Assembly: GCA_025360715.1 (NCBI GenBank)
Contig: JANYBS010000198.1
Coordinates: 1-52,846 of the forward strand
From: Candidatus Eiseniibacteriota bacterium
Lineage (GTDB): Bacteria; Eisenbacteria; RBG-16-71-46
Direction of reading: 5' to 3'
Length of the DNA stretch: 52,846 bases
Under the pieces are notes generated by a model. The model ran no database searches. It saw nothing but the letters and a program-made list of their open reading frames with translations, and was not told where the DNA came from. The position numbers and the translations under genes are program-made. Shown here piece after piece: positions 1-52,846 of this stretch (the first letter of the stretch is position 1; each line of letters opens with the position of its first letter).

Positions 1-90
1 CACGCGCATGCCATACGCCTCATCGCCGAGGCGCAGCACCGCGAGCAATACCAACTGCTCGAACTCTCCCAAGTACAGGTCGTCGCTCAT
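1..90 (-). CDS. PadR family transcriptional regulator, N-terminal fragment
   Basis: Only the first 30 codons are in the window; the gene runs off the left edge. The translation opens MSDDLYLGEF and continues EQLVLLAVLRLGDEAYGMRV, which matches the start of PadR winged-helix repressors. These sense small molecules or stress and often control neighbouring transport genes. The ATG is at 90-88. No Shine-Dalgarno is visible, and a -10 box ends 9 bases upstream, so the message may be leaderless. A perfect 15-base palindrome overlaps that -10 box, which suggests autorepression. The gene follows pyrF on the same strand after a 90-base gap. The family call is firm for such a short piece; the regulated target is unknown. 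Confidence 0.75.
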   Translation of the reverse strand, partial: MSDDLYLGEFEQLVLLAVLRLGDEAYGMRV

Positions 91-93
91 GAT

Positions 94-108
94 TTCTACA
101 TTGTAGAA
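94..108. promoter_or_regulatory. Palindromic operator upstream of the PadR gene
   Basis: A perfect palindrome TTCTACA-T-TGTAGAA (7+1+7) lies 4 bases upstream of the PadR start codon and overlaps the predicted -10 box. PadR proteins commonly autoregulate through palindromes containing a TACA/TGTA core, so this is probably the binding site of the adjacent regulator. That assignment is inference. Confidence 0.6.
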
Positions 109-130
109 CAAACCGGTACATCGGCGTCAA
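100..130 (-). promoter_or_regulatory. Predicted padR promoter
   Basis: On the minus strand a -35 TTGACG (130-125) is separated by 19 bases from a -10 TACAAT (105-100). The spacer is slightly long. The -10 ends 9 bases before the ATG, so transcription would begin at or within a few bases of the start codon. Confidence 0.45.
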
Positions 131-180
131 GAGAGAATTCACGGCCATGCGGCGGCCTCGAGCAGCGGCCGAACAGCCGG

Positions 181-912
181 CTACGCCCCCGCGCCGGCCA
201 GCGCGCGGTCGCGTTCGGCGCGGGCCGCGTGCAATGCGCTGCGGATGTCCGCGGCGGCAGTGACCGCGCGGCCCAGCACGAGCAGGCTTGCGCCGCCGCG
301 CACCGCGCTCTCGACCGTGGCGACGCGCCTCTGGTCGTGGCTCTCGCCGCCGGCCATTCGGATGCCGGGCGTGACCGCGTAGAAATCGCGGCCCAGGCGC
401 TCGCGCAGGCCACTCACATCGGCGGCCGAACACACCACGCCGAGCGCGCCGGCCTGCTCGCTCAGCTGCGTGAGCGCGGCGGCGGTGGCGAGCAGGTCGA
501 AGGGCTGCGTGAATCCCGGCGGCATCGCGGCGGGATCGAGGCTCGTGAGCAGCGTCACCGCGACCACCTGCGTGGCGCCGCCCGCATCGCGGATACCGGC
601 CACCGCGGCCGCGACCATCTCGGCGCCGCCGGTCGCGTGCACGGTGAGCAGGTCCGCGCCGATGCGCGCCGCCGATCCTGCCGCGCCCTGCACGGTGTTG
701 GGGATGTCGTGCAGCTTCAGGTCCAGGAACACGCGCCGGCCGCGGGCCTTGAGCTCGCGCACAGCGGCCGGACCTTCGCTCGCGAAGAGCTCGAGGCCGA
801 TCTTGGCGTATTCGGGGCCCTCGCCCAGCGCGTCGTGCAGCGCCAGTGCAGACTTCAGATCAGGCACATCGAACGCGATCGCGAACTCGCTCAAGCGACT
901 CGTGAGATTCAT
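181..912 (-). CDS. pyrF: Orotidine 5'-phosphate decarboxylase
   Basis: This 243-residue protein decarboxylates OMP to UMP, the last step of de novo UMP synthesis. The family signature DLKLHDIPN is at residues 64-72, with the Asp-Lys-Asp catalytic residues D64, K66 and D69. The C-terminal phosphate-binding region (VTPGIRMAGGESHDQRR, then a GGASLLVLGRAV stretch) is also present. The length is normal for the short bacterial form. It is the last pyrimidine gene of the minus-strand operon, 27 bases after pyrD, and is the only pyr junction here that does not overlap. The ATG start has an AGGAG about 10 bases upstream. Confidence 0.95.
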   Translation of the reverse strand: MNLTSRLSEFAIAFDVPDLKSALALHDALGEGPEYAKIGLELFASEGPAAVRELKARGRRVFLDLKLHDIPNTVQGAAGSAARIGADLLTVHATGGAEMVAAAVAGIRDAGGATQVVAVTLLTSLDPAAMPPGFTQPFDLLATAAALTQLSEQAGALGVVCSAADVSGLRERLGRDFYAVTPGIRMAGGESHDQRRVATVESAVRGGASLLVLGRAVTAAADIRSALHAARAERDRALAGAGA

Positions 913-939
913 GGCGTGCGGGCTCCTGTGGGATCGGTG

Positions 940-1932
940 CTAGGGACGCGCGGGTTCTGGCGCGACGACCTGGGCCGGGGCGGCGGAGAACGTGCCGCGC
1001 AGTTCTGAGAGTTGTTTCACGCCGTGCCTGGCGCACCACTCGCGCATCTCGCTCACCACGCGCGGCGCGGCGCCGGCTTCCACGAACGTGGCCGTGCCCA
1101 CTTGCACGGCGGTGGCGCCGGCAGCGATGAACTCCAGCGCGTCGCGGCCGGTCAGGATGCCGCCCGAGCCGATCACGGGGATGCGCACGGCGTTCGCGGC
1201 CTCGTGGCAGCGCGCCAGCGCGAGCGGCTTGATCGCCGGGCCCGAGAGCCCGCCAGTCGCCTTGCCCAGACGCGAGCGCACGCGCTCGAGGTCGATCGCC
1301 ATGCCGACGAACGTGTTCACCGCCGTGAGCGCGTCGGCGCCGCCGGCCTCGCAGGCGCGCGCGGTCTCGCGGATGTCGGTCACATCGGGCGACAGCTTGG
1401 CGATCAGGGGCAGCTTCGTGAGCCTGCGAAGCAAGCCCATGGTGTCTTCCAGCCGCTTCGGCACCGCCCAGAAACGCGCGCCGCCCGCGGCCACGTTGGG
1501 GCAGCTGAAGTTGATCTCGAACGCGCCGATGCCGCGCTCACCGCCCAGCGCATTCAAGAGCGTGGCCAGTTCTTCGGGCGTCTCGCCGCCCACGCTGGCG
1601 ATCACGGTCGCCTGAAGCTCGCGCAGGCGCGGCAGCTTCTCGTCACGGAAGCGGTGCAGACCCACATTCTCGAGCCCGATGCTATTGAGCATGCCGCTCG
1701 GCGTCTCGGCGATGCGCGTGGGCGGATTGCCCGAGCGCGGCTCGCACGTGACCGTCTTGGTGACCACACCGCCCAACGCGCGCAAGTCGACCACATGCGC
1801 GTACTCGTCGCCATAGCCGAACGTGCCCGACGCCGTAAGGACCGGATTGCGAAGCATCAGGCTGCCGATGCGAACGCTCAGGTCCACTTTTGATCCCGCG
1901 ACCGGCTTGCCCCATGCGCGTGTGTGGCTCAT
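940..1932 (-). CDS. pyrD: Dihydroorotate dehydrogenase B (NAD+), catalytic subunit
   Basis: This 330-residue class 1B dihydroorotate dehydrogenase is an FMN TIM barrel that oxidises dihydroorotate to orotate. The substrate loop NFSCPN is at residues 141-146, with C144 as the catalytic base typical of class 1 enzymes; class 2 enzymes use Ser. NSIGLEN and the GSGGI phosphate-binding motif near residue 256 are also visible. The pairing with pyrK, whose stop overlaps this ATG by four bases (ATGA at 1932-1929), supports the heterotetrameric NAD-linked 1B type. A weak Shine-Dalgarno fits translational coupling to pyrK. Confidence 0.95.
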   Translation of the reverse strand: MSHTRAWGKPVAGSKVDLSVRIGSLMLRNPVLTASGTFGYGDEYAHVVDLRALGGVVTKTVTCEPRSGNPPTRIAETPSGMLNSIGLENVGLHRFRDEKLPRLRELQATVIASVGGETPEELATLLNALGGERGIGAFEINFSCPNVAAGGARFWAVPKRLEDTMGLLRRLTKLPLIAKLSPDVTDIRETARACEAGGADALTAVNTFVGMAIDLERVRSRLGKATGGLSGPAIKPLALARCHEAANAVRIPVIGSGGILTGRDALEFIAAGATAVQVGTATFVEAGAAPRVVSEMREWCARHGVKQLSELRGTFSAAPAQVVAPEPARP

Positions 1933-2837
1933 TCGATAAGGTCCCAGTCGAGGTCATGCGCTTCGAATACCGGGCCATCGGTGCAACACATGGCGAACTC
2001 GGGGTTGCCTTTGAGCGAAGCGGCTTCGGCGCCCAGCGCGAGCACCGCCTGGCGCGCCGACTGGCTGCGCGGCAGCGGGCAGCCGCGGCAGACACCGGTG
2101 CCGCACGCCATGACCGACTCCATCGCCAGATGCGCGGGCACGCCGTGACGCAGACCGAAGCGCGCGATCGCGCCGAGCATGCCGTGCGGGCCGCAGGCGT
2201 GGATCACGTGCGGCGTGCTCCCCCACTGGGCTTGCAGTTGGTCGAGCAGTTGCACCACGTTGCCCTTGAAGCCGCGGCTGCCGTCGTCGGTCGCCAGATG
2301 CAGACGTCCACCCGCCTTGGCGATGCGCTCGCGCGCCTCACCCAGGCCGATCAGCAGCTCCTTCTCGCGGGCGCCAAAGACGAACTCGCACTTGCGGCCT
2401 TGCGCGGCCAGCGCGTCGGCGGCCATCAACAAGGGCGCTACGCCGCGGCCGCCGGCGACCAGCACCGGCGTGCCCGATGCCTCGAGCGGATAGCCCACGC
2501 CGAGCGGGCCCGTCACCTCGACGCTCGCGCCCGCTTCGAGCGCCGCGATCGCGCGCGTGCCCACGCCCACCGGCGAGTACAGGAAGCCCAGCTCGATCGG
2601 TCCCGGTTTGCCCGCACGCGCGCGCTTGCGCACGGCGCCGGCGATACTCATGGGGCGAGGGAGCAGCACGGGCGAGGGCGGCGTGAGCAGCAGTTGCACG
2701 AACTGGCCAGCCACTGGCATATGGAAGTCGCTCGCGACCTCGAGCTCGAGCCAACGGAAGCCGCGCGCGTAGTCGCGCTGCATGACGACCGTGGCGGTGA
2801 CCTGCTTCCAGAGCCGCTGCTTGGCCGCAACGCTCAC
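1929..2837 (-). CDS. pyrK: Dihydroorotate dehydrogenase B, electron transfer subunit
   Basis: This 302-residue iron-sulfur flavoprotein passes electrons from the PyrD FMN to NAD+. RPMSIA at residues 61-66 is the FAD-binding motif of ferredoxin-reductase-like proteins, followed by an NAD-binding domain (VLVAGGRGVAPLL). Near the C-terminus C245, C250, C253 and C284 or C285 form the [2Fe-2S] ligand set (CGTGVCRGC ... CC). It starts with GTG at 2837-2835, overlapping the stop of the TPR lipoprotein gene by four bases (GTGA), and overlaps pyrD by four bases. At 302 residues it is somewhat longer than the roughly 260 of Bacillus PyrK. Confidence 0.93.
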   Translation of the reverse strand: MSVAAKQRLWKQVTATVVMQRDYARGFRWLELEVASDFHMPVAGQFVQLLLTPPSPVLLPRPMSIAGAVRKRARAGKPGPIELGFLYSPVGVGTRAIAALEAGASVEVTGPLGVGYPLEASGTPVLVAGGRGVAPLLMAADALAAQGRKCEFVFGAREKELLIGLGEARERIAKAGGRLHLATDDGSRGFKGNVVQLLDQLQAQWGSTPHVIHACGPHGMLGAIARFGLRHGVPAHLAMESVMACGTGVCRGCPLPRSQSARQAVLALGAEAASLKGNPEFAMCCTDGPVFEAHDLDWDLIE

Positions 2838-4777
2838 GGCTTCGAGCCCTTCTTCGTGGTGTCGGGCGGCGCGGCAGGCGTGATCGCAGGCGGTACCGGG
2901 TTCGCCGCCGGCAGCATGGGCGGGCCGATACGCGTGGAGTCCGGCGAGGCCGCAGGCGTCACGACCGGCGGCGCAGGCGGAGGCGCCGAGGGATTCATGC
3001 CCGGCGGCATCATCGAAGGGGCCAGCGCATTGTGGCGCGTGGTATCGGCCGGAGCATTGCCCGGAGGCATGCCTGGAGGCATACCCGGGGGCATACCCGG
3101 AAGCATGCCGGGCGGCGCAAGGCCCGGCTGCGGCATGCCCGGCGGCATGTTCGGCTGCCCGCCCTGCGGCATCCCGTTCGGCCCGCGGCCGAACAGCGTG
3201 CCCGGTCGCCCCAAGGAATCACGGGGTGCTCCAAAACGCTCGCCCTCCATGCCAAAACGCGGGCGCATGCGGCCCAGCGAGTCCGTGACCATACCGCCCG
3301 GCGTGCCGAGCGCAGGCGTGGTCGCCGGCGGCTTGGCGAGCGCCGTGGTATCGGGCGGCGGCGGCGGCGCGGGCTTGGGCATCACGATCAGGTTCTCGGG
3401 CACGCTCTGGCCTTCGGACTCCAGGTAGTCACGCGCGGCCAGCTGCGCTTCGGTCGCGGGATATTCATGCACGACCTTCCAGAACAGCGAGTCGGCAGAG
3501 GCCTTGCGGTCGAGCTTGCGACTCAGCACCCACGCCTGCGCGTTGAGTGCGCGCGCCGCAACGGGCTTGCCCGGATACTGGTCCACGACCTTGCCGTATT
3601 CTTCCAGCGCGCGTTCGGGCTTCTCGAGCTGGAACAAGTAGAGCTCGGCGGTGAGGAAGCTGGCCTCGGCCTTCTTCTCGAGCGAATCGGCGCCCGCGCC
3701 TTTGCGGTACTGCATGATGCGGCCCAGGTTGTCCGAGCGCTGCTGCGCCTGCGCCGCGTAGGGCGTCTGGCCGAACTGGTCCTTCACGGTCGAATATTCC
3801 TGCAGCGCGCGGTCGAAGTCGTCGCCCAGCGTCTCGTACGTGTAGCCCGTGCGGTACTGCGCCTCGGCGGCGACCGGCGTCTTGGGATAGTCCTGCAGCA
3901 CGTGCGCGTATTGCTCGAGCGCTTCCTTCATGCGCCCGGCCAGCAGATGCGCGGTGCCGATGCGCAGGGTGAGCTTGCCGTAGCGGTCGTTGTTCACGCT
4001 GGGCAGTTCGCCCGGCTTGGGGGTGGCCGGCGCCGGCGTGTGGCCGAGCTCGCCATTGAGGGCCGCCAGCTCTTCGTCGTACTTGCGCGCGCTCTCCAGG
4101 CAGTCCACTTCGCGGTTGAAGAACTGGAAGCGCTCCTCATCGTTGAACACGTCGAGCGAGATCTGGTGGAAGTCCTTACGCGCGCTGTCGAAATCGCCCT
4201 GCTGGAAGCGCGCTTCGGCGCGTTGGCGCAGCGCACGGGCGACAAGGTCGCTCTTGGGATAGCTCTTCAGGATGCGACTCGCATCGTCGGCGGCTTCGGC
4301 GTAGCGCTGCATCGATACGTAGGCGCGCGCGCGTTCGAGCAGCGCGTAGGGCGCCAGCTCGCTCTTGGGCGCCATCTTGAGGAAGTCGTCGAACGTATCG
4401 ACCGCCTGCGGATAGCGCCTCGCCTGCCGGTACGCGAGGCCCAGATAGAACGCGGCCTCGGCGCGCAGCTCACTTTTCTTGAAGTGCTCCGGGAAGTCCT
4501 GAAGCATCGAGACGGTCTGCAGCGGATCCTCGCGGCCGATCAACGCGCGCGCCCAGAGCAGGAAGGCGTCATCCACCCATTTGGACTTGGGATAGTCGCT
4601 GAGCACCTTCTTGGAGTAGTCGATGCTCTTGGTGAAGTTCTGCACCTGCGAGCCATCGCGGTCGACCTGATAGGGCTTGCCGTCGGTGGCCTTGAAGTAG
4701 TATTTCCGCGCTAGGTAGAGCGTGTTGTAGTACGCGCACGACGAAGCGAGCATGCCGAGCGCTGCGACCAGCAACAC
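2834..4777 (-). CDS. TPR-repeat lipoprotein embedded in the pyrimidine operon
   Basis: The protein has a lipoprotein signal (LASSC), many tetratricopeptide-like helix pairs over roughly residues 40-440 of the BamD/YbgF kind, and a low-complexity tail rich in Pro, Gly and Met (GMPPGMPPGMPPG). It is probably an envelope scaffold or assembly factor; the exact role is unknown. The boundary given uses GTG at 4777-4775, the first conventional start, but that leaves a signal peptide without basic residues and has no Shine-Dalgarno nearby. A CTG at 4801-4799 would add SRRVVSG ahead of the hydrophobic core. It lies 4 bases after a perfect AGGAGG (4811-4806) and overlaps the carB stop as CTGA. The 3' end overlaps pyrK by GTGA, so it is translated as part of the pyr operon. 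Confidence 0.85.
   Translation of the reverse strand: MLLVAALGMLASSCAYYNTLYLARKYYFKATDGKPYQVDRDGSQVQNFTKSIDYSKKVLSDYPKSKWVDDAFLLWARALIGREDPLQTVSMLQDFPEHFKKSELRAEAAFYLGLAYRQARRYPQAVDTFDDFLKMAPKSELAPYALLERARAYVSMQRYAEAADDASRILKSYPKSDLVARALRQRAEARFQQGDFDSARKDFHQISLDVFNDEERFQFFNREVDCLESARKYDEELAALNGELGHTPAPATPKPGELPSVNNDRYGKLTLRIGTAHLLAGRMKEALEQYAHVLQDYPKTPVAAEAQYRTGYTYETLGDDFDRALQEYSTVKDQFGQTPYAAQAQQRSDNLGRIMQYRKGAGADSLEKKAEASFLTAELYLFQLEKPERALEEYGKVVDQYPGKPVAARALNAQAWVLSRKLDRKASADSLFWKVVHEYPATEAQLAARDYLESEGQSVPENLIVMPKPAPPPPPDTTALAKPPATTPALGTPGGMVTDSLGRMRPRFGMEGERFGAPRDSLGRPGTLFGRGPNGMPQGGQPNMPPGMPQPGLAPPGMLPGMPPGMPPGMPPGNAPADTTRHNALAPSMMPPGMNPSAPPPAPPVVTPAASPDSTRIGPPMLPAANPVPPAITPAAPPDTTKKGSKP
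3040..3165 (-). repeat. Pro-Gly-Met coding repeat in the TPR lipoprotein
   Basis: Imperfect tandem repeats of about 12 bases encode MPPG/GMPQ-type units, seen on the plus strand as recurring ggcatgcccggagg-like blocks. They form the disordered tail of the lipoprotein. Tandem codon repeats like this are prone to length change. Confidence 0.7.
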
Positions 4778-4797
4778 GCCACTTACGACTCGACGGC

Positions 4798-7700
4798 TCA
4801 GAGCGCCTCCTGCAGCGATGTCACATCGAGCGGCCCGCGCGTGAGCGCCTCCATACCGGAGACGGCAGCGACCGCGCCGGCGACCGTGGTGATGACCGGG
4901 ATCCCTAGCGCCACCGCGCGCTCACGGATCGCCTTCTCATCGTACTCCGTCTGCCGGCCGAGCGGCGTGTTGAGCACCAATTGGATCTCCCCATTCTCCA
5001 TGAGGTCCACGACGTGAGGACGGCCCTCGTGCACCTTGAAGACCTCGCGGCAGTCCACCCCGTTGCGGCGCAGGAAGCGGGCCGTGCCGCGGGTGGCCAC
5101 CAGTCCATACCCCAGTTCGACCAGTTTCATCGCCATGAAAGTGATCGCACGCTTGTCGTCGTCGCGAATACTCATGAAAACCGTGCCCGAGGCCGGAAGT
5201 GGCTCGCCCGAGCCCAGATGTGCCTTGGCGAGCGCGCGTCCAAAGTCCAGATCGCGACCCATGACCTCGCCAGTCGACTTCATCTCGGGGCCCAGCAACG
5301 CGTCCTCGCCTGGGAAGCGGCTGAACGGCAGCACCGGTTTCTTGATGCTCACCATGGTGATCTCGGGCTCGACCGGACGGATGTCACTGAGCCGCTCGCC
5401 CACCATGACGCGGGCGGCGAGCCGCGCCAGCGGCACGCCGACTGCCTTGCTCACGAACGGCACGGTGCGTGAGGCACGCGGATTGGCCTCGAGCACGAAC
5501 ACCTGGTCGTGCCGCACCGCGTACTGCACGTTCATGAGGCCCTTCACGCCAAGCGCGTGGGCCAGCACGGCGGTGATGCGCTTGACCTCGTTCACGGTGT
5601 GATCGCCCAGCGTGAAGGGCGGGATCACGCACGTGGAGTCGCCCGAGTGGATGCCGGCTTCCTCGATGTGCTCCATGACCGCGCCGAGCATGACGGTCTC
5701 GCCGTCGGCGATGGCGTCGACGTCGACCTCGAGCGCGCCCTCGAGGAACTTGTCGAGCAGCACGGGCTCCTCGCTCGAGATGAGCGCCTCGCGCAGCAGC
5801 CAGTCCTCGAGCTCATCGGGCGCGTAGACCACGCGCATGCCGCGGCCACCGAGCACGTACGAAGGCCGCACCAGCAACGGGAAGCCGAGCTCCGATGCAA
5901 ACGCCAGCGCCTCTTCGCGCGTGGCGGCGATGCGGCTCTCGGGCTGACGCAGGCCGAGCGATTCGACCAGCTCGCGGAAGCGCGAGCGGTTCTCGGCAAG
6001 GTCGAGGCCGTCATAAGAAGTGCCAAGCAAGGGCACACCGGCCTCGTGCAATGCCTTCGACAGCTTGAGCGGCGTCTGGCCGCCCAGCTGCACGATGACG
6101 CCGATGGGATTCTCGCAGTCGACGATGTTGAGCACGTCCTCGGCCGTGAGCGGCTCGAAGTAGAGCCGGCTCGACACGTCGTAGTCGGTGCTCACGGTCT
6201 CGGGATTCGAGTTCGCCATGAGCACCTCGAACCCGCGCGTCTTGAGTTCGAGCGCCGCCTGCACACAGCAGTAGTCGAACTCCAGACCCTGGCCGATGCG
6301 GTTGGGGCCGCTGCCCAGGATGAGCACGCGCGGCTTCTTGGGCTCGGGCGTCTCGGTCTCTTCTTCGTAGGTCGAATAGAAGTACGGCGTCTCCGCCGCG
6401 AACTCAGCGCCGCAGGTATCGACCGCCTTCATGACCGGGATGATGCCCGCCGCCTTGCGCTTGGCGCGCACCTGGGGCTCGGTCATCCCGAAGCGGAACG
6501 CCAGATGGCGATCGGAGAAGCCCAAGCGCTTGGCCCTGCGCACGCGGTCGTCGTCCCAGCCCGTATCCATGAGCAGTCTGTCGAACTCCGTGATCCGCGC
6601 CATCTGATGCAGGAACCACGGGTCGATGCCGGTGAGCGCGCTGAGGGAAGCCGGCGTCTCGCCAGCAGCGAGTGCGCGGAACAGGTCGCGCAAGCGGTCC
6701 GGGTGCGGCTCGCGCAGGCTCATCTGCAGCGTCTCGATCTGCTCGGGCGCCGCCGGCCCCGGCAGCAGGTCGCCGCCGGTCTCGAGCGCGCGCCAGCCTT
6801 TGAGCAGCGCCTCGGGGAACGTACGGCCGATCGCCATGACCTCGCCCACCGACTTCATCTTGGTGCCCAGCCGGCGGTCGGCGGCGCGAAACTTCTCGAA
6901 CGCCCACTTGGGGATCTTGACCACGCAGTAATCCAGCGACGGCTCGAAGCACGCGGGCGTCTTCTGGGTGATGTCGTTGGGGATCTCATCCAGCGTGAGC
7001 CCGGCTGCGAGCAGCGCCGAGATCTTGGCGATCGGAAAGCCCGTCGCCTTGGACGCCAGCGCCGAACTGCGCGAGACACGCGGGTTCATCTCGATGATGC
7101 GCATCTCGCCCGTGTCGGGGTGAACGCTGAACTGGATGTTGCAGCCGCCGGCCTCGATCTTGATCTCGCGGATGATCTTGATCGCCGCATCCCGCATGCG
7201 CTGGTAGCAGTGATCGCTCAGCGTCTGCGCGGGCGCCACCGTGATCGAGTCGCCCGTGTGCACGCCCATGGGATCGAAGTTCTCGATCGCGCAGACGATC
7301 ACCACGTTGTCCGCGCGGTCGCGCATGACCTCGAGCTCGAACTCCTTCCAGCCCAGCAGGCATTCTTCGATGAGGATGCTGCCGTTGGGGCTGGCGGCGA
7401 TGCCGATGCGCACGGCCTCGCGAAGGCTGCGGCGGTCCATCACCAGGCCCGAGCCCTGCCCGCCCAGCGTGAACGACGAGCGGATCACGAGCGGATAGCC
7501 CAGTTGTTCGCCCAACGCCACGGCGTCGGCGACGCTGGTGGCGTAGCCGCTCTTGGGCAGCAGCATGCCCGCATGCTCCATGGCCTTCTTGAAGAGGTCG
7601 CGGTCCTCGGCCTTCTCGATCGCTTCGAGCGAAGCGCCGATGAGTTTGACGCCATACTTGGCCAGCACGCCGCTCTTGGCGAGCGCCACGGCAAGATTGA

Positions 7701-7986
7701 GCGCCGTCTGGCCACCCAACGTAGGCAGCAGCGAATCCGGGCGCTCCTTGGCGATGATCGCCTCGGCGATCTCGGGCAGCAGCGGCTCGATGTACGTGTG
7801 ATCGGCGAACTCGGGATCCGTCATGATCGTGGCGGGGTTCGAGTTCAGCAGCACCACCTCGCAGCCGAGCGACTTGAGCGCGCGGCAACCCTGCGTGCCC
7901 GAGTAATCGAACTCGCACGCCTGCCCGATCACGATGGGGCCGGCGCCCAGGACCATGACCTTCTGGATGTCGGTGCGCTTGGGCAT
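4798..7986 (-). CDS. carB: Carbamoyl-phosphate synthase large subunit
   Basis: This 1062-residue synthetase makes carbamoyl phosphate from bicarbonate, ATP and ammonia supplied by CarA, feeding pyrimidine and arginine synthesis. Two homologous ATP-grasp halves are visible. The N-half starts [20 protein letters not shown] and contains FEYD-type motifs and [16 protein letters not shown]. The C-half begins at [20 protein letters not shown] and contains [18 protein letters not shown]-terminal MGS-like allosteric domain follows. The frame is open further upstream, but ATG 7986-7984 has GGAGGAG just before it and overlaps the carA stop by one base (TGATG). The length equals that of E. coli CarB within a few residues. 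Confidence 0.97.
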
Positions 7987-9149
7987 CAGTCCACTCCTCC
8001 CGCGAGCACGGGTTGCAGGCGCTTGCCGCTGCGGCGCGAGACCGCTTGGGCGAAGGCGCGGAACCACGGGCGCGAATCATGCGGGCCGGGCGCCGCTTCG
8101 GGGTGGTACTGGCAGCTGAACACGGGCAGCGTCTTGTGCACCATGCCTTCGAGCGTGCCGTCGTTGCCGCTGAAATGCGTGAGATCGAACTCGCCCATGG
8201 GCAATGTGTCCTCGACCACGTAGAAGCCGTGGTTCTGGCTCGTGATCTCGACCACTCCCGTGCGCCGGTCGATCACCGGATGGTTCGCGCCGCGATGACC
8301 GAACTTGAGCTTGCCGGTCTTCGCGCCGAACGCGAGGCCCAGAAGCTGGTGCCCCAGGCAGATGCCCAGCGTGGGCACCTGCTGCGCCACTTCGCGCGCC
8401 GCGGCGATGGCGAAATCGAGCGGCTCGGGGTCTCCCGGGCCGTTCGAGAGCAGCACGCCGTCGGGATTCATGGCCAGTACGTCGCGCGCGCTCGTGCGGG
8501 CCGGCACCACGCGCACGCGGAAGCCCTCGGCGCGCAGGCGGCGCAGGATGTTGAATTTGACGCCGAAGTCGAACGCCACGCACAGCGGCCGGCCTCGTTC
8601 GGCCGCGGGCTCGTGCTCCACAGCCCCGGCACCGGTCCACCAGTAGGGCTCCACGCACGTGACCACGTCGGCCAGCGCGAGGCCGACCATGCTCGGGCTC
8701 TTGCGCGCCTTCTCGACCAGCGCGTCGGCGTCGCTCGAGAGCGTGGACAGGCAGCCGCGCATGGTGCCCGCATCGCGCAGGTGGCGCACCAGTGCGCGCG
8801 TGTCGATGCCGCTGATGCCCGGCACGCCGTGCTCGGCGAGCAGGTCGTGCAGCGTGCCCGTGCTGCGCCAGTTGCTCGGCACCTCGCACAGGTCGCGCAC
8901 CACCATCCCCTGCGCGCGCAGCTTGTCGCTCTCCCAGTCCTGGTCGTTCACGCCGTAGTTGCCGATCAGCGGATACGTGAACGTGAGGATCTGGCCGCAG
9001 TATGACGGATCGCTCATCACCTCTTGATAGCCGGTCATGGCGGTGTTGAAGACGACTTCACCCGTCGTCTCGATCGCCGCGCCAAAGCCCTCGCCGCGGA
9101 ACACGCGGCCGTCTTCAAGCGCCAGCATGGCAACGGGGCGCCGGGTCAC
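7986..9149 (-). CDS. carA: Carbamoyl-phosphate synthase small subunit (glutaminase)
   Basis: This 387-residue glutamine amidotransferase hydrolyses glutamine and tunnels ammonia to CarB. The N-terminal CarA-specific domain is followed by a class I GATase domain with the nucleophile motif [14 protein letters not shown] and the downstream [10 protein letters not shown] His/Glu site. It starts with GTG at 9149-9147, with GGAG 7 bases upstream, and overlaps the pyrC stop by four bases (GTGA). The stop shares one base with the carB ATG. Its place inside the pyr operon suggests this CarAB copy serves pyrimidine synthesis first. Confidence 0.96.
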
Positions 9150-10462
9150 TGCGCCGCTCCGGTCGAAGACGCATCCGCGCGCTGCAGGCCAAAGCCATCA
9201 TCAAGGTGCGTGAAGCGCCCGGCGAGCATCGTCGCGAGGACGCGGCCATTGAGCGTCCAGCCGGCGAAAGGTGTGTTGCGGCCCTTGGTGTGAAAGGTGC
9301 TCGGATCCACGGTCCACTCCGCATCAGGGTCGAACAAGACAAGGTCTGCGCTCGAGCCGGGCTCGAGATCCACCTCGGGAAACTGGAAGACGCGCCGCGG
9401 CGCATCGGTCCACAACTCGATCGCGCGCGCGAGCGTGATGTGCCCGGGCTTGACGAGGAACGTGATGGTGAGCGCGAGCGCCGTCTCCAGGCCGACGATG
9501 CCGAAGGGCGCCTCGGCGAACGGGCGCTTCTTCTCTTCACTCGTGTGCGGCGCGTGGTCGGTGGCGAAGCTGTCGATCGTGCCATCCTGGATCGCCGCGA
9601 TGCAGGCGGCGCGGTCTTCTTCCGAGCGCAGCGGCGGGTTCATCTTGGCGTGCGTGTCGTAGTCGCCGACGGCTTCGTCGGTGAGCACCCAGTAATGCGG
9701 GCACGTCTCGCCGGTCACTGGCAGCCCGCGGCGCTTGGCGTCGCGCAGCGCGTCGAACGCCTGCGCGGTACTCAAGTGCGCCAGGTGCACGCGCGCGCCG
9801 GTGAGTTCGGCAAGGTCGGCATCGCGTCGGCACATCACGCTCTCGGCGGCGTTCGGGATGCCACGTAGTCCCAGCCGCGTCGCCGTGAAGCCCTCGTTCA
9901 TGACCCCGTCACCCTTCAGGTCTGGATCCTCTTCGTGGCAGACGATCGGCAGTCCGGTGCGGCGCGCGTATTCCAGTCCATGCCGCATCATCGCGGCGCT
10001 GCGCACCGGATGGCCGTCGTCGGAGAACGCCACCGCGCCCGCCTGCGCCATGGCCTGCAGCGGCGCCAGCTGCTCGCCCTTCTGGCCCATGGTCACCGCA
10101 GCGATCGGATGCACGCGGCAATGGCCGGCGCCCTCGGCGCGGCGCAGCACCCATTCGACCCAGGCCGGTGTGTCGATCACCGGCTCGGTGTTCGGCATGC
10201 AGGCGATGTCGGTGAAACCGCCTGCGGCTGCAGCCATGCTGCCGGTCTCGATGCTCTCCTTGTTCGTCTGGCCTGGCTCGCGCAGGTGCACGTGCAGGTC
10301 CACCAAGCCGGGCGCGAGCACCGCGGCCTTGCAGTCGAACACGCGCACGAACTCGCCCGCATGCTTGGGCGCCGGAACGATCACGCCGTCCTCGATCGCG
10401 AGCGAGATCACTTCGCCCGTGCGCCAGTGACGCGCGTTCTTGAAGACGATCAGTGAGCTCAC
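9146..10462 (-). CDS. pyrC: Dihydroorotase, class I
   Basis: This 438-residue zinc amidohydrolase cyclises carbamoyl aspartate to dihydroorotate. Metal-binding motifs are present: VDLHVHLREPG near residue 60, an HPIAAVT His in the middle, THAKMNPPLRS, and the catalytic Asp in FATDHAPH. The frame stays open well upstream, but the translation there is pyrB out of frame. The GTG at 10462-10460 begins VSSLIVFKNARH and overlaps the pyrB stop by four bases (GTGA). The length fits class I (about 430), not the E. coli-type class II enzyme (about 350). Confidence 0.95.
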   Translation of the reverse strand: MSSLIVFKNARHWRTGEVISLAIEDGVIVPAPKHAGEFVRVFDCKAAVLAPGLVDLHVHLREPGQTNKESIETGSMAAAAGGFTDIACMPNTEPVIDTPAWVEWVLRRAEGAGHCRVHPIAAVTMGQKGEQLAPLQAMAQAGAVAFSDDGHPVRSAAMMRHGLEYARRTGLPIVCHEEDPDLKGDGVMNEGFTATRLGLRGIPNAAESVMCRRDADLAELTGARVHLAHLSTAQAFDALRDAKRRGLPVTGETCPHYWVLTDEAVGDYDTHAKMNPPLRSEEDRAACIAAIQDGTIDSFATDHAPHTSEEKKRPFAEAPFGIVGLETALALTITFLVKPGHITLARAIELWTDAPRRVFQFPEVDLEPGSSADLVLFDPDAEWTVDPSTFHTKGRNTPFAGWTLNGRVLATMLAGRFTHLDDGFGLQRADASSTGAAQ

Positions 10463-11457
10463 GACGCCGCCTGCAACGCGTGCCAGCAGCGCTTGAGCAC
10501 GGCGCAGCGCACCGCGACGCCGTTGGCCACCTGCGCAAGGATCAGCGAGCGTGCGCTGTCGGCGACCTCGGGCTCCAGTTCGGTGCCGCGGTTGACCGGG
10601 CCCGGATGCAGCACCGGCGCTTCGGGCTTCATGAGCGCCACGCGCTTGCGATTCACGCCCCACACACGCGCGTACTCGGCGCCCGAGGGCAGCAGGCCCT
10701 TCTCCATGCGCTCACGCTGCAGGCGCAGCGCCATGACCGCGTCGGCGCCACTCATGGCGTCTTCGACCGAGTCGGCGACGCTACAACCGAGCGATTCCAC
10801 ATCGAGCGGCATCAGCGTACCCGGTCCGCAGACCGTGACCTCGGCGCCCAGCGTGGTGAGCCCGGCGATGGCCGAGCGCGCCACGCGCGAATGCGCGATG
10901 TCGCCGATGATCGCCAGTCGGCGGCCCTCGAAGCGCCCGCCCCAGGCGTCCTGGAGCGTCAGCAGGTCGAGAAGGCCCTGTGTGGGATGTTCGTGCATGC
11001 CGTCACCCGCATTGATGACGCCCGGGCGGGCAAGATGCCGCGCCAGGTGCGCAGCGGTGCCCGAGACAGCGTGGCGCACCACCAACAGGTGCGCGCCCAT
11101 CGCCTCGAACAGCCGCATGGTATCGAGCAGGGTCTCGCCCTTACTCAATGATGAGGCCGAAGCCGAGAACGCGACCGCGTTCGCGCCCAGACGGCGCGCC
11201 GCGATCTCGAAAGACACCCGCGTGCGCGTGGAGTCCTCGATGAAAGCCAACAGAACAGTGCATCCGGCAAGGTCGGTGCGGTCCGGCCCGCCTGCCCGCA
11301 GCCATTCGCGCTCGCGCGCGGCCGACTCGAGCAATTCCAGCAAGTGGTCCCGGGACATGCCCTCGATCGCCAACAGATGGCGGTCGTCAGTATTCCGGGT
11401 AGAAAAAATCCCGGCGCCGAGGGGCGTCGGGTTCTGCACGGCAGAGGCTGTCGGCAT
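10459..11457 (-). CDS. pyrB: Aspartate carbamoyltransferase catalytic subunit
   Basis: This 332-residue enzyme condenses carbamoyl phosphate with aspartate, the committed step of pyrimidine synthesis. The carbamoyl-phosphate site reads EDSTRTRVSFE at residues 74-84 (commonly EPSTRT; here Asp replaces Pro). HEHPTQGLLD and the aspartate-binding region ALRLQRERM, with HPGPVNRGTE near the end, are also present. No pyrI or pyrC-like inactive homologue lies beside it. It is the first gene of the operon. AAAGGAG sits 7 bases before the ATG and is part of a PyrR-type hairpin, so translation of this gene is probably the regulated step. Confidence 0.96.
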   Translation of the reverse strand: MPTASAVQNPTPLGAGIFSTRNTDDRHLLAIEGMSRDHLLELLESAAREREWLRAGGPDRTDLAGCTVLLAFIEDSTRTRVSFEIAARRLGANAVAFSASASSLSKGETLLDTMRLFEAMGAHLLVVRHAVSGTAAHLARHLARPGVINAGDGMHEHPTQGLLDLLTLQDAWGGRFEGRRLAIIGDIAHSRVARSAIAGLTTLGAEVTVCGPGTLMPLDVESLGCSVADSVEDAMSGADAVMALRLQRERMEKGLLPSGAEYARVWGVNRKRVALMKPEAPVLHPGPVNRGTELEPEVADSARSLILAQVANGVAVRCAVLKRCWHALQAAS

Positions 11458-11464
11458 GACCGAT

Positions 11465-11498
11465 CTCCTTTGGGAGCCTCTCGGGCGCCCTTAAAAGG
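11465..11498 (-). ncRNA. PyrR-binding translational control hairpin in the pyrB leader
   Basis: Read on the minus strand, CCUUU (11498-11494), a UAA bulge, GGG, a C/U mismatch and GCC close a CGAGA loop (11483-11479), followed by GGC, CCC and AAAGG (11471-11467). The loop and flanks match CCNGNGAGGYU, the core of PyrR-binding RNA known from Bacillus leaders. The 3' strand of the lower stem is the pyrB Shine-Dalgarno AAAGG, and no terminator follows, so PyrR binding would block ribosome access, as reported in mycobacteria. The fold was worked out by hand. Confidence 0.72.
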
Positions 11499-11526
11499 TG
11501 CAGGACTACTGGCACGGACAGGCGAC

Positions 11527-11555
11527 AACATAGTGGACTGGGCCGCGTTAATCAA
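11527..11555 (-). promoter_or_regulatory. Predicted pyr operon promoter
   Basis: On the minus strand a -35 TTGATT (11555-11550), a 17-base spacer and a -10 TATGTT (11532-11527) are spaced as for a housekeeping sigma factor. Transcription would start near 11520, leaving a leader of about 60 bases that contains the PyrR hairpin. Confidence 0.6.
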
Positions 11556-11588
11556 GCGTTTGCGTGACTTTGCGGCGCCGGCATGACA

Positions 11589-11594
11589 TAGAAT
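11589..11594 (+). promoter_or_regulatory. Possible -10 box of the secreted sorting-domain gene
   Basis: TAGAAT ends 8 bases before the ATG at 11603, so the transcript would be leaderless or nearly so. No convincing -35 is seen; TGACTT lies 18 bases upstream. Confidence 0.35.
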
Positions 11595-11602
11595 TAAGGG
11601 GC

Positions 11603-12745
11603 ATGCGCCTTCCCCCCTTGGTCCTGCTCCTTGCGGCGCTCCTTCCGGCCCCCGTGTCCGCCGACCCGTTGGTCGACGTACTCTCGCGTACCGTCTCCAC
11701 CAGCCGTTTCGCGATCCAGTTCGACTACTCGCACCAGGACGAGATCCGTAGCCTGGTGTTCAAGGACTGGAGCAGCAGCAAAAGCGTCAGTGCGTACGAA
11801 GGCGTGAGCAACGAGTTCTGGGGACAGAGCCTGCGCAGCCTCGACTCGACCGGCTTCATCTTGCCGCCGGATCAGGATGCGAGCGACATGGGCATCACGG
11901 GAGCCGCGCCCGGGCAAGTAGACCTCACGATCGAGCAGAGCACCATCGACCAGCCGTGGACGAGCACGTCGTACCGCTTCTTCGACGGCCAGCCGTTCTT
12001 CATGGTCACGCGCAGCGTCGGCTTCGCGGACGTGCCGGACAGCAGCAGCTACCAGATGTACCTGCCACGCATCCCGTTCACGGAGTCGTACCGCGCAGTG
12101 CGCTACCGCAACCTGGCAGGGCAACTGCAACAGCGCGTGTACTCGTTCCAAGGCGTGCTCACCGGCGACTGGGATGGCCGCTGGTTGCAGCAGGTGGAGA
12201 TCAGCGGCAACAAGCAGTACGCCGTGACCGTGATCTACGACAGCAGCACCGTGCGCACGCGGCAGTTCGTGCGCGGCTACGGCCCGAACAGCTTCACCGG
12301 CTGGGCCGCCGCGTGGGTGCCACCCGCCATGCACGAGATCAACGAGAGCCAGCGCGTGCTGCTACACTTCTCGACCAACGTGACGAACTTGAGCGTGATC
12401 GATTCGCTGTGGCGAGTGCTGAACTCGACGTACTCGGTCGCCGCCGCGCCGCCGGTGCGATTGCCGCAGGGCGGCCTGCGTCTGGCCGCGGCGCCCAACC
12501 CGGCGCGCGGCGAGACGCGACTGGCGTGGAGCCTGCCGCGCGCGGGCGCCGCCGAGCTGGCGATCTACGACGTGACCGGCCGCCGCGTGGCGCTGCTGCA
12601 CCGCGGCGATGCCGCAGCCGGCGAGCACGCGAGCACATGGAGTGGGCGCGATGACGCGGACCGGCTGCTGCCGCCCGGCGTCTACCTGGCAAGGCTCGCG
12701 ACGGCGCAGAGCGCGCGGAGCGTGAGGCTGGTGCGCGTGCGGTAG
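11603..12745 (+). CDS. Secreted protein with C-terminal FlgD/T9SS-type sorting domain
   Basis: This 380-residue exported protein has an N-terminal signal peptide (MRLPPLVLLLAALLPAPVSA). The central part, about 270 residues, is not recognised; it is rich in Ser, Tyr and aromatic residues, as in a beta-rich surface protein. The last 80 or so residues form an Ig-like domain of the FlgD/Por-secretion type (AAPNPARGETRLAWSLP, then YDVTGRRVALL and LPPGVYLARL). Such C-termini guide secretion or surface attachment in FCB-group bacteria. The frame is open from a GTG at 11564, but the ATG at 11603 begins the signal peptide directly. It is divergent from pyrB and shares its upstream region. Function unknown. 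Confidence 0.85.
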   Translation: MRLPPLVLLLAALLPAPVSADPLVDVLSRTVSTSRFAIQFDYSHQDEIRSLVFKDWSSSKSVSAYEGVSNEFWGQSLRSLDSTGFILPPDQDASDMGITGAAPGQVDLTIEQSTIDQPWTSTSYRFFDGQPFFMVTRSVGFADVPDSSSYQMYLPRIPFTESYRAVRYRNLAGQLQQRVYSFQGVLTGDWDGRWLQQVEISGNKQYAVTVIYDSSTVRTRQFVRGYGPNSFTGWAAAWVPPAMHEINESQRVLLHFSTNVTNLSVIDSLWRVLNSTYSVAAAPPVRLPQGGLRLAAAPNPARGETRLAWSLPRAGAAELAIYDVTGRRVALLHRGDAAAGEHASTWSGRDDADRLLPPGVYLARLATAQSARSVRLVRVR

Positions 12746-12771
12746 CGCGACTGCGTTTGCGAGAACGAATG

Positions 12772-14112
12772 CTACAGCAGCGTGCCGTGCAGGATCAGGC
12801 TCGCGATCGAGAAGTAGATCACGATGCCGGTCACGTCCACGAGCGTGGCCACGAACGGCGCCGATGCGCTCGCGGGATCCAGCCCCACGCGGCGCAGCAC
12901 GAACGGCAGCATCGAGCCGGCGATCGTGCCCCACGTGACGACGCCCACAACGGCCAAGCCGATCGTCATGGCGACCTTGAAGTGATGCTCGCCATACGAG
13001 TGAAAGAGCATCTGCCACAGCTCGATGCGCGAGAAGCCGAGCACGCCCAGGATCAGGCCCATCGACACGCCCGTGAGCAGTTCGCGGTTAACGACGCGCC
13101 ACCAGTCGGTGAGCTTGACCTCGCCCAGCGCCATGGCGCGGATCACCAGCGTGGTCGCCTGCGAGCCACTGTTGCCGCCGCTCGAGATGATGAGCGGGAT
13201 GAACACCGCCAGCACGACCGCGCGGCTGATCTCGCTCTCGAAACGGCTCATGGCGGTGGTCGTGAGCATCTCCGAGAGGAACAGCGCCGACAGCCAGATC
13301 ACGCGCTTCTGCACCATCTGCGGCAGGCTCACTTCCAGATACGGCGCATCGAGTGCTTCGGTACCGCCGATCTTCTGGATATCCTCGGTGGCCTCTTCCT
13401 GCAGCACGTCGACGATATCGTCGACGGTCACGATACCCTGCATGCGGCCGTCCGCATCGATGACCGGGATCGCCTGCAAGTCGTATTGCGCGAACAGCCG
13501 GCCCAGCGCTTCCTGGTCCATGTCGTCTGCGACCGTGACGATGTCGGTGATCATGATCGCGCGCACGATCGTGCCCGGCGCCGCGGTGAACAGGTCACGG
13601 ATCGAGATCGTGCCCAGCAGTTTCTGGTCGGCGTCGAGCACATAGATATAGTTCACGTGCTCGAGCTGCCCACGGCCCTGGCGGCGCAGATACGCGATCG
13701 CCTCGTCCACGTTCACGTCGGGACGCAGGCGCGCATACCGCGGATTCATCAGACCGCCGGCGTCATCTTCGGCGTACGCCAACAGCGCTGTCACCTCACG
13801 GCGCGTCTGGTCGTCGAGCAGCGCCATGAGTTCATCGCGCACGTCCTGCTCAGCGGCTTCCTGCAGCACGTCGGCGGCATCGTCGGGCGGCAGCAGCCGC
13901 ATCCACGAGCGTCGCTGGCCAACGGGCATGGTGGTGATGAGCTCGTACTCATCGCGCGCGGTCAGGTCGAGGAAGAAGTCCTCGGCATCCTCGCGCGGCA
14001 GGTCGAGGAACGCCTCGAGGCGCTCCTCCTGGTCGAGGATGCGCCACGTCTCCTGCAGGTCGCCGGCGGCGAGGCCGGCTTCACTCTCCGTCTCGTTTCG
14101 CAGGCTGGGCAT
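12772..14112 (-). CDS. mgtE: Magnesium transporter MgtE
   Basis: This 446-residue protein is a Mg2+-gated inner-membrane channel. An N-terminal superhelical MgtE_N domain (about residues 20-125) is followed by two CBS domains (about 130-250, with MNPRYARLRPDVNVDEAIAY and MITDIVTVADDMDQEAL). Five membrane helices follow, and the hallmark SSGGNSGSQATTLVIRAMAL opens the pore region. The length is typical. It converges on the secreted-protein gene with only 26 bases between them. A CGGAG lies about 11 bases before the ATG. Confidence 0.96.
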   Translation of the reverse strand: MPSLRNETESEAGLAAGDLQETWRILDQEERLEAFLDLPREDAEDFFLDLTARDEYELITTMPVGQRRSWMRLLPPDDAADVLQEAAEQDVRDELMALLDDQTRREVTALLAYAEDDAGGLMNPRYARLRPDVNVDEAIAYLRRQGRGQLEHVNYIYVLDADQKLLGTISIRDLFTAAPGTIVRAIMITDIVTVADDMDQEALGRLFAQYDLQAIPVIDADGRMQGIVTVDDIVDVLQEEATEDIQKIGGTEALDAPYLEVSLPQMVQKRVIWLSALFLSEMLTTTAMSRFESEISRAVVLAVFIPLIISSGGNSGSQATTLVIRAMALGEVKLTDWWRVVNRELLTGVSMGLILGVLGFSRIELWQMLFHSYGEHHFKVAMTIGLAVVGVVTWGTIAGSMLPFVLRRVGLDPASASAPFVATLVDVTGIVIYFSIASLILHGTLL

Positions 14113-14240
14113 GGCTCGGGAGCTCCGGAGTCGGGGTCAGAGTGTTCCCCCGCAACCTAGCCTCTGGGGCGCACGCGAGTCCAGCGCGTTCGCGGGCGCG
14201 GCAGTGGCCGCTCCACCCTGTTTGCGCGAGCTTCGCCGCT

Positions 14241-15206
14241 CTATGGCGTGCGCGTCACGGCTATGACCGCGCCTGCGGCTGATCGCGCGACGCCGGCCGT
14301 GGTCATGAGCGCCACGGCCACCACGACCAGCGCGGCCGCGGTGAGCGTGCGCGGGGACAGCACCTCGTGGCCGATGAAGAAGCCCAGCATCATGGCCACG
14401 ATGGGATTCACGAACGCGTAGGTCGCCACGACCGCGGGCGGCACGTGCTCGAGCAGGTACAGATAAGCCGTGAAGCCCACGACCGAGCCGAACACGCTCA
14501 GGTACGCGAGCGCGAGCCACGACGATGCCGGCACGCTCGCCGGTGTGAAGCGCGCCCATTCGCCGGCCGCACCGCTGAGCAGCAGCAACAGGAGGCCGCC
14601 GCCCGTGAGGCCGATCGCGGTGGAGACCATGGGCGCGCTGGGCATCTTGACGCGGCGCGAATACAGCGAACCCCACGCCCACGTGGCAGAGCCGACAATC
14701 GGAATCAGCGCCCACAGCGGCGAGAACTCGGCCATGCGTGCGTCGGCCAAGCCGGGGCCGATGAGCAGCGCGATGCCGGCAAAACCCATCAGTAGCCCTG
14801 CGATCGCCTGCGGTCCCGGGCGCACGGCACTGGGACCCATACTGGCGAACACGGCTGTCCAGAGCGGGATCGTGCCCAACAGGAGCGCGACGATGCCCGA
14901 GGGCACGTGCGTCTCGCCCACGGTGACGCTCGTGTTGCCAAAGGCAGGCAGCATGAGCCCCACCGCGAGCGCGTTCCACCACTCGCGGCCCTTGGGCCAC
15001 TTCTGGCCGCGCGCGAAGGCGAAGAGCATGAGCATGAGGCCCGCGCTGAAGAGCCGCAGGCCGCACATGAGCACGGGCGGCAGATGGGCGATCGCGTAGC
15101 GGATCGCCATGAACGTGGAGCCCCAGACGAAGTAGATGCACGCGAAGGCGATGAGCACCTTGGGAAGCAGGGCGCGGTCGCGAAGACTAACCATGGACAC
15201 GCTCAT
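14241..15206 (-). CDS. EamA/DMT-family transporter, probable metabolite exporter
   Basis: This 321-residue membrane protein has ten predicted helices in two EamA repeats. The first opens IAFACIYFVWGSTFMAIRYAI, with the WGS-x-F motif typical of YedA/RhaT-like drug/metabolite transporters. The second repeat includes FGSVVGFTAYLYLLEHVPPAVVATYAFVNPIVAMMLGF. Many relatives export amino acids or their analogues. It lies 41 bases downstream of an Lrp/AsnC regulator on the same strand, which supports an amino-acid-responsive exporter, though the substrate is not determinable. Start choice between M1 and M5 is open. Confidence 0.88.
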   Translation of the reverse strand: MSVSMVSLRDRALLPKVLIAFACIYFVWGSTFMAIRYAIAHLPPVLMCGLRLFSAGLMLMLFAFARGQKWPKGREWWNALAVGLMLPAFGNTSVTVGETHVPSGIVALLLGTIPLWTAVFASMGPSAVRPGPQAIAGLLMGFAGIALLIGPGLADARMAEFSPLWALIPIVGSATWAWGSLYSRRVKMPSAPMVSTAIGLTGGGLLLLLLSGAAGEWARFTPASVPASSWLALAYLSVFGSVVGFTAYLYLLEHVPPAVVATYAFVNPIVAMMLGFFIGHEVLSPRTLTAAALVVVAVALMTTAGVARSAAGAVIAVTRTP

Positions 15207-15247
15207 GAGCAGCGCTCGTCAGGCTCGCGCGGCGACTGCAGTGGGTG

Positions 15248-15730
15248 TCAGCCATGCACGCGCTCACGCCGGTCACTAGCCGGCACCGGCAGCGCCCAGG
15301 TCTCTTTGAGCGTCTCGAGCGCGATGGTGCTCTGCGTGGAGCGCACGGTGGAGATCGCCCCGAAGCGTTCGCGCAGCAGGCGGCCAAGCGCTTCGGGATC
15401 CTTCACACGCACCTTCACCAGATAGGAATCCTGGCCGGCCACGTGGTGCACCTCAAGGACCTCGGGCTCACTCGCGAGCGCTTCGCCGGTCGAGATGGAG
15501 CCTGCGTGCTCGTCAGTGCGCACGAGCACGAATGCGAGCAGCGAGCGCTCGAGTACGCGCGGATCGACGTGCGCGCCGTAGCTGCGGATGACCTTCTTCT
15601 GTTCGAGCCTCTTGACGCGTTCAAAGACCGCCGACGGCGCCATGTCGACGCGGCGGGCGAGTTCGGCGTTGCTCATGCGGCCATCGGTCTGCAGCAGTTC
15701 AAGGATGCGGCGATCGGTCTCGTCGAGCAT
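15248..15730 (-). CDS. Lrp/AsnC family transcriptional regulator
   Basis: This 160-residue regulator has an AsnC-type HTH (LDETDRRILELLQTDGRMSN, then ELARRVDMAPSAVFERVKRL) and a C-terminal RAM/ACT-like ligand domain (DSYLVKVRVKDPEALGRLL). Family members sense amino acids and control transport and catabolism. The frame is open further upstream, but the ATG at 15730-15728 has GGAGG 5 bases before it and starts exactly at the HTH. It probably forms an operon with the EamA exporter downstream. The upstream region carries a good promoter and several CGAAG half-sites that may be its own operator. Confidence 0.93.
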   Translation of the reverse strand: MLDETDRRILELLQTDGRMSNAELARRVDMAPSAVFERVKRLEQKKVIRSYGAHVDPRVLERSLLAFVLVRTDEHAGSISTGEALASEPEVLEVHHVAGQDSYLVKVRVKDPEALGRLLRERFGAISTVRSTQSTIALETLKETWALPVPASDRRERVHG

Positions 15731-15752
15731 GGGAGCCTCCGGTAGGTCGACG

Positions 15753-15780
15753 ATGATACTTCGACCTATCGGCCAATCAA
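15753..15780 (-). promoter_or_regulatory. Predicted lrp/asnC-eamA promoter
   Basis: Minus-strand -35 TTGATT (15780-15775), a 16-base spacer and -10 TATCAT (15758-15753). An inverted pair ACTTCG (15758-15763) and CGAAGT (15782-15787) brackets the -35 box. Confidence 0.55.
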
Positions 15781-15812
15781 GCGAAGTCTTTGCTTGTTCA
15801 TGTTGGCACAAG

Positions 15813-15827
15813 CCGAAGAATCTTCGG
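15813..15827. promoter_or_regulatory. CCGAAGA-A-TCTTCGG palindrome, possible AsnC-type operator
   Basis: A perfect 7+1+7 palindrome lies 33 bases upstream of the -35 box and repeats the same CGAAG/CTTCG core as the inverted pair around the promoter. It is probably a regulator binding site. No U-tract follows, which argues against a terminator. Confidence 0.45.
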
Positions 15828-15848
15828 TCTACGGCCGCCTCTGACACG

Positions 15849-15884
15849 AAAAGAGGGCCGCCCGGTCGCACCGGACGGCCCTTT
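15849..15884 (-). terminator. Rho-independent terminator of pyrR
   Basis: The stem pairs AGGGCCG (15854-15860) with CGGCCCT (15876-15882) and CCGGT (15862-15866) with ACCGG (15870-15874), with one mismatch and a 3-base loop. On the minus strand it is followed by UCUUUU. It lies 22 bases after the pyrR stop. Confidence 0.8.
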
Positions 15885-15905
15885 GTCGACTCGCTGAGCC
15901 AAAGA

Positions 15906-16454
15906 TCAGTCCTCGATCTCCTTGATCACGACGGAGTCGACGCTGTCGATCTCGACGAGCTTCACGCCGATGACCTCTTTCTTCGAGGTCGGGACGTTCT
16001 TGCCCACGTAGTCGGCGCGGATCGGCAGTTCGCGGTGGCCGCGGTCGATCACGACCGCCAGCTGGATGCTCTTGGGACGGCCGTAGTCGATGAGTGCGTC
16101 CATGGCGGCGCGCACGGTGCGGCCGGTGAAGAGCACATCGTCGATGAGCACCGCCACCTTGCCGTTGATGTCGACCGGGATCTCGGTGGCGCCCACGACC
16201 GGGTGCGCGGACACGGTCGAGAGGTCATCGCGATAGAGCGTGATGTCGAGGCTGCCCTCGGCGGGCATATGACCCTCGAATTCCTTGATCTTCTCGGCGA
16301 TCCGGTGGGCGATCGGGACGCCGCGGCGGCGGATGCCGACCAAGACGATCTCGTCGACGCCTTTGTTGCGCTCCACGATCTCGTGGGCGATGCGGGTGAT
16401 GATACGCCGCAGACCGTCGGCATCGACGATCTCGGCCTTCTCACGAAGCGCCAT
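15906..16454 (-). CDS. pyrR: Pyrimidine operon regulator PyrR / uracil phosphoribosyltransferase
   Basis: This 182-residue type I PRTase-fold protein binds pyr mRNA when UMP is high, and often has uracil phosphoribosyltransferase activity. The PRPP loop [12 protein letters not shown] is at residues 102-113, and the N-terminal [16 protein letters not shown] and [17 protein letters not shown] segments are typical of PyrR. GGAGG lies 6 bases before the ATG, inside a hairpin that resembles the pyrB leader element, so PyrR may repress its own synthesis. It is a single-gene unit with its own promoter and terminator, about 4.4 kb upstream of the pyr operon. An insertion sequence ends about 24 bases before its -35 box. 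Confidence 0.95.
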
Positions 16455-16457
16455 CTG

Positions 16458-16472
16458 GTTCCTCCCGGGAAC
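16458..16472 (-). ncRNA. PyrR-binding hairpin over the pyrR Shine-Dalgarno
   Basis: On the minus strand GUUCC (16472-16468) pairs perfectly with GGAAC (16462-16458) around a CGGGA loop (16467-16463). The segment CCCGGGAGG fits the CCNGNGAGG core of PyrR-binding RNA and contains the GGAGG ribosome site of pyrR. It mirrors the pyrB leader element, so an autoregulatory role is likely. Confidence 0.62.
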
Positions 16473-16501
16473 TCCTCACATTCAAGGAAACTCGTGCGCG
16501 G

Positions 16502-16530
16502 ACAGTAAACGGGCACGCGCAGTGCGGCAA
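16502..16530 (-). promoter_or_regulatory. Predicted pyrR promoter
   Basis: Minus-strand -35 TTGCCG (16530-16525), a 17-base spacer and -10 TACTGT (16507-16502). The leader would be about 40 bases and include the hairpin over the ribosome site. Confidence 0.5.
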
Positions 16531-16553
16531 GGCGGCCCCACGGGTCTGACGAA

Positions 16554-16581
16554 TAGGTTGTGGAGCGAAGAATGTGGATGG
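16554..16581 (+). repeat. Left terminal inverted repeat of the insertion sequence
   Basis: It matches the reverse complement of 17747-17774 at 27 of 28 positions; the only difference is G at 16563. It begins TAGGTTGTGGAGCG. Confidence 0.92.
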
Positions 16582-16587
16582 ATTGAA

Positions 16588-16618
16588 GCCGGGCGACCCG
16601 CGAGGGCGCCCGGCTTTT
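16588..16618 (+). terminator. Hairpin inside the left end of the insertion sequence
   Basis: GCCGGGCG (16588-16595) pairs with CGCCCGGC (16607-16614), and CCC/GGG close a GCGA tetraloop. TTTT follows on the plus strand, so it would terminate transcription entering from the left flank antisense to the transposase. The same stem lies just after the transposase stop on the minus strand, but with a poor U-tract. Confidence 0.6.
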
Positions 16619-16622
16619 GGTT

Positions 16623-17720
16623 TCAGTAGGCGTTCTTCAGCCTGTGCGGCCTCGCCTTGTGCGTTCCCGGCGCATGCTCGCGCCGGTCGTAGTAGCCCTG
16701 CCATTCCTCGGGCAGCGCCGTCCGCTTGGGGAACAGCCGCCACTCGAGCAGCCCCTCGACGGTCATCTGGTGCTCGGTGAGCCCGGCCCGCATCGCCGGT
16801 GTGCCGCCGCCGTGGTTCTCCGAGAACGGCTTGCAGCAGTTGCGCCACACGAGCAGCCAGGCGACGCGTTCGATCAGCCCCTGGGCGTGCTTGGAGAACG
16901 CGATCGTCTCGCGCTTGTGGTTCGCACTGTTGTGGCGGATGAGCCCATCCACCAGGTTCACCGGGAAGAGCGGGTTGCCGCTCGTGCGCGCCTGCACGGA
17001 GGGCGTCATCTCATGCGTGATGTCGAGATGCTTCAACGTCCGGAACGCTCTCGGATAGGCCTGATGATCATCGCTGCGGATGACGATGGCCTGTGGGCTG
17101 CTGCAGGTGATTCGCAGCAGCGCGGCGGTGCCGCGCTCGATGGCCTTCGGATCCGGGCGGCCATGCTTCGCCTCGATGCGGGCGCGCCGACGCCTCTGGT
17201 GCTTGGTCATGCGCCCCTTGCGGCGCAGGGGCGAGAACGTGAACGCATAGGTGTGGTGGCTCTCGCCCCCGACGGCGATGTTCACGTAGCAGGGGTGGTA
17301 CTGGCTGTAGGAGAAGCTCTCGAAGCCGTCCACCACCAAGGGCCCCTCGATCGGCCCCTGGGGCAGCATCGAGGCCATCCAGAGCAGGCCCTGCCTGCCG
17401 ATGCGGGCGGCCTGGCGCATGAGGGTGCTGGCGGCGCAGCGCATCTCGCGCGCCATCTGGCGGAAGCCCGAGCAGGCGAGCATGCGGTGGCCCAGGGGGA
17501 TCAGCAGCTCGGGGCGCTTGGCGTAGTAGGTGTTCGTGAACGCCGTGGCGCTGAACGTGCGCCGGCAGTGTAAACAGCGGTAACGCTGTATACGCGTCGT
17601 GGAGCCCTGCGTGGCGTAGGTGCCATAGCGCACCCAGCGGAAGCCGGTCTTGGAAGTGTGCTGCTTGCACCGCTTTCGCGGGCAGAAGGGCGGGCAGAAG
17701 GCTGCGGTGGTCTCGGACAT
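16623..17720 (-). CDS. DDE transposase with InsA-like zinc ribbon
   Basis: This 365-residue transposase begins with a zinc-ribbon-like region (C9, C13 and C18 in a Cys cluster; RYRCLHC at 46-52) followed by an HTH (HRMLACSGFRQMAREMRCAA), the layout of IS1 InsA. The catalytic part has VVDGFESF (D131), VIRSDDHQAYP (D217/D218) and a likely Glu in HKRETIAFSK (E271). These acid assignments are by eye. A basic stretch KHQRRRRARIEAKHGRPD precedes the second acid. The frame is intact. The start codon sits in the loop of a long hairpin. The exact family (IS1, IS1595 or unclassified) needs a database comparison. Confidence 0.88.
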   Translation of the reverse strand: MSETTAAFCPPFCPRKRCKQHTSKTGFRWVRYGTYATQGSTTRIQRYRCLHCRRTFSATAFTNTYYAKRPELLIPLGHRMLACSGFRQMAREMRCAASTLMRQAARIGRQGLLWMASMLPQGPIEGPLVVDGFESFSYSQYHPCYVNIAVGGESHHTYAFTFSPLRRKGRMTKHQRRRRARIEAKHGRPDPKAIERGTAALLRITCSSPQAIVIRSDDHQAYPRAFRTLKHLDITHEMTPSVQARTSGNPLFPVNLVDGLIRHNSANHKRETIAFSKHAQGLIERVAWLLVWRNCCKPFSENHGGGTPAMRAGLTEHQMTVEGLLEWRLFPKRTALPEEWQGYYDRREHAPGTHKARPHRLKNAY

Positions 17721-17738
17721 GACCGAGTGCCACCGCAG
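17702..17738 (-). promoter_or_regulatory. Hairpin enclosing the transposase start codon
   Basis: On the transposase mRNA, CTGCGGTGG (17738-17730) pairs with CCACCGCAG (17710-17702), and CTCGG (17727-17723) pairs with CCGAG (17716-17712). This leaves a UCAUGU loop holding the AUG, with any ribosome-binding bases in the stem. It would limit transposase translation. Confidence 0.6.
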
Positions 17739-17746
17739 TACTCATG

Positions 17747-17774
17747 CCATCCACATTCTTCGCTACACAACCTA
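17747..17774 (-). repeat. Right terminal inverted repeat of the insertion sequence
   Basis: Reverse complement reads TAGGTTGTGTAGCG..., matching the left repeat with one mismatch. Bases 17772-17774 also serve as the TAG stop codon of the neighbouring cytochrome c gene. Confidence 0.92.
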
Positions 17775-18659
17775 CTTCTTGCCGAGCGACTGCAGGTACG
17801 TGTAGATCGCGCCGACTTCGGTGTCGGTGAGCCGCGAGTAGACCGGGAACGGCATGCCGACCGGATCCAGGGCGTGGCCATCGCGCGCACTCACGCCGGC
17901 ACGCAGCGCGAGCGTGAACGCGCCCAGGTCGTGCGCGGACGCCAGTGCGACGAGATCGGGGCCGACCGGGGGGAACTGGCCCTTGTGGCCGCCATGCAGG
18001 TCGGCGCCGTGGCAGTCCTTGCACCCCAGATACGGCGTGAGATATCCACCGTAGGCGACGGTCATGCCTTCGGCCATATCGGGCGCGGGCAGCGTCACTG
18101 GAAGCTGGTGGCTCGTCTCGATCACGTGCAGCCCGAGCATGAGATACGCCAGCGGTGTGAGTTGGCGCGCAGGGACCGTGTGCGCGGCCGGGCGCTGGCG
18201 CCGCAGGTACGAGATGATGGCGGAAAGATCGCGGTCGGACAGGCCGCGCATCTGCGCCGACGGCATGACCACGAGCGGATGGCCTTCGCGGTTCACGCCT
18301 TCCCGGATCACGCGCGCCAATTCGGCGTCGGTGTAGTCCTTGAGCCGGCCACCTGGCGTGATGTTGGGCGCGTACAGGTGGCCAAGCGGCGGCGTGCCGG
18401 GTTGATCGAAGAAGTCCCGGCTGCCACCCGCGAGCGGCGGCTGAGCGTGGTCGGCGTGGCAGCCGACACAATTCGTGAGTACCAGGTGCTCGCCGCGCCC
18501 TTCGAGCGCGCTCTCGGGCGGCACACGCAGTGGCGGGAGCGGGTTCGTCTCGCTTGCATGCATCGTGTTCCAACCCGAGATCACGAGCGAGGCGACGAGC
18601 ACCAGCACAAGGACGACCAGACCTCCCAGTGCCAGCGCGATGAGTCGAAGCAGCTTCAT
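17772..18659 (-). CDS. Membrane-anchored diheme cytochrome c
   Basis: This 295-residue protein has an uncleaved-looking N-terminal helix (residues 5-28) and two cytochrome c domains with heme sites CVGCH (64-68) and CKDCH (213-217). Likely Met axial ligands are in VVMPSAQM and VGMPFP. It resembles the cytochrome subunits of alcohol or aldehyde dehydrogenases and would act in the periplasm as an electron carrier. The start has GGAG 7 bases upstream. The stop TAG falls inside the right terminal repeat of the insertion sequence, so the element interrupted the very 3' end. The product ends ...YTYLQSLGKK, a normal ending for the fold, so it is probably still functional. Confidence 0.88.
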   Translation of the reverse strand: MKLLRLIALALGGLVVLVLVLVASLVISGWNTMHASETNPLPPLRVPPESALEGRGEHLVLTNCVGCHADHAQPPLAGGSRDFFDQPGTPPLGHLYAPNITPGGRLKDYTDAELARVIREGVNREGHPLVVMPSAQMRGLSDRDLSAIISYLRRQRPAAHTVPARQLTPLAYLMLGLHVIETSHQLPVTLPAPDMAEGMTVAYGGYLTPYLGCKDCHGADLHGGHKGQFPPVGPDLVALASAHDLGAFTLALRAGVSARDGHALDPVGMPFPVYSRLTDTEVGAIYTYLQSLGKK

Positions 18660-18701
18660 GTCACATCTCCGGCCTGAGGGAGAATCGCGTGGGAACGAAG
18701 C

Positions 18702-18730
18702 GGGGCGTCACCGTGCAATGGTGACGCCCC
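18702..18730 (-). terminator. Strong hairpin after the HTH/AT-hook gene
   Basis: An 11-base perfect stem GGGGCGTCACC/GGTGACGCCCC with a 7-base loop lies 17 bases past the stop of the 18748-19122 gene. The following minus-strand bases are only weakly T-rich, so it could also act as an mRNA 3' stabiliser. Confidence 0.6.
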
Positions 18731-18747
18731 GTCAGATGCATGGATAT

Positions 18748-19122
18748 CTAGGCGTTCTTGGGCGGACGGCCGCGGCGCTTGGGCATCGTGCCTGGGCCGA
18801 GCAGTGAGTCCAGGTAGCGCGTGACTTCGTCGCGCACGATTCCCGGCAGGACTTCGCGGACCTTGGCCTGGACACCCGCACGCACTTGCGCGGTGATGTC
18901 ATTGCCGCCGCCGATCGCCGCTGCCGGGCGGCCCTTGCCCGAACCCGGCTTGCGGCCGCGCGGACCTTTGAGGCCCATCTTCTTGCGCCACGAGTAATAG
19001 GTGACGGGGGTCACGCCGAAGCGCTTCTGGACATCGAGCGCCGTCAGGTTCTCCGCCGTTGCGGTCTGGATGATCTTGCCGCGCTGCTCATCGGAATACG
19101 TCTTGCGTGCTCGCTTTGCCAT
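18748..19122 (-). CDS. Small HTH protein with AT-hook tail, transposase OrfA-like
   Basis: This 124-residue basic protein has an N-terminal HTH_Tnp-like domain (residues 8-50, including EQRGKIIQTATAENLTALDV and FGVTPVTYYSWRKKMG). A Gly/Arg/Lys linker with RGRKPGSGKGRP (55-66), a helical segment (75-108) and a C-terminal AT-hook KRRGRPPK (115-122) follow. ATG 19122-19120 has AAGGAG 6 bases upstream; the open frame continues to 19179 but lacks a ribosome site there. No partner transposase gene or inverted repeats flank it, so it is more likely a domesticated DNA-binding or nucleoid-associated protein than part of a live element. Function is inference. Confidence 0.75.
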   Translation of the reverse strand: MAKRARKTYSDEQRGKIIQTATAENLTALDVQKRFGVTPVTYYSWRKKMGLKGPRGRKPGSGKGRPAAAIGGGNDITAQVRAGVQAKVREVLPGIVRDEVTRYLDSLLGPGTMPKRRGRPPKNA

Positions 19123-19223
19123 GGTTGTCTCCTTGGGGATCGGGGGAACTCCAGAAGGGGGGTAACGCAAATAGGCCACATTCGCGCATCGGCGTCAATG
19201 CAGAATGGTGAAACTTTGGCTCG

Positions 19224-20204
19224 TCAGGCGACGAATGTGAAATCGACGGACTCGCGAAGGTCAGCGAGTTGTGCAGCCGCGCGCCAACGAGTGCGGGCGG
19301 GCAGGGCCACGAACGCGAGTACGAATGGAGCCATCTGGCCTTTCAGCACTTGCGCGTCGGCATCGCGGGCCTCGATGACGGCGCGCAATCGTGATTCCCC
19401 CAGTGCGGCACTCCAGCGTTTCAGGCTTTCACCCACTCCGATCAGCGTCGCGCGACGGTCCCCTGCCAGCAGAAAGCGGTCGAGCTCATCCACCTTGAGC
19501 GCGAGGAAGCGCTCAAGGGAATAGCGCGGGTCGGTGCGAGTGGAACTACCGGGGTGCTGACGCCAGCTGTAGAGCCGTCGGCCGAGCTTGGCGAAGCGCG
19601 AACCTTGAGCGAAAAGCCGCAGCCAGAGGTCCATGTCCTCGGGGCCGCCGCGTTCGCGCCAGCCGCCGGCGGACTCGACCGCTCGCCGGCGCAGCATGGC
19701 CGCTCCATTGAGCAGCGGCACGTCGATCAGGCGCTCGGCGTGCATCGCCTCATGCGTGAGCAGCGAATCGTGCCACGCGCTCCAACGCCGCATCCCCGCC
19801 CCGACCGATGCGCTGGGGAAAAGCCGCACCCGTGAGCTGACGACATCGACCTCACGGTGGGTGTGCAGATAGGCACGCTGTTCGGCCAGACGGTCGCGGT
19901 GGGACAGGTCGTCGGCGTCCTGACGCGCGAGCAATGGCGCCCGCGCTTGCTCGCAGGCGAAGCGCAGGGTCTCTGGCAATCCCGAGGCGGGGCGGTGGAA
20001 CACCCGGATCCGCGGATCGCGGCGCGCGGCCTGCTCGAGGATCTCCAGCGACGCGTCGCGGGATCCGTCATCGACCGCGACCACCTCGAAGTCGTGGTCC
20101 GTCTGGCGCGTCAGCGACGCAAGCGCCTGCGTCAGCCACGGCGCAGCATCGCGAACGGGCAGCAGAACCGACAAGGCGGGCGCGGATGGGTGCGCGGTGG
20201 ACAT
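19224..20204 (-). CDS. Family 2 glycosyltransferase
   Basis: This 326-residue GT-A fold enzyme has the usual opening (LSVLLPVRDAAPWLTQAL), VVAVDDGSRDAS for nucleotide-sugar binding, and ARQDADDLSHRDRL, where DADD is the metal-binding DxD-type motif. The ...GGPEDMDLWLRLF acceptor-side motif is also present. It probably adds a sugar during cell-surface polysaccharide or glycolipid synthesis; donor and acceptor cannot be told. It is divergent from ndh with 48 bases between start codons. There is no membrane segment. Confidence 0.92.
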   Translation of the reverse strand: MSTAHPSAPALSVLLPVRDAAPWLTQALASLTRQTDHDFEVVAVDDGSRDASLEILEQAARRDPRIRVFHRPASGLPETLRFACEQARAPLLARQDADDLSHRDRLAEQRAYLHTHREVDVVSSRVRLFPSASVGAGMRRWSAWHDSLLTHEAMHAERLIDVPLLNGAAMLRRRAVESAGGWRERGGPEDMDLWLRLFAQGSRFAKLGRRLYSWRQHPGSSTRTDPRYSLERFLALKVDELDRFLLAGDRRATLIGVGESLKRWSAALGESRLRAVIEARDADAQVLKGQMAPFVLAFVALPARTRWRAAAQLADLRESVDFTFVA

Positions 20205-20252
20205 GCCGAGGCAAGCTAGCAGCCGTCCCTGCGCTCTGGTAGTACTTCTTGT

Positions 20253-21593
20253 ATGGCGGGAAAGCGGCTACTCATACTCGGCGGTGGTTTCGGTGGTCTT
20301 GACGTGGCGCGCGCGATCGGTCGCTCGCGTGAGGCGCGCGGCTACTGGGACACACTATTGGTCGACAAAGAGAACTTCTTCCAATTCAATCCGTTGCTAC
20401 CCGCTGTCGCGGTGGGCGCTGTCGAGACGCGCCATATCGTGTATCCGCTGCGCGAGATGTCGCGCCATCGTCACATCCGATTCCACAAGAATAAGGCTGA
20501 GCGGATCGACCTGGCCCGCCGCTGTGTGCAATTCCACAACGGCATCGAAGAAGACTTTGACACGCTGGTGATCGCTGTCGGGAGCACCACGAATCACTTC
20601 GGCGTGCCGGGCGCCGCGGAATACACGCGGCCATTCAAGACCATCCAAGATGCGATGACGCTGCGCGCCCGCGTCGTCGAACTCTTCGAGATGGCGGAGC
20701 AGGCGGGGAGCGATGCGCAACGCCGCCGGCTGCTCTCGTTCGTGATCATCGGTGGCGGTGTGACGGGGGTGGAGGTCGCGGCGGAACTCATCGAGATGGC
20801 GCGCGAGACGTTGCTGCCCAAGTACCCGGGGCTGCAGCCATCGCACTTGAGCGTGACGGTCATCGAGGGCAACCAGCGCCTGGTTCCATCAGCGCGCCCC
20901 GAGCACTCCGAATATGTGCGCCGGTTCCTGGAGCATCGCGGCATCAGGCTCGAGCTCGCCGTGCGGGTCACGCGCGTCGAGGAGAAACGCGTGCACCTGG
21001 GCGACGGCCGCACGTTCGAGGGCTTCACGCTGCTGTGGACCGCCGGCGTCACGCCGCCGCCGCTCGTGCGCGATCTGCCGTTGTCGTTCCACAAAGACGG
21101 TCGCGTGCTGGTGGATCCGTACTTGCGCGCATTGGACCCCGACGCGAGGGCGCTCGAGGACGTGTACGTCATCGGCGATTGCGCCGCCTCGCCTCGCGGG
21201 GATGGACGCTTCCAGCCCCAACTCTCGCAGACGGCCATCGCGATGGGCGGTCATGTGGGGGACGCGCTGGTGCGCCGCGCCAAGGGGCAGCCCGAGCGTC
21301 CCTTCGACTTCCACGACAAGGGCTACATCATCTCGCTGGGCAAACACAGCTCGGTGCTCGAACTCTTCGGCGTGCCGCTCTCGGGCAAGGTCGCGTGGCT
21401 GCTTTGGGCTGCGGCCTATCTGGTGAAGATGGTGGGCGTGCGCAAGCAGATCGAGGTGGGACTGGACCACTTGACGCACGTGTTCTTCGAACACGACACT
21501 TCCCAGATATTGGCAAGGCGTGCGGTGCTGACGGCGGACGAGCTGGATCTGCCACTGGTCGAGCCGGGCGAGAAGCACATGCACGATTCCTGA
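20253..21593 (+). CDS. ndh: Type II NADH:quinone dehydrogenase (NDH-2)
   Basis: This 446-residue non-proton-pumping flavoprotein oxidises NADH and reduces membrane quinone. Two Rossmann motifs are present: LILGGGFGGLD at residues 7-17 for FAD and FVIIGGGVTGVEVA near 163-176 for NADH. A C-terminal FAD motif (VYVIGDCAA) and the quinone-site AQT-like segment LSQTAIAMGGHV follow. The C-terminal region with aliphatic helix KVAWLLWAAAYLVKM likely docks on the membrane. It feeds the alternative complex III encoded later in the window. It runs in the same direction as sthA after a 218-base gap. Confidence 0.95.
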   Translation: MAGKRLLILGGGFGGLDVARAIGRSREARGYWDTLLVDKENFFQFNPLLPAVAVGAVETRHIVYPLREMSRHRHIRFHKNKAERIDLARRCVQFHNGIEEDFDTLVIAVGSTTNHFGVPGAAEYTRPFKTIQDAMTLRARVVELFEMAEQAGSDAQRRRLLSFVIIGGGVTGVEVAAELIEMARETLLPKYPGLQPSHLSVTVIEGNQRLVPSARPEHSEYVRRFLEHRGIRLELAVRVTRVEEKRVHLGDGRTFEGFTLLWTAGVTPPPLVRDLPLSFHKDGRVLVDPYLRALDPDARALEDVYVIGDCAASPRGDGRFQPQLSQTAIAMGGHVGDALVRRAKGQPERPFDFHDKGYIISLGKHSSVLELFGVPLSGKVAWLLWAAAYLVKMVGVRKQIEVGLDHLTHVFFEHDTSQILARRAVLTADELDLPLVEPGEKHMHDS

Positions 21594-21811
21594 TTTCAGG
21601 CGGCAAGGCGTGGTCGCACAAGTGCTTGCATTCGCACGGCCTAAAAAGAATGCGCCGGTAGGATCTCTCCGCTGCTCATGCAAGTCGCGTTTCATGCCGA
21701 AGGAAGCAAGCATGGAGGCATGGCGCAGGGCTCTGGCCGCCCCGCCCCCACTCGAACATCATGGATCGACACTCGAGCAGGCCCACTGGGCTGGGAGCAA
21801 CTGGGACCAAC

Positions 21812-23239
21812 ATGGAATCCTTTGATCTGGTCGTGATCGGCAGCGGACCTGGCGGGCAGAAGTGCGCCGTACAGGCCGCGAAGCTCGGCAAGAAAGTGGC
21901 GATCATCGAGCGTCGGCACGAGGTCGGTGGCGTGTGCATCAATACCGGCACGATCCCGAGCAAGACCATCCGCGAAGCAGCCCTCGACCTTTCGGGCAAC
22001 CGTCAGCGGCGTCTCTATGGCGATGACTTCGCGCCGCGCCGTCGCCCGACTGCCGCGGACCTTTGGGCGCGCGCGCAGCAGGTGATGAACATCGAGCGCG
22101 ATGTGATCCGTGCGCAGCTGCAGCGCAATGGGATCCACATGTTCGAGGGCGACGGCCGGTTCGCCGCGCCGCATACGATCCAGGTCACGGACGGCGAAGA
22201 CGTGAACACGATCCAGGCGGCCTTCGTGGCGATCGCGGTCGGGACGGTTCCGGGCCTGCCCGCCGGCATCGTGGTCGATCACACGGTCGTACTCACCAGC
22301 GACGACTTGCTGAGCATGAGCAAGCTCCCGCGTCAGATGATGGTCGTCGGTGCGGGCGTCATCGGCTTGGAGTACGGCACGATCCTCGCCGAGCTGGGTG
22401 TGGACGTGACACTCGTCGACAAGCGCACGCAGTTGCTCGAGATGGTCGACCGCGAGCTGGTCGACGCGTTCTCGTACTTCGCGCGCGAGAGCGGCCTCAC
22501 ACTGCGCTTGGGCGAGGAGGTCGACCGCATCGAGACGGGCTCTGGTGGCCAGGCAGTCGTCACCATGAAGAGCGGCAAGCGCACGGTGGCCGAGACGGTA
22601 CTCGTCTCCGCAGGCCGAGTGGGCGCGACCGAGCACCTGGGTCTGGACAAGGCGGGGCTCAAGTCAGATGACCGCGGCCGCATCGCCGTGAACGAGCACT
22701 TCCAGACTGCCATGCCGCACGTTTATGCCGTCGGCGACGTGATCGGTTTCCCGGCGCTTGCCGCGACGAGCGCCGAGCAGGGCCGCCACGCAGCCTGTCA
22801 CATGTTCGGCGTCGAGACGCGCATGGTGCCGACGCTCTTCCCGTTCGGCATCTACGCGATCCCCGAGATCAGCTGGGTCGGCATGAACGAGTCCGAACTC
22901 ACGGCCAAGGGTGTGCCGTTCGAGACGGGTGTTGCGCGCTACAAAGAGATCGCGCGCGGACAGATCATCGGCGACGACCACGGCATGCTCAAACTGATCT
23001 TCCATATCGACACGAAGAAGATCCTCGGCGTATGGTGCATGGGTACGCAAGCGACCGAACTCGTGCACATCGGCCAGATGGTCATGGCCTTCGAGGGCAC
23101 GCTCGATACGCTGGTCAACAACGTGTTCAACTACCCGACGCTTGCCGAGTGCTACAAGGTGGCCGCGCTCGATGGCTTCAACAAGCTTCGCGACCTTGGC
23201 GCCGCAGCGGCAGTGTCCCCGAGGCAGACGACGACATGA
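21812..23239 (+). CDS. sthA: Soluble pyridine nucleotide transhydrogenase
   Basis: This 475-residue flavoprotein of the dihydrolipoamide-dehydrogenase family exchanges reducing equivalents between NADPH and NAD+. It has FAD motif GSGPGG (10-15) and VCINTGTIPSK (41-51), where the redox-active disulfide of lipoamide dehydrogenase is reduced to a single Cys, the hallmark of SthA. A second Rossmann motif (VVGAGVIGLEYG) and a C-terminal dimer domain follow. The open frame starts at 21761, but ATG 21812 starts the family-typical MESFDLVVIG after a GGGA. The stop overlaps the start of the OsmC gene (ATGA), so the two are co-translated. Confidence 0.93.
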   Translation: MESFDLVVIGSGPGGQKCAVQAAKLGKKVAIIERRHEVGGVCINTGTIPSKTIREAALDLSGNRQRRLYGDDFAPRRRPTAADLWARAQQVMNIERDVIRAQLQRNGIHMFEGDGRFAAPHTIQVTDGEDVNTIQAAFVAIAVGTVPGLPAGIVVDHTVVLTSDDLLSMSKLPRQMMVVGAGVIGLEYGTILAELGVDVTLVDKRTQLLEMVDRELVDAFSYFARESGLTLRLGEEVDRIETGSGGQAVVTMKSGKRTVAETVLVSAGRVGATEHLGLDKAGLKSDDRGRIAVNEHFQTAMPHVYAVGDVIGFPALAATSAEQGRHAACHMFGVETRMVPTLFPFGIYAIPEISWVGMNESELTAKGVPFETGVARYKEIARGQIIGDDHGMLKLIFHIDTKKILGVWCMGTQATELVHIGQMVMAFEGTLDTLVNNVFNYPTLAECYKVAALDGFNKLRDLGAAAAVSPRQTTT

Positions 23240-23652
23240 GCATCCAGGGCGTCCTTGTACTTCAGTCGATCGATGCGGGCCTCGAGTTCGAGGCCCGCTT
23301 TCCTTTTTCGCACATGCGTTTCGACAGCCGGCCTGGCGAACGCGACGTGAGTCCGGTCGAGGGGTTGCTCGCGTCGCTCGCGGCGTGCGAAGCGATGGAC
23401 GTGATCGAGATCCTTCGCAAGAAGCGTCAGGCCGTCACGGGCTACGAAGTGCGCATGTCGGGCGAACGCCGCGCGGATCCGCCCAAGCGGTATACCGCGA
23501 TCACGCTGGTGCATCGCGTCACGGGGCGCGGCGTGTCGTTGATCGCGGTGCAAGAGGCGGTGCGGTTGAGTGACGAGAAGTACTGCACGGTGCGGCATTC
23601 GCTGGCGGCGGACTTGAGTGTCTCGCATGTGATCGAGATCCTCGAGGGCTGA
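23236..23652 (+). CDS. OsmC family peroxiredoxin-like protein
   Basis: This 138-residue OsmC/YhfA-fold protein has both conserved cysteines: C51 in LAACEAMD and C117 in KYCTVRHSL. Family members reduce organic hydroperoxides with dithiol donors. The ATG overlaps the sthA stop (ATGA), so its supply is tied to the transhydrogenase, and a role in redox defence or thiol modification is plausible. The length is normal for the family. Confidence 0.88.
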   Translation: MSIQGVLVLQSIDAGLEFEARFPFSHMRFDSRPGERDVSPVEGLLASLAACEAMDVIEILRKKRQAVTGYEVRMSGERRADPPKRYTAITLVHRVTGRGVSLIAVQEAVRLSDEKYCTVRHSLAADLSVSHVIEILEG

Positions 23653-23824
23653 GCCGTCGGCGCTTGCGACGGTGCTGCGTTGTTCTGCGTTTGCGCAGTG
23701 GTCTCGCCCGTCGCGTCGGGCGTGGGCCGGCGCCGTCGCTTCGCTCGGCTTTCTCTACTACACTCCGGGCATCGTCGTGTCCTGCGGGTTCCACGGATTG
23801 GGCGCTTCTGCGCGAGGAGTGGGT

Positions 23825-25225
23825 ATGTCGGAGTTCCGGATCGAGAAGGATAGCCTGGGGGAGATGAAGGTGCCGGCTGCTGCGATGTATGGGCCGCAGA
23901 CGCAGCGGGCAGTGGATAATTTTCCAGTGTCGGGGCAGCCGATGCCGGGGCCGTTCATCCATGCGCTTGGGCTCATCAAGGGCGCGGCCGCGCGCGTGAA
24001 TGCGGAACTCGGCACGGTCGACAAGGACATCGCGCGCGCGATCGAGGAAGCGGCCATGGAGGTCGCGAGTGGCAGGTGGGATGCGCAGTTCCCGATCGAC
24101 GTGTTCCAGACAGGCTCGGGCACGAGCTCGAACATGAACGCGAATGAAGTCATCGCCCATCGCGCCTCCGAGATCCTGGGCCGCAAGGTGCATCCGAATG
24201 ATCACGTGAACTTCGGCCAGAGCAGCAATGACGTGATTCCGACAGCGCTGCATGTGGCCGCCGTGCTCGAGATCGAGCGCGATCTGCAACCGGCGCTCGC
24301 GCACCTCTGGAAGGCACTCGACGGCAAGTCGAAGGAATTCCATGATGTGCTCAAGACCGGCCGTACGCACCTCATGGATGCCACGCCGATCCGTCTGGGC
24401 CAGGAATTCTCCGGTTACGCGTCGCAGATGCTGCACGGCATCGCGCGTGTGAAAGCGACATTGCCCGACCTTCGCGAATTGGCCATCGGCGGCACTGCGG
24501 TCGGCACTGGCCTCAACACCCATCCGGAATTCGGCCGCCGCGTCGCATCGGAACTCACGAAGCTGACGAGTAGCAACTTCGTTGAAGCGCCGAATCACTT
24601 CGAGGCGCAAGGCGCCCAGGATGGCGCGTGTTGGGCCAGCGGCGCGCTCAACAGCGTGGCCGCCAGCCTCATGAAGATCGCCAACGACGTGCGTCTGCTG
24701 GGGAGTGGTCCGCGATGTGGCTTGGCCGAGATCACGCTGCCGGCGATCCAGCCCGGCTCCAGCATCATGCCGGGAAAAGTGAACCCCGTGATCTGCGAGT
24801 CCGTCGTGCAGGTGGGCGCTCAGGTCATGGGCAACCACGTGGCCTGCACGCTGGGCGCGCAATGGGGGCAACTGGACCTGAACACGATGTTGCCGCTGAT
24901 TGCGCGCAATCTGCTCGAGAGCATCCGCCTGCTCGCGGCGGTCTCTCGTGTCTTCGCCGACAAGGCGCTGGCCGGGCTGGTCGCGAATGCCGACACTTGC
25001 CGCGACTACATCGAGATCTCGCCGAGTATGGCGACCGCCTTGAATCCGCTCATCGGTTACGACAAGGCGGCCGAGATCGCCAAACGCAGCTTCAAGGATC
25101 GCAAGCCCGTTCGTGCTCTTGCCGCGGAGATGACGACGCTCTCCAAAGCCGAGATCGACGCGGCGCTCGATCCGGCGCGCCAGACGCAGCCCGGCTTGGA
25201 GCTGGGCGGCGGCGCAGGCGGTTGA
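23825..25225 (+). CDS. fumC: Fumarate hydratase, class II
   Basis: This 466-residue enzyme interconverts fumarate and malate in the TCA cycle without an Fe-S cluster. The superfamily signature GSSIMPGKVNP, the TGSGTSSNMNANEV loop and TGRTHLMDATPI are clear. The frame is open from 23672, but ATG 23825 has GAGGAG 5 bases upstream and begins the family N-terminus (MSEFRIEKDSLGEMKVPAAA). A close neighbour on the same strand is a threonine/serine dehydratase, two bases after the stop. The 172 bases between osmC and fumC hold no recognised gene. Confidence 0.95.
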   Translation: MSEFRIEKDSLGEMKVPAAAMYGPQTQRAVDNFPVSGQPMPGPFIHALGLIKGAAARVNAELGTVDKDIARAIEEAAMEVASGRWDAQFPIDVFQTGSGTSSNMNANEVIAHRASEILGRKVHPNDHVNFGQSSNDVIPTALHVAAVLEIERDLQPALAHLWKALDGKSKEFHDVLKTGRTHLMDATPIRLGQEFSGYASQMLHGIARVKATLPDLRELAIGGTAVGTGLNTHPEFGRRVASELTKLTSSNFVEAPNHFEAQGAQDGACWASGALNSVAASLMKIANDVRLLGSGPRCGLAEITLPAIQPGSSIMPGKVNPVICESVVQVGAQVMGNHVACTLGAQWGQLDLNTMLPLIARNLLESIRLLAAVSRVFADKALAGLVANADTCRDYIEISPSMATALNPLIGYDKAAEIAKRSFKDRKPVRALAAEMTTLSKAEIDAALDPARQTQPGLELGGGAGG

Positions 25226-25227
25226 GC

Positions 25228-26217
25228 GTGTCGTACGTCGCGGACCACGGCGTTCCCACGCTTGAGTACCTGCACGAACGGTTTGCGGACACCCGCACGC
25301 GGGTATCCGCGGCCGCGCACCGCACGCCCGTCGTGACGTCGCGCACGCTCGATGCGCGCACGGGCGCACAGGTGTTCCTCAAAGCCGAGAACCTGCAGCG
25401 CATGGGTGCGTTCAAGTTCCGCGGCGCGTGGAACATGATCTCCCGGCTCTCGCGAGCGGAGCTTGCGCGTGGCGTGGTCGCCTATTCGTCGGGGAACCAC
25501 GCCCAAGCGGTGGCTTTGGTCGCTCGCGAGCTGGGCGCGCCCGCCACGATCGTGATGCCGAGTTTCGCACCGCGTGCCAAGCTCGCGGCCGTCGCTGAGT
25601 ACGGCGCCGAGATCCTGCACTACGACCTGCTCGGCGAAGGCCGCGATGCGCTTGCTGTGCGGGTGGCGCGCGAGCGCGGCTGCACGCTGGTCCCGCCGTT
25701 CGATCATCCCGACATCCTGCTTGGCCAGGGCACCGCCGCGGCCGAATTGTTCGAGGACGCGGGCGCTCTCGACGCGCTGCTCGTGCCCGTGGGCGGCGGT
25801 GGGCTGCTGTCGGGCTCGGCACTGGCCGCGCACTGGCTGGCACCCACCTGCCGTGTGATCGGCGCGGAACCCGCGGCAGGCGACGATGCGGCGCGCTCGT
25901 TCCGCAGTGGCCGCATCGAGACCGTGAAGGATCCGCAGACGATCGCCGACGGCGCGCGCACGCCGAGCCTATCGGAGCTCACGTTCGCGCTCATCCGCGC
26001 GCATGTCGCCGATATCGTGACCGTGGCCGATGCTCCGTTGCTGGCCGCGACGCGGTTCCTGTGGGAGCGCACCAAGTTGCTGGTGGAGCCGACTGGCGCG
26101 CTCGGAGTCGCCGCACTGCTGTCCGGCGCCGCGGACCTGCGCGGAAAGCGCGTAGGCGTGGTCATCTCGGGCGGCAATGTGGATCTGGAAGCGGTGGTCG
26201 CGGCGTTCGCGAGCTGA
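25228..26217 (+). CDS. ilvA: Threonine/serine dehydratase, PLP-dependent
   Basis: This 329-residue fold-type II PLP enzyme deaminates threonine to 2-oxobutyrate or serine to pyruvate. The PLP lysine is in MGAFKFRGAWN, the phosphate loop is PVGGGGLLSG, and SSGNHAQAVAL is conserved. It lacks the C-terminal regulatory ACT-like domain of biosynthetic IlvA, so it resembles the catabolic (TdcB) or serine racemase-like short form. The symbol is therefore tentative. It starts with GTG, two bases after the fumC stop, giving an operon that feeds carbon toward the TCA cycle. Confidence 0.85.
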   Translation: MSYVADHGVPTLEYLHERFADTRTRVSAAAHRTPVVTSRTLDARTGAQVFLKAENLQRMGAFKFRGAWNMISRLSRAELARGVVAYSSGNHAQAVALVARELGAPATIVMPSFAPRAKLAAVAEYGAEILHYDLLGEGRDALAVRVARERGCTLVPPFDHPDILLGQGTAAAELFEDAGALDALLVPVGGGGLLSGSALAAHWLAPTCRVIGAEPAAGDDAARSFRSGRIETVKDPQTIADGARTPSLSELTFALIRAHVADIVTVADAPLLAATRFLWERTKLLVEPTGALGVAALLSGAADLRGKRVGVVISGGNVDLEAVVAAFAS

Positions 26218-26363
26218 ATCTGGGGGTCTGACCGCTTCCGCGGGTCATGCCGCTGCGATTCGCGCCGATACCTCACGCGGGGGCATGCGCTTGCGCGTGA
26301 CCCTGTGATGCCGGCACCCCCATTGCGCCCGGCTCTGACTCACCGTCATCCCCTCGGAAGAGG

Positions 26364-29300
26364 ATGACCCCGCACATGCACCGCGAAGGCCCGGGCTTGC
26401 CCCAGGTCCCCGCCAGCTCTTGGGATCGCGATCCGGAACGCGCCATGGATGCGCGCCGGCACGCGATCGACTTGAGTGTGCTCGTGCTAGTGGTGATCCC
26501 GATCATCGCTGCGTTGGTGGCGGTGTTTGGATTCCGTGCCCTCGCCGCCGAGAGTACGGAGGCCGCTCGGGTGGCGAACCTCACCGCGCGCGAGCGCATG
26601 CTGACGGTGAGAATGGCGTGGCACGCGCTGCAGGTGTCAGCGGGTGGCGAGGGGGCCCGTGCGGACCTGCAGTCCGACGAGTCGGAGTTCCTGCCGCAGT
26701 TGCGCGCGTTGCGTGCTCTGCAATCCGAAGTCCGGCGGCGTCCCAGCTCCGAGACCGCGGCACTCCTCCAGTCCATCGACATGGTACAGGCCGCTTACGA
26801 CCGCCTGAAGCCTGCGCTCGAACGTTCAAGCCGCGCAACCCCAGGCACACCGGCGGCGGAATCGGCATTGGACGAGGTTCAGGGCGCGGTCGCGCGCGTG
26901 CTCGCGGAGTTGGAGCAACTACTCGGGCACCTCAAGAACGTGGAGGCCGAGCACCTGCAGTCGCGCACCTCGATCGTCGAACTCCTTGTGCTGCTGGAGA
27001 GCCTCTGTGCGCTGCTCATCGCGGCGTGGTTCTGGGCGGGTGTCCAACGCACCCGCCGCCGCGAGTCCGAGCTTCGGCGCCTGGCGCAGGTGGCAAGGCA
27101 TACGTCGAGTGGCTTGGCCATGGCCGATGCCGACCGCCGCATCGTGTGGGCCAACGAGGCCTGCGTCGTGCTCACGATGTGGGACTCAGGTTCGCTGTGC
27201 GGACGGCTGATCGAGGAGTGGCTCGCGGATGCAACCGATGCGCACGGCGCGCCGCTGGCACTGGCCGCGACGCGAGGGGTGCGGTGCGAGGCCCGGTTGT
27301 CGCGCCCGTCGGGCCTGCCCGCGTGGGTCGACCTCGAGATCGTGCCGGTGCGTGATGCGCACGGCGCCATCGAACATCATGCGATCACCATGCAGGACAT
27401 CACGGGGCGGGTCGAGGTCTCGCAGGCATTGCAAGAAAGCGATGCGCGCTTCCGCTCCGCGCTCGAGGCCATGCAGGAAGGTCTCGTCGTGCAGGCGGCC
27501 GATGCCACGATCGAGATCTGCAACCCTGCGGCCGAGCAGATCCTGGGGCTCACCGCCGACCAGATGTGCGGGCGAACCTCGCTGGATCCGCGCTGGCGCA
27601 GCGTGCATGAGGATGGCAGTGAGTTCCCGGGCGACACGCATCCGTCTGTCGTCTCGCTTCGTACCGGCGAATGCCAGCATGGCGTCGTGATGGGTGTCCA
27701 TAAGCCGGATGGATCCCTGACGTGGATCTCCATCGATACCGGCGTGATCTTCCTGCTGGGCGATCCGAGGCCAGCCAAGGTCGTCTGCTCGTTCTCGGAC
27801 ATCACCGCGCGTCGCGCCGCCGACCAGACGCTGCGCAAGCTCACGCGCGCCGTCGAGCAGAGCCCGACTGCCGTCTTGATCACGGACGCGGACGCGCGGC
27901 TCGAGTTCGTGAACCAAGCCTTCACCCGGATCTCCGGATATGCGCCCGCCGAGGTGCTCGGCCGCGACCCGCGCCTGCTGGCTTCGGGAAGGACGCCCCG
28001 GGCCGTCTACGATGCGATGTGGAGCGCACTGCGCGGCGGCCAGGAGTGGCGCGGCGAGATCATCAATCGCAAGAAGAACGGCAGCGAGTATCACTGTGAC
28101 ATCTCGATCTTTCCGTTGCGCGGCGAGCACGGCGAGATCACTCATTTCGTGAGTCTCGCAGAGGACGTGACCGAGAAACACCAGCGCGAGGAGGAACTCG
28201 CTGCCGCGCGCGAGGTCGCGATCAACGCTGCCCGCACCAAGACCGAGTTCGTGCAGAATATGAGCCACGAGCTACGAACGCCGATGAATGGCATCCTGGG
28301 AATGGCCGAGCTGCTGCTGCAATCTGCGCTCTCGCCGGCACAACGCAACGACGTGGTGACGATCCGTCGATCGGCCGAGCAGCAGCTCGCGGTGCTTTCG
28401 CAACTTTTCGACTTCGCGCGGCTGGGTTCGAACGATGAGCCGATCCAGCACGCGCCGTTCGCGCTGCGGGCCTGCTTGCGCGAGGTGGCGGACAAACTCG
28501 CGACCGACACAGCGGAGCGCGGCCTGGGTTGGGCACTTGAGGTGAGCGATGAAGTTCCCGATACACTTGTCGGCGATGCCGGTTGCCTGCGGCAGGTGCT
28601 TTTCCATCTCCTCGGCAACGCGGTCAAGTTCACGGAACGCGGCCTCATCCGGCTCTGCGTCTCGAACGAATACACGCAGGACGCCAAGGCGCGGCTGCTG
28701 CTGTGTGTACACGATACCGGTGTAGGCATTCCGGAGGACCGCCAGGCCACGATCTTCGATGCGTTCCAGCAGGCAGATGGCTCCCGCACGCGCCGGCACG
28801 GCGGCATCGGCTTGGGACTGACGCTGGCTTCGCAGCTCGTGGCCCGGATGGGCGGCACCATCGAGGTGGCCAGCGACCTGGGCAAGGGCACCACGTTCGC
28901 CTGCCATCTTCCCTTCGAGCTGGCGGAAGCCTCGGCACTGACCGCCGAGAGCGCAGAGGCGCTGGTCGGTCTTCCGCTGCTGCTCTTGGACGGCGGCGGT
29001 GCGGAGCGCACCGGTATCGCAAGAACCCTGGAGCACTGGGGCGTCCAGGTGCGCATCGTGCCCGGTCCCGACGCGGCGCTCGCCGAGGCAAGCCGCGCGC
29101 GCACCGAGGGCAGGCCGTTCCTGTTCGCCGTCGTCGATGACCGCGGTGGTGGGTTCGACGCTTTTGGCGCTGCCGCTCGACTAGCGGACGGCTTGGGGGG
29201 CTCACCGCCCATCGTGGTCTTCGCGACCCAGACACAAGCCGGTGACGCCGAGCGCTGCACGAAGATGGGCGTTGCCGGATTGCTGTCGGGCTCCAGCAGC

Positions 29301-30158
29301 GACGAGGACTTATCCGAGTTACTGCAGTACCTGCTCGCGCACCCCGGCAAGGATCTCGTGACCGCGAGCACACTGCAGGCGTGCCGCCGCCAGCACCGGG
29401 TGCTGCTGGTCGAGGACAACGCAGTCAATCGCAAGGTCGCCACCCGGCTGCTGGAGCGTTCGGGCTTCCAGATCAGCGTCGCGGTCAACGGCGTGGAAGC
29501 GCTGCAGAAGATCGCCGCCGACACCTACGACCTGGTGCTCATGGATATCCAGATGCCCGAGATGGACGGCATCGAGGCCACCCGGCACCTGCGTGCGTCC
29601 GAGCAGGGCACGGGCCGGCACCTGCCGGTGATCGCGCTGACCGCTCACACGCTGGGCTCCGACCGGGATGCTGCGCGTGAGGCGGGCATGGACGACCTGG
29701 TGGCCAAGCCGATCCGCGCCGACGTGCTACTCGAGTGCATGCGCAAGCACCTCGGGACCAGTGAGCGGCGCCCGCGGCAAGTGGCGCTACTCGCACCGCC
29801 GCTCGAAGAGGTGCTCGATTGGGACGAGGCGATCGAGCGCATGGACGGCGACGAAGTCGTGTTACTGGAGCTGCTGCAACTGTTCGTGCAGGACAGCCCG
29901 AACATGCTCAAGCGCATCGAGGACGCGCGACGTGGCGACGACCTGAACGCGCTGGAGCGCGCAGCGCACGGACTGAAGGGCGCGAGCGCCACGATCTCGG
30001 CCTTCGTCGTGGCGCAACTGGCGAAGCGTGTCGAGACGTTGGCGCGCGAGGGCCACGCGGAAGAGGCGCGAGGCGCCACGACCCAGTTGGTGCACGAGAT
30101 GCGACGATTGATCGCCGCCCTCACAGCGCTCGATACGCGTGGAAGGAGAGCGGCATGA
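26364..30158 (+). CDS. Hybrid sensor histidine kinase (PAS-HisKA-HATPase-REC-Hpt)
   Basis: This 1264-residue membrane kinase has two membrane helices (about 36-60 and 203-228) flanking a helical periplasmic sensor. Three PAS-like regions (about 240-615) are followed by HisKA with NMSHELRTPMNG and phospho-acceptor H635, and an HATPase domain with HDTGVGIPED and GGIGLGLTLASQL. A degenerate receiver-like region follows (about 870-985). A true receiver has LLVEDNAVNRK and phospho-Asp in VLMDIQMPEMDG (about D1061). A C-terminal Hpt domain has AAHGLKG (H1202). The architecture supports a BarA/ArcB-type multistep phosphorelay. The stop overlaps the response regulator start (ATGA), its likely partner. 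The signal is unknown. Several start codons are possible near 26364-26445. Confidence 0.92.
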   Translation: MTPHMHREGPGLPQVPASSWDRDPERAMDARRHAIDLSVLVLVVIPIIAALVAVFGFRALAAESTEAARVANLTARERMLTVRMAWHALQVSAGGEGARADLQSDESEFLPQLRALRALQSEVRRRPSSETAALLQSIDMVQAAYDRLKPALERSSRATPGTPAAESALDEVQGAVARVLAELEQLLGHLKNVEAEHLQSRTSIVELLVLLESLCALLIAAWFWAGVQRTRRRESELRRLAQVARHTSSGLAMADADRRIVWANEACVVLTMWDSGSLCGRLIEEWLADATDAHGAPLALAATRGVRCEARLSRPSGLPAWVDLEIVPVRDAHGAIEHHAITMQDITGRVEVSQALQESDARFRSALEAMQEGLVVQAADATIEICNPAAEQILGLTADQMCGRTSLDPRWRSVHEDGSEFPGDTHPSVVSLRTGECQHGVVMGVHKPDGSLTWISIDTGVIFLLGDPRPAKVVCSFSDITARRAADQTLRKLTRAVEQSPTAVLITDADARLEFVNQAFTRISGYAPAEVLGRDPRLLASGRTPRAVYDAMWSALRGGQEWRGEIINRKKNGSEYHCDISIFPLRGEHGEITHFVSLAEDVTEKHQREEELAAAREVAINAARTKTEFVQNMSHELRTPMNGILGMAELLLQSALSPAQRNDVVTIRRSAEQQLAVLSQLFDFARLGSNDEPIQHAPFALRACLREVADKLATDTAERGLGWALEVSDEVPDTLVGDAGCLRQVLFHLLGNAVKFTERGLIRLCVSNEYTQDAKARLLLCVHDTGVGIPEDRQATIFDAFQQADGSRTRRHGGIGLGLTLASQLVARMGGTIEVASDLGKGTTFACHLPFELAEASALTAESAEALVGLPLLLLDGGGAERTGIARTLEHWGVQVRIVPGPDAALAEASRARTEGRPFLFAVVDDRGGGFDAFGAAARLADGLGGSPPIVVFATQTQAGDAERCTKMGVAGLLSGSSSDEDLSELLQYLLAHPGKDLVTASTLQACRRQHRVLLVEDNAVNRKVATRLLERSGFQISVAVNGVEALQKIAADTYDLVLMDIQMPEMDGIEATRHLRASEQGTGRHLPVIALTAHTLGSDRDAAREAGMDDLVAKPIRADVLLECMRKHLGTSERRPRQVALLAPPLEEVLDWDEAIERMDGDEVVLLELLQLFVQDSPNMLKRIEDARRGDDLNALERAAHGLKGASATISAFVVAQLAKRVETLAREGHAEEARGATTQLVHEMRRLIAALTALDTRGRRAA

Positions 30159-30595
30159 GGATCCTGCTCGTCGAAGACGACCCGGTGGCGCGCCGGCAGA
30201 TGCAGGCCGCGCTCGAACGCGGTGGCCATGAAGTGGTGACGGCCGCGGACGGCGATGCCGCTTGGGCGATGCTGCAGTCCGCCGACGCGCCTCGGCTCGT
30301 CGTGCTCGATTGGGACCTGCCGGGACTCGACGGCGTTGCCATCATCGACCGCGTGCGCGCTGTGCCCGGACACTCGTACACCTACCTCGTGCTCGTCACT
30401 GGCAAGGGCCTGCGCGAGGATGTGATCGAGGGTCTGGACGCCGGCGCCGACGACTACCTGGTGAAGCCCATCGATACGGCCGTGCTGCGCGCGCGTGTGC
30501 GCTCCGGTGAGCGCATCCTGCGTCTGGAGACGGCGCTGGTCACGCGCATCGCGGAGCTCGAGGCGCAATTGCCTCCCAAGCGCGACGCGGCCTGA
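30155..30595 (+). CDS. Single-domain response regulator
   Basis: This 146-residue receiver domain has the acidic pair in VEDDP (residues 6-10), phospho-Asp D52 in VLDWDLPG, T82, and conserved K104 in LVKPI. A short C-terminal coiled extension (RILRLETALVTRIAELEAQL) replaces an output domain. GGAAGGAG precedes the ATG, which overlaps the hybrid kinase stop by four bases. It probably takes phosphate from the Hpt domain of that kinase and acts through protein contact, as no DNA-binding domain is present. Confidence 0.93.
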   Translation: MRILLVEDDPVARRQMQAALERGGHEVVTAADGDAAWAMLQSADAPRLVVLDWDLPGLDGVAIIDRVRAVPGHSYTYLVLVTGKGLREDVIEGLDAGADDYLVKPIDTAVLRARVRSGERILRLETALVTRIAELEAQLPPKRDAA

Positions 30596-30625
30596 GCTCG
30601 CTTCGCCGCCGGGTGCGGGCCCGGG

Positions 30626-31870
30626 CTAGTACTTGATGCCCGCCTCTGCGAGCGCGGCGTGCAACTCGCGCTCGTCGCGCAGGCCGACCATCGAACGCAC
30701 GATCTTGCCATCCTTGCCGATGATGATCGTGAGCGGGATCGACGAAGCGCCGTAGGCACTGCCGACCTTGCCGGAGTAATCCATGAGCACCGGTACCTGC
30801 AGATTGGTCTCGGCCAGGAAGGCCTTCACCTTGGCGGTGGATTCGCGCTCGTTCACGGCGAAGAACAGGACCGGCTGCGTCTTCACTTTGGCGTGGGTGG
30901 CCGCCACGATCGGCATCCAGCGCCGGCACGGACCGCACCACGTGGCCCAGAAGTCCAGCACGACGACCTTGCCCTTGAGTGCGCTCAGCTTGATCGTTTT
31001 GCCCTCGAGCGACTCCAGCGTGAAGTCAGACGCTTCGCGGCCCGACATATCCGGGGCCTCGGTGCCGGGCGCACCCAGACGTAGCACGCGCTGCGAGCCG
31101 GCCGGTGCGATCAGCGCGTACTGGCTCTCGGCGCCGCCACTGACCAGGTCCACGTGATCGAATCGCGTCTGGATGACCTGACGCAGCTTGCCGAACTGCG
31201 GGTGCTGCACATCGAGCGTGATCGAGTCGCGCATCACCAGTGCCCGCACCGGATCGATCCACACCATGCGCGGGAGCGCCACCGTCTCGGGATGCGTCGT
31301 GTCGCTCTGCGACGTGATCTCGATCCGCTGGCAAGCGACCGGGCCCTCGTTCGTCTGCACGGTGTCGGAGCCCGTCGCGCGCGCGCTGACGAACGGCTGC
31401 CCCGGCGCGTGCAACGCATAAGCAATCATCGGGTCGAGCGAGCGCGCGAAGGGGTCGCTCATCGTGGCGCCGGGCAGCAGGCTGGGCGCGCTCTGGCGCG
31501 TGTACTGGTGCAAGCCGGGGATGTGCACCTGCAGCGATTCGCCGTCGGCCACGATCTCGGTCGTCATGTTGGGATTGCGGACCTCGTTGCGCAGGCGGCC
31601 CGGGCGGATCGCCGCATACGAGAAGGGCACCTCGACGCTCTGGCCATCGAGCTTGCCGCCCGAGATCGTCACCACCAGCCGGCCGGTCATCTGGTACTGG
31701 CGCAGGTTCAGGTAGCGGGCGGTCACGGAGTCCACCAGTGCCATGACCGGGTCCGCGGCCGCGCGCGCATGGTTCTTCGCTGCGCCGCCGGAGGCCGGGG
31801 CCTTGGCCGCGATCGCGGGAGCAGCCAGCAGGAGCAACGTGGCGATGGCGAGTCTGGGGCGCAGCGGCAT
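30626..31870 (-). CDS. Exported two-domain protein: outer-membrane-lipoprotein-like domain plus thioredoxin-like domain
   Basis: This 414-residue protein has a signal peptide (MPLRPRLAIATLLLLAAPAI). A DUF2092/LolA-like region spans about 38-250, with beta-strand-rich segments such as YLNLRQYQMTGRLVVTI. A TlpA/ResA-type thioredoxin domain spans about 281-414, with active site WCGPC at 311-315. It should be a periplasmic thiol-disulfide or lipid-associated redox protein. The TTG at 31897 is less convincing than ATG 31870, which has GAGG about 7 bases upstream and opens the signal peptide directly. It converges on the response regulator gene. It is separated from the transaldolase gene by a terminator. 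Confidence 0.85.
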   Translation of the reverse strand: MPLRPRLAIATLLLLAAPAIAAKAPASGGAAKNHARAAADPVMALVDSVTARYLNLRQYQMTGRLVVTISGGKLDGQSVEVPFSYAAIRPGRLRNEVRNPNMTTEIVADGESLQVHIPGLHQYTRQSAPSLLPGATMSDPFARSLDPMIAYALHAPGQPFVSARATGSDTVQTNEGPVACQRIEITSQSDTTHPETVALPRMVWIDPVRALVMRDSITLDVQHPQFGKLRQVIQTRFDHVDLVSGGAESQYALIAPAGSQRVLRLGAPGTEAPDMSGREASDFTLESLEGKTIKLSALKGKVVVLDFWATWCGPCRRWMPIVAATHAKVKTQPVLFFAVNERESTAKVKAFLAETNLQVPVLMDYSGKVGSAYGASSIPLTIIIGKDGKIVRSMVGLRDERELHAALAEAGIKY

Positions 31871-31949
31871 GGTCGGGGCCTCGGCGGGTGGGATCAAGGT
31901 GGGAGTCCGCTCGAGGATAGCCTACGCCCGGGCTCCACGCAGCCGTCCG

Positions 31950-31989
31950 AAAAAGCTGCGGCGGCCGCGCTGGCAAGCGCCGCCGCCGC
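31950..31989 (-). terminator. Rho-independent terminator of tal
   Basis: GCGGCGGC (31958-31965) pairs with GCCGCCGC (31982-31989), and GCGC/GCGC close a 6-base loop after one C-C mismatch. TTTTT follows on the minus strand after AGC. It lies 24 bases past the transaldolase stop. Confidence 0.8.
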
Positions 31990-32013
31990 TCGTGAAGCTG
32001 TCGTGAACGAAGG

Positions 32014-33153
32014 TCAGCCCTGTGCGACCACGTCCTTGCGCTTGGTCTCGAGAGTCGCCAGCAGCTCCTCGTAGGACTTGATGAAGGACTTGACCCCTTC
32101 GTCCTCGAGGAGGCCGATAAGGGCGTCCAATGGCACTCCGAGCGCAGGCAGCTGCGTGAAGACGGCCTTGGCGCCGGCGAGGTCGTTCTGGATGCGGGCC
32201 TCCACTATGCCGTGATCATTGAACGCATCGAGCGTGTTCGGCGGCATGGTGTTCACCGTATCAGCGCCGATCAGTTCTTCGACGTACATCACGTCGCGGT
32301 ACGCGGGGTTCTTGGTGCTCGTCGACGCCCAGAGTGGCCGTTGCGTGTTCGCACCTTTGGCGCGCAATGCGGCGAAGCGCGAGCTGCCGAAGATCTCTTC
32401 GAAGGCGGCGTAGGCGATGCGCGCGTTGGCCACGGCCGCCTTGCCGCGCAGGGCTTCGAGTTCGGCGCGTTCGGTGGCGCCCGCGGGCAGCGTGGCGACG
32501 CGCGCATCGATCGCCGCGTCGACCTTGGAGTCGACGCGCGAGATGAAGAACGACGCGACCGAGCGGATATCGCCCAGCTCGCCGCCGGCTGCCGCGCGGC
32601 GCTCGAGGCCGGTGAGGTATGCCTCCATGACCTCGCGGTAGCGGTCGATCGAGAAGATGAGCGTGACGTTGATGCTGATTCCCGCTTCGATCGCCGAGGC
32701 GATCGAAGGCAGCCCGGCCTGCGTGGCCGGGATCTTGATCATCACGTTCGGCCGCGCGACAGCCGCATGCAGGCGCTTGGCCGCTGCGAGCGTGCCGAGG
32801 CCGTCGTTCGCCAAGCGCGGGCTCACCTCAAGGCTCACACGGCCGTCCATGCCGGCGGAGCCGTCGTACAGGCGGAGCAAGCGGTCGCACGCCATCTGGA
32901 TGTCTTCGATCGCCAGCGCTTCGAAGAGCGGCTCGCCCGAGAGGCCGCCGCGGATGCCGGTCGCGATCGCGGCATCGTAGTCGGTGCTCTTGGCGATCGC
33001 CTGCTGGAAGATCGTGGGGTTCGACGTGACGCCGACCACGCCGGCGTCGCGCACGAGCGTGTCGAACTCGCCCGAGATCAAGTGGCCGCGGCGGATGAAG
33101 TCGAGCCAGACGCTCTGGCCGACGGCGAGCAACTGATGCGCGCGAGATGGCAT
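32014..33153 (-). CDS. tal: Transaldolase
   Basis: This 379-residue enzyme moves a dihydroxyacetone unit between sugar phosphates in the non-oxidative pentose phosphate pathway. The Schiff-base lysine is K140 in NVMIKIPAT, with SNPTIFQQAI and GISINVTLIFSI near the active site. The length and sequence fit the longer Tal subfamily found in actinobacteria and many uncultured phyla, not E. coli TalB. AAAGGAG lies 9 bases before the ATG. The transketolase that completes the pathway is about 5 kb away. Confidence 0.95.
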   Translation of the reverse strand: MPSRAHQLLAVGQSVWLDFIRRGHLISGEFDTLVRDAGVVGVTSNPTIFQQAIAKSTDYDAAIATGIRGGLSGEPLFEALAIEDIQMACDRLLRLYDGSAGMDGRVSLEVSPRLANDGLGTLAAAKRLHAAVARPNVMIKIPATQAGLPSIASAIEAGISINVTLIFSIDRYREVMEAYLTGLERRAAAGGELGDIRSVASFFISRVDSKVDAAIDARVATLPAGATERAELEALRGKAAVANARIAYAAFEEIFGSSRFAALRAKGANTQRPLWASTSTKNPAYRDVMYVEELIGADTVNTMPPNTLDAFNDHGIVEARIQNDLAGAKAVFTQLPALGVPLDALIGLLEDEGVKSFIKSYEELLATLETKRKDVVAQG

Positions 33154-33244
33154 GTGAAGGCACTCCTTTGCCGTGAAGCGGTGCGCTGCGTTCGAGCGAT
33201 GTGGTCAGCATGCCGCTATGGGGAGCGCGGTGCAAGAGCGCGCC

Positions 33245-34744
33245 TCACTTGGGCAGAGCGCGTCCGTAGAGATCGGTCATCGCCGCCAGCCGCTGCCATG
33301 CGCCGGCCTCGAGTTCGCCATGCTTGAGCCGCCAGCTCCAGTTACCCACCGCGCGGCCGGGGAAGTTCATGCGCGCTTCGCCGCCGCGCTGGAGCAGGTC
33401 CTGCGCCGGCAGCACGCACGTATCGGCCACGGACGCTTGTGCGAGCTGGCCCAAGTCCCACGCGCTCTCGCGCACGTCGCGGCCCAGGTAGCGGGCCAGG
33501 TGCGTGCGTTCGGCCTCGGTCGCCGAGGCGTACCACGCCGCCGTGGTGTCGTTGTCGTGAGTGCCGGTGTACACGCAGGTGTTGGGCACGTACGCGTGCG
33601 GCAGGAACTGGCTGTTGGTCTCACCGCCGAAGCCGAATTGGAGAATGCGCATCCCGGGAAACGCGAAACGGTCGCGCAGCGCCTCGACCTCGGGCGTGAG
33701 CACGCCTAGGTCCTCGGCGATGATCGGCAGCTCGCCCAGTGCGCGCTCGAGGGCGTGGAACAGCTCGGCGCCGGGGCCCGGCTGGAACCGGCCCGTGCGC
33801 GCATCCTCGGCGCCTGCGGGGATCTCCCAGTTGCGGCTGAAGCCGATGAAGTGATCAAGACGCACGCGGTCGACCGTCTCGAGCAGCGCGCGCACGCGCG
33901 CGATCCACCACGCGTAGCCCTCGCTGGCGAGCACGTCCCAGCGATAGAGCGGATTGCCCCACAGCTGGCCGGTCTCGCTGAAGTAATCAGGCGGCACACC
34001 GGCGACGACCGTGAGCTGGCCTTGGCTGTCCACGTGAAAAAGCTCGGGACGCGACCACACGTCGGCGGAGTCATACGCGATGAAGATCGGCGCATCGCCG
34101 ATGAGCGATACACCCGCGCCATTCGCATGGGCGCGCAACGCGCCCCACTGGCGGCTGAAGAAGAACTGCAGCGCGCGGTGCCGCTGCACGCCAGATTCGT
34201 TCGCCAGTCGCGCTGCCGCGAGCGCGCCGCTCTCGCGGCAGCGCAACGCGCGGTCCCATGCGTTCCAGGCGGCGCCGCCATGCGCATCCTTGAGTGCCAT
34301 GAAGAGCGCAAAGTCATCTAACCACGACGCGTGACGGTCGCACCATGTGGAGTGTTCGGCGTGCAGCGGGTGCGCGCGGTTCGCCACGAAGCGATCGGCA
34401 GCGCGCGCCAGCAGCGCCTGCTTCCACGGGATCACCCAGCCGAAGTCCACCGGGCCATCGCCGAACGAAGGAGCATCGGCGAGATCAGCGGCGGTCAGCA
34501 GCCCATCGGCCACCAGCGCGTCGGGGCTGATCAGCAACGGATTGCCGGCGAACGCCGAGAAGCACTGGTAGGGCGAATCACCGTAGCCCGTGGGGCCCAG
34601 CGGCAGCACCTGCCATAGGCCCTGCTTCGCAGACACGAGTTGGTCGACGAAGCGGTGCGCTTCGGGGCCGATGTCCCCGATGCCATAAGGACCGGGAAGG
34701 GACGTGGGGTGGAGCAGCACACCGCTCGAGCGGGGAAAGCGCAA
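33245..34744 (-). CDS. malQ: 4-alpha-glucanotransferase (amylomaltase)
   Basis: This 499-residue GH77 enzyme rearranges alpha-1,4-glucans and releases glucose, feeding glycogen or maltodextrin metabolism. It opens RSSGVLLHPTSLPGPYGIGD. The nucleophile region is VRLDHFIGFSRNWEIP, the acid/base Glu is in LPIIAEDLG, and the third Asp is in GTHDNDTTA. The start given is TTG 34744-34742, with an AGGA about 9 bases upstream; no ATG fits as well. A GTG eight codons in is an alternative. It is divergent from the hydrolase gene at 34915. Confidence 0.94.
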   Translation of the reverse strand: MRFPRSSGVLLHPTSLPGPYGIGDIGPEAHRFVDQLVSAKQGLWQVLPLGPTGYGDSPYQCFSAFAGNPLLISPDALVADGLLTAADLADAPSFGDGPVDFGWVIPWKQALLARAADRFVANRAHPLHAEHSTWCDRHASWLDDFALFMALKDAHGGAAWNAWDRALRCRESGALAAARLANESGVQRHRALQFFFSRQWGALRAHANGAGVSLIGDAPIFIAYDSADVWSRPELFHVDSQGQLTVVAGVPPDYFSETGQLWGNPLYRWDVLASEGYAWWIARVRALLETVDRVRLDHFIGFSRNWEIPAGAEDARTGRFQPGPGAELFHALERALGELPIIAEDLGVLTPEVEALRDRFAFPGMRILQFGFGGETNSQFLPHAYVPNTCVYTGTHDNDTTAAWYASATEAERTHLARYLGRDVRESAWDLGQLAQASVADTCVLPAQDLLQRGGEARMNFPGRAVGNWSWRLKHGELEAGAWQRLAAMTDLYGRALPK

Positions 34745-34914
34745 AGTTTCTCGTCCTGTGGGATGTGGTGGTGCGGCGAGGGCAAGTGAGCCAAGTGGCG
34801 GCCATTCTGCGCAGTGCCCGCGCGCAGGCGCAAGCCCGCCGCCCCGGCTGCGCCTGCGGCCGGCATGCTAGAGTCCGCGGCGTCGCAGTCCGGCCACTCG
34901 CCTTCGAGGAGATC

Positions 34915-36543
34915 ATGCGCCATCGCTTTGCGTTGCTGCTTCACCGACTGACCGCGCTGTGCCTGCTCGGCGCGCTTGTCGCCGCCGCTCCGGCGGGCGC
35001 GGCCGCGCCTCGTGGCGGCTTCCTGCTGCTGAGCCCGGCCGACACGGTCGCGATCGAGCGCTTCGAGCGCGCGAGCGACCACCTGCAGGGTGCGCTGCTC
35101 TTCAAAATGGTCAAGCAGCGCTTCGAATACACGCTCGCGCTGCTGCCGGACCACACCGTGCGCTCGATGAACGAGCGCTACTGGCCGGCCGATGCCGCGC
35201 CCGGCGCCAAGCCCGACCAAGAGGCTGACTTCTCATTCGTGGGCGACAGTTGCATCGTGGATATGCATCTGGAGGGCATCAAGCGCATGGGCACCGCCAA
35301 GGGCGCGATCCCGTTCGTGAACCCCTCCGTGCTGCTCATGGAGCAACTCGCCAAGCGCGCCGAGTTGCTGGGCTATCCGCAGAATGGTGTGCCGATGTTC
35401 GTGACGGCGGGCGGCAAGTCGACGAATCTCACGATCACGCGTACCAGCCCCGACACCGTGGTGATCCAGATGGGCCGCGTGGACATCCGGCTGCAGATGG
35501 ACGCGGAGGGCGACGTGATCGGCGGTGAGATCCCGCTGCAGGGCCTGCGCATCGTGCGCGTGGACTCGCTGCCCGGTGAAGCGTTGCGCCTGCCGGGCTC
35601 CGATTACGGCGCGCCGGCGGGAGCCCCCTATGCCGCGAGCGAGGTGCGCGTGCCCTCGCGGCACGGCTTCGCGCTGGCGGGCACGCTCACGGTGCCGGCG
35701 GGAGCAGCGCGTCGCTGGCCGGTCGTGGTCACCATCACGGGCTCCGGCGCGGAGGATCGCGACGAGAGCCTGCCGATCGTGCGCGGATACAAGCCGTTCC
35801 GCGAGATCGCCGACGCGCTGGGCCGGCGCGGCATCGCGGTGCTGCGCATGGACGACCGCGGCTATGGGGATTCCGGGGGGCAGTTCAAGAACGCAACGAC
35901 CGCAGACTTCGCCGAGGACATCGAGGATGCGGTGAAGTGGCTGCGCGCGCAGTCGCAGATCGATCCCGCGCGCGTGGCGCTGCTGGGCCACTCCGAGGGC
36001 GGCCTCATCGCGCCGCTGGTGGCCGCGCGCGATCCGCAGTTGCGCGCGATCGTGCTCCTGGCCGGGCCCGCGCTCAGCGGCAGGAAGGTGCTCGAGTACC
36101 AGAACATGCAGGCGGTGGTCCGCGGCGAGCATGCGACGGGCGCACGCCGCGATTCGCTCTTTCGCGCGGCTATGGCGCAGGTCGACACGATGGCGATGAG
36201 CGATGCGTGGTTGCGCTGGTTCCGCGATCACGATCCGATACCGACGGCGCGCAAGGTGCGCACGCCGGTGCTGATCCTGCAGGGCGCAACCGACCACCAG
36301 GTCACACCCGAGCAGGCGACGATGCTTGAGAAGGCGTTCCGCGTGGGCGGCAACGCCGACGTGACTCGCCGCGTGTTCGCGGCGACGAACCACCTGTTCC
36401 TGGCCGACAGTTCCGGAGTGCCCGCAGGGTACTCCCAGTTGAAGCACCCGAACGTGCGTCCCGAGGTGCTGCTCACGATCAGCGACTGGCTCGCGCTACG
36501 GATGAAACCTGCGGCCGCGGTTCATGCAAAGCGTGCGCGTTAG
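34915..36543 (+). CDS. Exported alpha/beta hydrolase (S9/dienelactone type)
   Basis: This 542-residue protein has a signal peptide (RHRFALLLHRLTALCLLGAL...APAGAAA). The N-terminal domain of about 220 residues is unrecognised and beta-rich. The C-terminal serine hydrolase fold has nucleophile motif GHSEGG, an Asp in LQGATDHQV and a His in ATNHLF. Relatives are peptidases or esterases annotated as S9/dienelactone hydrolases. ATG 34915 with AGGAG just upstream is chosen over the open frame from 34765. Substrate is unknown. It is a single plus-strand gene among minus-strand carbohydrate genes. Confidence 0.87.
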   Translation: MRHRFALLLHRLTALCLLGALVAAAPAGAAAPRGGFLLLSPADTVAIERFERASDHLQGALLFKMVKQRFEYTLALLPDHTVRSMNERYWPADAAPGAKPDQEADFSFVGDSCIVDMHLEGIKRMGTAKGAIPFVNPSVLLMEQLAKRAELLGYPQNGVPMFVTAGGKSTNLTITRTSPDTVVIQMGRVDIRLQMDAEGDVIGGEIPLQGLRIVRVDSLPGEALRLPGSDYGAPAGAPYAASEVRVPSRHGFALAGTLTVPAGAARRWPVVVTITGSGAEDRDESLPIVRGYKPFREIADALGRRGIAVLRMDDRGYGDSGGQFKNATTADFAEDIEDAVKWLRAQSQIDPARVALLGHSEGGLIAPLVAARDPQLRAIVLLAGPALSGRKVLEYQNMQAVVRGEHATGARRDSLFRAAMAQVDTMAMSDAWLRWFRDHDPIPTARKVRTPVLILQGATDHQVTPEQATMLEKAFRVGGNADVTRRVFAATNHLFLADSSGVPAGYSQLKHPNVRPEVLLTISDWLALRMKPAAAVHAKRAR

Positions 36544-36548
36544 CGCGC

Positions 36549-38098
36549 TCAGCGCTTGGCTGCGGCGGCCATGGCCCGCTGCAATTCCGCGGGCGTCACG
36601 ATGCGTGTGGTGCCGTCCGGGCGGTAGAGCGCGCAGGTCGCGCCCGCGCTGTCGGCGGCGCGCGGATCGAGCTGCATGAGGAACCGCGTCTGGGTCACGT
36701 GGGGCGCCATGACACGCACCGCCAGGCCATCGAGCAGCGCGGCGCGCAGATTGCGTTCGTAGTAGCTCTCGGCCCCGTCCTCGCCGGTCTGCGCTCGTGC
36801 ACCGGCGCGTGACTCGGGCGACCAGAACCACAGCTTGGTGCCGGCGGGCAGCGGCGTGCGTGCAAGCGCCTCGCGCACATTCGCGGCGATCATCGCGCGA
36901 TCGATCGTGGGGTCGGCGCGCAGGCCCTCGAGCGCAAAGGGCGCGGTCTCGATGCGCTCGGTCAGGCGCTGGCCGTCGTACGCGCAGAAGACCGCGAGTG
37001 CGAACGCTGCAGCGAGCGCAGCCCGCGCTGGGATGCTTGCTACCGCGGCGTCGATGGCGATGGCGAGCAACAGCCCCGCTGCGGGGAGCGCGGCGTACAG
37101 GTAGTAGTGATACGCGTGGTGCGCGAGCGGCAGCACGGGCAGCAGCATGATCGCGTACGCGAGCCCGGCGCCGGCCCAACCGCGCGAGCGCAGCGCGGGC
37201 ACGGCCAGGCCTGCGACCCACGCGACGTTCAGTGCGATACCCCAAGCGAACACGGCGCGATCGACCGCGTCGCTGAAGCCAGTCACCGTCGCGAACCAGC
37301 GGTTCACGGCCCAGCCGTCATACGACAGCAGGTTGGGCAGCACGGCCGACGGCGACATCGCGTACGAGGCGCCGCCGAGTCCGGCGTGCGCGGGGGTGAG
37401 CGTGAGAAGCGGCGCCGCCGCGATGGCGATCGCGCACAGCGCCAGCCACACGCGATCGCGCACGGCGCCTTGCACGCGGGTGCGCGGCGCGGGGCCCAGC
37501 ACGCGCAGCGCGAGCAGCGCGAGCGGCAGCGGCAGCGCGCTCTCTTTGCACAGCAACGCCGCCGCGAAAGCGGGCAGTGCCAGCACCCGCGCGCGGCCGC
37601 GGCTCTCGAACGCCGCGAGCGCGAGTAGCGAGCAGAAAGCGGCACCGACATCGCCATTGGCCGCCAGCCACGCGACGCCAGTGAAGAGCGCGGGATGCGT
37701 GGCGAAGAATGCGCCGCCGGCGAGCGCAGCGGCAGCGCGATAGCGGCGCGCCAGCAGCCATGTGAGAAGCGCCGCGCACGACGCATGCGCGATGAGCTGC
37801 GCCACATGCCCGGCGCGCGCCGAACTGCCGGTCGCCCGCAGCACGTCCCAGAACCACTGGTGCGAGATCACTCGCCAGAGCCCGGTGAGCCGGGGTGCGA
37901 GTCCGCCTGCGCGCGCCAAGCCGAGGAAGTCGTCTTGGGAGAACCCGTAGTCGACCAGGCGATGGAACGTCCACGCGGCCATGAGCGCGCAAGCGAGCGC
38001 ACACGCCAGCGCCATGCCGCGCGCAGGAGGCGCGGCCGAAGCAGCGACGGCGCGGCCGCTCTTGGCGACCGCGCCGTGCTTGGACTGCGTTCGCAGCG

Positions 38099-38114
<16 letters not shown>
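36549..38114 (-). CDS. Multi-pass membrane protein, GT-C glycosyltransferase-like
   Basis: This protein of about 521 residues has roughly ten hydrophobic helices. An acidic pair in the first outside loop ([11 protein letters not shown]) is as expected of GT-C enzymes that use lipid-linked sugars. The C-terminal about 130 residues are soluble and periplasmic. The same strand stays open far upstream, but that part is out-of-frame transketolase. ATG 38114-38112 overlaps the tkt end by 16 bases; an internal ATG at 38015 is the main alternative. It is likely translationally coupled to tkt. Family assignment rests on topology and the DD motif, so it is moderate. Confidence 0.75.
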
Positions 38115-40117
<2,003 letters not shown>

Positions 40118-40236
40118 AGTGTCCTCCAGATGACGGGTAACACGCACGTTACGTCCTGGGTGCGACGGGTCGCTGCGCGTGGCGCTGCTTCGAGGCCCGA
40201 GGGCCCCGTTGTCTTCACAGCATCATCGGCAGAAGT

Positions 40237-41223
40237 TCAGGCGTTCTGGACCAATGCGTGCGCGGCGGCGCCCCACACGGCGGTCTTCTGGTCGAGCACC
40301 ACGGCGAGCGGCATGCGCGCGAGCAGTGGACTCAAGCGGCCCTTCTCGAAGAATGCGCGCAGGAAGCCGCCGCGCTCGATGGCGCTCAGGATCTTGGGCG
40401 CGATGCCGCCGCCCACGTACGCGCCGCCCAGGCTGAGCGCCTTGAGCGCCAGGTTGCCCGCTTCGGCGCCATAGATCTCGACGAAGCGCTCGAGCGTGAG
40501 CCGCGCGCGTTCGCAGCTGCCATCGAGCGCGGTCTCGGTCACGATCGCCGCTGGCTGGTCGGCGTGGTCGAAGCGCATGGCGATCTCGCTGGGCTCATCG
40601 CCGCGGCGCGTCTCGCGGAAGAAGCGGTAGAGATCGGCCAGTCCAGGCCCGGAGAGCACTCGCTCGTAGCTCACGCGGCCGTAGCGCGCGCGCAGCCAGT
40701 GCAGCAGTTCGTCTTCGAGTTTGTCGCGCGCGGCGAAATCGCAATGCCCGCCTTCGGACGCCATGGGCAGCCAGCGGCTGCCATCCCAGGCAAGTATCGC
40801 CTCGCCCAAGCCGGTGCCGGCGGCGATCAGGCAGCGGTTGCCCGCCAAGTCGTCGCCCTTCTGCAATACCGATAGGTCGTCTGCGCGCAGTGTCGACAGG
40901 CCCCAGGCCGTGGACTCGAGGTCGTTCAAGAGCGTGACCGGGGCGCCGAACTCGGCCGACATGGCGGCGCCATCGACCTGCCAGGGCAGGTTGGTGGTGA
41001 TGCAGCGGTTGTCGGCGACCGGGCCTGCGATGCCGAAGACCATGCGAGTCGGCTTGGCGCCGGTGCGCGTGAGGAACTCACGGATGATCGCATCGAGCGA
41101 AGGCGAGCCGTGCGTGGGCAAGCGCTCTTCGGCCGACGGCGAACGCGCGTCTGCTCCCGGAGGGAACAGCGCGAGCTGGGCTTTGGTGCCACCGATGTCG
41201 CCGGCAAGGATCACACGCGGCAT
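40237..41223 (-). CDS. glk: Glucokinase
   Basis: This 328-residue Glk-type (COG0837) glucokinase phosphorylates glucose with ATP. The N-terminal phosphate loop is AGDIGGTKAQLALF. The glucose-site NDLESTAWGL, AAGTGLGEAILAW, and the conserved EGGHCDF motif are clear. The open frame goes on upstream, but ATG 41223-41221 gives the normal N-terminus. Glk next to transketolase supplies glucose 6-phosphate from the glucose that MalQ releases. Confidence 0.94.
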   Translation of the reverse strand: MPRVILAGDIGGTKAQLALFPPGADARSPSAEERLPTHGSPSLDAIIREFLTRTGAKPTRMVFGIAGPVADNRCITTNLPWQVDGAAMSAEFGAPVTLLNDLESTAWGLSTLRADDLSVLQKGDDLAGNRCLIAAGTGLGEAILAWDGSRWLPMASEGGHCDFAARDKLEDELLHWLRARYGRVSYERVLSGPGLADLYRFFRETRRGDEPSEIAMRFDHADQPAAIVTETALDGSCERARLTLERFVEIYGAEAGNLALKALSLGGAYVGGGIAPKILSAIERGGFLRAFFEKGRLSPLLARMPLAVVLDQKTAVWGAAAHALVQNA

Positions 41224-41346
41224 CCTAGAGTATGGCGCGCGTGTGGCGCCACTGGCGAGGCATCCCGCTTGAACGCGGCGCAGCCTATGCCTAACGTGTG
41301 GGACGCTGCGCCACCCGTAACCTTTCTCGTTCACGAGGTCCTTCGC

Positions 41347-42555
41347 ATGCCGCAAGACCGCGCGCCGCTGCCTGCGCTGACGCCCGAGGAATCCCGCCGC
41401 TACGGCCGTCATCTGGCGCTGCCGGAAGTGGGCGAGGAGGGCCAGCGCCGTCTCAAGGCCGCGCGCGTGCTGCTGGTGGGCGCCGGTGGGCTGGGCTCGC
41501 CGGCGGCGCTCTATCTGGCGGCAGCCGGCGTGGGCACGCTCGGCGTGGCGGACTTCGACACGGTCGATGCGAGCAACCTGCAGCGCCAGGTGGCGCACGG
41601 CACGCATGCGATCGGTCAGGCCAAGGTGGACTCGGTGCGCGAGCGCTTGGCCGACTTGAACCCGCACGTGGACGTGCTCACGCATCGCGTTCGGCTGGAT
41701 CGCACCAACGCGCTGGCCATCGTGGCGGACTATGACTTGGTGGTGGACGGCAGCGATGATTTCGCCACGCGCTATCTGGTCAATGATGCATGCGTCCTGG
41801 CCGGCAAGCCCGACGTGTATGGCAGCATCCTGCGCTTCGAGGGTCAGGCGACCGTGTTCGATGCCCGGCGCGGGCCGTGCTACCGCTGCCTGTATCCCTC
41901 GCCGCCGCCGCCGGGGCTGGTGCCTTCATGCGCCGAGGCCGGCGTGCTGGGCGTGCTACCGGGCGTGATCGGCTGCATCCAGGCGACCGAAGCCATCAAG
42001 CTCGTACTGGGCGCGGGTGCGGGCGAGGCCGCAGGCCACGCTGCGGATGAAGCGAGCCTGATCGGGCGCATGCTGCTCTACGACGCTTGGAGCATGCGCT
42101 TCAAGGAACTGCGCCTGCGCAAGGACCCCGAGTGCCCGATCTGCGGCGAGGATCCCAGCATCCGCGAACTGATCGACCACGATGTGTTTTGTGGAACTGC
42201 GCTGCCTCCGGCCGCGCGCGATTCCCTTGAGTCACTTCCGCAGGAGCTCTCGGCGCGCGAGTATGCCGACGTGCGTGCGCGCGGCGTGCGGCACGTGTTG
42301 GTCGACGTGCGCGAGGACGCGGAGCTTCGCACCGCGAGTGTGGCGGGCGCGCTGCACGTGCCGCTGGCGCTGGTGCCGCTGAGCTTGGACAAGCTCGATC
42401 GCGAGCAGCCCATGGTGATCATGTGCCATCACGGTTCGCGCAGTCTCATGGCCATGCGCTACCTTATGCAGCAGGGCTACACCCAGCTCAGCAATCTCAC
42501 GGGCGGCATCGACGCGTGGTCAAGGGACGTGGACCCCACGGTGCCGAGGTATTGA
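41347..42555 (+). CDS. moeB: Molybdopterin-synthase adenylyltransferase with C-terminal rhodanese domain
   Basis: This 402-residue E1-like enzyme has an N-terminal adenylation domain (RYGRHLALPEVGEEGQ, VLLVGAGGLGSPAALYL, DGSDDFATRYLVND). Zinc ligands are CYRCLYP and CPICG. A rhodanese domain has the active loop MCHHGSRS. The domain order matches MOCS3/ThiF-rhodanese proteins, which activate MoaD- or ThiS-type sulfur carriers and load sulfur from the rhodanese Cys. The start ATG 41347 has GAGG upstream; an ATG at 41287 is possible but less likely. It is divergent from glk. Whether it serves molybdopterin, thiamine or tRNA thiolation is open. Confidence 0.92.
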   Translation: MPQDRAPLPALTPEESRRYGRHLALPEVGEEGQRRLKAARVLLVGAGGLGSPAALYLAAAGVGTLGVADFDTVDASNLQRQVAHGTHAIGQAKVDSVRERLADLNPHVDVLTHRVRLDRTNALAIVADYDLVVDGSDDFATRYLVNDACVLAGKPDVYGSILRFEGQATVFDARRGPCYRCLYPSPPPPGLVPSCAEAGVLGVLPGVIGCIQATEAIKLVLGAGAGEAAGHAADEASLIGRMLLYDAWSMRFKELRLRKDPECPICGEDPSIRELIDHDVFCGTALPPAARDSLESLPQELSAREYADVRARGVRHVLVDVREDAELRTASVAGALHVPLALVPLSLDKLDREQPMVIMCHHGSRSLMAMRYLMQQGYTQLSNLTGGIDAWSRDVDPTVPRY

Positions 42556-42579
42556 GTTTCTCCCACGCGAGGGACAAGG

Positions 42580-44055
42580 ATGTTGCGCACTGCGATGAGA
42601 AGACTGCGCACGGCAGCGGCGCTTGGCGCGCTCGCGGCGTTCGTGTGTGTGGCTGGCTGCGCGGTGAATCCCGCGACCGGGCGGCGCGAGTTCACGCTCG
42701 TCTCGGCCGATCAGGAAGTCGCCATCGGCAAGGACGGCTACGCCGCCACGCTTGCCGAATATGGCCGCTATGACGACACGCGGCTGTCCGCTTACGTGGA
42801 TAGTGTGGGGCAGAGGCTCGCCAAGGTCTCGGAGCTGCCGGGCCTGGATTGGCACTTCACGGTCCTCGATGACCCAACGGTGAACGCGTTCGCGATGCCG
42901 GGAGGTTACATCTACATCACGCGCGGCATCCTGGCGCATCTACAGAGTGAAGCGCAGCTGGCGGGCGTGATGGGTCACGAGATCGGCCACGTGACGGCGC
43001 GCCATTCGGCCAAGCAGATCACGCAGCAGCAGTTGGCCGGGCTCGGTCTGGGGCTCGCCGGGGCATTCTCGCAGACCTTCCGCCAGTACAGCGGTGCGGC
43101 GCAGCAGGCGCTGGGGCTGCTCATGCTCAAGTACAGCCGCGACGACGAGACGCAAGCCGATGCGCTGGGCATCCGCTATGCGACGGCCGCCGGCTACGAC
43201 CCACGCGAGATCCCCAACACGTACGCGATGCTCAAGCGCATCAGCGAACAGGCGGGCTCGCGGCTGCCGATCTACATGTCGACGCACCCGGATCCGGGCG
43301 ACCGCGAAGCGCGCACCGGTGCGCTGGCCGCGCAGGCGGTGGCTGGCAAGAGCGGTCTGATCGTGCGCTCGAAGCCGTTCCTCGAGCATGTGCGCGGCAT
43401 CGTCTATGGCGACGATCCGCGCCAGGGTTACTTCGAGGGCACGCATTACTTCCATCCGCAGCTGGCGCTCGAGATGACGTTTCCCGCGGGCTGGAAGATG
43501 CAGAACGGCAAGCAGGCCGTGAGCGCGCAGAACGCGGCGGCGACCGCCGGCATGCAGTTCTCGCTCGCGCAGAGCGCCAATGGGCTCTCGCCAGCCGACT
43601 ACGTGGCGGCGCTCAAGCGTGACGGCCGCATCGGCGAGGCGCGCGGCAACACCGAGACCGTGGGCGGGTGGCCCGCGTGGGTGGGGCGACTGGTGATCCC
43701 GCAGCCGGATGGCAGCACGAAGGTGCTCATCGCCGGGTTCGTCCGGCAGGACGCACAGAAGCTCTACGAACTGTTGGGTCAGAGCGCCGCGCCGGGCGAC
43801 CGTGATGAAGCCGATGTGTTCGCGGCGATCCGGTCCTTGCGTGCGCTCGGCGATGCGCCACGTCTGGCTGCGGCGCCGGATCGCGTGCGCGTGGCGGCGG
43901 CGCCTTCTGCGGGCACGTTCCCGAGTGTGATCGCCAAGCTCGGCGGCAGCGCTTTGTCGCTGACCGAGACGAGCATCCTCAACAGCCTCGCCGAAGATGC
44001 GAGCGTGCCGCAGGGTCAGTGGATCAAGACCGTGGAAGCCGGGCGCAAGCGATGA
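42580..44055 (+). CDS. M48 family metallopeptidase lipoprotein (BepA/YfgC-like)
   Basis: This 491-residue lipoprotein has lipidation site C27 (VCVAGC). The M48 zinc protease domain has HEIGH at 133-137 and the third ligand region RDDETQAD (E190). It resembles BepA/LoiP-type periplasmic proteases that handle outer-membrane proteins. The C-terminal about 230 residues include a second, less conserved region (PQPDGSTKVLIAGFVRQD) of unknown fold. ATG 42580 follows GAGGG 6 bases upstream. The gene is upstream of the complex III operon but separated from it by a promoter-bearing gap. Confidence 0.9.
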   Translation: MLRTAMRRLRTAAALGALAAFVCVAGCAVNPATGRREFTLVSADQEVAIGKDGYAATLAEYGRYDDTRLSAYVDSVGQRLAKVSELPGLDWHFTVLDDPTVNAFAMPGGYIYITRGILAHLQSEAQLAGVMGHEIGHVTARHSAKQITQQQLAGLGLGLAGAFSQTFRQYSGAAQQALGLLMLKYSRDDETQADALGIRYATAAGYDPREIPNTYAMLKRISEQAGSRLPIYMSTHPDPGDREARTGALAAQAVAGKSGLIVRSKPFLEHVRGIVYGDDPRQGYFEGTHYFHPQLALEMTFPAGWKMQNGKQAVSAQNAAATAGMQFSLAQSANGLSPADYVAALKRDGRIGEARGNTETVGGWPAWVGRLVIPQPDGSTKVLIAGFVRQDAQKLYELLGQSAAPGDRDEADVFAAIRSLRALGDAPRLAAAPDRVRVAAAPSAGTFPSVIAKLGGSALSLTETSILNSLAEDASVPQGQWIKTVEAGRKR

Positions 44056-44193
44056 GCGCATTGTGGCGACACGCGCGAAATGCGCATGGAACGCGGCGAC
44101 GCGCGATGCATCAAACTGGCGGTTCACGATTCGTTCAGTCGCTTGGGAGCCCGCGCTTTGGGTACTGTCTTGTACTCAGCATTCACAATCGGG

Positions 44194-44222
44194 TTGACAG
44201 CCAGCGAACACACTCTTACCTT
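44194..44222 (+). promoter_or_regulatory. Predicted act operon promoter
   Basis: A consensus -35 TTGACA (44194-44199), a 17-base spacer and -10 TACCTT (44217-44222). The -10 ends 11 bases before the actA ATG and no Shine-Dalgarno is visible, so the message starts within about 5 bases of the start codon. Confidence 0.65.
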
Positions 44223-44233
44223 GCGACCCGGCC

Positions 44234-44764
44234 ATGAAAAAGCTCATTGCTGCGGTACTCGTCCTGACGTCCCTTATCGCCGCGACTGTTGCGTTCACGC
44301 AGTCGTTCAACGTGCAACTGGGCGATACGAAGGGCCCGGTCCAGCCGATCAACTACAGCCACAAGATCCACGCTGGCAAGCTGAAGATGAAGTGCCTCTA
44401 CTGTCACTATGGCGCCGCCAAGTCACAGTGGGCCAACATCCCGGCGGTCAGCACGTGCATGGGCTGTCACAAGATCGCCATGACCGACAAGCCCGAGATC
44501 ATCAAGCTCACCGGCTACTACGACCGCGGCGAACAGCCCAAGTGGGTCAAGGTCCACTACCTGCCGGACCATGTGAAGTTCAATCACAAGCGTCACGTGC
44601 AGGCGGGCTACCAGTGCCAGGAATGTCACGGGCCCATCCAGGAGATGGACCGCGTCTACCAGTACAACAGCCTCAAGATGGGCTGGTGTATCTCCTGTCA
44701 CCGCAAGAACCTCGACAATCCCACTCATCCGGCCACGATGGACTGTCTGGCCTGTCACCACTAG
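44234..44764 (+). CDS. actA: Alternative complex III subunit A, pentaheme cytochrome c
   Basis: This 176-residue periplasmic protein has an N-terminal signal or anchor (residues 3-21) and five CxxCH heme sites, at 54-58, 75-79, 128-132, 152-156 and 171-175. It passes electrons from ActB/ActC toward the monoheme subunit. Five hemes is the known count for ActA. It is first in the operon, followed by actB after 12 bases. In this operon no Shine-Dalgarno precedes its ATG. Confidence 0.93.
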   Translation: MKKLIAAVLVLTSLIAATVAFTQSFNVQLGDTKGPVQPINYSHKIHAGKLKMKCLYCHYGAAKSQWANIPAVSTCMGCHKIAMTDKPEIIKLTGYYDRGEQPKWVKVHYLPDHVKFNHKRHVQAGYQCQECHGPIQEMDRVYQYNSLKMGWCISCHRKNLDNPTHPATMDCLACHH

Positions 44765-44776
44765 AGGATCGCAGGA

Positions 44777-47700
44777 ATGTCGGACTCGGTGGTCTTCAGT
44801 CGTCGTGACTTCCTCAAGCTTGTAGGCCTCGGCGTCGCCGGGGCAGCTGCGGGCTGTGCGAAGCCACCTGCTGACAAGCTGTTGCCGTACGTCATCGCTC
44901 CCGAGGACATCCTCCCGGGCGTGCCGTATATGTACGCCAGCACCTGCCGTGAGTGCCCGGCTGGCTGCGGCATCCTGGTCAAGTCGCGTGAAGGCCGCGC
45001 GATCAAGATCGAGGGTAATCCGAACCAGCCCATCGGCTCGGGCGGCCTGTGCGCGCGCGGTCACGCGTCGCTGCAGGGCCTCTACGACCCCGATCGCATC
45101 AAGTCGCCCATGATCAAGAGCGGTACTGCGTGGAAGGCGGTCACGTGGGACGAGGCGCTGGCGACGCTTGGTGCCAAGCTCGGCGCTGCCAAGGGCAAGA
45201 CGCTGTTGCTGACGGGCCTCGAGACGGGCGCCATGGCCAAGCTGGCCGGCGAGTTCGCTTCTGTCTACGGCAAGCACCTCATGTGGGAGCCCTTCGGCTA
45301 TGAGGCGGTGCGCGCGGCCAATGCCAAGACGTTCGGCATCGGCGAGGTGCCGCGCTACGACATCGGCGCCGCGAATGGCGTTATCTCGTTTGGCGCGGAC
45401 TTCCTGGAGACCTTTGGCTCGCCGGTCGCGCAGCAGCGCGGCTACGCGGCGTTGCGCGCGAAGCGCTCCGACAACGCCGGCTGGTTCGTGGCGGTCGAGC
45501 CGCGGCTCTCGCTCACCGGCGCGAACGCCGACGAGTGGGTGGCGATCAAGCCGGGCGGCGAGATGGCGCTGGCGTTGGGCATGGCGAATGTATTGCTGCA
45601 GGCGAACCCCGCCGCTGGCGGCGCCGATCGCGGCGCGCTCCTGAGCGCAGTCGCGGCGTTCACGCCCGAGGCCGTGCAGGCGCAGACCGACGTGAAGCCC
45701 GAAGACCTCAAGAAGCTCGCGCTGCGTTTCGCGCAGGGGCCGACGGTTGCGATCGCCGGTGGCATCTCCACGCAGGGCGCGGGCGCCACGGCGCTCGTGG
45801 CCGCGGTGAACCTGCTCAATCACGCCGCGGGCAACATCGGCAAGACGGTGCTCTTCGACCGGCCGCTGAATCTGGACGGCCTGGCGACGTTCGCGGAGTT
45901 CACGCAAGCCGTGAAGGCCATGAACGCCGGCCAGTACGAAGTGGCTATCGTGCACGGCGCGAACCCGGCGTATTCGTCGCCCAAGTGGGCCACGTTCTCC
46001 GAAGCGTTCGCGAAGGTGCCTTTCAAGGTGTCGCTCGCGACCACGCTCGATGAGACGGCCGAGCTGTGCGACATGCTGCTGCCCTCGAGCCACGCGATCG
46101 AAAGCTTCGGCGACGCGCAGCCCTCGCGCGGCATCTACGCACTGCAGCAGCCGGCGATGCAGAAGCTGCCCATGTTCGACTCGCGCCCCGCGGGCGGCAC
46201 GCTGATCGCGGCCGCGAAGGCTGCGGGTGCCGGCGCTGCGTGGCCCGCAGAGTGGTACGACTACCTCACGGCCACCTGGGCGCCGCTGCACGCGCGCTTC
46301 GGCAACGGCCGCGACTTCGAGAAGTTCTGGCAGGAATCGCTGCAGGCGGGTGGTGTGTGGGAGGACGTCGCGTCTCCGGCCGTGCGCTGGAACGGCACGC
46401 CGGCGTTCGCGCCCTTGGCGCCGCAGGGTGCTGGCGAGTTCGCGCTCATCCTCACGCCGTCGCATCACTTCTATGACGGTCGTGGCGCGAACAAGCCGTG
46501 GCTGCAGGAAGTGCCGGACATGGTGAGCAAGACCGTGTGGGGATCGTGGGCCGAGGTGCATCCGGAGACGGCCGCCAAGCTGGGCGTCAAGAACGGCGAT
46601 GCCATCACGATCAAGACCGATGAGAGCAGCGTCGACGTGCCGGTCTACGTGTACGCCGGCATCCGCAAGGACGCCGTGTCGATCGCGCTCGGCCAGGGTC
46701 ATACGTCTTACGGCCGCTACGCAGCAGGCCGCGGCGTGAACGCACTCGCGCTGGTGCCGCAGGGCATGGACACGGTGGCTGGCGCGCTGGCGTACCAGGG
46801 CAACAACGCGCGGCTCACGCGCGGCAGCAAGGCCATGGAGCTCTTCCTGCAGCAGGCCGAGAAGGACCAGCACGGCCGCAACATCGCGCAGGTGATTCCG
46901 GTGGCCGCGCTCCTTGCCGGCGGCAAGGCAGAGGGCGAGAAGCACATCGCCGCGGGCAAGCCCGGCGAGAAGGACTACCCGGGCCACTACCCGGCCGGCG
47001 ATGGCGTCGAGGTGCAGGATCCCTCGCAGACCAAGCTGGGCAAGCACACCGAGCCGCTCGCGCGCCCCGATGGCTACCAGACGCCCGCGCACGCGATCAC
47101 GGCCTTCGTCCCCGAGCTCGGCGTGCGGCACCCCAAGAGCAACCCCATCGATGTGGGCAGCTACAAGAACGCCAAGCACCGCTGGGCCATGGCCATCGAC
47201 CTGAACGCGTGCACAGGTTGCGCGGCGTGCGTGGTGGCGTGCTACTCGGAGAACAACATCCCTGTCGTGGGCCCGGACCTGATCCGTCGCGGCCGCGAGA
47301 TGGCGTGGATCCGCATCGACCGCTTTGAAGAGAAGTTGGGCGGCGCCGCTCCGGCGGGCCTGCAGGCCAACGACGTGCGCTTCGTGCCAATGATGTGCCA
47401 GCACTGCGGCGATGCGCCTTGCGAGATGGTCTGCCCGGTGTACGCCACGTACCACAATCCGGAAGGCCTGAATGCTCAGGTCTACAACCGCTGCGTGGGT
47501 ACGCGCTACTGCTCGAACAACTGCCCGTACAAGGTGCGCGCGTTCAATTGGTTTGACTACAGCGCCCCCGAAAAAACGACGTTCGCCTTCCCGGAGCCGC
47601 TCAACTGGCAGCTCAACCCCGATGTGACGGTGCGTTCGAAGGGCGTCATGGAGAAGTGCACCATGTGCATCCAGCGCATCCTCGAGGGCAAGGGCAACGC

Positions 47701-47929
47701 GAAGGACGAGAACCGCGAGGTGCGCGACGGCGAGATCCAGACCGCTTGCGCGCAGTCTTGCCCGACCCAGGCCATCACGTTCGGTGACCTCGCCGATGTG
47801 AACAGCAAGGTGCACGAGAAGAGCTTTGGCGAACGCAAGTACTGGGTGCTCGAGGAGCTCAACACCAAGCCTGGCGTCACGTACCTGCAGAAGATCCAGC
47901 GTGATCAGACGAGCGAGGCCCACGCGTGA
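44777..47929 (+). CDS. actB: Alternative complex III subunit B, molybdopterin-like/iron-sulfur fusion
   Basis: This 1050-residue protein has a Tat-type N-terminus (FSRRDFLKLVGLGVAGAAAG, possibly lipidated at C27). A molybdopterin-oxidoreductase-like domain (about 40-740) keeps an N-terminal Cys set (CRECPAGC...GLCARGH). A C-terminal ferredoxin-like domain (about 800-1000) has several Fe-S Cys clusters (ACTGCAACVVAC, MCQHCGDAPC, RYCSNNC, CTMCIQ). In described complexes this domain has lost molybdenum and carries only Fe-S clusters. The start has AGGA upstream. It overlaps actC by four bases (GTGA). Confidence 0.94.
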   Translation: MSDSVVFSRRDFLKLVGLGVAGAAAGCAKPPADKLLPYVIAPEDILPGVPYMYASTCRECPAGCGILVKSREGRAIKIEGNPNQPIGSGGLCARGHASLQGLYDPDRIKSPMIKSGTAWKAVTWDEALATLGAKLGAAKGKTLLLTGLETGAMAKLAGEFASVYGKHLMWEPFGYEAVRAANAKTFGIGEVPRYDIGAANGVISFGADFLETFGSPVAQQRGYAALRAKRSDNAGWFVAVEPRLSLTGANADEWVAIKPGGEMALALGMANVLLQANPAAGGADRGALLSAVAAFTPEAVQAQTDVKPEDLKKLALRFAQGPTVAIAGGISTQGAGATALVAAVNLLNHAAGNIGKTVLFDRPLNLDGLATFAEFTQAVKAMNAGQYEVAIVHGANPAYSSPKWATFSEAFAKVPFKVSLATTLDETAELCDMLLPSSHAIESFGDAQPSRGIYALQQPAMQKLPMFDSRPAGGTLIAAAKAAGAGAAWPAEWYDYLTATWAPLHARFGNGRDFEKFWQESLQAGGVWEDVASPAVRWNGTPAFAPLAPQGAGEFALILTPSHHFYDGRGANKPWLQEVPDMVSKTVWGSWAEVHPETAAKLGVKNGDAITIKTDESSVDVPVYVYAGIRKDAVSIALGQGHTSYGRYAAGRGVNALALVPQGMDTVAGALAYQGNNARLTRGSKAMELFLQQAEKDQHGRNIAQVIPVAALLAGGKAEGEKHIAAGKPGEKDYPGHYPAGDGVEVQDPSQTKLGKHTEPLARPDGYQTPAHAITAFVPELGVRHPKSNPIDVGSYKNAKHRWAMAIDLNACTGCAACVVACYSENNIPVVGPDLIRRGREMAWIRIDRFEEKLGGAAPAGLQANDVRFVPMMCQHCGDAPCEMVCPVYATYHNPEGLNAQVYNRCVGTRYCSNNCPYKVRAFNWFDYSAPEKTTFAFPEPLNWQLNPDVTVRSKGVMEKCTMCIQRILEGKGNAKDENREVRDGEIQTACAQSCPTQAITFGDLADVNSKVHEKSFGERKYWVLEELNTKPGVTYLQKIQRDQTSEAHA

Positions 47930-49296
47930 GCACGACGCTCAAGAACATCGCCGTCGATGGCGTGAACGACGTTTCTTATCGTGAGGTCACGCAGAAGTCG
48001 ATCAACGATGACGTGATGAGCATGATCAGCCTGCCGGGCAAGGTCTGGTGGGCGCTGTTCCTCTTCGATCTGCTGGTGCTTGGCTGTGCGCTTGCCGGGG
48101 TCCGCAACCTGATCGTGCATGGCTGGGGCGTGTCGGGCTTCACGCGTCCGGTCATGTGGGCCGTCGATATCACGAACTTCGTCTTCTGGGTCGGTATCGC
48201 GCACTGCGGCACGCTGGTGTCGGCCGTGCTCTTCCTGTTCCGCTCGCACTTCCGCCGCGCGGTCTACCGGCTCGCCGAGGCCATGACGGTCTTCGGTGTG
48301 CTCACGGCCGCGATGTTCCCGGCCATCCACACCGGCCGCCCGTGGTTCGACTACTGGCTGTTCCCGTACCCGAACCAGCGCCAGCTCTGGACGAACATCC
48401 GCTCGCCGCTCGAGTGGGACGTGTTCGCTGTGAATACCTACCTGACCGTGTCGAGCATCTTCTTCCTGGTCGGCTTGATCCCCGACGTCGCCGCGTGCCG
48501 CGATCGCGCGAAGCACCCTGTGATGAAGCTCCTCTACACGGTGATCTCGTTCGGCTGGACCGGCGCGAACTACCAGTGGAAGCACTTCTACGGCGCGTAT
48601 CTCTTCTTCGCCGCGCTCGCGACGCCGCTCGTGTTCTCCGTGCATAGCGTCGTCTCGTGGGACTTCGCGATGGCGCAGACGCCGGGCTGGCACAGCACGC
48701 TGTTCGCCCCGTACTTCGTGGCGGGCGCCATCTTCTCGGGCGTCGGCATGGTGATCTTCCTGCTCGTGATCGTGCGCAAGGCTTACAACATGCAGCACAT
48801 CGTCACGATCGATCACATGGAGAAGCTCGCCAAGCTGGTCATGCTCACGTCGTGCATGGTCGGCTATTCGTACCTGACCGAGTTCTTCATGGCGTGGTAC
48901 GGCCCGAACAAGGCCGAGCGCGACCTGTTCTTGTTCCGCGCCTTCGGGCACTACTGGTGGGCGTTCTGGATCATGTTCAGCTGCAACGTGATCTTCCCGC
49001 TGCTGCTTTGGATCAAGAGCTTCCGCCGCAACATGACCGCGCTGCTCATCCTGTCGATTTTCATCAACATCGGCATGTGGTTCGAGCGCTTCGTGATCAT
49101 CGTCACGTCGCTCACGCGGTCGTTCAATCCGGCCAACTGGTTCTACTACCGCATCTCGCTGACCGAGATCCTGTTGATCGTCGGCTCGTTCTCCTGGTTC
49201 TTCATGTTCTTCCTGGTCTTCCTGCGCGTGCTGCCCAGCTTCTCGATCGCGGAGATCAAAGAGACATTGCCGATGCCGAAGCGGAGGCACGGATGA
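47926..49296 (+). CDS. actC: Alternative complex III subunit C, NrfD-type membrane protein
   Basis: This 456-residue integral membrane protein of the NrfD/PsrC family has about ten helices and provides the main quinol-oxidising site next to ActB. Family-typical segments include LVLGCALAGVRNLIVHGWG and FPYPNQRQLWTNIRSPLEWD, followed by a run of tight helices. It starts with GTG 47926-47928, overlapping the actB stop (GTGA), and its own stop overlaps actD (ATGA). Confidence 0.93.
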   Translation: MSTTLKNIAVDGVNDVSYREVTQKSINDDVMSMISLPGKVWWALFLFDLLVLGCALAGVRNLIVHGWGVSGFTRPVMWAVDITNFVFWVGIAHCGTLVSAVLFLFRSHFRRAVYRLAEAMTVFGVLTAAMFPAIHTGRPWFDYWLFPYPNQRQLWTNIRSPLEWDVFAVNTYLTVSSIFFLVGLIPDVAACRDRAKHPVMKLLYTVISFGWTGANYQWKHFYGAYLFFAALATPLVFSVHSVVSWDFAMAQTPGWHSTLFAPYFVAGAIFSGVGMVIFLLVIVRKAYNMQHIVTIDHMEKLAKLVMLTSCMVGYSYLTEFFMAWYGPNKAERDLFLFRAFGHYWWAFWIMFSCNVIFPLLLWIKSFRRNMTALLILSIFINIGMWFERFVIIVTSLTRSFNPANWFYYRISLTEILLIVGSFSWFFMFFLVFLRVLPSFSIAEIKETLPMPKRRHG

Positions 49297-49841
49297 TCGA
49301 CAAACTTCTGGACCCGATCCTGAATCCCAAGCCGCCCAAGTTCAACGGCGTGATGGGGATCTACTACTACATCGACGACGCGGCCGATGCGGTGACCTCG
49401 CTGCGTCAGGCGGGGCACAAGAACCTGAACGTGTTCTCGCCGGTGCCGCACCACGAGATCGAGCATGCGTTGGAGCAAGGCCCGTCGCTGGTGCGCTGGG
49501 TCACGTTCGTGGGCGGCCTGCTGGGCGCGACGGGCGGTTTTGGCCTGTGCTATTACACGATCGCCTCGTGGCCGCTCGTGATCGGCGGCAAGGAGCTCTT
49601 CTCGGTGCCGCCCATGACCGTGATCGGTTACGAGTCGATGATCCTGATCGCCGGCCTCTCGAATCTGCTCGGCATGCTCGCGCTCGCGCGGCTGCCGCAG
49701 ACGAAGGCTGTGGCGCCGTACGACCCGCGCTTCCAGGAGGACCGCATCGGCATCTGGGTGCCGTGTGCTCCGGGCGCGACCGACCGCATTGCGCAGCTCA
49801 TGAAGGGCCATGGCGCCGAGGAGGTCCAGGTCCATGCTTAA
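49293..49841 (+). CDS. actD: Alternative complex III subunit D (DUF3341)
   Basis: This 182-residue protein has two membrane helices (about 70-90 and 108-128) and a DUF3341-type N-terminal domain (NGVMGIYYYIDDAADAVTSL). It stabilises the complex in the membrane. The ATG overlaps the actC stop (ATGA), and the C-terminus overlaps the start of actE by eight bases. The length agrees with known ActD. Confidence 0.9.
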   Translation: MIDKLLDPILNPKPPKFNGVMGIYYYIDDAADAVTSLRQAGHKNLNVFSPVPHHEIEHALEQGPSLVRWVTFVGGLLGATGGFGLCYYTIASWPLVIGGKELFSVPPMTVIGYESMILIAGLSNLLGMLALARLPQTKAVAPYDPRFQEDRIGIWVPCAPGATDRIAQLMKGHGAEEVQVHA

Positions 49842-50400
49842 GCCTGCGCTGCTGATTGGCCTGATCGCATTGTGGTCCGCGTCGTTCCAGAACGGCTGCA
49901 GCGACCTGAAGAAGTCGGTCACGCATCTGTCGTACTACCCGATCCGCGACATGCGCCAGACGATCGTCATCGACCCGCAGCGCACGGTGTTCCGCGGCCC
50001 GGACTCGCTTGCCGTGCCCAGCATGGGCCGCGACCGCTGGAACGAGACAATGGAAGGCGCGCCGTGGGACAAGGCGATGAAGGACATGAAGGACCCGTAT
50101 GTGAGTGATGTGGGCTCGATCGTGCGCGGCGACACGCTCTACCACCGGTTCTGCTGGACCTGCCACGGTATGAACATGAGCGGCATCGGCCCGGTCACCG
50201 ACAGCTACATGCCGGCGGCGAATCTGCTCGCCGAGAACGCGCGCAGCCAGCCGGATGGCTACCTGTATATGTACATGCGCCACGGTGGCGCCGTGATGCC
50301 CTCGTATGGCAACGCGTTGTCCTCGCGCGACGCGTGGGACGTCGTCCACTGGATCCGGGAGATGCAGAAGAAGACCCCCATGGGACAGAACCTGCAATGA
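49834..50400 (+). CDS. actE: Alternative complex III subunit E, monoheme cytochrome c
   Basis: This 188-residue periplasmic cytochrome has an N-terminal hydrophobic segment (residues 3-19), with C22 just after it, so it may be a lipoprotein. One heme site CWTCH is at 107-111, and a likely Met ligand is in GGAVMPSYG. It is the electron exit of the complex toward a soluble cytochrome or oxidase. ATG 49834 overlaps actD by eight bases; its stop overlaps actF (ATGA). Confidence 0.92.
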   Translation: MLKPALLIGLIALWSASFQNGCSDLKKSVTHLSYYPIRDMRQTIVIDPQRTVFRGPDSLAVPSMGRDRWNETMEGAPWDKAMKDMKDPYVSDVGSIVRGDTLYHRFCWTCHGMNMSGIGPVTDSYMPAANLLAENARSQPDGYLYMYMRHGGAVMPSYGNALSSRDAWDVVHWIREMQKKTPMGQNLQ

Positions 50401-51683
50401 GCCACGACACGGGCCGCAACGAGTCGAGCCGCTACGATTCCATCTTGAAGGACATCGCCAGCAAGATCCCGGGCACGCCCAGCGCGCAGAAGCGTCAGCT
50501 GTGGATCGTGTTCATGGTGATCGGGCTTGCCAGCTTCGCGTTCCTGCTCTTCACGAACCCGCTGCGCGCGTGGGGTTCGTGGACCATCAACACGCTCTAT
50601 TTCTTGGGCATCGCCATGGGCGGCGTGGTGCTCGCGTCCGCCATCCGGCTGGCCAATGGCCGCTGGGGCGGGCCGATCATGCGCATCGGCGAGTCGCTCA
50701 CGGCGTACCTGCCGTTCGGCATCGGGACGATGGCGGTTCTTTTGGGCGCCGGCATCTGGACGTACCTGCCGTGGGTGCACCATGTGAACCCGCGCCAGGC
50801 GCCGTTCCTGAACGTGCCGTTCCTGTATATTCGCACGCTCGGCGGGCTGTTCCTGTTCACGTGGCTGGCGAACAAGCTCGTGCGCGCATCGCTGCGAGCC
50901 GACCTGCACCTGCTCGCACCGCACATGAAGGGCGCGCTCAAGGCCGACTACGAGAAGCGCACTGCCGACTGGAAGGGTGACCAGGCCGAGAAGGACTGGT
51001 ACCGCCGCGAGACCGCGCATCTGGCGCCACAGATCGCGCTCACGTTCGTGATCTTCTTCACGGTCATGGGCTGGGACTTCATCATGGCACTCACGCCGAA
51101 CTGGGTGAGCGGCCTGTTCGGCTGGTGGATCTACGCCGGCGCGTTCCTGACCGCCGTGTGCATGACCGCCCTGCTGGCCACGCAGCTGCGCGCGCGCTAC
51201 CAGCTGGAGGCGTACATCACACCGGCCATGTTCTGGGATATCGGCAAGGTGATTTTCGCGTGGTGCATCTTCTGGGGCTACCTGTTCTGGTCGCAGTACC
51301 TGCCGATCTGGTATGCGAACATGCCCGAGGAGACATGGTGGGTGTTCCTGCGCTTCGAAGAGCCGTGGCGCGGCCTGGCGTTCACCGCATTCTCGCTGAT
51401 CTTCGTGATCCCTTTCCTGGGCATGCTCAACAAGACGAGCAAGACCAACCCCATGCTGCTCTCGATGTTCACGATCATCGTGATGGTCGGTATCTGGATC
51501 GAGCGCCACGTGCTGGTGATGCCGTCGCTCAACGCGAGCCAGGTGTGGGTGGGCTGGCAGGAGGTTGGTGTGACGCTGGGCTTCCTGGGCCTGTTCGGCT
51601 GGGCCGTACAGGGCTTCCTGGCCAAGTACCCCGTGGTGCGAGTCGTCGATGCTTTAGCCGCAGCGGATGGCGCCGGCCACTGA
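50397..51683 (+). CDS. actF: Alternative complex III subunit F, membrane protein
   Basis: This 428-residue integral membrane protein has about ten helices and is related to the NrfD/ActC fold. The known ActF pattern (DWYRRETAHLAPQIALTFV and WVFLRFEEPWRGLAFTAFSL) is seen. ATG 50397 overlaps the actE stop (ATGA). It ends the operon: a strong terminator and a tRNA gene follow, and no actG or cytochrome oxidase genes are in reach. Confidence 0.92.
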   Translation: MSHDTGRNESSRYDSILKDIASKIPGTPSAQKRQLWIVFMVIGLASFAFLLFTNPLRAWGSWTINTLYFLGIAMGGVVLASAIRLANGRWGGPIMRIGESLTAYLPFGIGTMAVLLGAGIWTYLPWVHHVNPRQAPFLNVPFLYIRTLGGLFLFTWLANKLVRASLRADLHLLAPHMKGALKADYEKRTADWKGDQAEKDWYRRETAHLAPQIALTFVIFFTVMGWDFIMALTPNWVSGLFGWWIYAGAFLTAVCMTALLATQLRARYQLEAYITPAMFWDIGKVIFAWCIFWGYLFWSQYLPIWYANMPEETWWVFLRFEEPWRGLAFTAFSLIFVIPFLGMLNKTSKTNPMLLSMFTIIVMVGIWIERHVLVMPSLNASQVWVGWQEVGVTLGFLGLFGWAVQGFLAKYPVVRVVDALAAADGAGH

Positions 51684-51706
51684 TATTCGCTGACGCGAAT
51701 CTCGAC

Positions 51707-51746
51707 GCCCGGGCCCTCCGATCAGGAGCGCCCGGGCTTCGTGTTT
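51707..51746 (+). terminator. Rho-independent terminator of the act operon
   Basis: GCCCGGGC (51707-51714) pairs with its copy at 51730-51737, and CTCC/GGAG close a 5-base loop after one C-C mismatch. TTCGTGTTT follows on the plus strand. It lies 24 bases past actF. Confidence 0.78.
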
Positions 51747-51808
51747 GCGGCGCGAGAGCAGCACCGGCGGCGCGCCGGGCACGAGGCGCGCCGCGCCATG
51801 AGACATGT

Positions 51809-51892
51809 GCCGGGATGGCGGAACTGGCAGACGCAGCGGACTTAAAATCCGCTGGGCTTCGGCCCATCCGGGTTCGACCCCCGGTCCCGGCA
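51809..51892 (+). tRNA. tRNA-Leu (anticodon UAA)
   Basis: The 84-base gene folds as a class II tRNA. Acceptor GCCGGGA pairs with TCCCGGC, and the discriminator A is followed by CC, with no complete CCA encoded. Anticodon stem GCGGA/TCCGC holds loop CTTAAAA with anticodon TAA. The variable arm is long (TGGGCTTCGGCCCA), and the T-loop is GGTTCGACCCC. It reads UUA and UUG leucine codons, which are rare in this high-GC genome. Confidence 0.95.
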
Positions 51893-52053
51893 CCTGTGGT
51901 TGCCTGCAGGCACGCCTTCGTCCGTGGGCTTCGCATGGATGAATTTCATCCGTTGTGCGCGCCCACGCCTGCTACTAGCCTGACATTCCCAGAGCATTGA
52001 CGCCCCAGGCCAGTGTTCATGTGCGTTCATCAGGCCCAGAAGGAGACCCCTGT

Positions 52054-52500
52054 ATGCGTCGCATCCTTCCATTGGTCGCAGCACTGTTCGTCGCCTGTCT
52101 TCTCACGTCGCTCAGCTTCGCTTCGGCGCCGCATGCGGCCGCTGCGAAAAAGCATCGCATCTTGATGCAGTGGACCGAGGTCGACACGGTCGGGCAGTGG
52201 GCCATGACCAAGCACGTCGGCAACCTGCTCGATGACCTGGGCCCCGAAAATGTGCAGCTCGAGGTGATCGCATACGGCAAGGCCACCTTTGCGGTCAGCG
52301 CATCACGCCCGCAGACGCTGCAGGCCCAGGCGATCGAGGACCTTTCCAAGCGCGGCGTGGTCTTCCATGTCTGCCACCACGCGATGGACTTGCTCGGCGT
52401 GAAGGATGCCGAGTTGCAGCCCTCGGTGACGCCAGTCAAGGGCGCCATGTGGTACATCACGAGCAAGTACGACGAAGGCTGGCAGATCCTCAGGCCATGA
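52054..52500 (+). CDS. Exported DsrE-family protein
   Basis: This 148-residue protein has a signal peptide (RRILPLVAALFVACLLTSLS) and a DsrE/DsrF-like domain with a conserved Cys C107 in FHVCHHAMDLLG. DsrE proteins carry or transfer persulfide sulfur. An exported version is less usual than a cytoplasmic one. ATG 52054 has AAGGAG about 9 bases upstream; the open frame reaches back to 51997. It overlaps the next cytochrome gene by four bases (ATGA), so the two are coupled and may handle periplasmic sulfur compounds. Confidence 0.88.
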   Translation: MRRILPLVAALFVACLLTSLSFASAPHAAAAKKHRILMQWTEVDTVGQWAMTKHVGNLLDDLGPENVQLEVIAYGKATFAVSASRPQTLQAQAIEDLSKRGVVFHVCHHAMDLLGVKDAELQPSVTPVKGAMWYITSKYDEGWQILRP

Positions 52501-52846
52501 TGCCGCTCTGGACTCGGGACGGCGCTCGCAGTGCGGGCGCCGTCTTCTTGATCGTCGCCGCGGCGGCCTGCGCGATCGGCGCGCTGGGAGTGCCCGACTT
52601 GCACGCCCAAGTCGCATTCCCGGTTCCCGCTGGCTACAGCGTGCCCGCCGACTCGACCATGCCGGTGGGCGCGATGGGTGTCTCGATCCGGCGCGGGCGC
52701 GAGATCGTCTTGCACGCGGCCGACTCGCTGCCGGGCCACGTGGGCAACAAACTCACCTGTACGAACTGCCACCGCGAAGCGGGCACGCTGGCTTCGTCGG
52801 GCCCTTGGGTCGGCTCGTTCGCAAGCTTTCCGCAGTACAACGCACG
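52497..52846 (+). CDS. TsdA-like cytochrome c, 5' fragment
   Basis: The first 116 residues are in the window; the gene runs off the right edge. A hydrophobic N-terminus (about 14-33) is followed by a conserved cytochrome c start: SIRRGREIVLHAADSLPG, then HVGNKLTCTNCH, with heme site CTNCH at 88-92, and PWVGSFASFPQY. The segment is like thiosulfate dehydrogenase TsdA and SoxA-related cytochromes. The ATG overlaps the DsrE stop (ATGA). Whether it is a thiosulfate dehydrogenase or another c-type cytochrome depends on the missing part. Confidence 0.8.
   Translation, partial: MMPLWTRDGARSAGAVFLIVAAAACAIGALGVPDLHAQVAFPVPAGYSVPADSTMPVGAMGVSIRRGREIVLHAADSLPGHVGNKLTCTNCHREAGTLASSGPWVGSFASFPQYNA

Follow-up and report, generated by a model that had tools for sequence, protein, structure and literature searches.

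In mycobacteria, PyrR acts at the level of translation, through a PyrR hairpin positioned over the Shine-Dalgarno sequence. In Escherichia coli, the pyrBI operon has a separate leader peptide but no PyrR, and UTP is sensed through pausing of the polymerase. For the pyrR-pyrB region of Thermus ZO5, Van de Casteele et al. reportedly proposed in 1997 that a translating ribosome, not an RNA antiterminator, prevents the terminator. Bacillus PyrR attenuators (Rfam RF00515), as given by Lu et al. 1996 (cited via PMC4347634), combine the loop core CCNGNGAGG and a CCUUUAA lower stem with an intrinsic terminator downstream. A system with a different ligand, the SAM-II riboswitch of Sinorhizobium (S. meliloti) metA, has its intrinsic terminator after AUG1 and ahead of the remainder of the gene (PMC9373788).

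The window analyzed here is a stretch of 52,846 nt from Candidatus Eiseniibacteriota bacterium (assembly GCA_025360715.1, contig JANYBS010000198.1); its source is a 4.3-Mb genome of Candidatus Eisenbacteria. A pyrimidine operon, its leader, and a pyrR gene apart from the operon lie on the minus strand as follows:

4798-7986, minus strand: carB, carbamoyl-phosphate synthase large subunit, overlaps carA
7986-9149, minus strand: carA, carbamoyl-phosphate synthase small subunit, overlaps pyrC
9146-10462, minus strand: pyrC, dihydroorotase, overlaps pyrB
10459-11457, minus strand: pyrB, aspartate carbamoyltransferase (ATCase), 332 aa (Pfam and NCBIfam)
11402-11431, minus strand: predicted intrinsic terminator in pyrB, CCCGACGCCCCUCGGCGCCGGG plus AUUUUUUC, codons 9-19 (fold, Rfam alignment, relatives, codon bias)
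11465-11471, minus strand: Shine-Dalgarno sequence AAAGGAG, the AAAGG part of which forms the 3' side of the lower stem (sequence and fold)
11467-11498, minus strand: PyrR-type hairpin with lower stem CCUUU/AAAGG, UAA bulge, upper stem, and CGAGA loop (fold, core, Rfam, covariation)
11527-11555, minus strand: sigma-70-like promoter of the pyrB operon, TTGATT-17-TATGTT (sequence; similar promoters in relatives)
15906-16454, minus strand: pyrR, presumed regulator (NCBIfam and PDB matches)

The start codon of pyrB is the ATG at 11457. The operon genes overlap, as stated in the preliminary description of this locus; the junctions read GTGA at pyrB/pyrC and pyrC/carA and TGATG at carA/carB. Divergent from pyrB, and with the promoter region in common, is a gene for a probably secreted FlgD-Ig-domain protein (11564-12745, plus strand); genes for MgtE, EamA, and Lrp/AsnC proteins lie between pyrB and pyrR. 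One genome of the window's genus carries a pyrB-type leader and start codon directly before carA (L164/L205, G004:C776), and pyrB and pyrC were not found there, an arrangement that reflects either a deletion or an assembly fault.

The PyrR-type hairpin over the pyrB Shine-Dalgarno sequence

The minus-strand sequence CCUUUUAAGGGCGCCCGAGAGGCUCCCAAAGGAG (11465-11498) has a folding energy of -13.2 kcal/mol and adopts the structure described previously, with CCUUU paired to AAAGG, a UAA bulge, and a CGAGA loop. Its loop core, CCCGAGAGGCT (that is, CCCGAGAGGCU; 11475-11485), fits the CCNGNGAGGYU pattern. The Shine-Dalgarno sequence lies only partly within the lower stem, and the minimum-energy fold of a longer pyrB leader lacks this stem. 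Considered as a single sequence, the hairpin is within chance: the core pattern occurs twice in the window (1.08 matches expected), and nine similar cores with stems are present, compared with 6.2 in shuffles. It is significant only through its conservation in 18 genomes. Upstream of the leader, the promoter that had been proposed earlier is borne out by a promoter-like sequence (11555-11527; score, 8/12). The pyrB promoters of relatives are of the same kind, with spacers of 17 to 18 nt and at 21 to 36 nt upstream of the hairpin, and most have the same spacing.

The preliminary description had suggested a search with the Rfam PyrR-binding model. RF00515 aligned with the pyrB leader end to end over its full 115 positions, the terminator part falling inside pyrB, at 32.5 bits (E = 0.0055 for 261 bases searched). 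Because this score is under the gathering threshold of 54, the leader is not an RF00515 member by Rfam's own criterion. Leaders of seven relatives with a match at E ≤ 1 scored 35 to 46 bits, all likewise under the threshold; the curated Rfam cutoff thus misses the pyrB leaders tested here.

Comparison among relatives was more informative. In all 18 distinct pyrB leaders of the family, the hairpin is placed directly over the Shine-Dalgarno sequence, and Shine-Dalgarno matches are also listed for the relatives' pyrB genes. Loop core and stem covariation, which the preliminary description would have looked for in related leaders, are both seen in the family. In a 17-row leader alignment, 91.4% of the cells are paired, with 14 double changes, and the covariation score is 0.368, compared with 0.207 in shuffles (0/500 as high). 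When the pairing partners are slid along the same alignment, pairing falls to 61% or less. A covariance model placed the pyrB leader as the top genome-wide site in 18/18 genomes with this pyrB. When the model was built without the window's genus, the pyrB site of the window still ranked first in the 4.3-Mb genome (E = 0.028), followed by a site at purC (E = 0.11). The loops of relatives keep CNGNGAG/GNGAG, with changes falling at the N positions; in these sequences, the variable positions of the recognition loop are all ones that also differ among known PyrR sites. A chance site, or contamination of one metagenome-assembled genome (MAG), is ruled out by the 18 genomes.

The presumed regulator is encoded in the same genome. 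The window's pyrR product scores 251.6 bits against the NCBIfam PyrR equivalog (cutoff, 138) and matches PyrR structures in the PDB at E = 4e-67. PyrR is encoded in 20 of the 21 genomes of the window's order, the one genome without it being 65% complete. The pyrB leader hairpin is thus very likely to be PyrR responsive, as judged from sequence comparison. PyrR as the ligand, together with occlusion of the pyrB Shine-Dalgarno sequence, is strongly supported by the covariation, the pattern of loop variation, the presence of PyrR in these genomes, and the occurrence of the same element before pyrR in many other bacteria.

A predicted intrinsic terminator in the pyrB reading frame

According to the preliminary description, the leader had no terminator. 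This claim is contradicted by the full-length match to the Rfam PyrR model, the terminator part of which falls in pyrB: a GC-rich hairpin is followed by TTTTTT at codons 17 and 18, with the U-tract about 49 nt past the ATG. A generic promoter and terminator scan of the window listed neither the pyrB promoter nor the intragenic terminator, apparently because of a mismatch in the stem and the 8/12 promoter score.

A hairpin with a T-rich tract is present in the N-terminal extension of 17/18 leaders of the family, compared with 6/396 other pyrB windows. In 17 leaders, the U-tract starts at codons 16 to 18; in the remaining leader, it starts at codon 21. Its codons depart strongly from the usage of the gene: the ratio of TTT to TTC for Phe is 17:1 in the U-tract and 5:108 in the rest of the same pyrB genes, and T occupies the third position in 41/54 U-tract codons versus 237/4680 elsewhere in pyrB. 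The observed terminators are also stronger than those in synonymous-codon shuffles (Fisher combined p, 5e-12, or 1e-8 with one leader per genus; these values ignore kinship). Conservation is incomplete: one leader has lost the U-tract and kept the PyrR hairpin (L016), and three have weak U-tracts (L002, L005, and L013). The terminator hairpin varies little among the closest relatives; thus, its own covariation is limited.

Three observations place the terminator inside the translated gene. Residues 1 to 25 of PyrB form a family-specific N-terminal extension, and residue 26 is the first to be covered by the Pfam and NCBIfam ATCase models. Homologues of pyrB at the class level lack the extension. 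Finally, in 6/18 leaders the first 50 codons hold no second in-frame start, and in the remaining leaders such starts are at differing places. Translation of pyrB from a start beyond the terminator, the arrangement of S. meliloti metA, was therefore rejected as a conserved feature. The metA riboswitch resembles the pyrB leader in that an RNA switch sequesters the Shine-Dalgarno sequence and an intrinsic terminator follows; however, metA is translated from AUG2 past the terminator and its ligand is SAM, whereas pyrB has no conserved second start and its ligand would be a protein.

The extension might also have been selected as protein (peptide APAPxGAGxFS), with the hairpin and T-run as by-products in a GC-rich genome. 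The similarity of the peptide in many members would agree with this, and some synonymous shuffles likewise yield terminator-like structures. We nevertheless regard it as highly improbable, given the preference for TTT over TTC, the combined p value with one leader per genus, and the position of the extension outside the ATCase models. In addition, hairpin and T-run are retained despite a differing peptide in L009, L012, and L015, and in the last two the T-run stands behind a different hairpin. Selection on the intragenic terminator is likely, and the N-terminal extension of this ATCase may mainly represent the coding of that terminator.

Probable attenuation coupled to translation

We read the pyrB leader as probable ribosome-dependent PyrR attenuation with the terminator in the coding sequence of the enzyme itself. 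When UMP is plentiful, PyrR would clamp the hairpin and hide the Shine-Dalgarno sequence, so that pyrB is not initiated; the untranslated nascent RNA would then fold the terminator at codons 9 to 19, and transcription would halt before pyrBC-carAB. Under UMP shortage, a ribosome would initiate, cover codons 9 to 19, and keep the terminator from forming, and the operon would be transcribed and translated. The overlapping genes would add translational coupling. Control of the whole operon, as claimed in the preliminary description, is plausible both via these overlaps and via termination upstream of all.

The closest counterpart is Thermus ZO5, where a PyrR element likewise is said to control translation of an open reading frame (ORF), with the ribosome as antiterminator. 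In both cases, a PyrR hairpin lies over the Shine-Dalgarno sequence of a terminator-containing ORF. In Thermus, this is a separate leader peptide before pyrR, whereas in the Eisenbacteria family it is pyrB itself, the terminator lies in the coding sequence of the enzyme, and pyrR is located elsewhere. No separate short leader ORF precedes the first gene in the family; the ORF runs into pyrB without a stop. Because pyrB takes the place of the leader peptide, we consider the locus a variant rather than a plain member of the Thermus type. The E. coli pyrBI operon is similar in that pyrimidine control operates via a ribosome covering a terminator before the ATCase genes, and unlike the pyrB leader in its sensing of UTP by polymerase pausing, its separate leader peptide, and its lack of PyrR.

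Translational repression by itself would have PyrR hide the Shine-Dalgarno sequence and the downstream genes fall by coupling, leaving the hairpin at codons 9 to 19 incidental or concerned with mRNA stability. The overlap of hairpin and Shine-Dalgarno sequence in all leaders, the overlapping operon genes, and L016, with its hairpin but no U-tract, are compatible with such a mechanism, and a purC hairpin without a terminator (see below) suggests that translational control alone is usable. We consider it unlikely, since the terminator is conserved, with constant spacing, in nearly all relatives, its U-tract codons are far from the usage of the gene, and other bacteria show the same order of PyrR hairpin, leader, and terminator. 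The mycobacterial type has a similar Shine-Dalgarno hairpin; however, occlusion there occurs without a terminator, whereas the pyrB leader adds a conserved one within the coding sequence in 17/18 cases. Thus, of the earlier proposal that PyrR blocks pyrB translation, the ligand and the occlusion are upheld by the covariation, the loop, and the presence of PyrR, while the purely translational mechanism is not. The conserved intrinsic terminator in the first 18 pyrB codons instead favors transcription attenuation coupled to translation.

Similarities to Bacillus attenuators include the loop core CCNGNGAGG, the CCUUUAA lower stem, and the downstream terminator. Bacillus-type attenuation, in which without PyrR an RNA antiterminator pairs the hairpin sequence with the 5' arm of the terminator and no ribosome is needed, would also fit the alignment of the terminator-containing Rfam PyrR model over all 115 positions. 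In a sister family, f5 (L018, L019, L021, L025, L027, L029, and L030), a possible pairing between AAAGGGG in the hairpin and CCCCUUU in the terminator that precedes pyrR looks like a classical Bacillus antiterminator. In the window's family, however, no conserved antiterminator pairing was found, as the own terminator arm pairs no better than arms swapped from other species or shuffled. The pyrB leader further differs from Bacillus attenuators in that the Shine-Dalgarno sequence lies within the hairpin, the terminator is in a translated frame, and the Rfam score is under the gathering threshold. Such a mechanism is therefore improbable for the family. Because no leader-specific antiterminator pairing was found, the ribosome would be the natural antiterminator in the coupled attenuation that we favor.

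The step from blocked translation to termination is one that we infer, and data from E. coli advise caution. For a terminator 30 bp past the start codon, translation cuts termination efficiency by only about 10% (PMC4824070). The authors consider it unlikely that the ribosome reaches RNA polymerase within the first 100 bp without the aid of a pause such as that at pyrBI (PMC4824070). With the U-tract about 49 nt past the pyrB ATG, these kinetics would call for a pause that is not evident in the sequence or for an effect that is only partial.

PyrR-type leaders in other bacteria and a second candidate site at purC

Other Eisenbacterial families also have this hairpin, there located ahead of pyrR in a pyrR-pyrB operon and followed by a short leader ORF in which the terminator lies. 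The simplest history would be that, in the window's family, such a leader ORF was joined to the pyrB frame. A survey of 385 genomes retrieved the order hairpin, leader ORF with terminator, and pyrR from many other bacteria; it favors ATG-bearing sites and gives no frequency because the model includes the ATG. At 25 of 28 Eisenbacterial and other sites, the leader frame stays open across the U-tract; for the two remaining frames, this holds at 8 and 18 of the sites. A PyrR hairpin over the Shine-Dalgarno sequence of a terminator-bearing leader ORF is thus apparently a widespread, Thermus-like class, found in many bacterial families (L176, L177, L178, L180, L184, and L208-L241), and ribosome-dependent PyrR attenuation, as proposed for Thermus, becomes testable as a broad mode of control. 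At five sites (L022, L225, L230, L231, and L237), the PyrR hairpin is directly before pyrR without a terminator, where direct translational autoregulation of pyrR is likely.

The purC site of the window's genome (G000:C241:16538-16579; L170 and L204) is a second PyrR-type hairpin that covers a Shine-Dalgarno sequence, and it resembles the mycobacterial type. The gene order there is purN, a HAD hydrolase gene, purC, and purH. The purC hairpin is found in ten family genomes (also L186-L189, L191-L194, and L196); the other family members lack it, most having little or no such leader before purC. Its stem shows four double changes (7/500 shuffles had covariation as high), and the N positions of its loop vary as in PyrR sites. 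In the PyrB tree, eight of the carriers form one clade (support, 91/99), and the other two are unplaced. No T-run was found behind the purC hairpin; thus, control of purC would be translational only.

The hairpin at purC points to pyrimidine-to-purine cross-control through PyrR. From a limited literature search, we know of no report of PyrR acting on a purine gene. The combined scenario stands at roughly even odds in our estimation: the leader peptide would have become part of the ATCase, the extension of which encodes the terminator of its own attenuator, and PyrR would have taken over purC in part of the family, making one pyrimidine sensor serve both nucleotide pathways. If this is correct, the regulated structural gene is itself the source of the translated frame and of the terminator, and the N terminus of an enzyme is dictated by the needs of RNA.

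Other ORFs can also follow such hairpins. In L214 and L218, a PyrR-type hairpin lies over the Shine-Dalgarno sequence of an ORF that, by eye, resembles a class II aminoacyl-tRNA synthetase or asparagine synthetase, and in L214, carA sequence continues in the same reading frame as this synthetase-like ORF.
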